From contig NZ_CP039734.2 in assembly GCF_011769985.2 (NCBI RefSeq), positions 1,364,001-1,428,000 on the forward strand: a stretch of DNA of 64,000 nucleotides, in the 5' to 3' direction. Every line of letters starts with the position of its first letter. Position 1 is the first letter of the stretch. The stretch comes from Sulfurospirillum diekertiae (GTDB taxonomy: Bacteria > Campylobacterota > Campylobacteria > Campylobacterales > Sulfurospirillaceae). Below the pieces are notes generated by a model. The model searched no databases. It was not told where the DNA came from and was given only the letters and a program-made list of their open reading frames with translations. The position numbers and the translations under genes were made by a program. Below are positions 1 through 64,000 of this stretch, piece after piece.

Positions 1-26
1 ATCTTTTCTTAGATATCTTAGATCAA

Positions 27-1280
27 ATGGAGTGTGTCAAAGGCAAGTTTGAGAAAAAAGAGATTGAATATGACAATGCTGATATTTCTATCAGCATCAA
101 TCAGGTCACTCTTTCCTCTCTTGGAAAAAGTGAAGGTTATTATTGGTTTAAAGACATCAATGAGTTTTTTAAAATAGGATTCAAAGATACTCAAACCAAT
201 AGAGGACTTCACGATATTAGAGTTCAATTACTGGGTAATGGTATTTACACCCTAGGGATAAAATCCATTGTTGAATTTATTGATGCTATGATAGAAGGTT
301 TTATCATTAAAGAGCATCCCATAACACGGATTGATCTAAATACATTCATTCAATACGATCTAGGCTTTATTGATAAAAGTATGTTTGTTACACGAAAACG
401 CAATTACTCCACTATAAGTGAGATTGGAGGTGCAAATGAGATTCAAACCCTTTATGTCGGAAAACCGCCTTTTAAACTCAGGGTTTACAATAAAGCACTT
501 GAACTCAAACAGTCTAAAAAACAAGAGGTTATGGAAGAATATTTTAGAGTCAATGGGTTTGACCTAGTGCAACCCATTTTTAATGTAGAGTTTGAGATGC
601 ACAGAAGCCATTTAAGAGCGTTTAACATCATTACCATTGATGATGCACTCAGTAATGCTCAAAAGCTCTTTAAACAAGCCATGGATGATATAAGACTCAT
701 TGATCTAAACACCATTAGTAATAAAGACATTGAGAACAATACAAAAAACCGTGCTAAGACACTTCCTATATGGGAGTTTATTAAAGAGTGTTACAGTATT
801 GAAGATTTCTTACAAGTAACATCACCACTTGAGAGGATTAAACGAAAAGCAACAATCTATGATGATACAAGCTTTACAAAAGAGCATAAGCTCTTGATTC
901 GTAAAGGGTTGATTAACTCTGTAACTATCACGAAAGAATTACTTATTCAAAATTTGGATGAAACAGTACAAGAGTTACATGAGCCAACGAGTCCAATGCC
1001 TAAACCGTTTCACTATCCTAAAGATTTTATACCTCTTGAGATTAAACAGTTTGATGGAACGAAACAGCATTTTAGATTACTAAGAAACGGTCAACTTATT
1101 AAACCCGTTAATGTGCTTTCAGTAACAAGACTCAGTGACTTTGAACTGCTTCAATACTTGGATGATATAACAGCAGATTTCAAAAAAGAAGGTATGGATT
1201 TCAATACTACCAATAAGCGTTATAAGGTAGCTTATGATGAAGCGGTTAGGCGTAAGTTAAAGCCTGAGATTCCGTTTTAG
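27..1280 (+). CDS. Rep-like (Rep_trans/MobT-type) protein of an integrated element, possibly N-terminally cut
   Basis: This is a 417-residue protein from the first ATG. The frame stays open to the left edge of the window, so the true start may lie outside it. The middle contains RVYNKALELK followed by a conserved acidic stretch (VEFEMHR). This resembles the YNK/E layout of rolling-circle replication initiators and MobT-like relaxases of the Rep_trans type, where Tyr is the nicking residue. That assignment comes from pattern memory and is uncertain. There is no signal peptide or membrane segment. It sits 13 bases before an excisionase-like gene and upstream of an integrase, so it most likely belongs to an integrative or plasmid-like element and starts its replication or transfer. 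A phage replication protein is the main alternative. Confidence 0.55.
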   Translation: MECVKGKFEKKEIEYDNADISISINQVTLSSLGKSEGYYWFKDINEFFKIGFKDTQTNRGLHDIRVQLLGNGIYTLGIKSIVEFIDAMIEGFIIKEHPITRIDLNTFIQYDLGFIDKSMFVTRKRNYSTISEIGGANEIQTLYVGKPPFKLRVYNKALELKQSKKQEVMEEYFRVNGFDLVQPIFNVEFEMHRSHLRAFNIITIDDALSNAQKLFKQAMDDIRLIDLNTISNKDIENNTKNRAKTLPIWEFIKECYSIEDFLQVTSPLERIKRKATIYDDTSFTKEHKLLIRKGLINSVTITKELLIQNLDETVQELHEPTSPMPKPFHYPKDFIPLEIKQFDGTKQHFRLLRNGQLIKPVNVLSVTRLSDFELLQYLDDITADFKKEGMDFNTTNKRYKVAYDEAVRRKLKPEIPF

Positions 1281-1293
1281 TGGTGGTGGCATC

Positions 1294-1533
1294 ATGTTAA
1301 TAGATCGTATAAGTAACCTTGAAAATGAAGTGAAAGCGATGAAAACAATACTTTTGAAATTGCCAACATGGTTTCCTTTAACATCAGAATTTGCGCAAGA
1401 GCATCACATGAGCATGAATGGTTTACGTAAATGGTGTTTGAAAAATTTACATCCTGATAGCTTTGTGAAACGTGGGCGGTTTTGGTATATCCATAAAAGT
1501 GAGATTGCAAATGTGCGTCCAAACATTGTATGA
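1294..1533 (+). CDS. Small Xis-like DNA-binding protein
   Basis: This is a 79-residue protein. A short N-terminal coiled segment (residues 1-20) is followed by a winged-helix-like core of the AlpA/excisionase kind: LTSEFAQEHHMSMNGLRKW is a helix-turn-helix candidate, and RGRFWYIHKSEI resembles the wing found in many Xis and MerR-like small proteins. It lies between the Rep-like gene and the integrase gene, all on the + strand, which is the usual place for an excisionase or element regulator. The role is inferred from size, fold pattern and position. A transcriptional regulator of the element is equally possible. Confidence 0.6.
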   Translation: MLIDRISNLENEVKAMKTILLKLPTWFPLTSEFAQEHHMSMNGLRKWCLKNLHPDSFVKRGRFWYIHKSEIANVRPNIV

Positions 1534-1551
1534 TTTCATTGTTCTTGGCTA

Positions 1552-1573
1552 ACTTGAAAGGAGCTTTCAAGTG
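1552..1573 (+). promoter_or_regulatory. Hairpin that buries the integrase ribosome binding site and start codon
   Basis: The arms ACTTGAAAG (1552-1560) and CTTTCAAGT (1564-1572) are perfectly complementary, with a 3-base loop GAG. The Shine-Dalgarno AAGGAG (1558-1563) and most of the GTG start codon (1571-1573) lie within the stem-loop. Translation of the integrase should therefore be limited unless the hairpin is opened, for example by ribosomes coming from upstream. The hairpin is seen directly; the regulatory effect is inference. Confidence 0.55.
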
Positions 1574-2611
1574 GCAAGTGTATTTCAACATCCCAAAACA
1601 GGGAACGTTCTTTTAGAAAACAATGTTAACGGTAAAATAATCCGCCTATCAACGGGCAAAAAAGCTACTGGTAGACTTATTGGGTGGTATAAGGCTCGTG
1701 CAGAAGATGAGTTTTGGAAATTATATTACCAAAAACACAAAGAAGCTGATCAGCGTATGACTTTTTCTGAGTATGCAAGATACATTGTTGATATTACGCA
1801 CAGTAATCGCAATGAATTTTCACAACGAGGAGAGATTAAAAAGGCTGAGAGGCTTATCAAGTATTTTGGTGATATAGCGTTAGATGATATTAAACCTTCA
1901 ACCATTCAAGCATGGCAAGATACTTTTTTAAAAACTCTTGCACCTAAAACGGTGAAAGAGTATCGAAGTACGCTAAGTGTCGTGTTTAAATTTGCGTTTA
2001 ATGATGATATTATCCGTAAAAATCCTCTGACACCCGTTAAATCGCCCAAATTGCCGAGACGCATCGTTGATGTCTTTAGTGAAGAAGAGCGCAAATTGCT
2101 TATAGAACATTCAAACGAACAACTTCACAACCTTATTCAGTTCGCTTTTTACAGCGGACTGAGAGCAGGGGAGATAATAGGCCTTAAATGGGAAAATATA
2201 GACTTCGAGAAAAACAAAATTGATGTCTGTATGAGAGTCCGAAAAGGTACTGTTGATCTACCCAAAGGTGACAAAATACGTTTGATTGATCTGTTACCGC
2301 AAGCGAAGCAAGCGATTCTTGTACAAAGACAGCTAACAGGGCTTTCAACCTTTGTATTTCATTCAAAAGAGGGCAAACCCTATTTTAGTGAAACAAGCAT
2401 TACGCAATCTATTCAAGAGTTGTGTAAAAAACTAGGAATTGAAAGTGGTGGTGGATTGCAAAAAATGAGGCGAACGCATAACACAATGCTTAAGCAATGT
2501 GGTTTACCTCTTGATTGGATCCTTCATCAAATGGGTCATGAAACGGATGAAGTTAATCGAAATCATTATACGGGAACTATTACGGTAGATGTAAGTAAAA
2601 TTATTGCGTAA
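1571..2611 (+). CDS. Tyrosine recombinase / integrase
   Basis: This 346-residue integrase catalyses site-specific insertion and excision of the element. An N-terminal SAM-like core-binding domain (about residues 60-150) precedes the catalytic domain. Box I is GLRAGEIIGLKW (about 198-209) with the first catalytic Arg. Box II is QKMRRTH, where the usual HxxR His is replaced by Gln. MGHE supplies the next His, and NHY near the C-terminus supplies the nucleophilic Tyr. The start is GTG at 1571 behind AAGGAG; no better ATG is seen. The gene points at the 3' end of tRNA-Leu, which begins 76 bases after the stop, the classic arrangement for a tRNA-targeting integrase. It is probably controlled at translation by the start-site hairpin. 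Confidence 0.9.
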   Translation: MASVFQHPKTGNVLLENNVNGKIIRLSTGKKATGRLIGWYKARAEDEFWKLYYQKHKEADQRMTFSEYARYIVDITHSNRNEFSQRGEIKKAERLIKYFGDIALDDIKPSTIQAWQDTFLKTLAPKTVKEYRSTLSVVFKFAFNDDIIRKNPLTPVKSPKLPRRIVDVFSEEERKLLIEHSNEQLHNLIQFAFYSGLRAGEIIGLKWENIDFEKNKIDVCMRVRKGTVDLPKGDKIRLIDLLPQAKQAILVQRQLTGLSTFVFHSKEGKPYFSETSITQSIQELCKKLGIESGGGLQKMRRTHNTMLKQCGLPLDWILHQMGHETDEVNRNHYTGTITVDVSKIIA

Positions 2612-2640
2612 CTGACATTTTACTGACACTCGTACTGACA
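2611..2640 (+). repeat. Three direct repeats ACTGACA, candidate integrase arm sites
   Basis: ACTGACA occurs at 2611-2617, 2622-2628 and 2634-2640, so the copies are 11 and 12 bases apart, about one helical turn. They lie between the integrase stop codon and the tRNA-Leu 3' end. This is where arm-type binding sites for a lambda-like integrase would be expected. The repeats are seen directly; the function is inferred. Confidence 0.5.
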
Positions 2641-2686
2641 CCGTGTATATTGTAGGTTGGGAATATCGTATTTTAGGGAGTTAGGG

Positions 2687-2772
2687 TGGTACCCTGAGGC
2701 CGGACTCGAACCGGCATATGTCTCCATACTAGATTTTGAGTCTAGCGCGTCTACCAATTTCACCACTCAGGC
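2687..2772 (-). tRNA. tRNA-Leu (anticodon CAA), attachment target of the element
   Basis: The minus strand folds as a class II tRNA. The 5' acceptor strand is GCCTGAG, the D-arm has GGTAGAC, the anticodon stem is CTAGA/TCTAG with loop CTCAAAA (anticodon CAA, reads UUG), and there is a long variable arm. The T-arm is GCCGG-TTCGAGT-CCGGC and CCA is encoded. The 3' strand reads CTCAGGGTACCA, one base longer than needed to pair with GCCTGAG: a form CTCAGGT-A-CCA would fit better. The gene may therefore carry a one-base insertion near its 3' end, exactly where an integrase would exchange strands. The element boundary is probably inside or just left of this gene. Confidence 0.88.
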
Positions 2773-2798
2773 ACTGTAAATAAGAGTTGGAATTATAC

Positions 2799-2843
2799 AA
2801 AAAAAAGCTTAAACATCAGTAAAACTGAATGTCTAAGCTTTTT
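2799..2843 (-). terminator. Rho-independent terminator after hup
   Basis: The arms run from 2805 to 2820 and from 2824 to 2840. They pair as AAGCTT-A-ACAT-CAGT against ACTG-AATGTCT-AAGCTT with one mismatch and one bulge, and the loop is AAA. On the minus strand the stem is followed by a run of Ts (2799-2804 on the plus strand is all A). It closes the hup transcript before the tRNA-Leu gene. Confidence 0.7.
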
Positions 2844-2854
2844 GAGGTGAAGAA

Positions 2855-3133
2855 TTAAGCTTTTGCTACAACGTCTTTAAGTTTTTTACCAACTTTAAAT
2901 TTGACAGCTGTTGTTTTAGCAACATCAACGACTCTGTTTGTACCAGGAACTCTAGCTTTTCTAGCTGCTCTTGTTGCAGTACTAAATGTACCAAAACCGA
3001 TAAAGCTTACGTCTTTGCCAGCAACTAGTGCTTCGCTGATGGCTTCTAAAGCTGCATCAATAGCTTTTTGACTATCTTTTTTAGAAAGACCCGCTTTCTC
3101 AGAGACCGCTTGGATAAATTCCGCTTTTTTCAT
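2855..3133 (-). CDS. hup: HU family DNA-binding protein
   Basis: This 92-residue histone-like protein bends and packages DNA as a dimer. It has the standard HU/IHF layout: an N-terminal helical dimer region (MKKAEFIQAVSEKAGLSKKD), the beta-saddle signature GFGTFSTATRAARKARVPGTN around residues 46-66, where the DNA-intercalating arm usually carries a proline, and the C-terminal VKFKVGKKLKDVV. Its length is typical for HU. It is a monocistronic gene with its own terminator. Nothing distinguishes it as an IHF subunit, and Campylobacterota normally carry a single HU. Confidence 0.95.
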   Translation of the reverse strand: MKKAEFIQAVSEKAGLSKKDSQKAIDAALEAISEALVAGKDVSFIGFGTFSTATRAARKARVPGTNRVVDVAKTTAVKFKVGKKLKDVVAKA

Positions 3134-3209
3134 TGCTCATTCCTTAATATAAAGTGTTTGTGTGAGGATTGTACAATTTTTTTTAAAAAAAGACAATAAT
3201 TTTTTTTAA

Positions 3210-3242
3210 AAAGTTAAAGAATATGCCCAAAAAGTCGATATT
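3210..3242 (+). promoter_or_regulatory. Candidate sigma28 (FliA) promoter of flgL
   Basis: AAAGTTAAAG (about 3210-3219) and CGATATT (3236-3242) are spaced like the FliA promoters of Campylobacterota, which use CGATAT/CGATTT as the -10 element. The site lies 56 bases before the flgL start. The match is by eye and no alternative strong sigma70 box was seen. Confidence 0.45.
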
Positions 3243-3297
3243 TTATACAAGGAATTAAAATTGCTTAGGTGATTAAAGAAAATCTTTGGAGTAAATC

Positions 3298-5970
3298 ATG
3301 AGAATCACAAATTCACTTTTATTTAACACGTCAATTCGTAACTATCGTAGCGCTACAGAGAAATTGTACAATATTAATCAACAAATTGATAGTAAACTAA
3401 AGATACAAAATAGCTATGAGAACACAAGTGTCTATGTAGATGCAATGCGTCTTAATAATGAAATCGATACACTGGACCAATCTAAACAAAGCAGCTCCAA
3501 GGCTAAGACATTTGCAGACAATACAGATTCTGCGTTAAGTAGCTTTACTTCATCCTTAGATCAATTCAAATCAAAACTGGTTCAAGCATCAAGCACTTCC
3601 AACTCAACAACAAGCTTACAAGCACTTGCCAATGACTTACAAGGCATTAAAGATAATTTAGTGAGTTTAGCAAATACTTCTGTTAATGGACAATTTTTAT
3701 TTTCAGGTTCAGCATTATCTCAAAAACCAATTGCAAATGATGGTACGTATCGAGGAAATTCAGAAAATTTAACCGCAGTGATAGGTTCAGGTGTTCAACT
3801 TCCCTATAATATTACAGGACAATCTCTCTTTTTAGGAAAAGATTCAGACTACAATAGAGTCGTTTCCACCAATGTATCAATGTATAATCAATCAAAATTA
3901 CATCCTGATATTATGACTACAAACAGTCAAAATACTGCCTCTTCTCAAGTATATTTACAAGAGTCAGACACCATTAGAGATCTTGTTGGTGATACTAACA
4001 ATAGTGCAACAGACGATGGTAAAGCGGTATTCTATCTTTCTGGTAGAAAAAGCGATGGAACGACTTTTTCAAATGTACTCTCTCTCGATACAAGTTCAAA
4101 AGTTTCTGATTTACTCCAAAGTATTGGCAATTCTTACGGTAATACAGCATCTAATAAAGTAGTTGATGTGAGCATGAATGCTCGAGGACAAATTGAAGTG
4201 AAAGATCTCAAATCGGGAAGTCAGCTTTTAGATATGAATATCTTTGGAGCCATTGATCGAAATGCTCTCCCTGGTGAGACAGGCAATGCAAAACAAATTA
4301 TGAATGTAGATAATTTATTGACGCAACCAAATGTGGACATCATTGCATTCAACAAAAGTAACTACGAAACAACTGCATCAAGTCCTGATTTGACAATGCG
4401 TTCTGTTTCAGTGACTACAAATACATTTGCCATAGATTTTCCTATGCAAAATAAAACTGATTCCAGTATGACATCGACAACACTTCTGAGCAGTGTTTTT
4501 CCTTCTGATGTTGACCATTTAGATTTTGGTGCGACATCGTTTTCAACCAGTGGAAAAACCGTACAAGATTTGATGACAGCAGTTGAAACAGAATACGGGT
4601 TAGCGGCGGGTTCTGTTACTGTTTCCAACGGACGTATGTTGGTAAATGATCCTACTAATACATTTAATACCGTTATACAACCGAAAAATGCCTCCAATGT
4701 CTTAGCCCATGGTGATTCAATTCCTGACGCAATGAATTATGCGCGAAGAGGTTTTGAGAAAGACGGCAGTACACTTTCAAGCAATATTTCTCAAGTGATA
4801 AAAAGTACAAGTGATTTTGCAACGTCAAGTACAAAACTTGTTGATGTTGCAGGTGTTAATAGTTTGAATGGTAAACAAATCGTTCTCAATTTTACGGATA
4901 AAAATGGCGTACAAAGAACAGGAACGCTTAATTTAGATATTTCTAATACAACCTTTTCAGTTGATCTTGATGGCAATGGTGTTGCAACATCAGATCCTAC
5001 CAATCCTGCATATAATCCTCTATCACCCAATGAAACCTTTTCTATCTATAATGGTAGCGGTGATCCTTTAAATTTAAATACAACTGCTGATAATATGACC
5101 TATCAACAGCTTAATGACCTCATTAGTATGGCAACTTCTGGTAATCTACCTAAACAAGGCGTTTCAACGGCTGCACAAACAGCCATTAATAATGCCATAG
5201 CTTTTGGTGTTGCAGGTGATGCTGCAAACCTTGCAGCACAAACAACTATTGCAAAAACGGGTATTTCTACCGAAACTGCTGGTTACATTCAAAAAGCTAT
5301 TGATGCTGGTATTATCAGAGATAATCCTGCCTCTTCTCCTGCTGAAGTCACCAAAGCAACAAGTGATTATAACAATGCTATCGGCAATGCAAATCTTGCT
5401 GAATATAATTTTGCTCTAAGCACTGCAAAAAATAGTGTTGATGTAAATCTCGATTCTCAAGGTAAAATTGTTATCAAAGACAAAACATCGTCTGCATCGA
5501 AGATTGATTTTACAATGTATGATGCAAGTGCTACTGACTTTACGGGTGTCGGGAGTTCTGCTCTTACCTTTATGGCAAATAATTCGGTAACAATCTCTAA
5601 TCCATCGATTGATATGTTTAAGCAACTTGATGAGATGATAGCAGCAGTGCGTACTGGTACATTTCGTATGGACTCAACATCGGATGATCCACGCAATATA
5701 GGTATTCAAAATGCATTAACACAGCTTGATCATATTGCAGATCATGTAACAAAAGCGCAAACAAAAATTGGTGCGTTAACAAATGCATTAACGGATGCAA
5801 ATACACGCTCTGAAATGCTTAGCGTTAATGTAAAAGCTGTCCAAAACAGTGTTATTGGGGTTGATACAGCAGAAGCATACTTAGAATTTCAGTCAATCAA
5901 TACTGCTTATCAAGCAATGTTATCGACTATGTCGAAGATAAATTCAATGTCACTGTTAGATTACATGTAA
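3298..5970 (+). CDS. flgL: Flagellar hook-associated protein 3, long form
   Basis: FlgL forms the second junction layer between hook (via FlgK) and flagellin filament and is exported by the flagellar type III system. The N-terminus MRITNSLLFNTSIRNYR and the next 100 residues of heptad helices form the flagellin-like D0/D1 half. The matching C-terminal half (about residues 795-890) contains the typical segment from DHIADHVTKAQTKIGA to AYQAML. At 890 residues it is far longer than the roughly 300 of E. coli, because of a Ser/Thr/Asn-rich central insert (about 150-780) that should be surface exposed. Helicobacter and Campylobacter FlgL are similarly long. The final codons are TAC ATG TAA, so the stop codon lies inside a copy of the TTACATGTAA palindrome. 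Confidence 0.93.
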   Translation: MRITNSLLFNTSIRNYRSATEKLYNINQQIDSKLKIQNSYENTSVYVDAMRLNNEIDTLDQSKQSSSKAKTFADNTDSALSSFTSSLDQFKSKLVQASSTSNSTTSLQALANDLQGIKDNLVSLANTSVNGQFLFSGSALSQKPIANDGTYRGNSENLTAVIGSGVQLPYNITGQSLFLGKDSDYNRVVSTNVSMYNQSKLHPDIMTTNSQNTASSQVYLQESDTIRDLVGDTNNSATDDGKAVFYLSGRKSDGTTFSNVLSLDTSSKVSDLLQSIGNSYGNTASNKVVDVSMNARGQIEVKDLKSGSQLLDMNIFGAIDRNALPGETGNAKQIMNVDNLLTQPNVDIIAFNKSNYETTASSPDLTMRSVSVTTNTFAIDFPMQNKTDSSMTSTTLLSSVFPSDVDHLDFGATSFSTSGKTVQDLMTAVETEYGLAAGSVTVSNGRMLVNDPTNTFNTVIQPKNASNVLAHGDSIPDAMNYARRGFEKDGSTLSSNISQVIKSTSDFATSSTKLVDVAGVNSLNGKQIVLNFTDKNGVQRTGTLNLDISNTTFSVDLDGNGVATSDPTNPAYNPLSPNETFSIYNGSGDPLNLNTTADNMTYQQLNDLISMATSGNLPKQGVSTAAQTAINNAIAFGVAGDAANLAAQTTIAKTGISTETAGYIQKAIDAGIIRDNPASSPAEVTKATSDYNNAIGNANLAEYNFALSTAKNSVDVNLDSQGKIVIKDKTSSASKIDFTMYDASATDFTGVGSSALTFMANNSVTISNPSIDMFKQLDEMIAAVRTGTFRMDSTSDDPRNIGIQNALTQLDHIADHVTKAQTKIGALTNALTDANTRSEMLSVNVKAVQNSVIGVDTAEAYLEFQSINTAYQAMLSTMSKINSMSLLDYM

Positions 5971-6007
5971 TAATTTGTTATAATATCAATACTATTATTA
6001 CATGTAA
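5961..6007. repeat. Perfect 14-base inverted repeat made of two TTACATGTAA copies
   Basis: TTACATGTAATAAT (5961-5974) and ATTATTACATGTAA (5994-6007) are exact reverse complements, separated by 19 bases. The structure covers the flgL stop codon and ends at the ftsK ribosome binding site. In mRNA it would form one long hairpin and could terminate or insulate flgL. There is no clear T-run after it. Confidence 0.6.
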
Positions 6008-6014
6008 AGGATCT

Positions 6015-8165
6015 ATTATCTTAAAAGAGACTTTTTTTATTATTTTTATTGCTATTGTCCTTTTCTTAGGCGTAGCAACTATTTTACCTGATGCTTCTGT
6101 AGTTGGAAAATTTGGCGCATATCTTGGAAAATTAAATCAAAATACGTTTGGTTATCTTGCTTTTGTCTATCCATTTTTGTTGATTTTACCTTCTTTTACA
6201 CTTTACAAAGAGAGTAAACTTACAGAACGTCGTATTGGAGTCTTCCTTGCTTCAATGATTCTTCTATTTGCTTTTTTAATGGCTCAATCTATTATTATCA
6301 AAAACGAATTACATGGTACGTTTGGTCGATCAATCGTTGATATGTTAATGGCTTCTATTGGTATTATGGGAGTCTGGCTTTTTATTGTTGCTATTTTTTT
6401 ACTTTCAATGACACTGCTTGTTGAGTCAAGCATTAGTGATTTTCTAACCTTTATGAAACCAGCATTTACCAAAACAAAAATTAAAGAGTATAAGGGTGAA
6501 GAGGAAGAAAGGTCTGTTGCAGAAGAAAAAAAGACAAAAAATAGTAAAAAACAGACATCTCTTAGTGAGCATAAAATCATTTTAAATGATGATATTCCAG
6601 ATGAAAATCCAGCTATTATCGCGCCTCTTTATCCTGAAAATGAAGAGCCTCACAAGCCACTTGTTCGCCTTAAAAGTGCTAAAAAAGTCGAGATTCTCAG
6701 TGAAGTTGCGGAAAATACCAAGTTACTTTCAGAAATTGATCAAGGTGAATGTGACAAACCCAAAGATTTTAAACTACCACCGCTCTCTTTTTTAGCCAAT
6801 CCTCCTGCAAAAGCGGTACATGTAAACGAGAGTGAGATCGATCAAAAGATTCAAGACTTATTGGAAAAACTCAGACGCTTTAAAATTGAAGGCGACGTGG
6901 TTCGTACGTATTCAGGTCCTGTGGTTACGACGTTTGAATTCAAACCAGCACCTCATGTCAAAGTTTCGCGTATTTTAACCCTTCAAGATGACCTCGCAAT
7001 GGCATTAAAAGCAAAAACCATTCGTATTCAAGCTCCAATTCCAGGCAAAGATGTTGTGGGAATTGAAGTACCCAATCAAAAGATCGAAACCATTTATCTC
7101 AAAGAAATTTTAGAAAGTGACATCTTTAAGAAGTCTTCATCACCGCTCACCATCGCGCTAGGTAAAGATATTGTTGGCAATGCTTTTGTCACCGATTTGA
7201 AAAAGTTACCACACTTACTGATTGCAGGAACAACGGGTAGTGGTAAAAGTGTGGGTATTAATGCAATGTTACTTTCTCTTTTATACCGCAATTCACCCGA
7301 TACGTTACGTTTTTTGATGATTGATCCAAAAATGTTGGAATTTTCGATTTATAATGATATTCCTCATCTTTTAACACCTGTTATCACAAAGCCTAAACAA
7401 GCCATTATTGCTCTTGCCAATATGGTCAGTGAGATGGAGCGACGTTATCAAATTATGAGTCGTTCTAAAACTAAAAATATTGAAAATTACAATGAAAAAG
7501 CCAAGAGTATTGGCGTCGAACCACTTCCTTATATTGTCATTATTATTGATGAATTAGCTGACCTTATGATGACCAGTGGCAAAGATGTTGAATTTTATAT
7601 AGCACGTTTGGCACAAATGGCACGCGCAAGTGGTATTCACATTATTGTTGCGACACAAAGACCATCTGTTGATGTAGTAACGGGTCTTATTAAAGCAAAC
7701 TTACCTTCTAGAATTAGTTTTAAAGTAGGGCAAAAAATCGACTCAAAAGTCATTTTGGATGCCATGGGAGCTGATTCATTGCTTGGAAATGGCGATATGC
7801 TTTTTACTCCTCCAGGCACTTCTGGACTCATCCGTTTGCATGCCCCATACACCAGTGAAGATGAGATTGACCGAGTGGTTGAATACCTCAAGAAACAGCG
7901 CCCTGTCGTATATGACGAGAGTTTTCTTAAAGAGAGCGAAGAGGGCTTTTCTTCTTCATCAGGAAGCAAAGAAAGTGGTGAATTGGATGAGCTTTTTGAT
8001 GACGCAAAAGCCATTGTCCTTAATGAAAGAAAGAGCTCAATTTCTTATATTCAAAGAAGATTAAATATTGGCTATAATAGAGCTGCAACGATTGTAGAGC
8101 AACTGGAAGCCATGGGGATCCTTTCATCTCAAAATGCTAAAGGTCAGCGCGAAATCATTGTTTAA
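6015..8165 (+). CDS. ftsK: DNA translocase FtsK/SpoIIIE with a non-standard start codon
   Basis: FtsK is a septum-anchored motor that pumps the chromosome terminus and aids dimer resolution. Four hydrophobic segments occupy about the first 140 residues, then a charged linker (about 155-265), then the RecA-like motor with Walker A GTTGSGKS (about 405-412) and Walker [13 protein letters not shown] (about 508). The C-terminal winged-helix gamma domain spans about 645-716. The first hydrophobic segment ([17 protein letters not shown]) lies upstream of any ATG, GTG or TTG start in frame. Behind AAAGGA (6006-6011) the only nearby codons are ATT (6015), ATC (6018) and TTA (6021). ATT is chosen here as the least unlikely start. 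A TTG at 6177 would delete the first membrane segment. Confidence 0.85.
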
Positions 8166-8196
8166 CGAATCAATCACATACAAGGAGTCAGTCACA

Positions 8197-10755
8197 ATGA
8201 GTTTTTTCCAAGCGTATGAAGCAGAAGTGAATGAAAGAGCAAAGTTAGGTGTTCCTCCTTTGCCTCTTGATGCCAAAAAAACAGCAGAGGTAGTCGAGCT
8301 TTTAAAAAAAGAGGAAGGTGATCAAGCCTTCTTAAGTGATCTTCTCGCAAATAGAGTTCCACCAGGAGTAGATGAAGCCGCTTACGTAAAAGCAGCTTTC
8401 TTGAATGATGTGGCTCAAAAAAAAGTTACATGTAAAGCAATTTCACCTGTTTATGCCATTGAACTTTTGGGAACTATGTTTGGTGGATATAACGTTCAAC
8501 CTCTTGTCGATGCTCTTAGTTCAAAAGACGATGCCGTTGCGCGTGCAGCTTGCAATGCTCTAAAACATACTGTGCTTGTTTATAGCTCATTTAATGATAT
8601 TGAAACTTTAGCAAAAATAAATGTCTATGCTAAAGAAGTGATGACTTCTTGGGCAAATGCAGAATGGTTTACAACAAAACCAACTATCTCAGAAAAAATT
8701 ACCGTAGCCGTTTTAAAAGTATCAGGTGAGACCAATACCGATGATCTTAGCCCTGCAAGTGAAGCGTTTACGAGAAGTGATATTCCTCTCCATGCTAATG
8801 CAATGCTGGTTAAAAGACTTCCCGGTTCCAATGAAAAAATTAAAGAGTTGATTGCAAAAGGGTATGAAGTTGCCTATGTCGGTGATGTTGTAGGAACAGG
8901 AAGTAGTCGAAAATCAGGTATTAATTCTATCCAATGGTGGATGGGACGTGAAATCCCCAACGTTCCAAATAAAAAAACAGGTGGTTTAATCTTAGGTTCA
9001 ACCATCGCACCAATCTTTTTTAACACGGCAGAAGACAGTGGTGCATTACCGATCGAAGTCAATGTTGAAGGCTTAGAAACAGGTGATTTGATTGATGTCT
9101 ATCCTTTAGCTGGGAAAATTGAGAAAAATGGTAAAGTGGTTGCAACATTTAAACTTTCACCAAATACCCTAGCAGACGAGTATCGTGCTGGCGGTAGAAT
9201 TCCTCTTATCATTGGTCGAGGATTGACTACAAAAGCTAGAATAAGTCTTGGAATGGGTGCAGAAAATATTTTTGCAAAACCAGAACAACCAAGCGAACAA
9301 AAAGGGGTAGGGTATACACTTGCGCAAAAAATGGTCGGACGTGCCTGCGGAGTTGAAGGTGTTCGTGCCGGTATGTATGTTGAACCACATACACTTACCG
9401 TCGGAAGTCAAGATACCACAGGACCAATGACCAGAGATGAGATCAAAGAGCTTGCTGCTCTTGGCTTTAGTGCTGACCTTGTCATGCAAAGTTTCTGTCA
9501 TACTGCCGCTTATCCAAAACCGAGCGATGTTAAACTTCACCATACGTTACCCGCATTTATCACTTCTCGATCAGGTGTTAGCCTTAAAGCAGGAGATGGC
9601 GTTATCCATTCCTGGCTTAACCGTATGGTCCTTCCCGACACAGTAGGAACGGGTGGAGATAGCCATACTCGTTTCCCAATTGGTATTTCGTTCCCAGCGG
9701 GTTCTGGTCTCGTTGCCTTTGCTGCCGTTACAGGGAGTATGCCTCTTAATATGCCTGAATCAGTCTTGGTGCGTTTTAAAGGTGAAATGCAACCAGGTAT
9801 TACCCTTCGTGACCTTGTCAATGCTATTCCTTACTATGCAATTAAAAAAGGGTTGCTCACTGTTCCAAAGAAAAACAAAAAAAATATCTTTGCAGGACGT
9901 ATTTTAGAGATCGAAGGGCTTCCAAAACTTAAGGTTGAACAAGCGTTTGAGCTTAGTGATGCAAGTGCTGAGAGAAGTGCAGCAGCATGTGCTGTAGCAT
10001 TAGATGTTGAGCCAATCGTTGAATACCTTAAATCGAACATTACGTTGCTTGAAGCAATGATTAAAGCAGGCTATCAAGATGCTAAAACTTTGCAAAGACG
10101 TGCCGATAAAATGAAAGCATGGATCAAAGATCCTAAACTTCTTAAAGCGGATGCCAATGCGCAGTACGCTGAAGTCATTGAAATCAATCTTAACGAAATC
10201 AAAGAGCCAATTCTCGCTTGTCCAAATGATCCCGATGATGTTGCAACCCTCAGTGAAATTCTTGCAGATGATAATCGCCCTAAAAAAATCGATGAAGTCT
10301 TTGTTGGAAGTTGTATGACAAACATTGGTCACTATAGAGCCCTTGGTGAGGTTCTTCAAGGCGAAGGAAAAGTTCCTACTACCCTTTGGGTCGCACCACC
10401 TACCAAAATGGATAAAGATCAACTGACAGCAGAGGGTTATTATTCTATTTTTGGTACTTCTGGTGCTCGTATTGAAATTCCAGGTTGTTCTCTCTGTATG
10501 GGTAACCAAGCCAATGTTAAAGAAGGTGCTGTTGTCTTTTCAACATCCACCAGAAACTTCGATAACCGTATGGGACCAAACTCTAAAGTTTATTTGGGTA
10601 GCGCAGAATTAGCAGCTCTATGTGCACTTCTAGGCAGGCTTCCAAGTGTTGAAGAGTATATGAGTTTAGTGCCTAAAAAATTGGCGGGTAAGACCGATAA
10701 AGTCTACAAGTATCTCAATTTTAATCTCATAGAAAATTACGAACTCGTCAATTAA
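8197..10755 (+). CDS. acnB: Aconitate hydratase B
   Basis: AcnB interconverts citrate and isocitrate in the TCA cycle using a 4Fe-4S cluster. The protein has 852 residues. The HEAT-like N-terminal domain (about 1-155) and swivel domain (about 165-380) precede the catalytic domains, the AcnB order. The three cluster cysteines are visible at about 705 (GSCMTN) and about 764 and 767 (GCSLCMG). The start is ATG at 8197 behind AAGGAG (8182-8187); a longer reading would overlap ftsK. It is followed by a strong terminator. Codon 77 onward carries one TTACATGTAA copy at 8426. Confidence 0.97.
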
Positions 10756-10766
10756 TACCTCAAAAG

Positions 10767-10788
10767 CCACTCAAAAAGAGTGGTTTTT
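10767..10788 (+). terminator. Rho-independent terminator of acnB
   Basis: The stem CCACTC (10767-10772) / GAGTGG (10778-10783) has loop AAAAA and is followed by TTTTT. It lies 11 bases after the acnB stop. Confidence 0.8.
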
Positions 10789-10811
10789 ACTTTTTACATG
10801 TAAGGACTCTT

Positions 10812-11309
10812 TTGACTATACAAAAAAATTGTATCGTAACACTCGACTACACTGTTTTTGACACTGAGAATAACCTTTTGGACAGTGGCGCACAATCACT
10901 TGTGTATCTTCATGGCGGATACGGTGATATATTTGAAAAAATTGAAAAAGCCTTGGAAGGCAAAAGTGTAGGAGAGAGTATTCATATGCAATTGTCTCCT
11001 AAAGAAGCATTTGGTGAGTATAAACAAGAACTTGTATTTGTTGAAGAACGAAATATGTTTGAAGATGATCTTGCAGTAGGGCAAAATGTTGAAATGGTTT
11101 TTAGTGAAGATGCCGATGATGAGATGATGCTTTCGTATACAGTCATTGAAATTTTAGAAGATCGCGTTATCTTGGATGCAAATCATCCTCTTGCTGGTGT
11201 AACAATCATATTTGATGGAACGGTCATTGGTCTGCGCGAGGCCACAACTGATGAAATTGAGAAAAGACTCTTCAGTCACGAAGAGTCCTTATCTGCCATG
11301 CAACATTAA
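10812..11309 (+). CDS. slyD: FKBP-type peptidyl-prolyl isomerase, SlyD-like
   Basis: This 165-residue cytoplasmic prolyl isomerase/chaperone is of the SlyD type. The N-terminal half has the FKBP fold with the interrupted pattern FDTENNLLDSG and YLHGGYGDIFEKIEKALEGK, and the IF (insert-in-flap) chaperone domain lies in the middle (about 70-125). The C-terminus DANHPLAG resembles the DGNHPLAG signature of SlyD. Unlike E. coli SlyD it lacks a long His/Cys-rich metal-binding tail, having only LSAMQH. The start is TTG at 10812 after TAAGGA; there is no upstream ATG. It ends convergently, overlapping the end of ppsA by 4 bases. Confidence 0.88.
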   Translation: MTIQKNCIVTLDYTVFDTENNLLDSGAQSLVYLHGGYGDIFEKIEKALEGKSVGESIHMQLSPKEAFGEYKQELVFVEERNMFEDDLAVGQNVEMVFSEDADDEMMLSYTVIEILEDRVILDANHPLAGVTIIFDGTVIGLREATTDEIEKRLFSHEESLSAMQH

Positions 11310-13687
11310 CGCAATTTTTCTTCCAAATTCTCAACCACTTGGTGCATTTTATACAGTGAATCAGGGTTTAATGAGATCGAATCTATCCCATTTTTAACTA
11401 AAAACTCCGTAATTTCAGGATAATCAGAAGGTGCTTGCCCGCAAATACCAATGTATTTTCCTCTTGCTTTACACGCATCAATCGCCATTTTTAGCATTTT
11501 GGTCACAGCTGGATTACGTTCGTTAAAGATATGAGCAATCATTCCACTCTCCCTATCCACTCCTAAGATAAGTTGGGTAAGATCATTTGATCCAATCGAA
11601 TAGCCATCAAAGATATTTAAAAAGTCATCGGCTATGATAACATTGGCAGGTATCTCGCACATCGCGTAAATTTTAAGTCCATTCACACCTTGTATTAAAC
11701 CTTGGGTATTCATGATGCCGATAACTTTCTGTCCTTCTTCAGGTGTACGCACAAAAGGAAGCATGATGACAACATTGGTAAGACCCATATCATCTCGTAC
11801 ACGCTTGAGTGCTTCACACTCCCACGCATAAGCCTCCTTGTAACTTTCATCATAGTATCTACTTGCTCCACGAAAGCCTATCATTGGATTTTCTTCGACT
11901 GCTTCGAACGCCAGACCTCCTAGCATATTGCGATATTCGTTGCTTTTAAAATCACTGGTGCGAATGATGACGGGTTTGGGATAAAACGCCGCGGCAATCA
12001 TCCCAACACCTTCACTGATTTTTTGGAGAAAAAACTCTTTAGCATCGATGTAGGGGCTCATAAAAGCTCTAATGGCATCCTCATCTTGCACAGGATTTCT
12101 TTTGTGCATATTCACCAGTGCCATCGGATGAGCATTAATGGAATGGGTCATAATAAACTCCATTCGAGCAAGGCCTACACCATCATTTGGCATTTTGGCA
12201 AGATTCAACGCTTCAGCAGGGTTACCCACATTCATCATTAGTTTGGTCTTCGTCTGCTTTAAAGAACTGAGGTCTATCGTTTTACATGTAAAGGCAATTT
12301 CACCCTCGTATATATGTCCTTCATCGCCCTGTGCACAACTAACGGTTACTTTTTGAGTATTGCTTAACACTTCGGTTGCATTGCCACACCCGACCACCGC
12401 TGGCACGCCGATCTCACGCGCAACGATAGCAGCATGACACGTTCTGCTACCTCTGTTGGTGACAACGGCTGAAGCTTTTTTCATAATAGGTTCCCAATCA
12501 GGATTGGTTGTGTCGGCAACCAAAATATCACCTTCTTTAAATAAAGCAAACTCAGAAGTTTTATGGATAATTTTGACCTCACCGCTGCCAATTTTTTCAC
12601 CTATCGCACGACCAGAAGTGATAAGTTTTATATCTTTGGTGCGATTCAGCGTATATTTTTCGATGGTAATACTGTTTTGAAGCCGGCTCTGAACTGTTTC
12701 AGGACGTGCTTGAACGATATAGAGTTTGCCATCTAAACCATCTTTCGCCCACTCAATGTCCATTGGACGTTTATAATACTCTTCAATAATCAGTGCTTGA
12801 TGCGCTAGAATCAACACTTCCGTATCCGTAATGGAAAAATGATTTTGCTCTTCCTCTGTTGTGGGAACATTGATAGTATGAGCTTCATCGCTGTAAAGCA
12901 TTTTCTCTTTTTTACTGCCTAAAGAGCGTTTTAAAATGGTATTGATCCCTTTTTTAAGGGTTGGTTTAAAAACAAAAAACTCATCAGCATTGACTTTACC
13001 ACTAACGACATTTTCACCCAATCCCCAGATAGCATTAATTAAAATAAGATTTTCTGAGCCGCTCTCTGTATCAATGGTAAACATAATACCACTACTAGCA
13101 AGATCACTTCGTACCATCTTCTGTATGCCAACAGAAAGGGCAACTTTAAAATGGTCAAACCCTCGACTTGTTCGATAACTAATGGCACGATCTGTAAATA
13201 ACGAAGCGTAGCACTGTTTCACACTTTGTAAAAGTTTTTCAGATGTATTGATATTGAGAAAGGTCTCTTGTTGCCCTGCAAAACTAGCATCAGGTAGATC
13301 TTCGGCTGTTCCAGATGAACGCACAGCAACATCAATATGTTCTGAACCATATTCTTGAGAGAGCATATGATAAGCACTTTCAATCTCTTGGATAAGCTCA
13401 TTAGGCAGTGTTGAAGCCAAGATAAGCTCTCTGATGGCAAGACCACGCTTTTGAAGTGAAAGCGTATCTGAAATATCTAGGTTTGCTAAAAGCTTTTCGA
13501 TTTTTTCTTTGATACCGTTTTCTTTAAGTAACAGATGGTAAGCCTCGCTGGTTGTCGCAAAACCATTGGGAACTTTGATGCCTTTGGTAGATAGCTTTTG
13601 GTACATTTCACCGAGACTTGCGTTTTTCCCGCCTACAAGGGGAATATCGCTGATATGGAGTTCATTGAAGAAACGAATATAACGCAT
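11306..13687 (-). CDS. ppsA: Phosphoenolpyruvate synthase
   Basis: PpsA makes PEP from pyruvate and ATP (AMP and phosphate released), the first step of gluconeogenesis. The protein has 793 residues, the usual PpsA length. The N-terminal ATP-grasp domain starts at GGKNASLGEMYQ (about 20-31). The central swivelling domain carries the phosphorylated His in GSRTCHAAIVARE (about residue 419), and the C-terminal PEP-binding TIM barrel holds SIGSNDLTQL and the catalytic GICGQAPSDYP. The transcript is monocistronic. One TTTACATGTAAA copy sits in it at 12282. Confidence 0.96.
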   Translation of the reverse strand: MRYIRFFNELHISDIPLVGGKNASLGEMYQKLSTKGIKVPNGFATTSEAYHLLLKENGIKEKIEKLLANLDISDTLSLQKRGLAIRELILASTLPNELIQEIESAYHMLSQEYGSEHIDVAVRSSGTAEDLPDASFAGQQETFLNINTSEKLLQSVKQCYASLFTDRAISYRTSRGFDHFKVALSVGIQKMVRSDLASSGIMFTIDTESGSENLILINAIWGLGENVVSGKVNADEFFVFKPTLKKGINTILKRSLGSKKEKMLYSDEAHTINVPTTEEEQNHFSITDTEVLILAHQALIIEEYYKRPMDIEWAKDGLDGKLYIVQARPETVQSRLQNSITIEKYTLNRTKDIKLITSGRAIGEKIGSGEVKIIHKTSEFALFKEGDILVADTTNPDWEPIMKKASAVVTNRGSRTCHAAIVAREIGVPAVVGCGNATEVLSNTQKVTVSCAQGDEGHIYEGEIAFTCKTIDLSSLKQTKTKLMMNVGNPAEALNLAKMPNDGVGLARMEFIMTHSINAHPMALVNMHKRNPVQDEDAIRAFMSPYIDAKEFFLQKISEGVGMIAAAFYPKPVIIRTSDFKSNEYRNMLGGLAFEAVEENPMIGFRGASRYYDESYKEAYAWECEALKRVRDDMGLTNVVIMLPFVRTPEEGQKVIGIMNTQGLIQGVNGLKIYAMCEIPANVIIADDFLNIFDGYSIGSNDLTQLILGVDRESGMIAHIFNERNPAVTKMLKMAIDACKARGKYIGICGQAPSDYPEITEFLVKNGIDSISLNPDSLYKMHQVVENLEEKLR

Positions 13688-13785
13688 AATAACCTCCCAT
13701 AAGAAAAGTTATATCTATGGTAGCACAAAATAGAATCAGGAGTGCTATAAAAAAGAGATTACATGTAAAGTGAAAATGAAGAGTA

Positions 13786-13812
13786 TTTCAAAAGTCCAGA
13801 GGACTTTTGAAA
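13786..13812 (-). terminator. Hairpin terminator of the mipA-like gene
   Basis: TTTCAAAAGTCC (13786-13797) and GGACTTTTGAAA (13801-13812) form a perfect 12-base stem with a 3-base loop, 25 bases after the stop of the outer membrane gene. The following T-run is weak. A single TTACATGTAA copy lies beyond it at 13759. Confidence 0.65.
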
Positions 13813-13837
13813 CGGATAGAAGTAAATAGCAACATCT

Positions 13838-14578
13838 TTAGAAGCTATACATGATAGACAAGTATCCAGCCACTTGATAATGGTCATCCACAATAGGGCT
13901 TTTATAAATTGTGCTGTCAAATCTCTTGTATTCGACATTGGCAATGATCGACCATGTCTCACTAAAGGCAAAGATTTGCGTTAAGCCAATAAAAGGGTTG
14001 AGGGCACCATCGGCATGGTAACTTGGACGTGCGAAGGTTGCCTCTTTATCTTTGACACCGTAGTAATAATTGCTTTTCTTATCACTGAGGTATTCTGCGC
14101 CCGCATAGAGTGACAGACCTGAATTTCTTGTCTCAAAAAGTGTGTAGTTATACGCTGCATTAAAGGTATAGCCATCTGTGGTACCGCTGACATCACGCGA
14201 AACAGTACCGCTTAAAAAACTATTCTCAAAATTGTATTTCATTCTGAGTCCGCCTTCTAAGGACATATTCCGATTGTCCATACCTTTTAACTCATTACTA
14301 TCTTTGCCTTTATAGCCTGCAAGTACAGGAAGGACTATAACTCCAATTTGAAGTGTTTTGGTATCGTAAAAATTGTATCCCATATTGATACCTTCAATAA
14401 AAGCACTTTTGTACGTAAGCTCAATATCGGGTAAGGGCATTGTAACACTTGAAACGCCTTTGTAAGGGCTTGTACTCGTTGTTGCACCCACACCTACTTG
14501 TAGCGACAAGTCATCACTAGTTGCACATAGGTGAGTCAGCAAAACACAGGACACTAAAATTAGCTTATTCTTCATCAT
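13838..14578 (-). CDS. MipA/OmpV family outer membrane protein
   Basis: This 246-residue protein has an N-terminal signal peptide (MMKNKLILVSCVLLTHLCA) and alternating beta-strand pattern with aromatic strand ends, finishing in LSIMYSF with a C-terminal Phe, typical of an outer membrane beta-barrel. GVGATTSTSPYKGV followed by PLPDIELTYKSAFIEG matches the MipA/OmpV opening. The family is known as scaffolding or porin-like outer membrane proteins, and the substrate is unknown here. It is divergent from the AraC-type regulator gene, which may control it. Confidence 0.85.
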   Translation of the reverse strand: MMKNKLILVSCVLLTHLCATSDDLSLQVGVGATTSTSPYKGVSSVTMPLPDIELTYKSAFIEGINMGYNFYDTKTLQIGVIVLPVLAGYKGKDSNELKGMDNRNMSLEGGLRMKYNFENSFLSGTVSRDVSGTTDGYTFNAAYNYTLFETRNSGLSLYAGAEYLSDKKSNYYYGVKDKEATFARPSYHADGALNPFIGLTQIFAFSETWSIIANVEYKRFDSTIYKSPIVDDHYQVAGYLSIMYSF

Positions 14579-14671
14579 CGAATCTCCATTGTCGTTTAAA
14601 TGCTGAAAGTGTATATAAGCGTGATATTTTTTTATAGTAAAAAAGCGAACAAAGAGTTTGGCTATTTAGTA

Positions 14672-14677
14672 TATAAT
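14672..14677 (+). promoter_or_regulatory. Sigma70 -10 box of the AraC-type regulator gene
   Basis: TATAAT lies 35 bases before the ATG at 14712, and GAAGGA follows closer to the start as ribosome binding site. No clear -35 is visible, as is usual for Campylobacterota promoters. Confidence 0.5.
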
Positions 14678-14711
14678 TCGATGATTGTTTTAAGCTTTTT
14701 GAAGGAAGAAA

Positions 14712-15596
14712 ATGTTTGTAGATACGGGAATGCCGCCTCATGGCGATTACACAAAAGCATTTCCAAAAACTCCATCTCTGTTACCTTATATTCATTCATA
14801 TGTCTCTATCATCAGTGCAGTAGAAGATACCCGTGAGCAGTATATTACACGCTTTTTCCCCTCCTTTATGACGCAGTTTGTCTTTGATTTTTATGGAAGT
14901 TTGAATGAAGTTATTGAAGAAGGAAGTATACAGCTTGATATTGACAAAGGAACCTATGTAAAAAGCGGCATTGGCACATGGATGGACTTTTTTCAAAAAG
15001 AAAGTTTATCGTCTAAACGATTAGTCAAAAGCTTTAAAGTAACGCTCTATCCGCATGTCCTCTACGAAGTATTTGGTATTTCACCTTTTGAAATTCGAAA
15101 TGAAGATCTGAGTATCAACGATATATGGGGAAAATACGAAGGAGAATTGCTTTTTGAAGAGTTAGAGTCTATGCCCACAGGAGATGGGATGATTGAAGTT
15201 TTTGAGCGTTATTTTATGAAGCAATTATCAAAAAAATATTGTTTTCAAAAAAATATTTCAAATTATCTTATGGGTGGACATGATTATCCTTCTTTAAAAT
15301 TATTATCGCAAGAGTGCGGTTACAGTGAAAGGTGGATCCAGAAACAATATCTTGAAGTCTTTGGAGAATCCTTTAAGCACATTCATAATAATGCACGATT
15401 TATCAAAACATTAAGGATGATGAATAGCGCTGTTTTACGAGGTGAAAGTCATCTTAAATTTGTCTCCATAGCGTACGAGTGTGGCTATTTTGATCAGACA
15501 CATTTTATTAAAGAGTTCAAAAAATTTACAGGACTCACGCCCTCTTATTATTTTCATACATTTAGAGACAAAATTCCACTTTCGTGGCTTTGGTAA
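14712..15596 (+). CDS. AraC family transcriptional regulator
   Basis: This 294-residue protein has a C-terminal double helix-turn-helix: the first around LKLLSQECGYSERWIQKQY, the second around KFVSIAYECGYFDQTHFIKEF. It ends in the AraC signature FTGLTPSYY (about residues 275-283). The N-terminal part (1-185) should be the effector or dimerisation domain, of the DUF6597-like kind seen in many uncharacterised AraC proteins, with no recognisable ligand site. It is divergent from the MipA-like gene and convergent with an MFS transporter, and either could be its target. The ATG at 14712 follows GAAGGA. Confidence 0.88.
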   Translation: MFVDTGMPPHGDYTKAFPKTPSLLPYIHSYVSIISAVEDTREQYITRFFPSFMTQFVFDFYGSLNEVIEEGSIQLDIDKGTYVKSGIGTWMDFFQKESLSSKRLVKSFKVTLYPHVLYEVFGISPFEIRNEDLSINDIWGKYEGELLFEELESMPTGDGMIEVFERYFMKQLSKKYCFQKNISNYLMGGHDYPSLKLLSQECGYSERWIQKQYLEVFGESFKHIHNNARFIKTLRMMNSAVLRGESHLKFVSIAYECGYFDQTHFIKEFKKFTGLTPSYYFHTFRDKIPLSWLW

Positions 15597-15600
15597 CTAT

Positions 15601-16827
15601 TTAAAGTGATCGCTTCTGCTTATACCAACTATTTGCACATACCCATGTCGTTCCTAGCAAAATAAGCGATGCAAACCAAAAAGAGGCATAAGGGTGTAAA
15701 AATTGGTTCATCCCATATGCGAGCATCGGCCCAAGCGCCGCACCAAAGTCAATGAGTAACGAGTAGGTTGTCATTATTTTAATTCTTGCTCCATTGTTTG
15801 ATGCCGTATCAGCAGCTAAAGCATCAGCAATAGTTGTAAGTGAAGTTGCCGTAGCTTGGAGTAAAAGAAGTATTCCAATCCATATCCAAAAAGGCAGATC
15901 AAAAGAGACCAACGCAAATGAAATACTTGCTAATACTGTTGAGATAAGAAGAAGAGGGTATCGACCCACATTTCCATCCGTCAAACTACCAAATAAGGGA
16001 GCTAGAAATGGTTCAAATCCCCAACGAATCGCTTGCAGTATGCCCGCAAGTGAAGAAGCTCCAATGAGACATCCAAAAATTAAGACAACAGAGCCGTTGT
16101 GAATTTCAATCAAGTATGAAAGTGTGGATGTTACAATTCCTTGATAAATCAAAGCAAAAAACATCCCAACACCTAAAACGGATAGGACATTACGATGCTT
16201 CCACAAAGAGAAGTGTCGCTCACTTTCGACATGCTCAGAAACCATCCCTTGATGGGTTGGCTTAATAACGATAAAAACAATAGGCAAACAACAGAGTGTT
16301 ACAAGACTAAAAATAATTGATGTGGGCAATAAACCATAAATATCTGCTAAAAATCCTCCAACGAGCATTCCCACTAAACTTCCAAGGCGATACAATCCAT
16401 TGTAAAGCCCCATACTTTTGCCTCTAGTCGTATCTGTAGCATATTCCAAAATCGTAAAATAAGCTCCCAGTCGCAAAAATCCCCACGCAATTCCCCAAAA
16501 GCAGCGTGCAATCAAAAGGGCAATGAAGCCATGCATTAAACCATAAGAGAGGGTTGTTAAAAATGCCAATAGCACAGCGATTAACACGCCCGTACGCGCA
16601 CTGATTTTGGTGTAAAGCCATCCGATGAGAGGATTGAGAGGAAGTCTGATTAAACGGTTGATGGAGAGTAAAATACCCACTTGCCATAAAGAGGTAAGCC
16701 CAGCTTCTTCAAAGTGAGTAGGTAAAACAACGTAGAGCATTGAATCACCCACCAAACAAACAGCTGTAAGCAGGGCAATGATCACGATAGGTTTTTTGTG
16801 AAAAGTTTGAAGCGTTTCAGGTTGCAT
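15601..16827 (-). CDS. Major facilitator superfamily transporter
   Basis: This 408-residue inner membrane protein has about 12 predicted transmembrane helices. The loop between helices 2 and 3 carries NRLIRLPLNPLIGWLYTKISAR, a variant of the MFS motif A region. The second half begins after a basic central loop around ESERHFSLWKHRN. Drug/sugar efflux subfamilies are plausible but the substrate cannot be told. It is convergent with the AraC-type gene with only 4 bases between the stops. The ATG start has no strong Shine-Dalgarno. Confidence 0.85.
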   Translation of the reverse strand: MQPETLQTFHKKPIVIIALLTAVCLVGDSMLYVVLPTHFEEAGLTSLWQVGILLSINRLIRLPLNPLIGWLYTKISARTGVLIAVLLAFLTTLSYGLMHGFIALLIARCFWGIAWGFLRLGAYFTILEYATDTTRGKSMGLYNGLYRLGSLVGMLVGGFLADIYGLLPTSIIFSLVTLCCLPIVFIVIKPTHQGMVSEHVESERHFSLWKHRNVLSVLGVGMFFALIYQGIVTSTLSYLIEIHNGSVVLIFGCLIGASSLAGILQAIRWGFEPFLAPLFGSLTDGNVGRYPLLLISTVLASISFALVSFDLPFWIWIGILLLLQATATSLTTIADALAADTASNNGARIKIMTTYSLLIDFGAALGPMLAYGMNQFLHPYASFWFASLILLGTTWVCANSWYKQKRSL

Positions 16828-16885
16828 AAAAACCAGCTGTAGGAATGAATTTTAAGTGTATTAACAAAAGAAGCACACAATCAAA

Positions 16886-16963
16886 TGGTCGGAGTGACAG
16901 GACTCGAACCTGCGACCTCTACCACCCCAAGGTAGCGCGCTAGCCAGGCTGCGCTACACCCCG
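16886..16963 (-). tRNA. tRNA-Pro (anticodon GGG)
   Basis: This is a complete cloverleaf on the minus strand. The acceptor CGGGGTG pairs with CACTCCG (one G-U pair), the discriminator is A and CCA is encoded. The anticodon stem is CTACC/GGTAG with loop TTGGGGT, and the T-arm has GGTTCGAGTCC. The first base C and anticodon GGG identify proline. Confidence 0.95.
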
Positions 16964-17077
16964 ACACATTTAAGAATTTTGATTTTAACCAAGATAACCA
17001 AAAAGTTTTATTATAATAATAGATCTATACAAAACGGATATACAACCGTTTTTATAAAAAATCAACAATGGCACTTC

Positions 17078-18592
17078 ATGAAAGAAATTCTTTTAACGAC
17101 CTTTAATGCGCGCTATACACATACATCTATTGCTCAACGCTATCTTTTTGCTAACCTTGAAGAGCTTCAAGAAAAAGCGAAAATTTTAGAGTTTGTCATC
17201 AACTCACAAGTCGCCGATGCCGCAGAAGAAATCCTTAGTTATAACCCAAAAATTGTAGGCATTGGTGCGTATATTTGGAACGCTTTGGAAGTACAAGAGC
17301 TTATAAGTATCCTCAAAAAAGTAGCACCTCATATTTTCATCGTTTTAGGAGGTCCTGAAGCGAGCCATTTCCCCCATCGTGTTGATTTTAGTGGGGCAGA
17401 TTACATTATTCAAGGAGAGGGTGACATCGCTTTTTATGAGCTGTGTCAAACGCTTCTTGAGGGTCATAAACCAAATGAGCACGTCATCAAAGCGCCGATG
17501 GTTCATTTGAATGCCATAAAACTGCCATATGACTACTACACAGATCACGACATCAAAAACCGTTACTGCTACGTTGAGGCAAGTCGTGGATGCCCGTTTA
17601 CCTGTGAATTTTGTCTTTCATCTGCTGATAAAAAAGTGCGAGATATCGAAATAGAACGTTTCATTGGCGAACTTGAAAAGCTCTGGCAACGGGGCGTGCG
17701 AAATTTTAAATTTATTGACCGTACATTTAATCTTAGCATTGAAAATGCAACAAAGCTTTTGGACTTTTTTCTTGCTAAAACAGAAGCGTATTTTGTCCAT
17801 TTTGAAGTAATACCTGACCATTTTCCAAGCTCTCTTCGAGAAAAAATAGCACAGTTTCCTCCTGCAGCGTTGCAACTCGAAGTGGGTATTCAAACGCTTG
17901 ATCCTGAAATCTCTAAAAATATTCATAGACGCCTCAACATTGCTAAAATCGAAGACAACCTTGCCTTTTTACAACAGCAAACGCATGCGCATTTGCATGT
18001 GGACCTCATTATCGGTTTACCAGGAGAAAGTTTAGAAGGTTTTGGTCGCAATTTAGACAAGCTTTATTCACTGACACAGTGTGAGATTCAAATCGGCATC
18101 CTCAAAAAACTCTCAGGTACAACTATTTCGCGTCACGACGAGATCTACGGTATGAAGTATTGCGATAAGCCACCCTATGATATTTTGCAAAACAACCTTA
18201 TCCCTTTTAAAGAGATGCAAAAGATGAAGCGTTTTGCTCGCTTTTGGGATATGGTCTATAACAGTGGTAATTTTAAGAAGAGTGCAATACACTTATGGCA
18301 TGATGGCAAAGTGTATGATGGCTTTTATGCTTTTAGTGAATGGCTTTATACGCAAACAAAGTCTACATGGCAGATTTCATTGGATCGTCTAGCGGAGCTT
18401 ATTTTTCGCTACCTTTGTGAAGAGCTAGGACATGAACGTGAGTTTATTAAAGGAATGTTGATAGAAGACATTATGACCATACGTGGACGTAAAATGCCTT
18501 CTTTTTTACGCGAAAATTACGTTCAAGAGGAAGTGCATAAAGAGGGTACTTCAAAACTTAATAAACGCCAGTTAAAACATGCCACAGTATAA
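17078..18592 (+). CDS. B12-binding radical SAM protein (DUF4080 type)
   Basis: This is a 504-residue protein. The N-terminal Rossmann-like B12-binding region (about 1-140) contains FNARYTHTS and VLGGPEASHFP. The radical SAM core follows, with the cluster motif GCPFTCEFCLSS (CxxxCxxC, about residues 172-183), then VGIQTLDPEISKNIHRR. The C-terminal extension is of the DUF4080 kind. Such enzymes use SAM and cobalamin for methylation or rearrangement, but the substrate of this family is unknown. The ATG at 17078 is chosen because the conserved sequence starts there; the 33 codons before it are low complexity. It is followed closely by a DUF445 gene. Confidence 0.87.
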   Translation: MKEILLTTFNARYTHTSIAQRYLFANLEELQEKAKILEFVINSQVADAAEEILSYNPKIVGIGAYIWNALEVQELISILKKVAPHIFIVLGGPEASHFPHRVDFSGADYIIQGEGDIAFYELCQTLLEGHKPNEHVIKAPMVHLNAIKLPYDYYTDHDIKNRYCYVEASRGCPFTCEFCLSSADKKVRDIEIERFIGELEKLWQRGVRNFKFIDRTFNLSIENATKLLDFFLAKTEAYFVHFEVIPDHFPSSLREKIAQFPPAALQLEVGIQTLDPEISKNIHRRLNIAKIEDNLAFLQQQTHAHLHVDLIIGLPGESLEGFGRNLDKLYSLTQCEIQIGILKKLSGTTISRHDEIYGMKYCDKPPYDILQNNLIPFKEMQKMKRFARFWDMVYNSGNFKKSAIHLWHDGKVYDGFYAFSEWLYTQTKSTWQISLDRLAELIFRYLCEELGHEREFIKGMLIEDIMTIRGRKMPSFLRENYVQEEVHKEGTSKLNKRQLKHATV

Positions 18593-18616
18593 TGGCAATT
18601 TTTTTAAGGAGAAATA

Positions 18617-19327
18617 ATGAAAATTGATAAGAGTTGGTGGACGGATATTATAAGTGTCAGTTTGATTGGAGTTTCATTTTTGATACCAGCGCCTTATGCG
18701 CATTGGTCACTCTTAACAGGACTTTTTGCCTTTTCAGGCGCAGTAACCAATCAAATAGCGATTCATATGTTATTTGAAAAAGTACCTTTTTTATATGGAA
18801 GTGGCGTTATACAGTTGCAATTTGAAGCCTTTAAAGCTTCGATCAAAAATTTGATGATGGATCAGTTTTTTACTAAAGAACAGTTGGATGCTTTTTTTGC
18901 AAAAGAGGAAAAAACGCTTGATTTAAGCCCAGTGATTGCAGAAGTGGACTTTTCTCCTGCCTTTGATGCACTGACTAAAACGGTGATGGAGTCCTCATTT
19001 GGCGGCATGTTGGGTATGTTTGGAGGTGCTGGCGCATTAGAAGGACTTCGAGCGCCTTTTAGTGAGAAACTCAAAGATTCTATCATTGAAATTAGCGAAA
19101 GTAATGTATTTCAACAAAAAATAGCACAAACTATACAAAATTCATCACTTACAGATGATATGCTCATTACCATTGAGCAGATGATTGATGCAAGGCTCAA
19201 TGAATTGACTCCGCAGATGGTGAAAGAGATCGTTCAAAATTTCATCAAAGACCATCTAGGTTGGTTAGTGGTTTGGGGTGGATTTTTTGGTGCGTTGATT
19301 GGTCTGCTTTCAACATTGGTTATTTAA
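18617..19327 (+). CDS. DUF445 family membrane protein
   Basis: This is a 236-residue protein with hydrophobic segments at the N-terminus (ISVSLIGVSFLIPAPY and SLLTGLFAFSGAVTNQIAIHMLF) and at the C-terminus (LVVWGGFFGALIGLLSTLVI). They enclose a helical amphipathic middle. The TNQIAIHMLFEKVPFLYGSGVI stretch matches the conserved opening of DUF445 (YheB-like) proteins. Its function is unknown. It lies 24 bases after the radical SAM gene with its own AAGGAG, probably in the same transcript. Confidence 0.85.
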   Translation: MKIDKSWWTDIISVSLIGVSFLIPAPYAHWSLLTGLFAFSGAVTNQIAIHMLFEKVPFLYGSGVIQLQFEAFKASIKNLMMDQFFTKEQLDAFFAKEEKTLDLSPVIAEVDFSPAFDALTKTVMESSFGGMLGMFGGAGALEGLRAPFSEKLKDSIIEISESNVFQQKIAQTIQNSSLTDDMLITIEQMIDARLNELTPQMVKEIVQNFIKDHLGWLVVWGGFFGALIGLLSTLVI

Positions 19328-19362
19328 GTATTGCTATGCAGATTTACAAAGTTTAAAATACA

Positions 19363-19368
19363 TATAAT
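19363..19368 (+). promoter_or_regulatory. Sigma70 -10 box of trmA
   Basis: TATAAT lies 32 bases before the ATG at 19401 in a strongly AT-rich gap, and a second TATA-rich stretch follows. Assigned by eye. Confidence 0.45.
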
Positions 19369-19400
19369 TATATATAAAATAATACAAATAAAGGGGTCTT

Positions 19401-20504
19401 ATGGAGTGTTCTTATTTTGGGAAATGCGGTAGTTGTACACTTTATACGTTGGACTATAACGCGCAGTGTGCGCATAAACAAGCACATATGCGTATGTTAT
19501 TTGAACCTTTACATGTAAAAGCATTTGACTTCTTTGATTCTCCTTCTGAACACTACCGTGGGCGCTCTGAATTTCGTATCTGGAAAGAGGGTAATACTCT
19601 TCGCTATGCCATGGGAACTATGGATAAAAAAAGCACTGTTTGCATTGATGCGTGTCCGAAAGTGGAAACAAAAATTTATACTTTGATGCCTGAACTCTTG
19701 AAAAAAATTGAAAACTCCGCGATGCTTCGTGAAAGACTTTTCGCTATAGAGTTTCTTGCTTCCTCTAAACATCTTTTGGTGACGCTCATCTACCATAAAC
19801 CTTTACAAGATGAGTGGGACGAGGAAGCCAAAATGCTGGAAAATATGTTTGGAATTTTTATCATTGGGCGCAGTCGTGGTATTAAACGTGTGCTGAGTCA
19901 AGATTTTGTGGAAGATCATCTTGAAATCGCAGGAAGAAGCTATTGTTATCACATCATTGAAGGTGGTTTTTCTCAACCTAATCGTTTGATGAATCAAAAA
20001 ATGATTGGCTGGGTATTAGGTCATCTTGAAAACTGTGAGGATTTGTTGGAACTCTATTGTGGTTATGGTAACTTCACGATTCCAATGGCTCAAAAATTTC
20101 GTAAAGTTTTAGCAACCGAGATTTCTAAAACGTCCATCAAATCTGCACTCATAAACTGTGAACTCAACGATGTTCATAACATTGCTTTCTTACGCATGAG
20201 TGCAGAAGAGCTGACATCTGCACTGAAAAAAGAGCGCGAATACAACCGCTTAGCGGGTATCAACCTTGAAGACTACAGCTTTAGTCATGTCTTTGTTGAT
20301 CCACCCCGTTCTGGTATGGATGAAGCCAGCCTAGCGTTTATCTCTCAATTTGAGAACATCATTTACATTTCGTGCAATCCAGAAACGCTTAAGCGTGATT
20401 TGGAAGTTTTAACGTCTCAGTACGCCATTCTCCATTTTGCCCTGTTCGATCAATTTCCAAACACTGAGCATTTGGAGTCTGGCGTCATTTTAAAACGACT
20501 TTAG
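19401..20504 (+). CDS. trmA: tRNA (uracil-54-C5)-methyltransferase
   Basis: This 367-residue enzyme makes m5U54 (T54) in the T-loop of tRNAs with SAM. The first residues CSYFGKCGSCTLY resemble the family N-terminus. The SAM-binding motif is LLELYCGYGNFTIPMA (about 216-231). The motif FVDPPRSGMDEASL (about 301-314) and the catalytic cysteine in YISCNPETLKRDL (about 325-337) are complete. Length matches E. coli TrmA (366). Start is ATG behind AAAGGGG. It carries one TTTACATGTAAA copy at 19509 and ends just before another. Confidence 0.95.
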   Translation: MECSYFGKCGSCTLYTLDYNAQCAHKQAHMRMLFEPLHVKAFDFFDSPSEHYRGRSEFRIWKEGNTLRYAMGTMDKKSTVCIDACPKVETKIYTLMPELLKKIENSAMLRERLFAIEFLASSKHLLVTLIYHKPLQDEWDEEAKMLENMFGIFIIGRSRGIKRVLSQDFVEDHLEIAGRSYCYHIIEGGFSQPNRLMNQKMIGWVLGHLENCEDLLELYCGYGNFTIPMAQKFRKVLATEISKTSIKSALINCELNDVHNIAFLRMSAEELTSALKKEREYNRLAGINLEDYSFSHVFVDPPRSGMDEASLAFISQFENIIYISCNPETLKRDLEVLTSQYAILHFALFDQFPNTEHLESGVILKRL

Positions 20505-20522
20505 CCTTTTACATGTAAAAGG
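20505..20522. terminator. 18-base palindrome between convergent genes, candidate terminator
   Basis: CCTTTTACATGTAAAAGG is a perfect palindrome filling the whole gap between trmA and the minus-strand chemoreceptor gene. In RNA it can fold as a 7-base stem with CATG tetraloop, and each strand then meets a few Ts. It contains the repeated TTTACATGTAAA motif. Confidence 0.5.
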
Positions 20523-21704
20523 TTAAATCTTAAAGAGCGCAAGTTTAGAAGCAAGTGTATTAGAAAGATTCAGAAGCTCATCTGATGAAGTGTTAAGGTT
20601 TTCAACATCACTACTGTTTTGTAAAGATGATTCATAAATCTGACCAATATTTTTAATGATCGTTGCTGTATTTTGAGAAAGACGTTGAGAAACGTCCGAA
20701 GCAATTTGTGAAGCATCAGACGCCTCTTTGATGATCGTTTCCGTGTCGCTAATCTTAAGCTCAACCTCTTCAGAATTAATCGCCATTTGCTCAATAAACT
20801 TATAATTCTCACTCATCTGACCACTGGCATCCATAATGTTTTGCACAATCACATTAATCGTTGCATTAATTTCCGTCAGACTTCGTTGCGTACGTTCTGC
20901 CAGATTTCTAACTTCATCGGCAACAACGGCAAATCCACGACCATGTTCACCTGCTCGTGCCGCTTCAATAGCAGCATTAAGGGCTAGAAGATTGGTCTGA
21001 TCGGCAATGTCAGCGATCACAGTGAGTACACTTTTAACTTGATTGGCATCCTGACTGAGTTGTTGAAGCCGATCTGACGTGTGCGATTCAACTTCAGAAG
21101 CTTGCTGAATATTGGCGACTAAATTTTTAATCTCTTGTGTTGTTGTATAGAGTGTTTGAGACGCATTAAAGATATTTTCACTAGTTTGCGTTGCGTTGAG
21201 TGTATTTTGTTCCAAGGTTATTTTCATAGCATCACCCAAATCTTTCGTCTGTTTGACAAAATCACGCTCTGCCACCATTCGTTTATCCACTTCATGCGAA
21301 ATGGCTGAAAATTGATTTGCCATAGTTGCACTTTCTGTAGACGTTTTTGTTGAAGCAACAATGGTACTATGAATCTTTTCAATAAAGTGATTGATATTTT
21401 CAGATAAATCTGCTATCTCATCTTTAGAATTAATTTGAATACGTTTGGTAAGATCGCCACTTCCTTTGGCAAGATCAAGTGTAATGATGGAGAGTGCATC
21501 AATAGAATTGGTCATACTGACAACCATAACACGGGTAAAAATGAAGAAAAACACCATTCCACCAACAGATCCAGCAATTAAAATCAATCGCTCTGTCCCT
21601 GTAATTAAAAATGAGACTAATATAATATTTGCCATAAAACCACATAAGGTTCCAATTGCTAAAAACCAGCCCTTCGTTTTAATCTTAATCTGATTCAAAA
21701 ACAT
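20523..21704 (-). CDS. Methyl-accepting chemotaxis protein without periplasmic sensor
   Basis: This 393-residue receptor has two closely spaced transmembrane helices near the N-terminus (about 12-35 and 38-62), so almost no periplasmic domain. A HAMP domain follows (around [20 protein letters not shown]), then a long cytoplasmic signalling domain with the tip [20 protein letters not shown] (about 243-262) and [15 protein letters not shown]. The tip contacts CheA and CheW. Lacking a sensor domain, it may respond to membrane or cytoplasmic cues such as redox or energy state. There is no C-terminal CheR-binding pentapeptide. Confidence 0.92.
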
Positions 21705-21828
21705 TAACTCTCCTTCTAAATATAAACCAATTGATTATAACAAATTCATACAATTAAAGCCATGGATAATCGCGCCAAAAGATTGTGTGTGCTATACTCA
21801 CGACTTAAATTTTTTTAAAGGAGCAATA

Positions 21829-22263
21829 ATGGAATGCGACATTTCAAATATTAGCATGCCTGGTGATGCAGGCATTAAAGACATTTTTTCGATGTGTAAG
21901 AGTATTGCCATTATTGGTTTATCTCCAGATCCAACCAAAGATAGCCATAAAGTAGCACGCTACTTACAAGAACGTGGGTTTAAAATTTATCCGATCTATC
22001 CTAAAGAAGAGATGATTTTAGGTGAAAAAGTTTACCGAACTCTTTTAGATATTCCTGAGAGTGTGGATATGGTAGACATGTTCCGCAAGCCTGAAATTGC
22101 GGATGGTTTGATCGAAGAAGTTTTAAAAAAAGGTGATGTAAAAGTCTTTTGGTTACAACTGGGCATCGTCAACAATCAAGCGTGTACAAAAGCACATGAA
22201 AATGGCTTGATTGCAGTACAAAATCGATGTACCAAAGTAGAATATGAAAGGTTAATGAAATAA
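21829..22263 (+). CDS. CoA-binding domain protein
   Basis: This 144-residue protein consists of one CoA_binding_2 (Rossmann) domain. IAIIGLSPDPTKDSHKVARYLQERGFKIYPIYP is the nucleotide-binding first half, and VDMVDMFRKPE with VFWLQLGIVN completes the conserved YccU pattern. The biochemical role is unknown; CoA binding has been shown for relatives. The start is ATG at 21829 behind AAAGGAG; an upstream in-frame ATG at 21787 lacks a ribosome site. ilvA begins 1 base after its stop, so the two are co-transcribed. Confidence 0.85.
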   Translation: MECDISNISMPGDAGIKDIFSMCKSIAIIGLSPDPTKDSHKVARYLQERGFKIYPIYPKEEMILGEKVYRTLLDIPESVDMVDMFRKPEIADGLIEEVLKKGDVKVFWLQLGIVNNQACTKAHENGLIAVQNRCTKVEYERLMK

Positions 22264-22264
22264 A

Positions 22265-23476
22265 ATGATAGCTCTTAGTGAAATAGTCAAAGCAAAACGA
22301 CAACTTAACAATGTTATTACCCAAACGCCGTGTTCTTTAGCGCCTCATTTAAGTGAGGAAGTAGGAGCGCAAGTCTATCTTAAAAAAGAGAATCTCCAAA
22401 TTACAGGGGCTTATAAACTCAGAGGTGCTTACAATAAAATAGCCTCTTTAACCAAAGAAGAGCGCAAAAAAGGTGTTATTGCGGCAAGTGCAGGCAATCA
22501 TGCGCAAGGTGTTGCCTACTCTGCGCGTAGCTTTGGCATTAAAGCAACCATTGTTATGCCTGAAGCGACTCCTCTTTTAAAAGTCACGGGAACTAAAGAT
22601 TTGGGTGCAGAAGTGATACTCAGTGGTGATAATTACGATGAAGCGTACGCATATGCGCTAACATATGCCAATGAGCATAGCTTAACGTTTATTCATCCTT
22701 TTGAAGATGACAAAGTCATAGCAGGTCAAGGCACTGTTGCATTAGAAATGATGGATGAAGTGAATGACCTTGACATTATTGTTATTCCAATAGGCGGAGG
22801 AGGACTCATCAGCGGCATGGCTTCGGCTATCAAGCAAATTGATCCTAAAATCAAAGTCATTGGCGTCAATGCTTCGGGCGCTCCTGCGATGTTTGAGTCC
22901 TACTGTGCTAAAAAAGCGATTAATTCTAAAAGTGTACGTACCATTGCTGATGGTATCGCAGTACGGGATGTGAGTGAATCCAATTTAGCCCATATTTTAG
23001 AGTGTGTGGATGAAGTAGTCACGGTGGATGACGAAGAGATAGCTGCAGCCATTTTATTCTTGCTTGAACGCCAAAAATTAGTCGTTGAAGGCGGAGGTGC
23101 TGCGAGTGTCGCCGCCATTATGCATCAAAAATTCGCCTACACGAAAGATATGAAAATAGGCGCGGTTTTAAGTGGTGGAAATATTGATGTACAGATGCTT
23201 TCAATCATCATTGAAAAAGGTCTCATCAAATCACACCGCAAAATGAAATTGGTGATTACGCTGATTGATAAACCGGGCTCACTGATGCGCCTGACAGACC
23301 TATTTAAAAATGCCAATGCCAATATTATCCAGATTGATTATGACCGATTCTCAACAACACTGTCGTATGGTGATGCACAAATAACCATTATGCTAGAAAC
23401 TAAAGGACTTGAGCATCAAAAGATGATTCGTACGCTTTTAGAAGAGGCTGGGTATCTCTTTAAGGAAGAGGTTTAA
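22265..23476 (+). CDS. ilvA: Threonine ammonia-lyase
   Basis: This 403-residue PLP enzyme deaminates threonine to 2-oxobutanoate, the first step of isoleucine synthesis. The PLP lysine is in ENLQITGAYKLRGAYNK (about residue 53), the glycine-rich phosphate loop is IPIGGGGLISG, and a C-terminal ACT-like regulatory domain starts near KLVITLIDKPGSLMRL (about 323). The shorter single-ACT form is typical of this subgroup. Start ATG follows the CoA-binding gene directly. Confidence 0.95.
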   Translation: MIALSEIVKAKRQLNNVITQTPCSLAPHLSEEVGAQVYLKKENLQITGAYKLRGAYNKIASLTKEERKKGVIAASAGNHAQGVAYSARSFGIKATIVMPEATPLLKVTGTKDLGAEVILSGDNYDEAYAYALTYANEHSLTFIHPFEDDKVIAGQGTVALEMMDEVNDLDIIVIPIGGGGLISGMASAIKQIDPKIKVIGVNASGAPAMFESYCAKKAINSKSVRTIADGIAVRDVSESNLAHILECVDEVVTVDDEEIAAAILFLLERQKLVVEGGGAASVAAIMHQKFAYTKDMKIGAVLSGGNIDVQMLSIIIEKGLIKSHRKMKLVITLIDKPGSLMRLTDLFKNANANIIQIDYDRFSTTLSYGDAQITIMLETKGLEHQKMIRTLLEEAGYLFKEEV

Positions 23477-23482
23477 AAGAAG

Positions 23483-23511
23483 AGAGTGAGGCTATAAAAC
23501 CTCACTCTTTA
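23483..23511. terminator. Bidirectional terminator between ilvA and the next gene
   Basis: AGAGTGAGG (23483-23491) and CCTCACTCT (23500-23508) form a 9-base stem with an 8-base loop. Ts follow on the plus strand. It is placed between convergent stops and overlaps the last codon of the minus-strand gene. Confidence 0.75.
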
Positions 23512-23961
23512 GTTCAGTTGTTCGTACGCTTTTAAAAGTCTTTCTCTGAGTTGATCAGAAAGAGCTTCTCCTTCTACACAATACTCTTTGAGAAAATCAT
23601 CTAAATGACTTAAAAGATCAAAAAGGTCAGCTTCGATCTCTTTTGAGCTCTTTTTCTTGGCCATCATGGTTTCAAAAAAGACCAATTTACGAATAAAATT
23701 AGAGAGCAATTCAAGTGCTTCTTCTTCTTTTTTTCCCTCTATCAGTTTAAAGGGACGTTCAATGGGTGATTTGGAACTATCAAGGCTCTGTTTAATTTCA
23801 CGCACATGTTCTTGAATAATAGCTGAAAATTTTGCATAACGATCATAGGCACTCTCATCCGCAAAAGAATCAAATTTATTGGTTAACTTGCCTATCTGTT
23901 TTATCAAAATAAACGCCACCATCGCAACAACCATCACAACAGGAATTAATTGCTCCATCAT
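23509..23961 (-). CDS. Membrane-anchored protein of unknown function
   Basis: This 150-residue protein has one N-terminal transmembrane helix (LIPVVMVVAMVAFILIKQIG, about 5-24) followed by a charged, helical cytoplasmic part rich in Lys, Glu and Leu. No family is recognised. It is the last gene after the aapP ATPase gene, 26 bases downstream of it, with one TTACATGTAA copy in the gap (23971). It may be co-transcribed with the transporter but nothing shows a link in function. Confidence 0.7.
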   Translation of the reverse strand: MMEQLIPVVMVVAMVAFILIKQIGKLTNKFDSFADESAYDRYAKFSAIIQEHVREIKQSLDSSKSPIERPFKLIEGKKEEEALELLSNFIRKLVFFETMMAKKKSSKEIEADLFDLLSHLDDFLKEYCVEGEALSDQLRERLLKAYEQLN

Positions 23962-23987
23962 TTCTTATCCTTACATGTAAAACAAAA

Positions 23988-24734
23988 TCAATGTGATAAG
24001 ATTTGCTCCAAAAAGAGTTTAAGACGATCGGACTCAGGATTTTGGAAAAACTCTTCAGGTGTGTTCTCTTCAACGATTTGACCGGCATCCATAAAAATGA
24101 TTCTATCAGCCACTTTTTTTGCAAAGCCCATTTCATGAGTAACACACACCATTGTTTTATCTTCACGTGCTAATTCTATCATAACATCCAAAACTTCAGC
24201 AACCATTTCAGGGTCAAGGGCAGAAGTTGGCTCATCAAAGAGCATTATCTTAGGGTTTTTACACAAACTACGTGCTATTGCCACACGTTGTTGTTGTCCT
24301 CCTGAGAGTTGATTGGGGAATTTATGGGCTTGGTTAGCAATGCCAACACGCTCTAGGTATTTCATTGCCATGGCTTCTGCTTCTTTACGTGGCATTTTTC
24401 TAACCCAAAGAGGTGCTAATGTCAGGTTGTCTAAAATCGTTAAATGAGGGAAGAGGTTGAAGTGTTGAAATACCATAGCCACTTCTTCACGAATCGCTTT
24501 GATCTTTTTAACATCGTTAACAAGCTCAATGCCATCAACCAAAATACTACCTTCTTGGAATTGTTCAAGGTAATTAATACAACGAATGAGGGTTGATTTA
24601 CCTGACCCTGAAGGTCCACAGACAACGATGATTTCACCTTTATTGATGGTAAGGTTAATATCTTTTAAAACGTGAAAATCCCCGTACCATTTGTTTAAGT
24701 TTTTAATTTCTATGATTTCTTTTCTATCTTTCAT
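23988..24734 (-). CDS. aapP: Polar amino-acid ABC transporter ATPase
   Basis: This 248-residue ATPase powers the AapJQMP-type importer. Walker A is GPSGSGKST (about 40-48), the Q-loop is [11 protein letters not shown], the signature LSGGQQQR (about 143-150), Walker [15 protein letters not shown] (about 167-180) and the switch His is in VTHEMGF. All sites are intact. It overlaps neither neighbour: 8 bases separate it from the upstream permease gene. It is closest to GlnQ/AapP-type ATPases. Confidence 0.93.
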
Positions 24735-24742
24735 CTTCTATC

Positions 24743-25828
24743 CTATCTCAAATTGGTATTAAATCGTTTTTCAAGCTTTTGGCTAAAGTTAGACATTGAG
24801 TAACAAAAGAACCAAAAGATAAAGGTAACAAACACATAGCCTTCAGTCTCATAACCCAACCAATACGAATCAGCAGCACTTAAACGTACCATGGCGAGGA
24901 GATCAAAGAGTCCAATAATAAGTACCAACGTTGTATCTTGGAAAAGAGCAATGGAAACGCCTACAAGGTTAGGAATAGCTACTTTGAGGGCTTGAGGCAA
25001 TATGACTAAAAACATTTTTTGCCAATAAGAAAGGCCTATCGCATCAGCAGCTTCATACTGTCCTTTCGGAATAGATTGAAGTCCACCGCGGATATTTTCA
25101 GCGATATAAGCTGATTCAAACAATGCGATACCAATGAGCGCACGTAGAAGTTTGTCAAAAGAGATACCTTCAGGAAAAAAGAGTGGCAAAATAATCGATG
25201 ACATAAAGAGAATTGTGATCAGTGGCACACCACGAATAAACTCAATGTAAGTCACACTGATACTTTTTATAATCGGCAAATGAGATGCTCGACCTAGAGC
25301 CAAAATAACACCAATGGGGAATGCTGCGACAATACCTACCGCGGCAACCACAATGGTCAGCATTAGTCCACCCCATTTATCGGTTGGGACAACTTGCATG
25401 CCAAAAAAGCCACCGTGGACCAAGAAAAAACCGATGATAAAATAGACATGTGCCAACACAATTTTTGCTACTGAGTTTTTAAGGTACTTAAAAGATGCAA
25501 GCAAGACGAAAAAAAGTATATAAATACTATTGACTCTCCATCTAAGTTCTGAAGGGTAGAAGCCATACATAAACATATCGATCTTCATGCGTATAAAGAC
25601 CCAACATGCACCGCCACTGACACAATCTTCACGTGTCGTCCCAGCAAAGTTTGCATTGACGTACGCCCATTTAATAAAAGGAGGAATGATCCAAAAAAGA
25701 ATCATCACACCTAAAAGCGTCAAGGCGACATTCATTGGTGAAGAGAAAAGGTTTTCTCGAATCCAAAAGGTAGCTCCTTTGGTATTGATAGGAGCTTTAC
25801 GTTCTTGTTTTTTTTCATAAATTGCCAT
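24743..25828 (-). CDS. aapM: Amino-acid ABC transporter permease (AapM type)
   Basis: This 361-residue inner membrane permease is larger than GlnP-type permeases, as AapM/BztC are, with extra hydrophobic segments before the transport domain (about residues 25-50, 95-140). The His/Glu/Gln permease signature with the EAA loop is seen in FESAYIAENIRGGLQSIPKGQYEAADAIG (positions about 235-265). It pairs with AapQ. It starts 1 base after aapQ ends, so translation is coupled. Confidence 0.9.
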   Translation of the reverse strand: MAIYEKKQERKAPINTKGATFWIRENLFSSPMNVALTLLGVMILFWIIPPFIKWAYVNANFAGTTREDCVSGGACWVFIRMKIDMFMYGFYPSELRWRVNSIYILFFVLLASFKYLKNSVAKIVLAHVYFIIGFFLVHGGFFGMQVVPTDKWGGLMLTIVVAAVGIVAAFPIGVILALGRASHLPIIKSISVTYIEFIRGVPLITILFMSSIILPLFFPEGISFDKLLRALIGIALFESAYIAENIRGGLQSIPKGQYEAADAIGLSYWQKMFLVILPQALKVAIPNLVGVSIALFQDTTLVLIIGLFDLLAMVRLSAADSYWLGYETEGYVFVTFIFWFFCYSMSNFSQKLEKRFNTNLR

Positions 25829-25829
25829 A

Positions 25830-26984
25830 TTAACGCTCCTGAATCTTCATTTTGTGGTTAAACCAGTTGAGTATTGCTGAGACAATTAAACTGATGATGA
25901 GATAAACGAGCATGGTCATCGAAATGATCTCAATCGCTTGCCCCACCTGATTCAGAGATGTGCCTGCAAAAACAGTCACAATTTCAGGATAACCAACGGC
26001 TGTTGCCAAAGAGGAGTTCTTAATAAGGTTAAGATACTGATTGATAATTGGAGGAATTGCAATACGGATCGCTTGGGGAAGAATAACCAATTTTAAAGAT
26101 TGGTATGGACTAAAACCCATCGAAGCTGCTGCTTCTTTTTGACCATGTCCTACGGCCTCAATACCTGAACGAACTGCCTCAGCAATAAATGTTGCCGTAT
26201 AGATCGTTAATGCAAATGTGAGTGCCAAAAACTCAGGTGAGAGTGTTTTGCCACCTTTGAAGTTAAAGCCTACGAGTTCTGGAAAATTAAAATTAAGATG
26301 AGTTCCACCAATAAAATATGCAAGGATAGGGAAAACAATAAACATTCCTATTGCAAAAGGGTAGACCATAAAATCTTGCCCTGTTAGAACTTTACGTTTA
26401 TTTGCCCATGCGTTAAGTGCAAAAGAGGCACAAAGTGCCAGAAAAAGACTTGCAAGCATGACAAAAAAGGTAGTATTGTACTCAGGTTGGGGGAAATAGA
26501 GACCTCTGTTATTAATAAAAATTGTATCAAAAAAGTTGAAACTCTGTTTAGGATTTGGCATAGAGCGAAGAACAACGTTATACCAAAAGAGTATTTGAAG
26601 AAGAAGAGGTATATTTCTAAAAAAATCGACATACGATTTTGCAAGTTTTGCAATCAACCAGTTGCGCGATAGTCTCAATATGCCTATAATGAGTCCTACA
26701 ATGGTTGCACAAAGGATACCAACAAAAGCTATGATAAGTGTATTTAAAAGTCCTACAACAAAAACACGTCCATGGGTACTCTCTTCTGAGTACGCAATAG
26801 GAGATTGATCGATACCAAATCCAGCTGTGCCATTCAAAAAGCCAAAGCCTGTTTGAATGCCTCTTTGTTCTATATTGGCGACAGTGTTGGTGCCAATATA
26901 CCACAAAAAAGCAACCAAGCCAATAACGGTTAATAATTGGAAAAGAATTCCTCGAATCTTTTGATTTCTCAAAAGTGCTAGCAT
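25830..26984 (-). CDS. aapQ: Amino-acid ABC transporter permease (AapQ type)
   Basis: This 384-residue permease partners AapM. The transport domain begins near LLNTLIIAFVGILCATIVG (about 78-98), a long insertion separates it in the middle as in AapQ/BztB, and the EAA loop is in FIAEAVRSGIEAVGHGQKEAAASMGF (about 267-292). Multiple transmembrane helices are visible. It lies 70 bases after the binding-protein gene, and the gap holds a hairpin likely to lower its expression relative to aapJ. Confidence 0.9.
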   Translation of the reverse strand: MLALLRNQKIRGILFQLLTVIGLVAFLWYIGTNTVANIEQRGIQTGFGFLNGTAGFGIDQSPIAYSEESTHGRVFVVGLLNTLIIAFVGILCATIVGLIIGILRLSRNWLIAKLAKSYVDFFRNIPLLLQILFWYNVVLRSMPNPKQSFNFFDTIFINNRGLYFPQPEYNTTFFVMLASLFLALCASFALNAWANKRKVLTGQDFMVYPFAIGMFIVFPILAYFIGGTHLNFNFPELVGFNFKGGKTLSPEFLALTFALTIYTATFIAEAVRSGIEAVGHGQKEAAASMGFSPYQSLKLVILPQAIRIAIPPIINQYLNLIKNSSLATAVGYPEIVTVFAGTSLNQVGQAIEIISMTMLVYLIISLIVSAILNWFNHKMKIQER

Positions 26985-27009
26985 ACGTGTCCTTTATACG
27001 TTAAGATTA

Positions 27010-27029
27010 AGGGCAGAATGATCTGCCCT
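27010..27029 (-). terminator. Intercistronic hairpin after aapJ (partial terminator)
   Basis: AGGGCAG (27010-27016) and CTGCCCT (27023-27029) form a 7-base GC-rich stem with a 6-base loop between aapJ and aapQ. The T-run that should follow on the minus strand is weak, which fits partial read-through. Such hairpins after solute-binding protein genes keep the binding protein in excess. Confidence 0.6.
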
Positions 27030-27054
27030 CAGTGTTTTACTGTTTTTTAATCTA

Positions 27055-28083
27055 CTATCTAAAAGGAGGAGCGTATTGTAAGCCGCCTTGATTCCAAAGA
27101 GCGTTATAACCTCTTTTAATTTTCAGTGGAGAGCCTTCGCCTACAGTACTTTCAAATGACTCACCGTAGTTACCGACTTGCTTGACGATGTTATAAGCAA
27201 AATCTTTTTTAAGACCTAAATTCTCACCCATTTGACCTTCAACACCTAAAAGACGTTTAATGTCTGGATTGTCAGATTTAAGCATTGCATCAACATTTTT
27301 GCTCGTTACGCCAGATTCTTCTGCAGTAACCATCGCATAAAATGACCATCTCACGATATCAAACCATTTACCATCACCTTTACGAACAACAGGTCCTAAA
27401 GGCTCTTTAGAGATAACTTCAGGAAGTACGATTGAATCTTCAGGTTTTAAAAGTTTGATTCTCAAGCCGTAAAGTTGTGATTGATCAGAAGTTAAAACGT
27501 CACATCTACCACTTTCATACGCTTTAACAACTTGATCATTAGTGTCATAAGATACGATTTTATATTTTAATTTATGACTTCTAAAGTAGTCAGCAACATT
27601 TAGCTCTGTTGTGGTTCCTGTTTGAAGGCAGATAGAAGCGCCATCAAGCTCTTTAGCACTTTTGACACCCAATTTTTTAGTGACCATAAAGCCTTGACCA
27701 TCATAGTAGTTAACACCAGCAAAGTTTAAACCCAAAGAAGTATCTCTGGTTTCTGTCCATGTTGTGTTACGTGAAAGCATATCGATCTCGCCTGATTGAA
27801 GAGCTGTCAAACGCTCTTTAGCATTAAGAGCAATGTATTTAACTTTTTTAGCATCGCCAAAAACGGCAGCTGCAACAGCACGACAAACGTCAACATCAAT
27901 ACCTTTATAGATACCATCACTTCCTACTTCAGAAAAGCCTGGTAATCCACCATCAACACCACACTTAACAAAACCTTGTTTTTGTACTTCGCCGAGAGTA
28001 TCCGCACTAAGTGTTGTTGTGCCAAAGCCCAACACAGTAATTGTTGCTAAAGAGATTTTAGCGAGTTTAGATCGTAACATCAT
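27055..28083 (-). CDS. aapJ: Periplasmic amino-acid binding protein (AapJ type)
   Basis: This 342-residue solute-binding protein has a cleavable signal (about 1-28, ending TLSADT). KCGVDGGLPGFSEVGSDGIYKGIDVDVCRA is the typical AapJ/BztA opening, followed by the ligand-contact region RNTTWTETRD (about 105-114). It delivers broad-range L-amino acids to the AapQMP complex. It is the first gene of the operon, with a 250-base leader region upstream shared with the divergent DAHP synthase gene. Confidence 0.92.
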   Translation of the reverse strand: MMLRSKLAKISLATITVLGFGTTTLSADTLGEVQKQGFVKCGVDGGLPGFSEVGSDGIYKGIDVDVCRAVAAAVFGDAKKVKYIALNAKERLTALQSGEIDMLSRNTTWTETRDTSLGLNFAGVNYYDGQGFMVTKKLGVKSAKELDGASICLQTGTTTELNVADYFRSHKLKYKIVSYDTNDQVVKAYESGRCDVLTSDQSQLYGLRIKLLKPEDSIVLPEVISKEPLGPVVRKGDGKWFDIVRWSFYAMVTAEESGVTSKNVDAMLKSDNPDIKRLLGVEGQMGENLGLKKDFAYNIVKQVGNYGESFESTVGEGSPLKIKRGYNALWNQGGLQYAPPFR

Positions 28084-28313
28084 TATCTTCCTTTCAAAGT
28101 TGATGCAAGAATTCTAACACTAAATTTTATTTTTTGGCGAAAAAACTGCCTATTTATTAATCAGTTACAGGAGGTGAGTAGAATCTACATTCTTTAAAGA
28201 AATATTTTATTTTTGCATATTTTATAAGATAAAACCACCTTATACCCTCATAGATTTATGCGTGTTATCTAAACCATTCAATTCTCTTTAAAGCCAATCA
28301 CATTATAATAAGT

Positions 28314-28319
28314 AAAAAT
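28314..28319 (+). promoter_or_regulatory. Sigma70 -10 box of the DAHP synthase gene
   Basis: TATAAT lies 18 bases before the ATG at 28337, with TTAAGGG as ribosome site between. The rest of the 253-base gap to aapJ is AT-rich and shows no further gene. Confidence 0.5.
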
Positions 28320-28336
28320 TCAATTAAGGGTCTTTT

Positions 28337-29701
28337 ATGAGTTCTTGGACACGCGCATCATGGAGAGAAAAACCAATTAAGCAACAACCAACGTATACCA
28401 ACCAAGAGTTGTAAAAATATTGAACAAGAACTCTGAGCAAATATCCTCCCCTTGTTTTTGCAGGTGAGGTTAGACAGCTCAAAGCCTCATTAGCTGATGT
28501 TGTCGCTGGAAAAGCTTTTTTACTTCAAGGTGGAGATTGTGCAGAAAGTTTTAGCGAATTTAACGCAGTTAATATTCGTGATATGTTTAAAGTCATGCTT
28601 CAAATGGCGGTTGTTTTAACCTTTGCTGGTGGCTGTCCCATCGTTAAAGTAGGGCGATTAGCGGGTCAATTTGCCAAGCCTAGATCATCTGATTATGAAG
28701 AGATGAATGGTGTAAAGCTTCCAAGTTACCGTGGTGACATCATCAATGACATTGAATTTACCGAAGATGCAAGAATCCCAAATCCAAAAAGAATGCTCAA
28801 AGCCTACAACCAATCAGCGGCAACGATGAACCTTTTACGTGCCTTTTCACGCGGTGGTTTGGCGGATCTTCACCAAGTCCATAAATGGACGTTAGGCTTT
28901 GTATCAGCCAGTCCTTTGGGCAAACGTTACCAACATCTTTGTGATCGCATTTCTGAGACATTAGCCTTTATGGAAGCGTGCGGTATCACCTCTGCTAATA
29001 CACCAAATATCAACGAAACAGTCGTTTATACTTCCCATGAAGCATTGCTTCTCAACTACGAAGAAGCATTGACACGTCAAGATAGCTTGACGGGTGATTG
29101 GTATGATTGTTCAGCTCATATGCTTTGGATAGGCGATCGCACCCGTGATGTCAATGATGCGCATGTAGAATTTCTCACAGGGGTTAAAAACCCTATTGGC
29201 ATCAAAGCAGGTCCTAGTATGACCGCTGAGGGCTTAATGAAGCTTATCCATAAACTAAACCCTGAAAATGAGCCAGGACGTCTTAATATCATCGTTCGTA
29301 TGGGTGCAGACAAGATTGAAAAAGAGTTCCCAAAATTAGTTCAAGCAGTAAAAGTAGCAGGAGCACATGTGCTTTGGAGCATCGATCCAATGCACGGTAA
29401 TACCATCAAAGCATCCAATAATTACAAAACGCGCTCGTTCGATGAAGTGTTGCGCGAAGTTAAAGGCTTCTTTAAAGTCCACGAAGAAGAGGGTACTTTC
29501 CCTGGTGGCGTTCACTTAGAAATGACAGGACAAGATGTGACCGAGTGTATCGGTGGAGCCCAAGATATCACCGAAGAGAACCTTGCATGCCGCTATCAAA
29601 CACAGTGCGACCCACGCCTCAACGCCAACCAAGCCTTAGAGCTTGCATTTCTGATCGCAGACTCCCTTAAAGACGCTCGTCAACGATTTTTAGCACAATA
29701 A
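28337..29701 (+). pseudogene. aroF: Class II 3-deoxy-7-phosphoheptulonate synthase, 5' end disrupted
   Basis: The enzyme joins PEP and erythrose 4-phosphate, the entry step of the shikimate pathway. Translation from ATG 28337 gives the plant-type opening SSWTRASWREKPIKQQP, but stops occur at codon 26 (TAA, after CCAAGAGTTG) and shortly after. If one base is dropped near 28410 the reading continues KNIEQE, and about 20 bases later a base must be restored to read [12 protein letters not shown]. From there the frame is intact: [14 protein letters not shown], the Mn and PEP site residues around [12 protein letters not shown] and [11 protein letters not shown]-like end (seen as [15 protein letters not shown]). 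Two compensating indels so close together suggest either sequence error or a recently damaged gene. The longest uninterrupted start is ATG 28583, which would delete about 80 residues. Confidence 0.8.
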
Positions 29702-29707
29702 AACTGC

Positions 29708-29741
29708 TTTACATGTAAAGGTGAAAATCTTTACATGTAAA
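29708..29741. repeat. Paired TTTACATGTAAA palindromes forming a 13-base inverted repeat
   Basis: TTTACATGTAAAG (29708-29720) and CTTTACATGTAAA (29729-29741) are exact reverse complements with an 8-base spacer, starting 7 bases after the DAHP synthase stop. A following AT-rich stretch makes it a plausible terminator. It is one of three paired arrangements of this motif in the window. Confidence 0.6.
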
Positions 29742-29787
29742 ATAAAATATCTCACTTTAATTTTATTTTTTGCGATAAGGGAAAAAC

Positions 29788-30102
29788 ATGATTTATGAAA
29801 TGAGAACCTATACTGTGAAAGTTGGAAAACAGCACGCATATATGAAACATTTTGAAGAAGTGGGTCTACCAATTATCAGTAAATATGCAAAACTTGTAGG
29901 ATATTGGTACAGTGACATTGGAGAGCTCAATCAGGTTGTTCATATTTGGGAATATCCAGATCTCAATACGAGAGAAGAGAGAAGGAGGGCACTTTATCAT
30001 GATAAAGAATGGCTTGAAAATTTTGTTCCTCTTGGGTTACCTATGCTTGAAAAACAAGAGTCAAAAATAATGTATGCCTCAAATTTTTCACCTATTCAAT
30101 AG
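29788..30102 (+). CDS. NIPSNAP family protein
   Basis: This 104-residue protein is a single NIPSNAP/ABM-type ferredoxin-like domain: MIYEMRTYTVKVGKQHAYMKHFEEVGLPI opens it and VHIWEYPDLNTREERR is the conserved second half. Small bacterial members are widespread, and a function in heme or metal handling or in monooxygenase-like chemistry has been suggested but not established. It is a single gene, enclosed by the paired palindromes upstream and a strong terminator downstream. Confidence 0.88.
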   Translation: MIYEMRTYTVKVGKQHAYMKHFEEVGLPIISKYAKLVGYWYSDIGELNQVVHIWEYPDLNTREERRRALYHDKEWLENFVPLGLPMLEKQESKIMYASNFSPIQ

Positions 30103-30111
30103 CCCTATTCT

Positions 30112-30141
30112 TGACTGAGTTTTGAGCTCAGTCATCTTTTT
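30112..30141 (+). terminator. Rho-independent terminator of the NIPSNAP gene
   Basis: TGACTGAG (30112-30119) and CTCAGTCA (30127-30134) form an 8-base stem with a 7-base loop, followed by TCTTTTT. It lies 10 bases after the stop and 2 before the convergent gene's stop. Confidence 0.8.
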
Positions 30142-30142
30142 G

Positions 30143-30421
30143 TTATCTTCCACTCAGCCAATCACTCTTCGAAAACGGATACTGTTTTTTAAACTCTACT
30201 TCATCAAAATCAAAACGGTAATTTTCCATATACGTTTTTACTAACTGGTACGCATCGTTGATTGCTTGAAATTTTGCGGTATCGCCATTTGGGGCGTCTG
30301 GATGAAATTCTTTGGAGAGGGAAAGGTAAAGTTTGTGAAGGGTCTTTTTATCGGTTTTGGAGACAACGCCCAAGGTTGTGAGTGCTTTTTCAAAATCACT
30401 GTACTCTAAACCTTGGAACAT
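30143..30421 (-). CDS. Small J-domain protein
   Basis: This 92-residue protein is essentially a single DnaJ-type J domain. The HPD tripeptide that stimulates DnaK ATPase is present (KEFHPDAPNGDTAKFQAINDAYQ, about residues 35-58). There is no G/F region, zinc-finger or substrate domain, so it should recruit DnaK to a specific task, not act as a general DnaJ. It is the last gene of the proA-ABC-DedA run, 11 bases after the DedA gene. Confidence 0.88.
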   Translation of the reverse strand: MFQGLEYSDFEKALTTLGVVSKTDKKTLHKLYLSLSKEFHPDAPNGDTAKFQAINDAYQLVKTYMENYRFDFDEVEFKKQYPFSKSDWLSGR

Positions 30422-30432
30422 CGCTTCTCCTT

Positions 30433-31053
30433 TTAAAGCTTCTTAGCGCTTCGTTTGCGCTCTTTTTTCTTGTGAAGCCAAATGTAAATAGCAGCAAAGA
30501 TAACGATGAAAATAATCAAAGCAATCGATATAGTGTGTAAATGCTCATTGAGGAGCGCTTCATTTTGACCGAAAAAATAGCCTAAAAATGTCAAAATACT
30601 AACCCAAATACCCGCTCCAAAGCCTGTGTAAAAACAAAAAAGTCCTAAATGCATACGTGCCAATCCCGCAGGAAGCGAGATGTAGTGGCGAATCACAGGA
30701 ATCAGCCTTGCGGTAAACGTTGAAAATGAACCGTGCGTTTTAAAGAATACTTCCACTTTTTCCAATGTTTCTGGCTTGATAAAAACGTAATGTCCATACT
30801 TCAAAATCAACTTTCGACCTAACTTGACTGCCAAATAATAGTTCAAAAGTGCACCTGAAATACTTCCGAGCGTGCCAAGGGCAATAACAATGGCTAAATT
30901 CATCTCACCTTTAGCACACAAATACCCAGCGGGTATCATCACTACTTCACTAGGGAGTGGGAAAATACTACTTTCAATCAACATCATGATAAAAATACCA
31001 AGGTATCCTAAAACTCCAACGGTTTGAACAATCCAATCAATAATAGCGTGCAT
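30433..31053 (-). CDS. DedA family membrane protein
   Basis: This 206-residue inner membrane protein belongs to the DedA/VTT family, some members of which flip undecaprenyl phosphate or phosphatidylethanolamine. Family marks are ESSIFPLPSEVVMIPAGYLC (about 27-46), the GALLNYYLAVKLGRK stretch (about 67-81) and the conserved ARLIPVIRHYISLPAGLARM (about 116-135) with the amphipathic Arg. It ends in a strongly basic tail (HKKKERKRSAKKL). Seven bases separate it from the upstream ABC ATPase gene. Confidence 0.9.
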   Translation of the reverse strand: MHAIIDWIVQTVGVLGYLGIFIMMLIESSIFPLPSEVVMIPAGYLCAKGEMNLAIVIALGTLGSISGALLNYYLAVKLGRKLILKYGHYVFIKPETLEKVEVFFKTHGSFSTFTARLIPVIRHYISLPAGLARMHLGLFCFYTGFGAGIWVSILTFLGYFFGQNEALLNEHLHTISIALIIFIVIFAAIYIWLHKKKERKRSAKKL

Positions 31054-31060
31054 AAAACTC

Positions 31061-31645
31061 CTATTTTTTTTCTTTTAACTCAATCATACGATCACTGCAC
31101 CACGATGCCAAATCTTTATCGTGCGTGATAAGCAAAATGCCTATTCGATCTAAAAACTGCATCAACAGTTGCATGACATGTAATCCTGTAATGTTATCGA
31201 GTGCTGAAGTGGGCTCATCGGCTAAAATGAGGGAAGGCTTCATCAACAGTGCTCTTAAAATAGAGCATCTTTGCAGCTGCCCACCGCTGAGTTGATGCGG
31301 TTTTTGAGCCAATACCTCCGTGTCAAGATCAAGTGCATCGCATAACTGATGCAAATCGTGTAAAGGAGCAACATCACTGATCTGATTGACAATGGTATAG
31401 GTCGGATGAAACGATGTGTAAGGGTCTTGAAAAATCTGCGAAAGTTTCATCACATGAATCGTGCCACTGTTGGCTTTCAGATTTCCTGCAATGAGTTCAA
31501 AAAGTGTACTTTTCCCACTGCCACTTGCCCCCAAAATGGCAACGACTTCTCCAACCTTTACATGTAAAGAAAAATTGTCATATAAAAGCTTGGAATTTGG
31601 GTAGGCAAAGCTTAGATTTTCAATGCGTAAAACCTCTTGGCTCAT
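31061..31645 (-). CDS. Orphan ABC ATPase, peptide/nickel-importer type
   Basis: This 194-residue ATPase domain has Walker A GASGSGKST (about 39-47), the Opp/Dpp/Nik-type Q-loop IFQDPYTSFHP, signature LSGGQLQR (about 119-126), Walker [13 protein letters not shown] and the switch His in LITHDKD. It is shorter than DppF/NikE (about 260) and has no permease or binding-protein gene next to it. Its partner must be encoded elsewhere or it does a non-transport job. It overlaps proA by 4 bases and carries one TTTACATGTAAA copy at 31558. Confidence 0.85.
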   Translation of the reverse strand: MSQEVLRIENLSFAYPNSKLLYDNFSLHVKVGEVVAILGASGSGKSTLFELIAGNLKANSGTIHVMKLSQIFQDPYTSFHPTYTIVNQISDVAPLHDLHQLCDALDLDTEVLAQKPHQLSGGQLQRCSILRALLMKPSLILADEPTSALDNITGLHVMQLLMQFLDRIGILLITHDKDLASWCSDRMIELKEKK

Positions 31646-32877
31646 GCGCGAATTTGCCCTTTACCATAAACTTTGAATTTGTAAGTGGTCAGGTCATTAA
31701 TGCCCATAGGTCCACGTGCATGAAGTTTGTTGGTACTGATGCCCACTTCTGCGCCAAAACCAAACTCACCACCATCTGTAAAACGGGTGGAAGCATTGGC
31801 ATAAACCGTTGCCGCGTCAACTTCATTTAAAAAGCGTTCAACGGTAGTATAATTTTCACTCAAAATGGCTTCAGAATGCGAAGAGCCAAACTCCGCAATA
31901 TGGGCTATTGCTTCATCTACGCTTTCAACGATCTTGATATTGAGAGCATTACAAAGGTGTTCGGTATGGTAATCTTCCTCACTGGCAAGCTTTACATGTA
32001 AAAGATTTTGAGTCTTATCACATCCTTTTATCTCCGCTCCAGTCAGGTCAAGCGCCTCTTTCATACGGGGTAAAAAACTTTCCGCCACAGATTCATGAAC
32101 TAAAAGTGTTTCCAGTGAATTACACGCACTTGGGCGTTGGCATTTGGCGTTTAAAACAATTTCGATGGCTTGGTCTAAATTCGCTTCTTTATCCACATAG
32201 GTATGACAGACACCTTTGTCATGTTTTACCACAGGAACGGTTGCATTTTCACTCACAAAACGAATCAACGCCTCACCACCGCGAGGGATGATAAGATCAA
32301 CATATTTGTCCATTTTGATCAGCTTAGCAACGCCTTCACGACTGGAATCGGGCAAAAGCGAAATAATCTCTATAGGGAGGTTGAATTTTTCGAGCACTTC
32401 TTGTAAAATGGAAGCAATAACTGCATTGCTGTAAAATGCCTCTTTACCACCTTTTAGCACACATGCATTGCCACTTTTAAAGCAAAGGGCGGCGGTATCG
32501 CTGGTCACATTGGGACGACTTTCATAAATGATACCTACCACACCAATAGGAATGCTGACTTTTTCAATTCTGAGTCCACTAGGAACAACCCAACCTTCTA
32601 AAATACGCCCTACAGGCTCTTTGAGCGCTGCAATTTCGCGAATGGCATTTGCCATATCTGCTATGCGTTGCGTGTTGAGTAAGAGTCGATCAACAAGTGC
32701 TGAACTTAAATTGTTTTTCTTGGCTTCTTCTAAATCTTTTTTATTTTCGGTTATGATAAGCGCACTGTGTCTCTCTAAAGCCTCTGCCATATGTGCTAAA
32801 ACATCCATTTTTGTTTTAGGATCAAGGGTGGCGATAATTCGACTGGCAGATTTGGCATGTTCTAGAAAAGTTTGCAC
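31642..32877 (-). CDS. proA: Glutamate-5-semialdehyde dehydrogenase
   Basis: This 411-residue enzyme reduces gamma-glutamyl phosphate to the semialdehyde with NADPH, the second step of proline synthesis. The family marks are visible: YESRPNVTSDTAALCFKSGNACVLKGGKEA (about 119-148), the catalytic cysteine in NAKCQRPSACNSLET (about 240-254) and GEFGFGAEVGISTNKLHARGPMG near the C-terminus. Length is typical. It is first in a four-gene run and carries one palindrome copy at 31992. Confidence 0.96.
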   Translation of the reverse strand: MQTFLEHAKSASRIIATLDPKTKMDVLAHMAEALERHSALIITENKKDLEEAKKNNLSSALVDRLLLNTQRIADMANAIREIAALKEPVGRILEGWVVPSGLRIEKVSIPIGVVGIIYESRPNVTSDTAALCFKSGNACVLKGGKEAFYSNAVIASILQEVLEKFNLPIEIISLLPDSSREGVAKLIKMDKYVDLIIPRGGEALIRFVSENATVPVVKHDKGVCHTYVDKEANLDQAIEIVLNAKCQRPSACNSLETLLVHESVAESFLPRMKEALDLTGAEIKGCDKTQNLLHVKLASEEDYHTEHLCNALNIKIVESVDEAIAHIAEFGSSHSEAILSENYTTVERFLNEVDAATVYANASTRFTDGGEFGFGAEVGISTNKLHARGPMGINDLTTYKFKVYGKGQIRA

Positions 32878-32953
32878 GTTGATAGTTCCTTACAATGGCA
32901 TTTGATGGGATTTTACACTTTTTATATTTAATGTGTCATAAGTAAGTTCGGGA

Positions 32954-32959
32954 TATAAT
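32954..32959 (+). promoter_or_regulatory. Sigma70 -10 box of the flavoprotein gene
   Basis: TATAAT lies 37 bases before the ATG at 32997, with CAAGGA as the ribosome site in between. Confidence 0.5.
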
Positions 32960-32996
32960 AGTTAGCATCAGTAGATAATCATACAAGGACACAAGA

Positions 32997-33950
32997 ATGC
33001 AACAAATTTACGATTTAGTCATTATTGGTGGTGGACCTGGCGGTATTGGTGCAGCGGTTGAAGCAAAGGTGCTTGGACTGAAACATATTATGATGATTGA
33101 AAAGGGTGATAACCATTCACAAACGATCCGCAAATTTTACAAAGATAATAAACGTGTTGATAAAAACTACAAAGGTCAGGAGATCGAACTTAAAGGCTCT
33201 ATTGATTTCCGTGATGGCACCAAAGAGAGCACACTGAACTACTTTGACTCACTTTTAGATACGGGCGAGATTGACTCAGCATTTAACAGCGAAGTTGAGA
33301 GCATCATCAAAGAAAATAACGAATTTCGTATCGTAACAACCAAAGCGGGATACAGAGCCAAAAATGTTATCGTCGCTATTGGCACGATGGGAAAACCCAA
33401 TAAACCCGATTACACACTACCTCTCTCACTCAAAGAACGCATCAATTTCAACTTAGACAAATGTTCACAAAATGAAAAACTATTGATTGTGGGTGGTGGA
33501 AACTCTGCCATAGAGTATGCGATAGAGCTTTCCAAAACCAATAACGTTACTGTTAATTATCGTCGTGACACCTTTAGTAGGCTCAACGACATCAATCTTA
33601 AGATGATTCAAGAGTTCAATGGACAAGAGAAACTTCGTCTTCGCCTTGGTATGGATATTGTATCGGTAGAAAATGAAAATGGTCTTGTCAAAGTTAACTT
33701 TACCGATGGCTATTATACGATTTACGATCGTGTAGTGTATGCAATTGGCGGAACAACACCGGTTGATTTTCTACGAAAATGTGGGATTTCACTTGATAGC
33801 GAAGGAAAACCCGAGTTTGATGAAAATTATGAAACCAAAACCAAAGGGCTTTATTTAGCAGGTGACATCGCGGTTAAAAGTGGTGGAAGTATCGCTATTG
33901 CGCTTAACCATGCGTATTCTATTGTGTCACATATTTTAAATTCAAAATAA
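32997..33950 (+). CDS. NAD(P)/FAD-dependent oxidoreductase (YpdA / thioredoxin reductase-like)
   Basis: This 317-residue two-dinucleotide-fold flavoprotein has an FAD motif GGGPGGIGAAVEA near the N-terminus (about 11-23) and an NAD(P) motif GGGNSAIEYAIEL (about 166-178). The FAD-closing motif GLYLAGDIAVKSGGSIAIALNHAY lies near the end. There is no CxxC redox pair between the domains, so it is not a classical thioredoxin reductase, and the layout resembles YpdA/bacillithiol-disulfide reductases and related proteins. The substrate is unknown. The following membrane-anchored coiled-coil gene starts 16 bases after its stop. Confidence 0.85.
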   Translation: MQQIYDLVIIGGGPGGIGAAVEAKVLGLKHIMMIEKGDNHSQTIRKFYKDNKRVDKNYKGQEIELKGSIDFRDGTKESTLNYFDSLLDTGEIDSAFNSEVESIIKENNEFRIVTTKAGYRAKNVIVAIGTMGKPNKPDYTLPLSLKERINFNLDKCSQNEKLLIVGGGNSAIEYAIELSKTNNVTVNYRRDTFSRLNDINLKMIQEFNGQEKLRLRLGMDIVSVENENGLVKVNFTDGYYTIYDRVVYAIGGTTPVDFLRKCGISLDSEGKPEFDENYETKTKGLYLAGDIAVKSGGSIAIALNHAYSIVSHILNSK

Positions 33951-33966
33951 TTAAGGCTTTTGATTA

Positions 33967-35571
33967 ATGGCAAAAATTGCTCTCTCTTCTTCGCAGATTT
34001 TAAATATAGCACTTGGTGCAATTATCGTAGTTGGAAGTTTAGCTTCTGTAAAATATGGTAATTTTGGTGGAGTCTCTTTTGACGAGCTCGGTGAAAAATA
34101 CATCAGTAAAAGCGATGTTAAATTTAGTGATCTACCGCAAGATATGCAAAAGCATTATATAGACAAAGACGCGACGATTGAGCAGGGCAAAGATGGCAAT
34201 CTCTATGAAGATGTATACTTTGACGAACAAGGTAAACCCATTCCTGATTCTGAGTTAACACCTCAGGACTTTAAGCGTATGGTCAATAAATTGCAAAAAA
34301 CACTCCTCTTTATTCAGCACGATAACCTTTTAATGGCCAATGAAAAAAATGAGCTTTCTAAAAAGCTCGAAGAGCAAGACAACGAACTTGAAGAGCAACG
34401 CAATCAATTAACCAATAAAAATACCGAACGCCTTAATGAAGCAGAGCAGCAACACTATCGCAACATCAGTGATTTGACGATGAAAATCAATGAGTTGCAA
34501 AAGGAAAATGTTGTCATCGCTCAAAAAGCAAACATTGAAGCCAATACCTTAAGAGGTCAAATAGAAGAACTTAAAGCTAAGGCTGTCGATGATGAAGATA
34601 AAAAACGTATTGCCATTCAAAAAGCACGCGAAGAAGAGCAAGCAAAACTAACGGATTACAAAGAAAAAATCAAATTTTTGAACGACCAGATTGCGCTTTT
34701 AAACGAGCAAATCAATACAAACAACGAAACAGCTAAAAATGCTTTTACACGTAAGCAAGATGAGATCAACAAACTTAAAGAAGAGATCGTACAAGCGGCA
34801 AAAGAGAAAAATGAACTCTTAAATAAACAAACACAATCCTTGCTCCTTTCAGACCAAAAGCATAAAGAAGAGATCGGTAAATACAACGCTACCATAGAAC
34901 AACTCAAAGCGGATACTGAAAAATTGATTGCTAAAAATCGCCAAGATATGGCGCTTCAAGATGACGATCATCTCAAGAAAATGGCACTTGAAGAGGAAAA
35001 AATCAAAGGCCTGAATAATGAGATTGCCAGTTCTAAAAAACATATTGATGCACTCATCCTTGAAAACGAGAAGGATTTTAATAAATTTAAAACCTATCTT
35101 GAAGATGAGAAAAAACTCAATAAAGAGCTCTCCGCAGCCAATAAAAAACTTGAAGAAAATGCACAAAACAGTGAAAAAAATCTTAACGCATCCATTTTGA
35201 AACTTAATGAGGAAATTGCCAAAAGAGAGTCTAAGATCAAAGAGTTAGGCGATAAAATAGTAACAATGAACACAGAAAAGCTTAACGTTGAAGAAGAGGT
35301 CAAAAAACGAGTCGATGAAAACGACAAGATTCACAATAAAAACTATAAAGTATTTAATGAAAAAATTGCCAGTTTCGATAATGTTAAAAAAGAGTTAATG
35401 GCAAAATTTGACAAACAGTTAAGTGATTACAAAGCAACCGTACAAGAAAACAGTGATCGTATGCAATTTCATACCGATGAACTCACCGCGTCCCATAATG
35501 ATTTAAAACTCAAATACGACGAAAAAGAGAAAGAGCTACAGGCTCTTAAAAACACAACTCATTGCCTATAA
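33967..35571 (+). CDS. Membrane-anchored coiled-coil protein, N-terminal part before a frameshift
   Basis: This is a 534-residue reading frame. One hydrophobic N-terminal segment (ILNIALGAIIVVGSLASVKYG, about 11-31) acts as signal anchor. A globular stretch with SFDELGEKYISKSDVKFSDLP follows, then more than 400 residues of heptad-rich Glu/Lys coiled coil starting near residue 120. The frame ends at a stop just after a run of five As (35549-35554). Reading the next frame continues the same coiled coil without a break in character, so the native protein very likely goes on through 37301. The role is unknown; a periplasmic or envelope-spanning structural rod is a reasonable guess. Confidence 0.75.
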   Translation: MAKIALSSSQILNIALGAIIVVGSLASVKYGNFGGVSFDELGEKYISKSDVKFSDLPQDMQKHYIDKDATIEQGKDGNLYEDVYFDEQGKPIPDSELTPQDFKRMVNKLQKTLLFIQHDNLLMANEKNELSKKLEEQDNELEEQRNQLTNKNTERLNEAEQQHYRNISDLTMKINELQKENVVIAQKANIEANTLRGQIEELKAKAVDDEDKKRIAIQKAREEEQAKLTDYKEKIKFLNDQIALLNEQINTNNETAKNAFTRKQDEINKLKEEIVQAAKEKNELLNKQTQSLLLSDQKHKEEIGKYNATIEQLKADTEKLIAKNRQDMALQDDDHLKKMALEEEKIKGLNNEIASSKKHIDALILENEKDFNKFKTYLEDEKKLNKELSAANKKLEENAQNSEKNLNASILKLNEEIAKRESKIKELGDKIVTMNTEKLNVEEEVKKRVDENDKIHNKNYKVFNEKIASFDNVKKELMAKFDKQLSDYKATVQENSDRMQFHTDELTASHNDLKLKYDEKEKELQALKNTTHCL

Positions 35572-35881
35572 AACAGAGACACAAAAAGGCAAAGAGAGCG
35601 ATGACGGAAAGATCAAAGAACTTCGCACGGCTTTAGATGAACTCAAAGCAAGTAGCAAGGCTCAAGAAAACGACTACATCGCTAAAATACAGTTACTTCA
35701 AACAGATATTAAAGAAAAAGAGACAGCGATTGTTTCCAACCGAAAAGATGAAGTTCTTAAAACTTCTGCTTTAGAAAAAGAGATTAAAAGTAAAGCACAG
35801 GAACTCCAAAAAATTCAGACAGAGAATGCACGCAATGAAGGAATGGTTCAAACATTTACATGTAAAGCTCAAAGATGCTGA
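35552..35881 (+). other. Middle coding segment of the frameshifted coiled-coil gene
   Basis: In the second frame the sequence reads TQLIAYKTETQKGKES and then about 90 further heptad-rich residues, with no start codon of its own, ending in TGA at 35879. It bridges the 534-residue frame to the next one that begins in the overlap (35826). Moving from segment to segment needs one base less at each junction: first at the A-run near 35550, then between about 35826 and 35870. Confidence 0.65.
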
Positions 35882-37301
35882 AGATAACGCAACGAAGGCA
35901 ACCAACAAAAAAGTCGAAGAGCTTAAAGCGCAACTTGCAACGATTGAAAAAAATCGTGTGAGTGAAGATTCAAAAATGGTTGGACTTAAAGACGAACTTC
36001 GCCGTAAAGAGATTGAGTATTTAGATGCGCTCAAAGAGAAAGATAAAGAGATTAAAGCTAAAGAAGCAACAATTCTTGCAACCAAAGAGGGAATGAAAAA
36101 AATCGAAGGCCTCAAAGCCTCAACAGATGAAAATCTAACGAAATTTAAAGAAGAGTCTAAACAAAAAGAGCTTCAACATTTAGAAGCCACCAAAGCACTT
36201 CAAAACGAGATCAAAGCTAAAGAGTCACAATTAGCAGCTTCCTCTAAAGAAGAAACCCTTAAAAGCATTGCTTTGGACAAAGAACTCAAAGCCAAAGAGG
36301 CACAACTCTTAGCCTCTAAAGATGAGATGAAAAAACTAGAAGCGCAAAGAGTTGCAACAGAAGACAAACTCGCAAAACTCAAAGAAGAGTCAAAACAACA
36401 ACAGCTTCAAAACTTAGAAGCAACCAAAGCATTGCAAGCAGATCTCAAAGCCAAAGAGAGCCAAATTGCCTCATTCAATAAAGAAGAGACACTTAAAAGT
36501 ATTGCTTTAGAAAAAGAGCTCAAAGCCAAAGAAGCCACGATTGTTGCCAATAAAGAAAACTACAAAAAAACAGAAACACTTAAAGCTTCACTGGAAGAGA
36601 ATATAACGAAACTCAAGGAAGAGTTCAAGCAAAAAGAGCTTCAATATTTAGAGGCAGCGAAAGCACTCCAAGCCGATATCAAAGCCAAAGAGACACAATT
36701 AGGAGCTAGTAAAAAAGATGAAACCCTTAAAATCATCGCACTCGAAAAAGAGCTCAAACAAAAAGAGGGTGTTTTAGCGCAACAACAAGATGACTTTACA
36801 AAACGTATTGCCTCTAATGAGCAGACGATCAAAACGCTCAATGAAAAGATTAAATTGTTAGAAACAGCAACGCCGAAGACAGCGGTAGCTACAAAAACTT
36901 CTGCACCTACCTCTTCCAAGGGACATAAACCTATTATGGTTGACAAAGTAACTTGTACCGATATGGGAACAGGTGTCAATGCTATCTCAGAAACGTGTAA
37001 AAAAGAGGTGCAGACGTTCCTTGCCAAGTATGACAGTTCCTATTTCTTTGAAGTTGCGCCGATTGTTGATAATGGTGGTTTCGCCTCACTCAAACTGATT
37101 AAAAATAAAAAAGTGGGTGTTGAAGACACTGAAATTGATCGTATTAGTGGACTTGCCAACATTGGACTTGGAAAAGCCAGAGCAAAAGCGGGTGGAGAGC
37201 TTGTTGAAACTTATGTTGGGGAAGGGGCAAAAATTAGCTATGCACTGTCTAACATAGAGCAAGACAAAGCACGAGGCTTCCAGATAAGGGTGTATCAATA
37301 A
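35826..37301 (+). CDS. Coiled-coil protein, C-terminal part with 78-residue repeats
   Basis: This 491-residue frame has an ATG at 35826 but probably forms the C-terminal part of the upstream gene. Heptad coiled coil covers about residues 10-345. It contains tandem 78-residue units beginning KEESKQ or KEEFKQ. A C-terminal globular domain (about 370-491) starts at VDKVTCTDMGTGVNAISETC, with two cysteines, and ends in RGFQIRVYQ. The C-terminal domain somewhat recalls OmpA-like or envelope-binding modules but I cannot name it. The palindrome TTTACATGTAAA lies in its first codons (35856). The methyltransferase gene begins 2 bases after its stop. Confidence 0.7.
   Translation: MHAMKEWFKHLHVKLKDAEDNATKATNKKVEELKAQLATIEKNRVSEDSKMVGLKDELRRKEIEYLDALKEKDKEIKAKEATILATKEGMKKIEGLKASTDENLTKFKEESKQKELQHLEATKALQNEIKAKESQLAASSKEETLKSIALDKELKAKEAQLLASKDEMKKLEAQRVATEDKLAKLKEESKQQQLQNLEATKALQADLKAKESQIASFNKEETLKSIALEKELKAKEATIVANKENYKKTETLKASLEENITKLKEEFKQKELQYLEAAKALQADIKAKETQLGASKKDETLKIIALEKELKQKEGVLAQQQDDFTKRIASNEQTIKTLNEKIKLLETATPKTAVATKTSAPTSSKGHKPIMVDKVTCTDMGTGVNAISETCKKEVQTFLAKYDSSYFFEVAPIVDNGGFASLKLIKNKKVGVEDTEIDRISGLANIGLGKARAKAGGELVETYVGEGAKISYALSNIEQDKARGFQIRVYQ
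36147..36790 (+). repeat. Tandem 234-base in-gene repeats
   Basis: Units begin at 36147, 36381 and 36615, exactly 234 bases (78 codons) apart. Each encodes KEE-KQ, ALQ-IKAKE and ETLK-IALEKELK patterns at the same positions, and the third is incomplete. A weaker related unit lies upstream. Unit number could vary by recombination. Confidence 0.75.
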
Positions 37302-37303
37302 CG

Positions 37304-38002
37304 ATGACCTTATTTCAGCCAGAACAGGGGTATCGCTACAACAGTGATACCCTTTTGCTTTATGATTTTATCGCCTCGTTCACACCAAAAGGTGAATTAC
37401 TGGATGTTGGTTGCGGTTGCGGTATTTTGGGGCTTTTACTCAAACGAGATTTTCCAGCTTTACATGTAAATCTTTTAGACATTCAAGCTCAAAATTGTGA
37501 AATTTCCAAAGCCAATGCACACGCGAATAACATAGAGATCGCCAGCTTTACATGTAAAGATTTTTTAGAGGCGAAATTCGAGCATAAATTTGATATGATT
37601 GTATCTAATCCACCTTTTTACCATAAAGGCGGTGTTAAAAGTGAAAACGATGCACTCTGTCTTAGTCGTCACAGTAGTGCGCTTCCATTTACTGCATTTG
37701 CCACTAAAGTTACCAAAAGCCTTTCCAATCGTGGTTATTTTTTCTTCTGCTATGATGCCAAACAACTGGATAGTTTGATGGCAACACTGCTTGCCAATGG
37801 ATTGAATGTGGAAGATATTTGTTTTGTACACCCAAAAGAAGAGAAAGAAGCTTCTTTGGTACTAATTCGTGCACGTAAAAACTCAAAAACATTGTGTAAA
37901 ATTCATCCACCACTTTTTATCTATAGTGGTGAAACATTTAGTCCTCATGTACAAACTATTTTTGATCGATCTCAAACAAAGAGTGTACCATGGAAAGCAT
38001 GA
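37304..38002 (+). CDS. tRNA1(Val) A37 N6-methyltransferase-like protein
   Basis: This 232-residue SAM methyltransferase has motif I LLDVGCGCGILGLLL (about 30-44) and motif IV MIVSNPPFYHKG (about 102-113). The NPPFY signature marks N6-adenine methyltransferases of the TrmN6/YfiC type. The N-terminal FQPEQGYRYNSDTLLL resembles that family as well. It likely makes m6A37 in tRNA1(Val), though other N6-A targets are possible. It overlaps the next gene by 13 bases. Two TTTACATGTAAA copies lie 88 bases apart within it (37460 and 37548). Confidence 0.85.
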   Translation: MTLFQPEQGYRYNSDTLLLYDFIASFTPKGELLDVGCGCGILGLLLKRDFPALHVNLLDIQAQNCEISKANAHANNIEIASFTCKDFLEAKFEHKFDMIVSNPPFYHKGGVKSENDALCLSRHSSALPFTAFATKVTKSLSNRGYFFFCYDAKQLDSLMATLLANGLNVEDICFVHPKEEKEASLVLIRARKNSKTLCKIHPPLFIYSGETFSPHVQTIFDRSQTKSVPWKA

Positions 38003-38370
38003 TGAAACATGAAGGCTATCCATACGCTTTTGATCCCAAAGCGTGTCAAAGTTGCTCTGGTAAATGCTGTATTGGAGAAAGTGGATACATTTGGGTTACG
38101 CAAGAGGAGATACGTGCTATTGCTTTGAAACTTTCTTTATCAAAAGAGGAATTTATCAATAACTATTTACTAAAAATTCGCTATCGTTTCACGATTAAAG
38201 AAATCGCATACGAAGGCGGCTATGGTTGCGTCTTTTTTGATATGGAAAAAAAGATGTGTCGTATCTATGACGTACGTCCACAACAGTGTCGTACATTCCC
38301 ATTTTGGGAATATTTTAAAGAAAATATTGACGAGGTAGTCACAGAATGTCCCGGTATTATTCGTTTATAA
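37990..38370 (+). CDS. YkgJ family cysteine cluster protein
   Basis: This 126-residue protein has the conserved Cys pattern of the YkgJ/Fe-S-oxidoreductase-like family: CQSCSGKCCIGESGYIWVTQEE (about 16-37), then CVFFDMEKKMCRIYDVRPQQCRTFPFW (about 78-104). Eight or so cysteines probably bind zinc or an iron-sulfur cluster. The biochemical role is unknown. It is embedded in the methyltransferase-lipoprotein-trpC operon and overlaps both neighbours. Confidence 0.88.
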   Translation: MESMMKHEGYPYAFDPKACQSCSGKCCIGESGYIWVTQEEIRAIALKLSLSKEEFINNYLLKIRYRFTIKEIAYEGGYGCVFFDMEKKMCRIYDVRPQQCRTFPFWEYFKENIDEVVTECPGIIRL

Positions 38371-39617
38371 TCGTCCTTTTTTTATTGGCTGGTTGCGCCA
38401 CCAAAGAGGTTGTTGTTACCAAAGAGACAACAAAAAAAGTTTTTGAAGAAGAAGACAACCTTATTTTACAAGCATTAGATTATCAACAAAATGGCGATTA
38501 TGTCAATGCACGCAAAATTTATCATACACTTTATGAACAGAGCCAAAAGAAAGTTTATCTTACGGAAGATGCAGGTCTTGCCTTTGTCTTAGGTGATCCT
38601 GATGCACGTGATCTTATTATGCAAGGGATTCAAAAATATCCTGAGGAAAAAAACTTTAACCGTCTGCTTGTAGGACAGCTTGTTAAAGAGAAACGCTATG
38701 AAGAAGCTGAAAAAGAGATTCTTAAACTCATTGAGTACGATAAAACAGTACAACATCTCAGTATCGCTGGCAATCTTTATTTGCAAATGAAAGAGTATGA
38801 CTTAGCCCTTAAATATTTTGAAAGTGCCTACAAACAAGAGCAGTCAGAAGATCTTTTACTCAATATTGTTGAACTTCTGTACCGTTTTTTGGGGCGTAAA
38901 GATGACGCAGTCGCTTATTTGGAAACGTATGCAAATGTAGAAGGCTGCGGAGAACATACATGTTTTAAACTGATTGAGATTTATGGACGTGATCGCAATG
39001 TTCAAGGACTTATTGCTACGTATAAAAAACTGTATAAAGAACAACCAACAGATGAGATCGCCAAAAAAATCGTTGAATTAATGCTGTACACGAAAGATAT
39101 CAAAGGGGCAACGCACTTCTTGGAAAAAACAGGTTTAAACCAAGACATGTTGATTCAAATTTATGCAACACAGAAAAAATTTACAGAAGCCTACGCTCTT
39201 GCTGAAAAGCTTTACGAAGAGAGCAAGAACCTTGATTATCTCGGTAAAATGGCTATTTATGAATATGAGCTCAATAAGACAAAACTGACACCTGAAATAT
39301 TGCAATCCATATCCAAAAAATTTGAAGAAGTCACAGGATTGCTCAAAGATTCCGTGTATATGAATTACTATGGTTATCTATTAATTGACCATGATATTGA
39401 TGTACCAAAAGGGATTCGTTTAGTACAAGATGCCCTTGCATTAGAGCCAAACTCACCTTATTATTTGGATTCTCTTGCTTGGGGGCTCTTTAAGCAAGGT
39501 AAATGCGAAGAAGCGTATGCCATCATGAAATACTTTGGTGACAATGTCATCGAAGAAGAGGTGAATGCCCATATTGAAGCCATTAAAAAATGTTTGAAAG
39601 AGAAAAAGCCACAATGA
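38346..39617 (+). CDS. TPR-repeat lipoprotein
   Basis: This 423-residue exported lipoprotein has a signal peptide with the lipobox LLAGC (Cys about 17). Tetratricopeptide-like helical pairs follow from about residue 40 to 400, for example [20 protein letters not shown] and [21 protein letters not shown] lipoproteins usually scaffold envelope complexes such as BAM or pilus machinery; the partner here is not known. It overlaps the YkgJ gene by 25 bases and trpC by 4. Confidence 0.88.
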
Positions 39618-40402
39618 TTTTAGATGAAATCATCAAACGAACCCGTGAAGATTTAGAAAAAAAGAAAAAAGAGTATACGATGGATTGGTTAGGCAGAAGT
39701 CTTGCCTTTAACCCTTTTATGCCTCGTGATGTAAAGCCTTATCTGAAATCTACGCCAGAAAATCCTTACCGCATTATTGCGGAAGTCAAAAAAGCAAGTC
39801 CAAGCAAAGGTATTATCAAAGCTGATTTCGATCCTCTTACCATTGCTAAGGCGTATGAACTCGGTGGGGCTGATGCTATCTCCGTTTTGACAGAACCTCA
39901 CTATTTTCAAGGTAATTTAGAGTATTTAACCCAGATTCGACGTTATGTACCAACGCCTCTTTTACGCAAAGACTTTATTGTTGATGAATACCAAATATTA
40001 GAAGCCCTTGTTTACGGTGCTGACTTTATATTATTGATTGCAAAAGCACTGACAAAAGCTGAATTAAAGCATCTTTTAGAGTACGCATTACGACTTGGAC
40101 TTGAAGTTTTAGTCGAAATCCATGATAAAGAAGATCTTATAAAAGCCATCTTTGCAGGAGCCAATATTATTGGTATCAATCACCGTAACCTTGAGACTTT
40201 CGAGATGGATATGAGTTTAACCGAAAAACTCATGCCACTGATTCCACAAGGTAAAATCATTGTTGCGGAGAGTGGATTAAACGACAAAGAGATCATTAAA
40301 CATTTAAGTAAGATGGGTGCAGATGCCTTTTTGATTGGCGAATATTTTATGCGTGAGCTTGACATTCAAGCCTCTCTTGAAGCGATTAAAAAGGTCGATT
40401 GA
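39614..40402 (+). CDS. trpC: Indole-3-glycerol-phosphate synthase
   Basis: This 262-residue TIM-barrel enzyme closes the indole ring in tryptophan synthesis. Family marks are [15 protein letters not shown] (catalytic Lys, about 51-65), LTEPHYFQG (about 93-101), [13 protein letters not shown] (about 113-125), NHRNLETF and the phosphate-binding [12 protein letters not shown] and [11 protein letters not shown]. The start is ATG at 39614, overlapping the lipoprotein stop by 4 bases. It stands apart from other trp genes in this operon. Confidence 0.95.
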
Positions 40403-40893
40403 TGAACTATCTGTATGCTCCATGGCGTGATACTTATTTTAGTGATAAGCCCGAAGGATGTGTCTTTTGCAATATTAGTGCACATTCCGAAAAAGATGAA
40501 GAGTATCATGTACTCTATCGCGATAAACTCTGTTTCATTGTTATGAATCGTTACCCTTACTCACCAGGGCACTTTATGGTTATTCCCCATCAGCATACAG
40601 ACGCCATTGAAGAGCTTGAGCCAGAAGTATGGTTACACATCTCTTTGATCGTGCAGCGTTGTGTACAGATGCTTAAACAGGGTCTTGGAGCACACGGTGT
40701 CAACTTAGGTATGAATCTTGGTAAAAGCGGTGGAGCAGGTATTGCTGAGCATATACATTACCATGTTATACCACGTTGGATGGGTGATACTAATTTTATA
40801 ACGACAATTGCAGACACAAGAGTTTATGGAACTGATTTTGAAAAAATTTACCAACATCTTAAAGGGCTTATTCCTGAGTATATTGCATGTTAA
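40402..40893 (+). CDS. HIT family hydrolase
   Basis: This 163-residue histidine-triad protein hydrolyses or transfers nucleotide phosphates, close to bacterial Ap4A-phosphorylase-like HIT proteins. The N-terminal zinc pair is CVFCNI (about 20-25). The HIT motif is present as HIHYHVIPRW (about 119-128, HxHxH). The ATG at 40402 overlaps the trpC TGA in ATGA style. The next gene overlaps its end by 7 bases. Confidence 0.92.
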   Translation: MNYLYAPWRDTYFSDKPEGCVFCNISAHSEKDEEYHVLYRDKLCFIVMNRYPYSPGHFMVIPHQHTDAIEELEPEVWLHISLIVQRCVQMLKQGLGAHGVNLGMNLGKSGGAGIAEHIHYHVIPRWMGDTNFITTIADTRVYGTDFEKIYQHLKGLIPEYIAC

Positions 40894-41900
40894 ATGATGT
40901 CGAGATTGATGCCTTTATTACCCAAAAATCCTCTTTTGATCTTTTGATTGATGCACGTAGTCCCAAAGAATTTAATGAATCACACATTCCAAATGCTCAA
41001 AATTTCTATGCGTTAAATGATGCTGAGCATCAAGAAGTGGGTACCATCTATAAACAAGTTTCTCGTAATGATGCAAAAATACTAGGAGCTCGTTATATTT
41101 GCCAAAATGTTGCACTCCACCTTCAAGAGATTTCCAAACATTACAAAATTGGTGCAAGAATTGGTATCTATTGTGCAAGAGGAGGGCTAAGATCTAGCTC
41201 TATTGCCATTATTCTCTCTCATATTGGCTACCAAGTGTATAGACTAACGGGCGGCTATAAAAACTACCGCCTGCACGTACTCACCTATCTTGAAACGATT
41301 CCGCACCACCATTTTATTTTACTTGGGGGCAATACAGGTTGCGGGAAAAGTGAGCTTTTACAAATTCTACAACCGTCCATTGATCTTGAAATGCTTGCCA
41401 ATCATTTAGGTTCGAGCTTTGGTAGTATTAAAGGAGCTCAACCAAGTCAAAAAGCCTTTGAAAATATTTTATGCGAAATTTTATGTAAAATTAGTCCAAA
41501 TACCTATATATTCATTGAAGCAGAGAGTAAGCGTATGGGAAAATGTACCATCCCCGCCCTGTTACATGAACGTATGCAACAAGGTTTTCGTGTCGAAATT
41601 ACTGCCCCTCTTGAACAACGCGTTGAACGAATTCTCAAAGATTATGTGAGCATCACAACCGATTTTTTTAATCAAGCCATGCAAATGATTTCACCTTATA
41701 TTAAGAAGAGTGTGAAAGAAGCCGCCCAAATAGCATATGAGAGCAATCATCTCGCAGAGGTAGCAAAGATACTTTTAGTAGAGTATTATGATGTAGTCTA
41801 TAAAAAACCTCGTAAGGTTGATCTGGTCATAGATAATGCCGATCAAAGCCAGAGTATTCAAGCACTTCAAGCTTTACATGTAAAGCTTAGTAACGTCTAG
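40887..41900 (+). CDS. mnmH: tRNA 2-selenouridine synthase
   Basis: This 337-residue protein fuses a rhodanese domain (about 1-130, catalytic Cys in IGIYCARGGLRS, about 93-104) to a P-loop domain (GGNTGCGKSELL, about 147-158). The P-loop is followed by the HLGSSFG pattern. MnmH/SelU exchanges sulfur for selenium at U34 of Lys, Glu and Gln tRNAs via a geranylated intermediate, using selenophosphate. Its presence implies selenium use by the cell. It ends convergently onto the cobalt transporter ATPase, overlapping by 4 bases, with a 20-base palindrome just before its stop. Confidence 0.93.
   Translation: MLNDVEIDAFITQKSSFDLLIDARSPKEFNESHIPNAQNFYALNDAEHQEVGTIYKQVSRNDAKILGARYICQNVALHLQEISKHYKIGARIGIYCARGGLRSSSIAIILSHIGYQVYRLTGGYKNYRLHVLTYLETIPHHHFILLGGNTGCGKSELLQILQPSIDLEMLANHLGSSFGSIKGAQPSQKAFENILCEILCKISPNTYIFIEAESKRMGKCTIPALLHERMQQGFRVEITAPLEQRVERILKDYVSITTDFFNQAMQMISPYIKKSVKEAAQIAYESNHLAEVAKILLVEYYDVVYKKPRKVDLVIDNADQSQSIQALQALHVKLSNV
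41869..41888. repeat. 20-base perfect palindrome around TTTACATGTAAA
   Basis: AAGCTTTACATGTAAAGCTT is fully self-complementary. It sits 9 bases before the mnmH stop codon and close to the end of the convergent ATPase gene, so it may serve both as coding sequence and as terminator hairpin. Confidence 0.55.
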
Positions 41901-42649
41901 AAATGATGCATATGATAGTGTGAGTGCTGAAAGTCTTTGTGTTTATGGGCATGAAGATGCAGTAAATTTCCCTCAATCAGTATCTTTTTATCTTTCATTA
42001 GCGCTTCAATTTCGCCATTATAAATCAATTGATGTTTATCGTTTAAAACGAGTGCTCTATCACCAAGTTCATAGGCTAAAGAGATATTATGGGTTGAAAT
42101 AAGGGTTGTGATATTCATTTCTGAGAGCATATCAACAAACCATCCTGTTGTTTTTGGATCCATATTGGCAGTGGGTTCATCTAAAAGTAAAAACTGTGGC
42201 TCAAGAACCAAAATAGCGCATAACATAACTTTTTGCTTTTCACCACCACTCAGTTTAAGAGGAGAGCTTTGAAGATGGTGCGTTAAATGAAATTTTTCAG
42301 CTATCGCATGGACACGTTCGTCGACATTTTCCACATCAAACTCTCTAAGCCCAAAAGCAATCTCATCATACACTGTTGGATTAAACATCATTGTTTCTGG
42401 ATTTTGGAATAAAATCCCTATCTCTTTACGAAAGGTTTTACCAACGCTTTTTTTTGTTATCAATTGATCTTTATAAAAATAGTTTCCCTTGCCAAAATAA
42501 AGTCCTGCAAGAATGCGAAGCAGCGTGCTTTTGCCACTTCCATTATTTCCTAGTAAAACAACTTTTTCACCCGCTTTAACTTCAAATGAGAGTTTATCTA
42601 AAACACATTGTGTTTCATACTGATACGCTAAATTGTCAACTTTTATCAA
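41897..42649 (-). CDS. cbiO: ECF nickel/cobalt transporter ATPase
   Basis: This is a 250-residue ATPase when started at TTG 42649, which overlaps the last codons of cbiQ (TTTTTTGATAAAAGTTGA) and places the usual opening IKVDNLAYQYE at the N-terminus. A longer frame exists but its extra residues are the shadow of CbiQ. Walker A is GNNGSGKST (about 34-42), signature LSGGEKQK, Walker B LLLDEPTANMD and the switch His in STHNISL. It ends in a His-rich tail (HLHAHKHKDFQHSHYHMHHF) likely to bind nickel or cobalt. It powers uptake by CbiMNQ. Confidence 0.9.
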   Translation of the reverse strand: MIKVDNLAYQYETQCVLDKLSFEVKAGEKVVLLGNNGSGKSTLLRILAGLYFGKGNYFYKDQLITKKSVGKTFRKEIGILFQNPETMMFNPTVYDEIAFGLREFDVENVDERVHAIAEKFHLTHHLQSSPLKLSGGEKQKVMLCAILVLEPQFLLLDEPTANMDPKTTGWFVDMLSEMNITTLISTHNISLAYELGDRALVLNDKHQLIYNGEIEALMKDKKILIEGNLLHLHAHKHKDFQHSHYHMHHF

Positions 42650-43220
42650 AAAATCCCCTTGCTTTAAGCGCCAAACTTTTTTCTTCACTATCATACAATG
42701 CCTTGGTAAAAAAATAACCAAAGACAGAGGTAATAAACTCTTTTTGAGCACGTTCACTCATTTTTTTAATCAATCTACTTTTAAGGGCTAACATGAAATT
42801 TTCATAACTCTTCTGGTAGCTGTAAATTTGTGAAAGTGAAATGCTCAAGAGAAAACTCAATGTTTTTGAAAAGGAGAGGGCAAGTGCGATATTGACATAA
42901 TGGGAAAAAAGCATTGTCGTCAGGGTTAAGTCAAAAACACGTAAGTTAAACAGTAGTAAATAGTCCAACCAAGGTTTTTGCTGAACAAGGGCAATTATCA
43001 AATATCCAAGGGTAATGGCTATGTTAAAAAAAACAATCGCTTTAAAAGATTTTTTGAGCATTTTAAGCCACTGAGAACGAGCCAATAGTAACAAGATAAA
43101 AGCAAAAAAGAGTAATAGATAAGAAGAATGGCTAGCTAGAATAACAGCTAGCCCTAAAAGATAGAGTCCAAAAAGAGTTCTATCGCGCAAATTTTTTCCC
43201 GAGAAAATAGAAAATTCCAA
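42636..43220 (-). CDS. cbiQ: ECF nickel/cobalt transporter transmembrane T component
   Basis: This 194-residue membrane protein couples the ATPase to the substrate-binding CbiM. It has about five hydrophobic segments; the C-terminal coupling helix region includes SRLIKKMSERAQKEFITSVFG and ALKARGF, which match the A-R-G motifs of EcfT proteins. It overlaps cbiN-like (41 bases) and cbiO. It is shorter than typical CbiQ (about 225-260) but all of the C-terminal coupling part is present. Confidence 0.85.
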   Translation of the reverse strand: MEFSIFSGKNLRDRTLFGLYLLGLAVILASHSSYLLLFFAFILLLLARSQWLKMLKKSFKAIVFFNIAITLGYLIIALVQQKPWLDYLLLFNLRVFDLTLTTMLFSHYVNIALALSFSKTLSFLLSISLSQIYSYQKSYENFMLALKSRLIKKMSERAQKEFITSVFGYFFTKALYDSEEKSLALKARGFFDKS

Positions 43221-43461
43221 AAATCAAAGCAACTCCCAACATCCCTGAAAGATAGTAAGCGATGACATCGTTTAACCCATCTATCGTATAATCAGGTGCT
43301 AGTGCTCTTAAGTGAAAAGCATTTTCAATCCCTCTGGGGATAAAACCTAAAACCTCTTGATAGTATTCATTGTCCCACTCAGCCCACGCAGGATTTTCAC
43401 TCAATAATCCAAGAGGTATCAGTATAAATAAGATAAGTATGGGATAAAGTATCTTTTTCAT
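43180..43461 (-). CDS. CbiN-like small component (PDGLE type)
   Basis: This 93-residue protein has two transmembrane segments (about 4-20 and 68-88) around a periplasmic stretch ENPAWAEWDNEYYQEVLGFIPRGIEN. This matches the PDGLE/NikN-type auxiliary subunits that assist CbiM/NikM in nickel or cobalt ECF transporters. It lies between cbiM (4-base overlap) and cbiQ. Metal choice cannot be read from sequence. Confidence 0.8.
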   Translation of the reverse strand: MKKILYPILILFILIPLGLLSENPAWAEWDNEYYQEVLGFIPRGIENAFHLRALAPDYTIDGLNDVIAYYLSGMLGVALIFGIFYFLGKKFAR

Positions 43462-44105
43462 GCATTCGCTCCTTTATAAATACGGTTTTTGACAATGTAC
43501 CGATAGGCAATCGCTGTAAAGATACCTTCCACCACACCAAAAAAGAGTACATGAGAACCCACAACGGCAGGAAAGGTCAAAGCAAAATCAAAAGGAAAAT
43601 AGAGGGGCTGACCATCGGCGCTTGCGATTAAGGGTTGGACACCAAGGAAAAGCGACAGAATAATTGATGCACAAACAATACCAACCCAACCACTTAAGAA
43701 AGAAGCAAAGGCTTTCTGTTTAAAAATATTAAAAATATAATAAGAAGAGAAAGAGGCAGCAAAAGCCATTACAAGGGCATTTGCCCCAAATGTTGTAATA
43801 CCTCCATCACCAAAGACGAGTGCTTGAATCAATAAAACAAGACTGATACAGACAGATGCAACCCATGGACCGAATAAAATCGCAATGAGTGACGCACCTA
43901 CAGCATGTCCACTGGTTCCGCCCGGAATAGGGATGTTAAACATCATAATAATAAAACTGAGTGCACTCAAAGAGGCTATGAGGGGAAGTGTTGTTTCATT
44001 CAGTTCTTCTTTGAGTTTTTTAAATGCGATAACCCACAGTGGAAATGCAGCAGCATACGTTGCGATACATGTGATAGGAGAGAGATAGCCATCTGGAATA
44101 TGCAT
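43458..44105 (-). CDS. cbiM: ECF nickel/cobalt transporter substrate-binding component
   Basis: This 215-residue membrane protein begins MHIPDGYLSP, with the second-position His of CbiM/NikM. The mature N-terminus loops into the pore to bind the metal through its His and main-chain atoms. Further marks are GGTSGHAVGASLIAILFGPW (about 61-80) and GDGGITTFGANALVMAF (about 96-112). It starts the operon cbiM-cbiN-cbiQ-cbiO. The dyads upstream may be regulatory sites. Confidence 0.93.
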   Translation of the reverse strand: MHIPDGYLSPITCIATYAAAFPLWVIAFKKLKEELNETTLPLIASLSALSFIIMMFNIPIPGGTSGHAVGASLIAILFGPWVASVCISLVLLIQALVFGDGGITTFGANALVMAFAASFSSYYIFNIFKQKAFASFLSGWVGIVCASIILSLFLGVQPLIASADGQPLYFPFDFALTFPAVVGSHVLFFGVVEGIFTAIAYRYIVKNRIYKGANA

Positions 44106-44125
44106 AATACGTGACCTCCAAAGAT

Positions 44126-44165
44126 GTAATATTAAGATAATAATTAGGCAATATTTAAATATTAC
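44126..44165. promoter_or_regulatory. Dyad symmetries upstream of cbiM, candidate NikR-type operator
   Basis: GTAATATT (44126-44133) and AATATTAC (44158-44165) form a perfect 8-base inverted repeat with a 24-base spacer. A second 14-base palindrome AATATTTAAATATT lies at 44150-44163, 45 bases or so from the cbiM start. The direct repeat TAGTATTA also occurs twice just beyond. NikR of Helicobacter uses TATTATT/AATAATA-like half-sites, so a metal-dependent repressor is plausible but unproven. Confidence 0.35.
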
Positions 44166-44216
44166 TTAATTAAATCTAGTATTATTATTACATCTTTAGT
44201 CTTAGTATTACTTGAA

Positions 44217-45152
44217 TTAAAATGTCAATAATGTTTTTCCAGTGGCAAGTTTAACGGCCTCTTTGACGGCATTAATATAACTAAGCGTAGAAGGATTTTC
44301 ATTTTTATAAGCGATGTCAAAAGCCGTTCCATGGTCTACAGATGTGCGAACAATACCTGCATTAAGGCTTACATTAATACTCTCATCAAAGTAAAGTGCT
44401 TTAAGAGGAATCAACCCTTGATCGTGGTACATACAGACAAAATAACGAAATTTTGCACGATTGACTTTTGAAAATGCCATATCAGGGACGAAAGGTCCTA
44501 CAAAGACTTCACGTTCCAAAAAGTTATTTGCTTTTTCAATCGCTCGCTTAATCTCTTCATCTTCATCGCCAATCACACCGTGATCACCTGCATGAGGGTT
44601 AAGTCCTAAAACGGCGATACGATCTTCGCCAATCTCTTCATACACTTTCAGCAAAAAAGGTTTGATTTTTTTTGCTTTAATTTCATGCGGAACATCGCGC
44701 AGTGGAATGTGATGAGTGTAAAGTATGGTAAACATCTCTTCGCAACCTAACATCATAATGGCTTCACACCCCAAAAGATCGCTCAGTGCATCGGTGTGTC
44801 CCTTATACTCAAGACCTGCTAAGGCCCATGACTCTTTGTTAATAGGAAGCGTGACGATACCGCTAACTTCATTGCTTTTAGCCAGTGCAACAGCGGTAAT
44901 AAACGAATCGTATGAGCTTTCACCCGCTTCAGCGCTACAAACACCCGCTTCAATCTCAAAAACCTTGCCACAATCACGTATTTCAAAGTCACTAGGGACA
45001 TCTAAATCTAAAAGTGCCGCGCCCCAACCAAGCATATTTTCGTTGATACAATAAATTGGATCGCAGAGCTTTTGCACCTCTTGATGTGCGCGCAGAGCAA
45101 TCTCTAAACCAATACCATTTAAATCTCCAATGCTAATCGCTATTTTTTTCAT
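44217..45152 (-). CDS. pdxA: 4-Hydroxythreonine-4-phosphate dehydrogenase
   Basis: This 311-residue enzyme makes the amino-ketone precursor that PdxJ uses for pyridoxine phosphate. Family marks are ISIGDLNGIGLEIALRA (about 6-22), the metal-binding His in YKGHTDALSDLLG (about 133-145), LGLNPHAGDHG (about 193-203) and CMYHDQGLIPLKALYFD (about 247-263). ATGA overlap with pdxJ upstream shows coupled translation. Confidence 0.95.
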   Translation of the reverse strand: MKKIAISIGDLNGIGLEIALRAHQEVQKLCDPIYCINENMLGWGAALLDLDVPSDFEIRDCGKVFEIEAGVCSAEAGESSYDSFITAVALAKSNEVSGIVTLPINKESWALAGLEYKGHTDALSDLLGCEAIMMLGCEEMFTILYTHHIPLRDVPHEIKAKKIKPFLLKVYEEIGEDRIAVLGLNPHAGDHGVIGDEDEEIKRAIEKANNFLEREVFVGPFVPDMAFSKVNRAKFRYFVCMYHDQGLIPLKALYFDESINVSLNAGIVRTSVDHGTAFDIAYKNENPSTLSYINAVKEAVKLATGKTLLTF

Positions 45153-45928
45153 CGTATTAATCCTAACAACTCTTTAACGGCAGTCTCAAACCCTACAAAA
45201 ATGGAACGTGCGATAATACTCTGCCCAATATTAAGCTCGCAAATCTCTTTGATATCTAAAATACGCTTAACATTTTGGTAGTTTAGTCCATGCCCTGCAG
45301 CTACCTTAAGCCCTAATTGCTGTGCTTGTTTTGCAGATTTTTCAAGCTCATGGGTTGCTTCAAGGAGCTTTACATGTAAAGATTCACGATCCAGTTCAAG
45401 CTCTTTGATACTGTGTCTTGAACGTGATAGATTAGAGTAGAGCATCGCATAAATATTGGCATACAATCCCGTATGTAACTCAATCCACTCAGCGTTGATC
45501 TCTTTTGAAGCTTCGATCATAGCACTATTGGGATCAATAAATAACGAAAGTTCAATATGCTCTTTTTTAAGTCTTTTTGCGATCTCTGTAATGATCTCTT
45601 TGTTTTTAACAACATCCAGTCCACCTTCTGTTGTCACTTCTTCACGCTTTTCTGGAACAAGCGTAGCTCGATGCGGATGTAATTGAAGCACTTTGTCAAT
45701 AATTTCGGCATTAATAGAACACTCTAAATTGATAGGAAGTTGAGACGTTTCAATAATTTTTTTAGCATCATCGTCATTAATATGACGTCTATCTTCTCGC
45801 AAATGGATGGTAATCTGATCAGCTCCAGCACGTTTAACCAAAGAAACTGCATCAAGTGGATCAGGATCGTTAATCTTTCGTGCCTCTCTAAGCACTGCAA
45901 TATGATCGATATTTACGCCTAGAAGCAT
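45149..45928 (-). CDS. pdxJ: Pyridoxine 5'-phosphate synthase
   Basis: This 259-residue TIM-barrel enzyme condenses the PdxA product with 1-deoxyxylulose 5-phosphate to give pyridoxine phosphate. GVNIDHIAVLREAR opens the protein (DHIA is conserved), then QITIHLREDRRHIND (about 36-50), LVPEKREEVTTEGG (about 90-103) and ELHTGLYA (about 156-163). It is first in the pdxJ-pdxA pair. One TTTACATGTAAA copy is at 45370, within residues LHVKLLEA. Confidence 0.95.
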   Translation of the reverse strand: MLLGVNIDHIAVLREARKINDPDPLDAVSLVKRAGADQITIHLREDRRHINDDDAKKIIETSQLPINLECSINAEIIDKVLQLHPHRATLVPEKREEVTTEGGLDVVKNKEIITEIAKRLKKEHIELSLFIDPNSAMIEASKEINAEWIELHTGLYANIYAMLYSNLSRSRHSIKELELDRESLHVKLLEATHELEKSAKQAQQLGLKVAAGHGLNYQNVKRILDIKEICELNIGQSIIARSIFVGFETAVKELLGLIR

Positions 45929-45991
45929 TATGACATCCTTCGTTTTTAGGAATTATTATAGCCAAAATATGATTTCGAAAAAGTTTCATCA

Positions 45992-47122
45992 TTATCTAGG
46001 TATATGGATACGTCTATTTTCCAATATCCCATATTCAAAATCTTCATGACAAGCAAAACAATTTGAAGCATTTTTTACATGTAAAGATTGATAGACTTTT
46101 TTATCAATATTTTTGTGTGCTTCTCGCCAATAGGGAACTTTACTCATGGAAATAGGACGCATCTCGCCCAGTGATTCTAAGGTTTTAAAAGCAAGTTTAT
46201 GAGACGAGCTCTCTGCACTATGGCTTAAAAGATACGCTTTAATATTCATTTGCTCGCTTTGAGTAATGTTATTTTCTCTAATCTGTTCACCAAAGTGGTT
46301 TTCAAGACCATCCATAAGACGAATCCATGAGTCATGTGGTAACATAAATGGTGGATAGATCTTATGACATTTACTGCATTTTTCATAAAAAGTGCTATTT
46401 TCAGCTTTAAAATCTCGCCGCTCAAATAAGCTCTTTGTTAAAAAAGTATCCTGAGGTCGCGCAACAAAAAAGAGCGTCATCATAGATAAAATAATTGCTG
46501 AATAGGCAAAAAGATGTCGTACTATCGAAACAGCTGCATCTTGACCTTCCGCTTTTTTATACCCTGTAATCATTGCAAAAAGCATATGTGTCTTATGGTA
46601 AAACTGTTCAATTAAAACACCTACAATATGAATCATTGCCCAAGTAAAAAGGAGATAAGAAAGTATTTCATGAAACAATAGCAATGCCGAAGAAAAGCGA
46701 AAATAATGCGCATTTAAACGTGAAAAAAGACCGCTTGCTTCTTGTGTCCCTTGCAGTAAAAGTCCACTCAAAACAATCCAACTCCCCAAACCTAAAACAA
46801 TCAGTGTAAACCAACTTGATGCGGCATTATGTCCTGCATGAATTTTTCGCCATCTGTTTTGCACTTTTTCAATAAAATAGCTTTGAAGCTCACTGTATTT
46901 TAATTTGAACGTTTTAAACGTTGCATAATTAGGACCAAAAAATCCCCAAATAATTCTAAAAAGCAACATGATTCCAAAAATAAAACCAAAAGCAAGATGC
47001 CATTCAAACAGAGTGCGATCGAAAGATGTCACAAAAGCAAGGAGAAAAGAAGTAGCAATAATCCAATGAATAATACGTGTACACAACGGCCAAACAAAAA
47101 CTTCATCAGATCTTTTATTCAT
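45992..47122 (-). CDS. Cytochrome b561-like membrane protein fused to diheme cytochrome c
   Basis: This 376-residue protein has an N-terminal part (about 1-195) with four transmembrane helices and paired histidines as in Ni/Fe-hydrogenase cytochrome b / b561 proteins: TRIIHWIIATSF, LFEWHLAFGF, the HNAASSWF helix and MIHIVGV. A fifth helix (about 208-226) then leads to a periplasmic domain with two c-type heme sites, CSKCH (about 254-258) and CFACH (about 355-359). It would pass electrons between quinone and periplasmic c-type cytochromes. It lies downstream of a cytochrome c and an exported sulfide:quinone oxidoreductase on the same strand, so it may be the electron outlet for sulfide oxidation. 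Confidence 0.8.
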   Translation of the reverse strand: MNKRSDEVFVWPLCTRIIHWIIATSFLLAFVTSFDRTLFEWHLAFGFIFGIMLLFRIIWGFFGPNYATFKTFKLKYSELQSYFIEKVQNRWRKIHAGHNAASSWFTLIVLGLGSWIVLSGLLLQGTQEASGLFSRLNAHYFRFSSALLLFHEILSYLLFTWAMIHIVGVLIEQFYHKTHMLFAMITGYKKAEGQDAAVSIVRHLFAYSAIILSMMTLFFVARPQDTFLTKSLFERRDFKAENSTFYEKCSKCHKIYPPFMLPHDSWIRLMDGLENHFGEQIRENNITQSEQMNIKAYLLSHSAESSSHKLAFKTLESLGEMRPISMSKVPYWREAHKNIDKKVYQSLHVKNASNCFACHEDFEYGILENRRIHIPR

Positions 47123-47178
47123 AAGTAACTTTCAGATGTTTTTGGTGTGTTGTACACCAAAAACATCATATTCAAATT

Positions 47179-47556
47179 TTATTTAGCAACATAGAACGCA
47201 TTGTGAAGGTAGTTTGCCATCATTTTAATATCGTAGTCGTAGCCTTTTTCAGCCAGCTTCTTCATATTATGTTCCATAATATCATGCTCACTTGCTGTGG
47301 ACTGTCCAAGACCACCATTTTTAATATCAAAAAGTGACATTTCAAGTTCTTGAATACTTTGCTTGGTCAGCGCAGGTGCTTTCTTCTCAGCGATACCTTC
47401 GCCTTTTGGACCATGACAATGTACGCAAGTCTCAGCATAAACTTGTGCTGGAGTATATTTATAAGTAGCAACATCCGATTTTGGTTTATCACCACACCCG
47501 CTTAAAACAACTAAGGCAACTGCTGCTAGAGAAAGTGCTAAATTCATTTTTTTCAT
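47179..47556 (-). CDS. Monoheme c-type cytochrome, probable lipoprotein
   Basis: This is a 125-residue protein from the ATG at 47556; an upstream in-frame ATG lacks a ribosome site. The N-terminal signal ends in VVLSGCGD, a lipobox-like site (Cys about 22). One heme site CVHCH follows (about 46-50) with GPKGEG. The Met ligand is probably in the MMANYLHNAF region near the C-terminus. It lies 32 bases after the flavoprotein gene and likely accepts or passes its electrons. Confidence 0.85.
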   Translation of the reverse strand: MKKMNLALSLAAVALVVLSGCGDKPKSDVATYKYTPAQVYAETCVHCHGPKGEGIAEKKAPALTKQSIQELEMSLFDIKNGGLGQSTASEHDIMEHNMKKLAEKGYDYDIKMMANYLHNAFYVAK

Positions 47557-47588
47557 AAGTTTTTCCTTTTTATGTATCATCAACAAAA

Positions 47589-49064
47589 TTAGGCTCTGCC
47601 AGAGAGCATGCCATAAACTGTCATAGGTTTAAGTGCATAGACTTTAAGCAACCACCAAATCCAGCGCTCTTGTGTTGGATCAAGAGGGAAAGAAGGTGTA
47701 GGTTTTGCTGTCCAATTAAACTCAGCAAGCATAACCGTTCCAATACTCGTAATCAAAGGACAAACCGTATAACCATCGTAGGCAGCAGGAAGTTTTTCTT
47801 GTTTTTCCATAACAGCAATGAGGTTCTCTGCAACAACAGGATATTGTTTACGCGCACTACCACCTGTTTTTCCCATAGGAACAGCAGCAATATCACCAAG
47901 GGCAAAAACGTTTTTATAGGTTACATGTTGAAGGGTTTCTTTCACAACAGGAACCCAGCCTTTGCTTGAACCAATAGGCGATTTACCAACAATATCTGAT
48001 GCTTTTTGTGGAGGAGTAATATGAATAAAATCGTAGTTTTTATCAACTTTTTTACTCATAGAAACCATGGTATATTCTTTAAGGTCTTCGTCATACTCAC
48101 CTTTTTCAAGCCATTTTTTCTCAAATGTCGCTACTTTTTTCTCTGTATCAATCGCTACTAAATTGGTTTTAAATTCCCATTTAAAGTCTCTTGCTTTAAA
48201 TTGCTCTAAAATAGCAGCGCTATATTCAGGCACACCAAACATTTTATCACCTGATGGGCAGAAGGTTAATTCTACTTTATCGCGAACACCTGCTTTTTTG
48301 AGTAAATCATGTGTGATGTACATAATTTTCTTAGGAGCTCCACCACATTTAATAGCAGTATCAGGATCGGTAAAAATTGCTTGGAGTTTTTCGGATCCCT
48401 TATGCGCTTTTGCTTTAGCAATCAGTTCTTCAATACCTTTTTGTGTATCAACAGCACCATCCGCAAAATAGATAGAGTAAACACCATCTTTTCCTACTTT
48501 ATTACGAACAACGTCATTATTGGCACCAGAAGAAGTAATTTCGCCTTCTAGCCCTTTTATAGCACCAAAATTAAGCATTAATCCTGTTGCGACAACAAGA
48601 TAATCGTAGCTAATTTCCGTACCATCGGCTGTTTTTACTTTATTATTTTGTGGATCAAACGTTACGACAGAGTCTTTGATCCATTTCACACCTTTAGGAA
48701 TAAAATTTTCAGTTTCATAGGTAATGTCACTTTTTTTCCACACACCAGCAGCGATCAGTGTTTGCCCAGGCTGATACGAAACTGATTTTGGGTTTGGCTC
48801 AATAATTGTAATATCAGGATTAGAGAGTCTATGTGTCAATTTTGCAGCCGTTGCGACACCTGCAAGGCCACCACCCACAATGACTATCTTACCAGTAGCA
48901 TTGGAATTAGAAGCATGTGCTTCTGTTGCCGTTGCAGCGCCCGCTAAGACACTCGCAGCAATTGGCGATGCTGCTAAAAGTTTCATCGCATTACGGCGAG
49001 ACATCCCACCTTCATGCTTCTCAATCTCAATGAGTATTTCCTCAATGATTTTGTCTGATTTCAT
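47589..49064 (-). CDS. sqr: Exported sulfide:quinone oxidoreductase-type flavoprotein
   Basis: This is a 491-residue protein from the ATG at 49064. A twin-arginine signal (SRRNAMKLLAASPIAASVLAG, about 21-41) exports it to the periplasm. FAD motif VIVGGGLAGVATAAKL follows (about 61-76) with YQPGQT, the family's flavin contact. Both redox cysteines of SQR-type enzymes are visible: IKCGGAPKKIMYI (about 230-242) and YTVCPLITSIGTVMLAEFNW (about 436-455). It should oxidise sulfide to polysulfide or sulfur, passing electrons to quinone or the neighbouring cytochromes. FccB-like flavocytochrome subunit is the alternative. Confidence 0.85.
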   Translation of the reverse strand: MKSDKIIEEILIEIEKHEGGMSRRNAMKLLAASPIAASVLAGAATATEAHASNSNATGKIVIVGGGLAGVATAAKLTHRLSNPDITIIEPNPKSVSYQPGQTLIAAGVWKKSDITYETENFIPKGVKWIKDSVVTFDPQNNKVKTADGTEISYDYLVVATGLMLNFGAIKGLEGEITSSGANNDVVRNKVGKDGVYSIYFADGAVDTQKGIEELIAKAKAHKGSEKLQAIFTDPDTAIKCGGAPKKIMYITHDLLKKAGVRDKVELTFCPSGDKMFGVPEYSAAILEQFKARDFKWEFKTNLVAIDTEKKVATFEKKWLEKGEYDEDLKEYTMVSMSKKVDKNYDFIHITPPQKASDIVGKSPIGSSKGWVPVVKETLQHVTYKNVFALGDIAAVPMGKTGGSARKQYPVVAENLIAVMEKQEKLPAAYDGYTVCPLITSIGTVMLAEFNWTAKPTPSFPLDPTQERWIWWLLKVYALKPMTVYGMLSGRA

Positions 49065-49267
49065 AGTTTGCCCATCCTTTTTGTTTGTATGTTCTCCCCA
49101 TTCTACTTCCAACATTCTGAGGCTTCCCTTGGTTAAAAAAATTATACCTCATTATTTTAGTTATTTATAATATTCTAAAATTGTCGTTATAATGTTATAT
49201 TATGCAACCTATTATTAAGTTTTGTTTACATAAAATCATCTATTTATTATTATTGCGAAGGTCTTTA

Positions 49268-49486
49268 TTGAAAAAAGAATTTTTTATATTTATCCTGATT
49301 TTTATTGTCTTGTCATTGGGAATGCATATGAATCAATGGCTGACACACCCTATAGAGCATCTAATGCATCTGAGTACACAAAAGATGCCATATCATCCAC
49401 TTTTGTATACGACGATTGTTTATCTCTTTTTAGGTCTTGTACGCCTTATTATCAGCGCTTTTATGAAGCTCTTTCGAAAAAAATAG
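49268..49486 (+). CDS. Small two-helix membrane protein
   Basis: This is a 72-residue protein when started at TTG 49268 behind GAAGG; an upstream in-frame ATG at 49202 has no ribosome site and would add 22 residues. Helix one is FFIFILIFIVLSLGMHM, helix two LLYTTIVYLFLGLVRLIISAFM, and the ends are basic. No family is recognised. It lies 7 bases before the ppx-like gene, so the two are probably co-transcribed. Confidence 0.65.
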   Translation: MKKEFFIFILIFIVLSLGMHMNQWLTHPIEHLMHLSTQKMPYHPLLYTTIVYLFLGLVRLIISAFMKLFRKK

Positions 49487-49493
49487 GCTGAAG

Positions 49494-50399
49494 ATGATTG
49501 GCTGTGATTTAGGTTCCAATACCTTGCGAATTGTACAAATGGATTGTCAAACAAAAGAGCGTATTCATGTTTATGAAAAAATTGTGCGCACAGGTAAAGA
49601 TTTACATGTAACGGGATTGATTTGTGAATCTTCCAAACAAAATATCTTGAATGCCCTATATGAAGCCTCTCATATCTTTGATTTTAAAAATGAACGCTGT
49701 TTCTGTGTAACCACTGAAGCGATGCGCATTGCTTCGAATGCTGGGGAAATTTTAAAAGAAATCGAAACAATTTTTGGCCTTACTTTTCAGATTATAACAG
49801 GTGAAAAAGAAGCATATCTCACATCACTTGCTGTTGAAAATGCCCTCAAGCGCGAAGGGTTTAAACATCAAACCTATGCCTTATTTGACCTTGGTGGAGG
49901 TTCAACAGAATTTACCTTTTGCAAAGATGGTACAAAACAGTCACAAAGCTTTCCTTTTGGAATTATCAATGTAGCGGAGAGATATTCACTTGATCGTGAA
50001 TTACATGTAACGCGTATCGTTAATTCCATTGATGATTTTATGACTCAACACGATCCAATTTCTTCCAATTTTTTACAATTAGTAACAACAGCAGGAACAC
50101 CAACAACGGTTGCCGCATTTTTAAAAGGCTTGGATTATGCTCATTATGATGCGACTATTGTGAATGGAACCGTTTTACATGTAAAGGATTTTGATGAAGC
50201 ATATGAGCGTTTATCTTTGATGAATGAAGAAGATGCAGAGCGTTATACAGGCACGAATCGTAGGGATTTAGTCATTGTTGGTATCTTAATTGTCAAAGCA
50301 ATTATGAAAAAACTTGGCTTTGAAAGTTGCATCGTAATTGATGATGGACTCAGAGAAGGTGTCGCACTTGAGCAGTGTTACAATTTGAACAAATCATAA
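49494..50399 (+). CDS. Ppx/GppA phosphatase family protein
   Basis: This 301-residue protein has the actin-like ATPase fold of exopolyphosphatases and pppGpp phosphatases. IGCDLGSNTLRIVQMD (about 2-17) is the phosphate-1 motif, TTEAMRIASN (about 79-88) and FDLGGGSTEFTF (about 129-140) complete the active site. It lacks the C-terminal HD domain of the long E. coli enzymes. It may degrade polyphosphate or pppGpp. Three TTACATGTAA copies lie in this gene (49602, 50001 and 50175), the densest run in the window. Confidence 0.9.
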   Translation: MIGCDLGSNTLRIVQMDCQTKERIHVYEKIVRTGKDLHVTGLICESSKQNILNALYEASHIFDFKNERCFCVTTEAMRIASNAGEILKEIETIFGLTFQIITGEKEAYLTSLAVENALKREGFKHQTYALFDLGGGSTEFTFCKDGTKQSQSFPFGIINVAERYSLDRELHVTRIVNSIDDFMTQHDPISSNFLQLVTTAGTPTTVAAFLKGLDYAHYDATIVNGTVLHVKDFDEAYERLSLMNEEDAERYTGTNRRDLVIVGILIVKAIMKKLGFESCIVIDDGLREGVALEQCYNLNKS

Positions 50400-50439
50400 C
50401 ATATGCCCCAAAAATGAGCCTTCTTTAATCTTTATTTGC

Positions 50440-50445
50440 TATAAT
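50440..50445 (+). promoter_or_regulatory. Sigma70 -10 box of ilvB
   Basis: TATAAT lies 51 bases before the ATG at 50496, preceded by a T-rich stretch. AAAGGAGAGG provides the ribosome site, which selects the ATG at 50496 over the one at 50481. Confidence 0.5.
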
Positions 50446-50495
50446 AACCCACTTTTTTTACAAGAAGTATCATCAAAAATATGAAAGGAGAGGTC

Positions 50496-52187
50496 ATGGA
50501 GTTAAGCGGTTCCCAAATGGTCATAGAAGCACTACGTAAGGAGAATGTCAGCGTCGTCTTTGGCTATCCTGGTGGTGCTATCATGAATGTTTATGATGAA
50601 GTTTACAAACAAAACTATTTTAAACATATTTTAACACGACACGAACAAGCAGCTTTACATGCAGCAGATGGTTATGCACGCGCAACGGGTGATGTAGGCG
50701 TTGCCTTTGTTACCAGTGGTCCTGGTTTTACCAATGCTGTCACAGGTCTTGCAACAGCCTATATGGATTCTATCCCTATGGTTGTGATTAGCGGTCAAGT
50801 TCCTATTAGTATGATTGGAACCGATGCGTTTCAAGAGATTGATGCGGTAGGTATTAGTCGTCCTTGTGTCAAACATAACTACTTAGTTAAAGATGTCAAA
50901 GATTTGCCACGTATTTTAAAAGAGGCATTTTACATTGCACGAAGTGGTCGTCCTGGTCCTGTTCATGTCGATATTCCCAAAGATGTCACAGCACAAATTG
51001 GCCATTTCGCCTATCCAAGTGAAATTAAAATGCAAACCTATAAGCCAACCTACAAAGGCAATCCAAGACAGATTAAAAAAGCGATTGAAGCTATTGCTTT
51101 AGCAAAACGTCCTGTTCTTTATATTGGCGGTGGTGCGATTAACTCAAATGCAAGTGATGAAGTACGTGAATTTGCAAAAATCTGCGGCATTCCTGCGGTT
51201 GAGACGTTGATGGCGCGCGGCGTTATGGGCGATGAAAACCCATTACTACTTGGAATGCTTGGAATGCACGGCTGCTATAGCGCCAATATGGCCATGAGCG
51301 AAGCAGACCTCATGATTGCTTTTGGACCACGTTTTGATGACAGGGTTACAGGAAAACTGAGCGAATTTGCAAAACATGCTAAAATCATTCATGTTGATAT
51401 CGATCCAAGTAGTATTGGAAAAATTGTTCCAATTGATTATCCCATCGTAGGTGATCTTAAAAATGTTGTAGAGGCGATGATTCCTTTAGCCAAAGAACAA
51501 ATTGATGAAAACAAATATAAACCTTGGCGTGATTTGTTAAAGCGTTATGGTGAAATCCATCCATTGAAATATGAAGATTCAAATGAGATTCTTAAACCAC
51601 AATGGGCGATAGAGCGCGTTGGTGAGATACTTGGTGATAAAGCCATTATCTGTACGGATGTTGGGCAGCACCAAATGTGGGCAGCACAGTTTTATCCTTT
51701 CTCTTATCCTCGTCAATGGATTACGAGTGGTGGACTCGGAACGATGGGTTATGGTCTTCCAGCAGCCATTGGTGCCAAAGTGGCGGTGCCTTCAAAAACT
51801 GTTATCAATTTTACGGGTGATGGTTCTATTTTGATGAATATTCAAGAGTTGATGACTGCCGTTGAAAATAAAGTAGCTGTGGTTAATATCATCTTAAATA
51901 ATCAGTTCTTGGGAATGGTTCGTCAATGGCAAACATTCTTTTACAATAAACGCTACTCTTCAACCGATCTTTCAGTACAGCCTGACTTTGTCAAACTGGT
52001 TGAGAGCTTTGGAGGACGCGGTTTTAGAGTTAAAACCAAAGATGAGTTTGATAAAGCCCTTAAAGAGGCTGTTGAAAGTAACACTGTCTGTATGATTGAC
52101 GTTCAAGTTGATCGCTTTGAGAACGTTTTACCAATGGTTCCAGCAGGTGGAACGCTTTACAATATGATGCTTGAGTATAAGGAGTAA
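50496..52187 (+). CDS. ilvB: Acetolactate synthase large subunit
   Basis: This 563-residue ThDP enzyme joins pyruvate units (or pyruvate and oxobutanoate) in branched-chain amino-acid synthesis. FGYPGGAIMNVYDEV (about 25-39) and the catalytic Glu in RHEQAALHAADGYAR (about 48-62) open the PYR domain. The ThDP/Mg motif is GDGSILMNIQELMTA, then NNQFLGMVRQWQ. The start is fixed by AAAGGAGAGG. ilvH follows after 3 bases. Confidence 0.96.
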   Translation: MELSGSQMVIEALRKENVSVVFGYPGGAIMNVYDEVYKQNYFKHILTRHEQAALHAADGYARATGDVGVAFVTSGPGFTNAVTGLATAYMDSIPMVVISGQVPISMIGTDAFQEIDAVGISRPCVKHNYLVKDVKDLPRILKEAFYIARSGRPGPVHVDIPKDVTAQIGHFAYPSEIKMQTYKPTYKGNPRQIKKAIEAIALAKRPVLYIGGGAINSNASDEVREFAKICGIPAVETLMARGVMGDENPLLLGMLGMHGCYSANMAMSEADLMIAFGPRFDDRVTGKLSEFAKHAKIIHVDIDPSSIGKIVPIDYPIVGDLKNVVEAMIPLAKEQIDENKYKPWRDLLKRYGEIHPLKYEDSNEILKPQWAIERVGEILGDKAIICTDVGQHQMWAAQFYPFSYPRQWITSGGLGTMGYGLPAAIGAKVAVPSKTVINFTGDGSILMNIQELMTAVENKVAVVNIILNNQFLGMVRQWQTFFYNKRYSSTDLSVQPDFVKLVESFGGRGFRVKTKDEFDKALKEAVESNTVCMIDVQVDRFENVLPMVPAGGTLYNMMLEYKE

Positions 52188-52190
52188 GCG

Positions 52191-52661
52191 ATGGAACATA
52201 TCAGAAGAGTTTTATCGGTTATCGTTTTAAATGAAGACGGTGTTTTGTCACGTATATCAGGTCTTTTTGCAGGACGTGGTTACAATATTGACTCACTTAC
52301 AGTTGCGCCAATACCTAAAACAAATCTATCACGGTTGACGATTGTGACCTCAGGCAGTGCTCCTGTTTTGGAGCAAATTGTAAAGCAATTGCATAAATTG
52401 ATACCTACGTACAAAGTCATAGAATCAGGTCAGTTTGTTGAAAAAGAGATGGCGCTGGTCAAGATTCCTCTCAATGAAGACTTTAATGGGCTTGATGCCA
52501 TGCTTAAAGCGTATAATGGAACGATTGCGAGTAGTGGTGAGGATTTTATCGTTGTCATGGTTGCAGATGATTATGATCGTATCGATAATTTTTTAAAAGC
52601 GGTTAAAAAATACAACCCAACAGACATCGTAAGAAGCGGCTCTGTCGCAATGGATATTTAA
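52191..52661 (+). CDS. ilvH: Acetolactate synthase regulatory small subunit
   Basis: This 156-residue subunit activates IlvB and carries valine inhibition. An N-terminal ACT domain ([34 protein letters not shown], about 7-40) is followed by the IlvH C-terminal domain. Length is that of IlvH. It lies between ilvB and lpxD, with 1-base overlap with the latter. Confidence 0.95.
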
Positions 52662-53611
52662 TGAAACTTAGCCTTCTTGCTCAAGCAATTTCGCTTGAAT
52701 TTTCAGGTATAGATAAGGAAGTTACCTCTTTTGCAACACTCAAGGAGGCAACTTCCTCTCAAATTACTTTCTTTGACAATCCAAAACTTTTAACTGACTT
52801 GCAAAATACAAAAGCAGGCGTTGTGATTCTTTCCTCAGCGTATCAAGCATATCTACCCAAAACATCTCAAGCGCTTATCAGTGACAATCCCCATTTAAGT
52901 ATGGCGTATGCAAGTATATATTTTGCTAAAAAAGCCTTTGATACCTCTTCACCTGCCCATATTTCAGAAAAATGTTTCATTAGTCCAAATGTGGTTATTG
53001 GTAGCAATAGTGTGGTTGAGGAAGACACAGAGATTATGCCGAACGTCACCATTGGTGCCAATGTTAAAATTGGTAAAAACGTTAAAATTTTCCCTAATGT
53101 TGTTGTGTATGATGATTCAATCATCCAAGATAACTGTATTATTCAAGCAGGGGCGATTATAGGAAGCGATGGTTTTGGCTATGCTCATACAAAAATGGGT
53201 GAGCATATTAAAATCTATCATAGTGGCAATGTTATCCTTGAAGAAGATGTTGAAGTGGGATCAAATACAACAATTGATCGTGCTGTTTTTGGATCAACGA
53301 TTATTCAAAAAGGAACAAAAATAGATAATCTGGTTCAGATTGGACATAATTGTGAAATAGGGCAAGCCTGTATTTTAGTGGCTCAAACAGGTATTTCAGG
53401 CTCGACAAAATTGGGACGTAATGTCATTATGGGTGGACAAAGTGCCACAGCTGGACATTTGGAGATTGGTGATTTTGCAACCATCGCAGCACGTGGTGGT
53501 GTTTCAAAGTCGATTGAAGGCGGTAAAATTTACGGCGGTTTTCCACTCACATTACAAAATGAGTGGTTGAAAACGCAAGCAAAACTCGCAAAATTTTTTA
53601 AAAAGAATTAA
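52661..53611 (+). CDS. lpxD: UDP-3-O-acylglucosamine N-acyltransferase
   Basis: This 316-residue lipid A enzyme adds the second 3-hydroxyacyl chain. After the N-terminal uridine-binding domain (about 1-95) come left-handed beta-helix hexapeptide repeats (for example [29 protein letters not shown]). The catalytic His is in [11 protein letters not shown] (about 226-236), followed by [13 protein letters not shown]. The end [16 protein letters not shown] is the ACP-contacting helix. It is translationally linked to ilvH. Confidence 0.95.
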
Positions 53612-53623
53612 AAGGATTACGTC

Positions 53624-53869
53624 ATGGGCGGAAAAAACACGATACTTACTAAATTTCCCTTAGCAGGAACAAAAAATGGAATGATTTCAGTCTCACATTT
53701 GGAAGAGCCATATGGAAATGGATCATTCCCTGTTGTAAGTATTGGTATTGCACTGAAAAAAAGTGGGGAAGAACCTGATTGGAAAGCACATATTCCTTAT
53801 GAGAATCTTGATGAACTTATTAGTGCTCTTCAAGATGCAAAAGCACGTTTTGGAACAGAGACAAAATAA
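53624..53869 (+). CDS. Small conserved-looking protein of unknown function
   Basis: This 81-residue soluble protein has no signal peptide. It has a mixed alpha/beta composition, with SFPVVSIGIALKKSGEEPDWKAHIP in the middle and a C-terminal helix ENLDELISALQDAKARFG. No family is recognised. It begins 12 bases after lpxD with AAAGGAT as ribosome site, so it is likely the last gene of the ilvBH-lpxD operon, closed by the paired-palindrome terminator. Confidence 0.75.
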   Translation: MGGKNTILTKFPLAGTKNGMISVSHLEEPYGNGSFPVVSIGIALKKSGEEPDWKAHIPYENLDELISALQDAKARFGTETK

Positions 53870-53877
53870 TATTTAAG

Positions 53878-53910
53878 AGTTTTACATGTAAAGCTTTTAC
53901 ATGTAAAACT
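53878..53910. terminator. Double TTTACATGTAAA hairpin between convergent genes
   Basis: AGTTTTACATGTAAA (53878-53892) and TTTACATGTAAAACT (53896-53910) are exact reverse complements with a 3-base spacer GCT. The structure fills the gap between the 81-residue protein gene and the minus-strand oxidoreductase. A 15-base stem with a tiny loop, symmetrical on both strands, fits a bidirectional terminator. Confidence 0.7.
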
Positions 53911-53919
53911 CATTCTCTC

Positions 53920-55116
53920 CTAAAGTGTATCAATATACTCTTCGATAGCCACAGCAACGCGTTTTGAAAAGGCAACTGCTTCAACAACCGTTCTAGCTCC
54001 TGTGACCACATCACCTGAAGCAAAAACGCCTTCCATAGTAGTCCGCCCACACTCATCCGTCACAACCAAACCTTTACCATCGACTTCAATCTGTTTCGCA
54101 GTTTGAACAATGTTATCTTTAGGATTTTGACTAATAGCCACTAAAATAGAATCTGCTTCAAGTAAACCTTCTTCGCCACTTGCATCCGTGCTACTGTAAA
54201 TAACACCTTTTTCACTAATTTCAATAGGCTGTTTGTAAAGCTCAAACTTAACACCATCAATTTTGGCACATTCAACTTCATGGTGCGATGCGGGAATATC
54301 TTCCATACCTTTACGGTACATAATGATCACTTCACGAGCACCGTGTCTGACCGCCGTTCTAGCAACATCCATAGCAACATTTCCCGCACCTAAAACCACA
54401 ACGGTTTCTCCTAAACGATATACCGAAGGATTTTTGAGATAGTCAATAGCAAAATGGACATGACCTAAACTTTCACCTTTAATACCAAGTTTTTTAGGAG
54501 ACCAAACCCCTGTACCAATAAAAACAGCTTTAAATTCATCTCTAAAAAGATCACCAATGGTAATGTTTTTACCCACCGTTATATTAGGGCGAATTGTAAC
54601 ATCCAATTGGCGTAATTTCGTTTCAATCGTGTCTAAGATATCTTTATTGAGCCTAAAATCAGGAATACCGTAGCGTAATACTCCACCAATTTTATCGTGA
54701 GCATCGTACATTGTAATTTCATAGCCTTTAGCACCTAAAATAACGGCTAAAGAGATTCCCGCAGGACCACTTCCAATAATCGCCACTTTTTTACCATTTT
54801 TTACAGGTTTTTCAAACTGAAGATCGTTTATGTAAAGATCAGAAATATAATTTTCAATACTTCCAACACTGACTGCCGTTCCTTTTTTATTGAGAATACA
54901 GTGACCTTCACAATGTTTTTCATGTGGACAAACCATAGAACAGATAACAGAAAGAGGATTATTGTCAAAAAGCATTTTTCCTGCTTTTTTAATTTCTCCT
55001 GCTAAAAAAAGACGAATCATTTCTGGAATGGGTGTGCCAACAGGACATCCCGTACGACACGATGGTTTTTTACAGCCCAAGCATGTTTTCGCAAGTGTGA
55101 TGACATATTTATTCAT
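53920..55116 (-). CDS. GltD-like NAD(P)/FAD oxidoreductase
   Basis: This is a 398-residue protein. An N-terminal Fe-S domain with cysteines (CLGCKKPSCRTGCPVGTPIPE, about 11-31, and CSMVCPHEKHCEGHC, about 59-73) binds two 4Fe-4S clusters as in glutamate synthase small subunit. FAD motif IIGSGPAGISLAVILGAKGY (about 113-132) and NAD(P) motif VVLGAGNVAMDVARTA (about 247-262) follow. It is shorter than GltD and stands without gltB, so it may feed electrons to another enzyme, for example as NfnB-like or sulfide dehydrogenase-like subunit. Confidence 0.85.
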   Translation of the reverse strand: MNKYVITLAKTCLGCKKPSCRTGCPVGTPIPEMIRLFLAGEIKKAGKMLFDNNPLSVICSMVCPHEKHCEGHCILNKKGTAVSVGSIENYISDLYINDLQFEKPVKNGKKVAIIGSGPAGISLAVILGAKGYEITMYDAHDKIGGVLRYGIPDFRLNKDILDTIETKLRQLDVTIRPNITVGKNITIGDLFRDEFKAVFIGTGVWSPKKLGIKGESLGHVHFAIDYLKNPSVYRLGETVVVLGAGNVAMDVARTAVRHGAREVIIMYRKGMEDIPASHHEVECAKIDGVKFELYKQPIEISEKGVIYSSTDASGEEGLLEADSILVAISQNPKDNIVQTAKQIEVDGKGLVVTDECGRTTMEGVFASGDVVTGARTVVEAVAFSKRVAVAIEEYIDTL

Positions 55117-55204
55117 GTCTAACCTTTATAAGAGTGTGTATGTAAAAATAATGTCGGAATTGTACCAAAACCATATTAATATTGAAGAATATTTTTGAAA
55201 GAAG

Positions 55205-55228
55205 AGGGCACTTTTTAAAAAGTGCCCT
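55205..55228. terminator. Terminator of aspC
   Basis: AGGGCACTTTTT (55205-55216) is followed at once by its reverse complement AAAAAGTGCCCT (55217-55228), giving a perfect 24-base palindrome 11 bases after the aspC stop. The stem AGGGCACT/AGTGCCCT has an A/T-rich loop, with a few Ts beyond it on the minus strand. Confidence 0.75.
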
Positions 55229-55238
55229 TCAATAAGAG

Positions 55239-56408
55239 TTATTTGTAGTTTTCAACAAACGCTTTAATACGTCCTATACCATCTTGAATCGTGGTATCGT
55301 CGGTTGCAAAAGAGAGTCTAAAATAACCATCTGATCCAAAACCAAGACCTGGAACCACGGCAACACCTTTTTCTTCTAAGAGTTTTGCACAAAACTTCAT
55401 TGAATCATTTTCAACAGCTTTGGTATTGACATAAAGGTAAAAAGCACCTTCTGGTTTCATGACTGAAATACCTTTAATATTGTTCAGTAAATCATATGCC
55501 ATATTTCTACGCCTCTCAAAAGCTGCACGCATATTTTCAATATCATCATCTACAAGGCCATTAAGCGCTGGAATGGCTGCTTTTTGCGTAATAGAATTGA
55601 TATTAGAGGTACTTTGACCTTGAAGATCAACAATCGCATCTACAATCTCTTTAATAGGGCAGGCTAAATAGCCAAATCGCCATCCTGTCATCGAGACAGA
55701 TTTACTCAAACCGTTGACAGTAATAGTTCGGTTGAACATATCTTCACTAATCGATGCAACAGAGGTGAATTTCAAATGATCAAATAAAATTTTCTCATAC
55801 ATCTCATCCGAAACCACTAAAACATTGGTTCCCTTAAGAACTTCAGCTAAACCTTCAAGTTCGACTTTTGAATAAACAGCTCCCGTTGGATTGGATGGCG
55901 TATTGAACAAAAGCACTTTTGTTTTAGGTGTAATGGCAGATTTCAGTTGTGCTGGTGTTATTTTAAAGCCAGTTGCTTCATCTGTCTCTATAAACACAGG
56001 TGTACCACCAGAGTATTTCACAATTTCAGGATAGGTTACCCAATAAGGTGAAGGAATAATCACTTCATCACCCTCATTAAGAATCGCCTGAAAAATGTTA
56101 AACAATGAGTGTTTTGCACCAACGTTGACTACAATTTGAGAAGGCTTGTAATCGAGGTTATTTTCACGCTTAAGTTTGCCAGCAATTGCTTTAAGCACTT
56201 CGGGCGTACCTGCTACTGCAGTATATTTTGAAAAACCATTTTGAATGGCTTCAATCGCGGCATCTTTGACACGTTGTGGTATGTCAAAATCTGGTTCACC
56301 AGCCGAAAAGCTAAGAATATCTCTTCCTTGAGCTTTAAGATCTCTTGCTAAAGCCGTAATAGCCAAAGTTAAAGAGGGTGATAAGACTTGGATTCTTTTT
56401 GATAGCAT
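55239..56408 (-). CDS. aspC: Aspartate aminotransferase (class I PLP)
   Basis: This is a 389-residue PLP enzyme from the ATG at 56408. The frame is open upstream, but the conserved opening LSKRIQVLSPSLTLAITALA begins here and GAGGAA precedes it. Marks are FSAGEPDFDIP (about 35-45), NPTGAVYSKVEL (about 168-179), the PLP lysine in TVNGLSKSVSMTGWRFGY (about 229-246), and the carboxylate-binding Arg in YFRLSFA (about 366-372). It belongs to the thermophilic-type AspB subgroup; glutamate and prephenate may also be used. Confidence 0.94.
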   Translation of the reverse strand: MLSKRIQVLSPSLTLAITALARDLKAQGRDILSFSAGEPDFDIPQRVKDAAIEAIQNGFSKYTAVAGTPEVLKAIAGKLKRENNLDYKPSQIVVNVGAKHSLFNIFQAILNEGDEVIIPSPYWVTYPEIVKYSGGTPVFIETDEATGFKITPAQLKSAITPKTKVLLFNTPSNPTGAVYSKVELEGLAEVLKGTNVLVVSDEMYEKILFDHLKFTSVASISEDMFNRTITVNGLSKSVSMTGWRFGYLACPIKEIVDAIVDLQGQSTSNINSITQKAAIPALNGLVDDDIENMRAAFERRRNMAYDLLNNIKGISVMKPEGAFYLYVNTKAVENDSMKFCAKLLEEKGVAVVPGLGFGSDGYFRLSFATDDTTIQDGIGRIKAFVENYK

Positions 56409-56438
56409 GAAACATTCCTCTATAAAAATATCGTGCAG

Positions 56439-56444
56439 ATTATA
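56439..56444 (-). promoter_or_regulatory. Sigma70 -10 box of aspC
   Basis: On the minus strand TATAAT lies about 30 bases before the aspC ATG in the 86-base gap after the NifE-like gene. It suggests aspC has its own promoter, separate from the nitrogenase-related genes. Confidence 0.5.
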
Positions 56445-56494
56445 GCGAAAATTCAACCGTTTTCTGAAGTTTTCTTTTAATTTTTTAAATAAAT

Positions 56495-57835
56495 TTATCC
56501 TAACCAAGGAGCTTCACGGTAAACGATTTTAAAGAGAGGATTTTTCAAGGTATTTTCAAGAATGTAAGCAAATTCTAAAATACCACGGTACCCCACATAA
56601 TTTTTTTCTTTTGCCTTCTCTATATTGAGAAAGGGGATTTTTGTTTGAACTGCGGCATAGACATTATCACTGTTTGTAATCAAAAGATCAATCTTCTCTT
56701 CTTCAATAATATCCATTTGCTCATTTTCTGGCTCATACATAAACATTCCTTTGCCAAGTAGAAGACGAATCGCTTGTTCTTTATCATCCTCTGTTATATT
56801 TTCAATAGACGTTGCGACCACATGCATATCTAGCTCTCGTAAAAGAGGAATATACGCCCACGATAGCGTTCCTTGAAGATTAATAAGAACTTTTTTTGCA
56901 TACAAGCTATCTTTGAAAAGCTCTAATTGCTCTGCCAATTTTTTTTCTTCAAAAGCAATGACCTTTTGTGTATTGCGACTCAATTTTCCATCATTAAAAA
57001 CTTCAGCAATCGTACGTAAAGCATCGGATGTGGCATATTTTCCAAAAAAAGAAACCTGAACCCAAGGAATGTCCCATATTTCTTCCATTTTTCGTGCCAT
57101 GGTTGCGAGTGGTTTGGCAGAAATTACAATATTGAGTTTGGCTTTATGTGCGGACAAGATAGGTTCAATAGAATTGCCCCTGCCAAAGGTAGCAAGAACC
57201 CGTAAACCTATACTCTCAATCAAATCACAATAAATTTTCATCTCTTCAGAACTGGCATCACAGCTGATTAAATTTACATCATACGCTGTTTCTTTTGCAA
57301 GCTCTTTAAGCCCTATAAGATGTTCGCAAAGTGTCATACTTGCAATGCGCGCCCCAAAATTACTCGCACCCAAAAAACCAGCGGCTAAGATGGGGACAAT
57401 AAGAATACCATGTTCTTGCTGCTTCTGTTGTGCAATGGCATCTACATCTTCACCAATGAGCGAAGTAACACACGTTATATAGATAAAAACAACTTTGGGT
57501 TGGCAAAGAGTGACAATGTGATCCAGTTGTAGCTTCAGTTTTGAAGCGCCACCAAAGATAATATCATTGAGGTCTAGGTTACTGCAAAAATAGTTTGAAT
57601 GTTGTGGTTGGGAAGATTTTTCAATGGATGTGGTTGTAAAGCACGTCGAAGATGAATAGATCAGATGCGCACAATCTTCATATGAACTTAAAAACTTAAA
57701 GGCTCCCTCTAAAGCACAATCACTAATCGATGATCCAGGATGAAGTCTTTCACAAATATTTTTTTTCTCTTTATCGCCGCTATGCGAACATGAAGACTCA
57801 TTATAAAGCTCCTTAATTGAAAAAAAACGTGACAT
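56495..57835 (-). CDS. Solitary NifE-like nitrogenase cofactor scaffold
   Basis: This 446-residue protein is of the nitrogenase component 1 family. The N-terminal third keeps the three cluster cysteines of a NifE/NifD-like subunit: ISDCALEG (about 37-44), SSTCFTT (about 62-68) and ITCVTSLIGEDVDAI (about 119-133). LNDIIFGGASKLKLQ (about 88-102) matches the DIVFGGEKKL region. The family assembles M-cluster-like cofactors on an E2N2 scaffold. No NifN partner is seen beside it. It lies 21 bases after the nifA-like gene (ribosome site AAAGGAAA), so it should be made together with the regulator. A role in FeFe-cofactor assembly is inferred; it could also serve Mo nitrogenase or an unknown substrate. 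Confidence 0.75.
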   Translation of the reverse strand: MSRFFSIKELYNESSCSHSGDKEKKNICERLHPGSSISDCALEGAFKFLSSYEDCAHLIYSSSTCFTTTSIEKSSQPQHSNYFCSNLDLNDIIFGGASKLKLQLDHIVTLCQPKVVFIYITCVTSLIGEDVDAIAQQKQQEHGILIVPILAAGFLGASNFGARIASMTLCEHLIGLKELAKETAYDVNLISCDASSEEMKIYCDLIESIGLRVLATFGRGNSIEPILSAHKAKLNIVISAKPLATMARKMEEIWDIPWVQVSFFGKYATSDALRTIAEVFNDGKLSRNTQKVIAFEEKKLAEQLELFKDSLYAKKVLINLQGTLSWAYIPLLRELDMHVVATSIENITEDDKEQAIRLLLGKGMFMYEPENEQMDIIEEEKIDLLITNSDNVYAAVQTKIPFLNIEKAKEKNYVGYRGILEFAYILENTLKNPLFKIVYREAPWLG

Positions 57836-57856
57836 CAGATTTCCTTTAATCGTTCA

Positions 57857-59395
57857 TTACTCCAGATATTCTTGCATGCAAATTTCATATTTTTGAATTT
57901 TATAGCCTATTTGGCGATTGGTTATGCCCAATTTCTTGGCTGCTTTTATTTTAATGCCTCTTGATTCTCGTAACACTCTTATAATGGCTTGTCGCTCCAA
58001 ATCTTCCAAATCTGCCTTAGTTTCAACTTCTTTAGTAGGAATTTTTGTCTTTGCTGGAAGTACGGAAAAAATTACTTGAGCGTTTACATGTAAAGAGGGA
58101 GCAAGAAGAACAATACGTTCCATACTGTTTTCCAACTCTCTAATATTACCAGGCCATGTGTACTCTTTGAGCATCATTTGGGCATCAGGCAACAAGGTAC
58201 GCTCTTTGCCATGACGTCTGCAAAAACGCTCCAAAAAATAGCATGCAAGCAAGATGATATCATCACCTCGATCACGCAAAGGAGGGGAGTGAATGGGAAT
58301 GACATTGAGCCTGTAGAAAAGGTCTTCTCTAAAGCTTCCTTGGCGTACCATCTCTTTAATATCACGATTTGTGGCCGCCACAATGCGCACGTCAACTTTA
58401 ATCGTCTTTGTTCCACCAAGTCTTTCAAACTCTTGCTCTTGCAGGACTCTCAGCAGTTTTGCTTGGAGACTTAGACTTAGATCGCCAACCTCATCCAAAA
58501 AAAGTGTTCCTTCATGTGCCAGTTCAAAACGACCTTTACGCATCTCTTTGGCATCCGTAAAGGCGCCTCGTTCATGCCCAAAAAGTTCTGTCTCCAAAAG
58601 ATTTTCAGGAATGGCAGCACAATTGAGTTTGATATAAGGCTTCTCTTTACGATGACTGTAATTATGAATGGCTTTTGCGATAAGCTCTTTGCCCGTTCCC
58701 GTCTCACCGCTGATAAAAATCGTTGAATTGGTACACGCTACTTTGCCAATAATCTCTAAAACATCTTGAATTACAGGACTGTAACCTATGATTTCGTTCT
58801 GCTTTAATATCTCCTCTTTGTAGTAGAGTTTTTCTTCTTTAAGACGCTTTTTTTCATCATTGATTGTTTGGTAGATTTGTTGTGATTGCGCCATGAGCGA
58901 AGCGGTAATGGTTAAGATTGTCACCATCTCTTCAATATTGCAAAGCGACTTTTGAGTTAAACTCACACCTAAAACACCAAAAAGTTTATTTTGAGAAAGG
59001 GCTGGTATGGCAAGATAAGAAATCTCACTCTTTTTTAAACTGCAGCTTTTATTGAGAAAGAGAATATTTTGATGGATATTTTCAATCACAACAGGCTCTA
59101 AAAATTGTGCACATAATCCCGTTGCACCTTCGCCCACTTTATAGGTAGCTAAGACTTCTTGCCGTTTACTTAGCCCTGCCGAACTTAACACTTCAAGTTC
59201 ATTACTTTCATCATTAAGCGCATAATAAATACTTTTATCCATATAAAAATGCCTCTTAAGAAGGCTGAGCGTCTTTTCAAATGCTATTTCTATGCCAAGT
59301 TCACTCCCTTTTAAAGCGAGTGCAATTTCATATAAAACTCTGAGCTCTTGATAGCGTGGGCAATCTTGGATAGGGCTGATGCAAATCGTATCCAC
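57857..59395 (-). CDS. NifA/AnfA-type sigma54-dependent activator
   Basis: This 512-residue activator has a GAF domain (about 20-165), a sigma54-interacting AAA+ domain (about 195-430) and a C-terminal Fis-type HTH (about 465-505). Walker A is GETGTGKE, the sigma54 contact loop is GAFTDA in ELFGHERGAFTDA, and Walker B is LFLDEVGD. Two N-terminal cysteines (C5, C12) recall AnfA/VnfA, whose N-terminal cysteines are thought to bind an Fe-S cluster. The inter-domain Cys-x4-Cys motif of oxygen-sensitive NifA proteins is not seen. It probably turns on the anf genes under Mo and N limitation. One palindrome copy is at 58084. The downstream NifE-like gene shares its transcript. Confidence 0.9.
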   Translation of the reverse strand: MDTICISPIQDCPRYQELRVLYEIALALKGSELGIEIAFEKTLSLLKRHFYMDKSIYYALNDESNELEVLSSAGLSKRQEVLATYKVGEGATGLCAQFLEPVVIENIHQNILFLNKSCSLKKSEISYLAIPALSQNKLFGVLGVSLTQKSLCNIEEMVTILTITASLMAQSQQIYQTINDEKKRLKEEKLYYKEEILKQNEIIGYSPVIQDVLEIIGKVACTNSTIFISGETGTGKELIAKAIHNYSHRKEKPYIKLNCAAIPENLLETELFGHERGAFTDAKEMRKGRFELAHEGTLFLDEVGDLSLSLQAKLLRVLQEQEFERLGGTKTIKVDVRIVAATNRDIKEMVRQGSFREDLFYRLNVIPIHSPPLRDRGDDIILLACYFLERFCRRHGKERTLLPDAQMMLKEYTWPGNIRELENSMERIVLLAPSLHVNAQVIFSVLPAKTKIPTKEVETKADLEDLERQAIIRVLRESRGIKIKAAKKLGITNRQIGYKIQKYEICMQEYLE

Positions 59396-59429
59396 TGTGT
59401 ATCTCCTCAGATGGGATGAATGTCACCTA

Positions 59430-59457
59430 AACGTAGTATAGTTATTTATACTACGTT
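59430..59457. repeat. 11-base inverted repeat upstream of the NifA-like gene
   Basis: AACGTAGTATA (59430-59440) and TATACTACGTT (59447-59457) are perfect reverse complements with a 6-base loop. They sit between the PNPOx-like stop and the regulator start (35 bases before its ATG). It could terminate the PNPOx-like transcript or act as an operator for the regulator gene. No T-run follows it on the minus strand, which speaks for an operator or processing site. Confidence 0.5.
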
Positions 59458-59479
59458 ATTTTACTGCTATGTTCTAGTC

Positions 59480-60025
59480 TCATTCATTCAAAAATGCCTC
59501 TTTATTAAACAATTCACTCTCTTGCGCTATATTTTCTTTAGCGGTCAATGTTGTTGGTTCAATTTTAAAAACAGAAACAGCTTTTCCATCATGTGTGGAA
59601 CGATACTTTTCGATCAAACTTCCTGATAATTGATGTTTGTAGTAATTGGGTGTGTATTTGTCAAGTAATTTTTGAAGAACTAAGGCTGATTCTTCAGCGT
59701 CCATTACTTTTTCTGCCTTACCAAAAATGACAACACTACGGTATGCTGTATCTGCATGACACGGAACGGGGTCAACTACGGTACCGTATTCATGAAAAAG
59801 AGTAAAACAAACAGAAGGCCTTTGAAGTAATAGACTCTCTTTTTTTCCACTTCCCATACCATGAAAATAGATAGCCCCTTTATGCCAAACATAATTGACA
59901 GGTATGGCATAAGGAAAATTCTCTTCATCAACCATCGCCACAATGCCTACGCGTGTCTCTTGCAAAAAGGATTCAATCATCGCTTCATCGGTACAGATTC
60001 TCTTGTTATAACGAATTGTGTGCAT
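59480..60025 (-). CDS. PNPOx-fold flavin-binding protein (NimA-like) in the nitrogenase locus
   Basis: This is a 181-residue protein. MHTIRYNKRICTDEAMIESFLQE leads into a split-barrel domain with VGIVAMVDEENFPYAIPVNYVWHKGAIYFHG (about 29-59) and RSVVIFGKAEKV (about 99-110). These mark the pyridoxamine 5'-phosphate oxidase-related FMN or F420-binding family, to which NimA nitroreductases and some heme-degrading proteins belong. It lies downstream of anfK on the same strand, with the ribosome site GAGGAAAA. In other bacteria accessory genes follow anfK (anfO, anfR or anf1-3), but this protein is not obviously any of them. A redox-protective or regulatory role is only a guess. Confidence 0.8.
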   Translation of the reverse strand: MHTIRYNKRICTDEAMIESFLQETRVGIVAMVDEENFPYAIPVNYVWHKGAIYFHGMGSGKKESLLLQRPSVCFTLFHEYGTVVDPVPCHADTAYRSVVIFGKAEKVMDAEESALVLQKLLDKYTPNYYKHQLSGSLIEKYRSTHDGKAVSVFKIEPTTLTAKENIAQESELFNKEAFLNE

Positions 60026-60047
60026 ATTTTTTCCTCATTCATAATGA

Positions 60048-60083
60048 AGGGATTTTAGCTTTACATGTAAAGAAAAAATCCCT
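60048..60083. repeat. Stem with a TTTACATGTAAA copy in its loop, between anfK and the PNPOx-like gene
   Basis: AGGGATTTT (60048-60056) pairs with AAAATCCCT (60075-60083). The palindrome copy at 60061-60070 fills the loop and can itself fold. It starts 8 bases past the anfK stop, so it may attenuate expression of the downstream gene or protect the anf mRNA 3' end. Confidence 0.45.
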
Positions 60084-60091
60084 CTTTTTTT

Positions 60092-61489
<1,398 letters not shown>

Positions 61490-61499
61490 TTATCCTTTG

Positions 61500-61877
61500 T
61501 TAGTATCGAGCAACTGTCAGCTCTTTGTTGAGCGAACCGCTAATCGTGACGTAGTCAATACGTTCTTTAAGCTTTTCTATCAGCACCTTGATACTCTCTT
61601 TATCCATTTCCGCAAACCACGCAAAGCGCGCTCTAAAGGCTTCGGCTAAGGAGAGGGCATCGACCCAGTAGCAACGATCTTCGGGCGTCTCTTTTGCCAC
61701 TTCTTCATCACACAGAAGTTGCTTTGCTTTGCTTAAAACCCCTTCGTTTTGTCTCTCTCTATCCCAAGACCTAGAGTGAAACTGCCAAAGGCAATGTTTC
61801 ATAATATAATCTTCCATCTGAGCAATCCGAACGCTTTGTGTCGACTGCATTTGCATATTCACTTTTTCATCGCTCAT
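61500..61877 (-). CDS. anfG: Iron-only nitrogenase delta subunit
   Basis: This 125-residue delta subunit is found only in alternative (V or Fe-only) nitrogenases. Diagnostic stretches are CLWQFHSRSWDRERQNEG (about 29-46), DRCYWVDALSLAEAF (about 67-81) and the C-terminal ITISGSLNKELT pattern (seen as VTISGSLNKELTVARY). The delta subunit caps the alpha subunit and helps deliver cofactor. It lies between anfD (11 bases) and anfK (13 bases), the fixed order DGK. Ribosome site AAAGGAG. Confidence 0.95.
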   Translation of the reverse strand: MSDEKVNMQMQSTQSVRIAQMEDYIMKHCLWQFHSRSWDRERQNEGVLSKAKQLLCDEEVAKETPEDRCYWVDALSLAEAFRARFAWFAEMDKESIKVLIEKLKERIDYVTISGSLNKELTVARY

Positions 61878-61888
61878 TGTTTTCTCCT

Positions 61889-63649
<1,761 letters not shown>

Positions 63650-63690
63650 AAAGAAGTTTAGAGTGTAAAAAGTTAAAAGAAAGGAAGTAA

Positions 63691-63722
63691 AAAGAGTAAA
63701 CAAACGTAAACATTTACTCTTT
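63691..63722 (-). terminator. Terminator of the cysE-like gene
   Basis: AAAGAGTAAA (63691-63700) and TTTACTCTTT (63713-63722) form a perfect 10-base stem with a 12-base loop. It begins at the cysE stop codon and is followed by Ts on the minus strand (TTTTTACTT). It separates cysE from the anf operon. Confidence 0.75.
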
Positions 63723-64000
63723 AACGGATTCCAAATAGCATTTATAAATGGCTTCGAGTTCGTCGTCTTTGATTTTAAGATCTTTGTTGGTGGTTAGCAC
63801 AGCTTCTTCCAAAATCTTAATACGCTTGAACATATAGATAAAAAGCTCTTTGTTAATATCAGGGATTTTATTGTGTGCCATTGGGTTTTTATCGCGTCCT
63901 TTGTCTATGATACGCGCAGGAACACCTACAGCAGTGGAGTCGTTGGGAATACTTTTTACCACAACTGAATTGGAACCAATGCGGCAATTTTCACCGATGA
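63714..64000 (-). CDS. cysE: Serine O-acetyltransferase, C-terminal part (runs off the window)
   Basis: Only the last 95 or so residues lie in the window; the frame is open to the right edge. The hexapeptide-repeat pattern IGENCRIGSNSVVVKSIPNDSTAVGVPARI is that of CysE, which makes O-acetylserine for cysteine synthesis. A helical tail of about 60 residues follows and is longer than in many CysE proteins. Next to nitrogenase genes such an enzyme is often called NifP and helps supply cysteine for Fe-S clusters. Its own terminator separates it from anfD. Confidence 0.8.
   Translation of the reverse strand, partial: IGENCRIGSNSVVVKSIPNDSTAVGVPARIIDKGRDKNPMAHNKIPDINKELFIYMFKRIKILEEAVLTTNKDLKIKDDELEAIYKCYLESVKE

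Follow-up and report, generated by a model that had tools for sequence, protein, structure and literature searches.

The Fe-only nitrogenase (anf) genes of Sulfurospirillum diekertiae and of the other anf-positive Sulfurospirillum searched are accompanied by a lone paralogue of NifE that is locked to them. This paralogue, hereafter the E-like protein, is established here as being under selection, with the ligands for receiving NifB-co and for the [4Fe-4S] cluster present and the conversion site absent. We have high confidence in this anatomy, that is, in the sites kept, the sites lost and the linkage to anf. In the open-licence literature, we found no description of a lone anf-linked NifE paralogue. 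The window analysed is a stretch of 64,000 nucleotides, and its features are collected in Table 1.

Table 1. Features of the anf cassette and ligand positions of the E-like protein, in window coordinates. Fractions refer to E-like proteins or, for the element upstream of anfD, to anf clusters.
Feature	Position	Strand	Remark
E-like gene, NifE paralogue of the anf cassette	56495..57835	-	446 aa
K407 at NifE Q419 position (second internal cofactor ligand)	56615..56617	-	Lys/Arg/Pro in 8/8; PMC13031127
S239 at NifE C250 position (internal cofactor ligand)	57119..57121	-	Ser/Asn/Gly in 8/8; PMC13128457
R163 = NifE R165, positive residue by the receiving site	57347..57349	-	8/8; PMC13128457
C122 = NifE C124, O-cluster ligand position	57470..57472	-	8/8; PMC13031127
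C65 = NifE C62, O-cluster ligand position	57641..57643	-	8/8; PMC13031127
C40 = NifE C37, O-cluster [4Fe-4S] ligand position	57716..57718	-	8/8; PMC13031127
C28 = NifE C25, NifB-co receiving ligand position	57752..57754	-	invariant 8/8; PMC13128457
C16 = A. vinelandii NifE C15, NifB-co receiving ligand position	57788..57790	-	invariant 8/8; PMC13128457
anfA, NifA/AnfA-type sigma-54 activator (GAF, AAA+, Fis HTH)	57857..59395	-	domain matches
PNPOx/Nim-type flavin-binding protein, distant Anf3 relative	59480..60025	-	PDB 6RK0, E 2.5e-6
anfK, Fe-only nitrogenase beta subunit	60092..61486	-	over cut-off
anfG, delta subunit	61500..61877	-	over cut-off
anfD, Fe-only nitrogenase alpha subunit	61889..63457	-	over cut-off; likely start ATG 63457
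GG-N10-GC sigma-54-like element upstream of anfD	63504..63517	-	aligned, conserved in 8/8 clusters

The open reading frame of the E-like gene is intact, with no interruption. Among curated HMM models, the best match of its product is TIGR01283 (nifE) with 314.3 bits, far below the equivalog cut-off of 505 bits, which makes the protein NifE-like yet divergent, as the original prediction had described it. The alignment to NifE is full length, and the only Pfam match, Oxidored_nitro, spans residues 40-430; the AnfO family (PF09582) was absent from the same scan. Kinship with CfbD, BchN or BchB was rejected, as the models for DPOR and Ni-sirohydrochlorin cyclase reached only 26-37 bits. In a maximum-likelihood tree (66 rows, LG+C20+F+G4, with the DPOR and CfbD families outside the tree), the eight E-like proteins formed one clade (100/100), which sat within the Campylobacterota NifE (100/100) and had a branch length of 1.41 changes per site. 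The profile models and the tree, proposed as checks with the original prediction, agree in this placement, and a descent from NifE rather than from NifD or AnfD is clear. The exact sister of the clade is uncertain due to the long branches. Among named relatives with the gene, S. diekertiae JPD-1 is the closest (92% identical); on plasmids only ordinary NifE were found, none above 37% identity.

A monomer model (pLDDT 82) was most similar to NifEN chains (Z 31.5-33.4), nearly tied with NifD chains (Z ~32), so that the structure adds nothing past the fold. The N-terminal part that contains C16 and C28 had a pLDDT below 50, and the receiving site was therefore judged from sequence alone.

Among 44 genomes of the family, the E-like gene was present in eight Sulfurospirillum, the same eight that had AnfD matches. 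A family profile scored the E-like class at 783 bits or more and NifE at 439 bits or less, and proteins of the E-like class were found only in anf-positive Sulfurospirillum among the sampled Campylobacterota. When 397 Campylobacterota were sampled evenly, AnfG turned up only in Sulfurospirillum and in one genome of another family (G157). The sampling of anf clusters covered the Campylobacterota, and one genome contig scan matched S. diekertiae alone. The tie between the E-like protein and anf that had been expected from a single sequence thus extends to all eight anf-positive Sulfurospirillum and to none without anf. The cassette has six genes on the minus strand, in the order anfD-G-K-PNPOx-anfA-E-like, and this order is identical in all eight clusters, one of which, on a contig of G023, stops just past the E-like gene. 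In nine anf-negative Sulfurospirillum, the cysE-like gene that precedes the cassette lies about 70 nt from aspC, which follows it, with neither an anf gene nor an E-like gene in between. Because the flanks abut in these relatives and the order never varies, the six-gene cassette is gained or lost as one block.

The E-like gene starts 16-21 nt past anfA or overlaps it, its place in the order being constant across clusters, and this spacing indicates that the cassette is very probably one operon. The link to an activator gene was correctly recognised in the original prediction: the E-like gene lies directly downstream of a NifA-type gene, in line with anfK, anfG and anfD. AnfD, AnfK and AnfG all exceeded the Anf equivalog cut-offs and did not reach those for Vnf. 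The sigma-54-like element before anfD is visible only through the alignment of the eight clusters; in a consensus scan of the whole window, sigma-54 matches were no more frequent than expected by chance.

In NifE, the first ligands of NifB-co are C15 and C25 at the N-terminus, K22 and R165 being close by, and an N-terminal deletion leaves the [4Fe-4S] cluster in place but removes the binding of NifB-co (PMC13128457). The ligands of this O-cluster are C37, C62 and C124, and those of the internal cavity, thought to be the conversion site, are C250 and Q419 (PMC13031127). The C250A exchange abolishes FeMo-co formation (PMC13128457). The A. vinelandii NifE sequence used here was taken from an alignment and begins with four placeholder residues. 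The original prediction had pointed to three retained cluster cysteines, which are C40, C65 and C122, and two more NifE cysteines, C16 and C28, can be added. The equivalent of K22 is also kept in all eight E-like proteins. In 51 NifE sequences, exactly six cysteines never vary; five of them are kept in all eight E-like proteins, and the sixth, C250, a position that is Cys in 51/51 NifE, is lost in all eight. The five ligand cysteines were thus kept 5/5, compared with 38/94 for other invariant positions (Fisher p=0.013), while in the pocket 10/11 NifE-invariant positions were lost, compared with 46/88 elsewhere (Fisher p=0.013); both tests were post hoc, the pattern having already been seen, and as modest values they give support rather than proof. 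The pocket positions are the equivalents of NifD V70, R96, Q191, Y229, C275, G356, G357, R359, G424 and the H442 region.

The E-like protein is not the only NifE in the cell. The source genome encodes seven Oxidored_nitro proteins, namely NifD, NifK, NifE, NifN, AnfD, AnfK and the E-like protein. The true nifE and nifN, two separate genes, lie side by side at C1:1039.0-1041.8 kb, 0.38 Mb from the E-like gene, with nifB, nifV and a nifX-like gene as neighbours. A NifEN fusion, suggested by a 933-aa open frame, was ruled out by an in-frame stop that divides nifE from nifN. In the cassette and in its 20 kb region there is no nifN, and the nearest beta-type subunit is AnfK. The earlier statement that the E-like gene has no partner gene nearby and stands without NifN therefore holds locally and fails genome-wide, as the search for a partner found NifN beside the true nifE and none near the E-like gene. 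The beta partners available to the lone protein are NifN, NifK and AnfK, and nothing points to a homodimer. A misplaced Mo-nif NifE was ruled out by the separate nifE-nifN pair and by the separation in the tree. The opposing case set out with the original prediction, clear orthology to a Mo-nif NifE with NifN elsewhere and no link to anf in relatives, does not describe what was found: NifN exists, orthology is not clear and the anf link holds in the relatives.

The search turned up no anfH, so that the anf system lacks a nitrogenase reductase gene of its own. A single NifH is present in each of seven anf-positive Sulfurospirillum, as it is in G157, and none was detected in the fragmentary genome G023 (loci: window 59480-63457 and G000:C1:1087031-1087882). 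An overlooked AnfH was ruled out, with only one NifH per genome, and the NifH of the Mo system must therefore serve AnfDGK too. A short gene lies between nifH and nifD both in Sulfurospirillum (L048:8046-8405, where it had no Pfam match) and in G157 (L063:6099-6542).

We tentatively propose, at slightly less than an even chance, that the E-like protein is an anf-dedicated NifE paralogue which receives NifB-co, is unable to convert it and feeds the Fe-only nitrogenase. The retention of C15/C25 and of the [4Fe-4S] ligands, the loss of C250 and the pocket, and the strict linkage to the cassette all point in this direction. So do the purifying selection on the gene and the lack of AnfO in the eight genomes, as the one further anf-positive relative, G157, has AnfO without an E-like protein. 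Together with a beta subunit, most likely NifN and possibly AnfK, the E-like protein would take NifB-co from NifB and deliver this [8Fe-9S-C] cluster unconverted to apo-AnfDK, in which homocitrate would be added after delivery. Such a delivery could secure the precursor of FeFe-cofactor in competition with NifEN, keep it off the Mo pathway and Mo out of the FeFe enzyme, and perhaps cover part of the job of AnfO. FeFe-cofactor requires NifB-co and homocitrate and no insertion of Mo (PMC11938142, PMC8406325), so that a hand-over of unconverted NifB-co would fit. In A. vinelandii, FeFe-cofactor reportedly arises without NifEN or VnfEN, and no further EN-like gene is present there (PMC8406325). 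A protein of this kind should therefore be dispensable in principle, which counts against the proposed role, as does a partly altered NifX-docking patch, in which K100 of NifE is replaced by S, E or D in 8/8 E-like proteins.

The dedicated anf scaffold or cofactor insertase of the original prediction survives in part. The anf link and the residues for a hand-over are there; the internal cofactor site is dismantled, which makes a full NifEN-style maturase unlikely. Whether the Fe-only nitrogenase of Sulfurospirillum has a dedicated assembly node for FeFe-cofactor, with its own precursor-delivery protein and contrary to the A. vinelandii rule, is a possibility that these sequences raise and that we lean slightly against. 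If true, the natural split between receiving and conversion site would allow the two-site picture that was published for NifEN in 2026 to be tested cleanly, and it would reveal how one pool of NifB-co is divided among several nitrogenases in a cell. It would also bear on the construction of Fe-only nitrogenase systems in foreign hosts, for which the delivery of precursor is important.

Compared with known systems, the E-like protein resembles NifE (TIGR01283) in fold, full-length alignment, N-terminal C-S-H...C NifB-co motif, three O-cluster cysteines and tree position. It differs in scoring below 505 bits, in the lost C250/Q419 site, in having no adjacent nifN, in its place within an anf cassette and in coexisting with a true NifE. 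An EN-type gene beside alternative nitrogenase genes is also known from VnfE/VnfEN and from Paenibacillus, in which anfHDGK is linked with nifBENX and so with both an E and an N gene (PMC3961195). Unlike in VnfEN and these pairs, the E-like gene stands alone, has lost the conversion site and is linked to anf rather than to vnfDGK. By analogy with the carriers NifX and NafY, it would hold NifB-co and pass it on unchanged, yet its fold and ligands differ from theirs (His35 in NifX). With AnfO, which serves the fidelity of Fe-only nitrogenase maturation, it shares the status of an accessory anf gene; the sequences are not homologous and the folds are unrelated, AnfO consisting of a NifX-like domain and a C-terminal domain (PMC11938142).

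AnfO nevertheless leads to another explanation of the same anatomy. In A. vinelandii, AnfO blocks the misincorporation of FeMo-cofactor (PMC11938142), and the E-like protein could replace it rather than feed AnfDK: by pairing with NifN or holding NifB-co, it would form an inactive maturase that suppresses FeMo-cofactor formation while the Fe-only system is active, and the wrong insertion of FeMo-cofactor into AnfDK would be prevented. We consider this unlikely, though it deserves some weight. AnfO is absent from all eight anf-positive Sulfurospirillum genomes, which rules out a copy hidden outside the cassette, whereas the relative from another family of the same order, G157, has anf and AnfO (152 bits) and no E-like gene. 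There, anfDGK-PNPOx-anfO adjoins nifH-x-nifDK (L063:7827-12606). This complementarity compares one clade with one genome and could be chance. A protein whose conversion site is gone, with receiving and [4Fe-4S] sites kept, also has the look of a dominant-negative NifE. However, AnfO works via another fold, with its NifX-like N-domain, and binds apo-FeFe protein. Moreover, binding of the E-like protein to NifN or AnfDK is hypothetical, and the anatomy is the same as that expected of a protein feeding AnfDK, so that the two roles look alike at the sequence level.

The position next to anfA, the one direct hint at the sensor role raised in the original prediction, could suggest a redox or metal sensor, in which a NifE derivative binding [4Fe-4S] or NifB-co acts on AnfA and ties anf transcription to cluster supply. 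The cluster cysteines are kept, as such a sensor would need, and the adjacency is constant, but it is equally explained by operon membership. The Pfam scan revealed no DNA-binding, kinase, PAS or GAF part in the E-like protein, and the receiving-site cysteines are hard to account for in a plain redox sensor; we regard this role as improbable. About equally improbable is a chaperone for the assembly of AnfDGK or its P-cluster, a placeholder alpha subunit that sits transiently on AnfK and is unrelated to the cofactor. AnfK is indeed the sole beta subunit in the cassette, and domain I and the [4Fe-4S] residues are among those kept. Yet this would not explain why C15/C25 at the N-terminus and K22/R165 are conserved, and a protein that descends from NifE rather than from AnfD would be expected to pair with NifN.

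An ordinary NifE duplicate drifting without a specific role would match the fast evolution of the E-like protein, with 43-51% identity between subclades compared with 86-97% for AnfD, and a frameshift in one genome. In G022 (L040), a poly-T run right after the start codon has nine instead of eight residues, shifting the E-like gene by +1; sequencing error, slippage and phase variation cannot be told apart as its cause. We nevertheless judge drift to be very improbable. The dN/dS of close pairs is 0.11-0.19 (AnfDGK: ~0.01-0.07), which indicates purifying selection on the E-like gene and rules out a degenerate pseudogene. Furthermore, the five ligand cysteines are invariant and the gene is present in 8/8 cassettes; under neutral decay, these cysteines would not have been spared. 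Least probable of all, and barely worth retaining, is a true scaffold that finishes FeFe-cofactor, including homocitrate addition, at an internal site with other ligands: the fold is that of holo-NifEN (Z 33) and a cavity may remain, but C250, Q419 and eight further pocket residues are lost and were replaced differently in each subclade (Ser/Asn/Gly and Lys/Arg/Pro at the two ligand positions), with no conserved substitute.

The comparison with G022 also revealed an uneven divergence along the cassette. The anfDGK and PNPOx genes are nucleotide-identical between the two genomes, while identity drops to 81-95% at the end of anfA and in the N-terminal half of the E-like gene; we read the divergence at 57100-58100 as a patch of local recombination affecting the E-like gene. 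Palindromic TGTAAA/TTTACA motifs occur at 60060-60080, before the PNPOx gene (CTTTACATGTAAAG), and at 63600-63640, upstream of anfD. They are partly conserved among relatives and may be candidate sites for AnfA or another regulator. The PNPOx/Nim-like gene (59480-60025) itself is kept in both anf layouts, that of Sulfurospirillum and that of G157. Its product is closer to BH0577 (2HTI, E 2e-46) than to Anf3 (6RK0, E 2.5e-6), and it is possibly an anaerobe counterpart of the latter.
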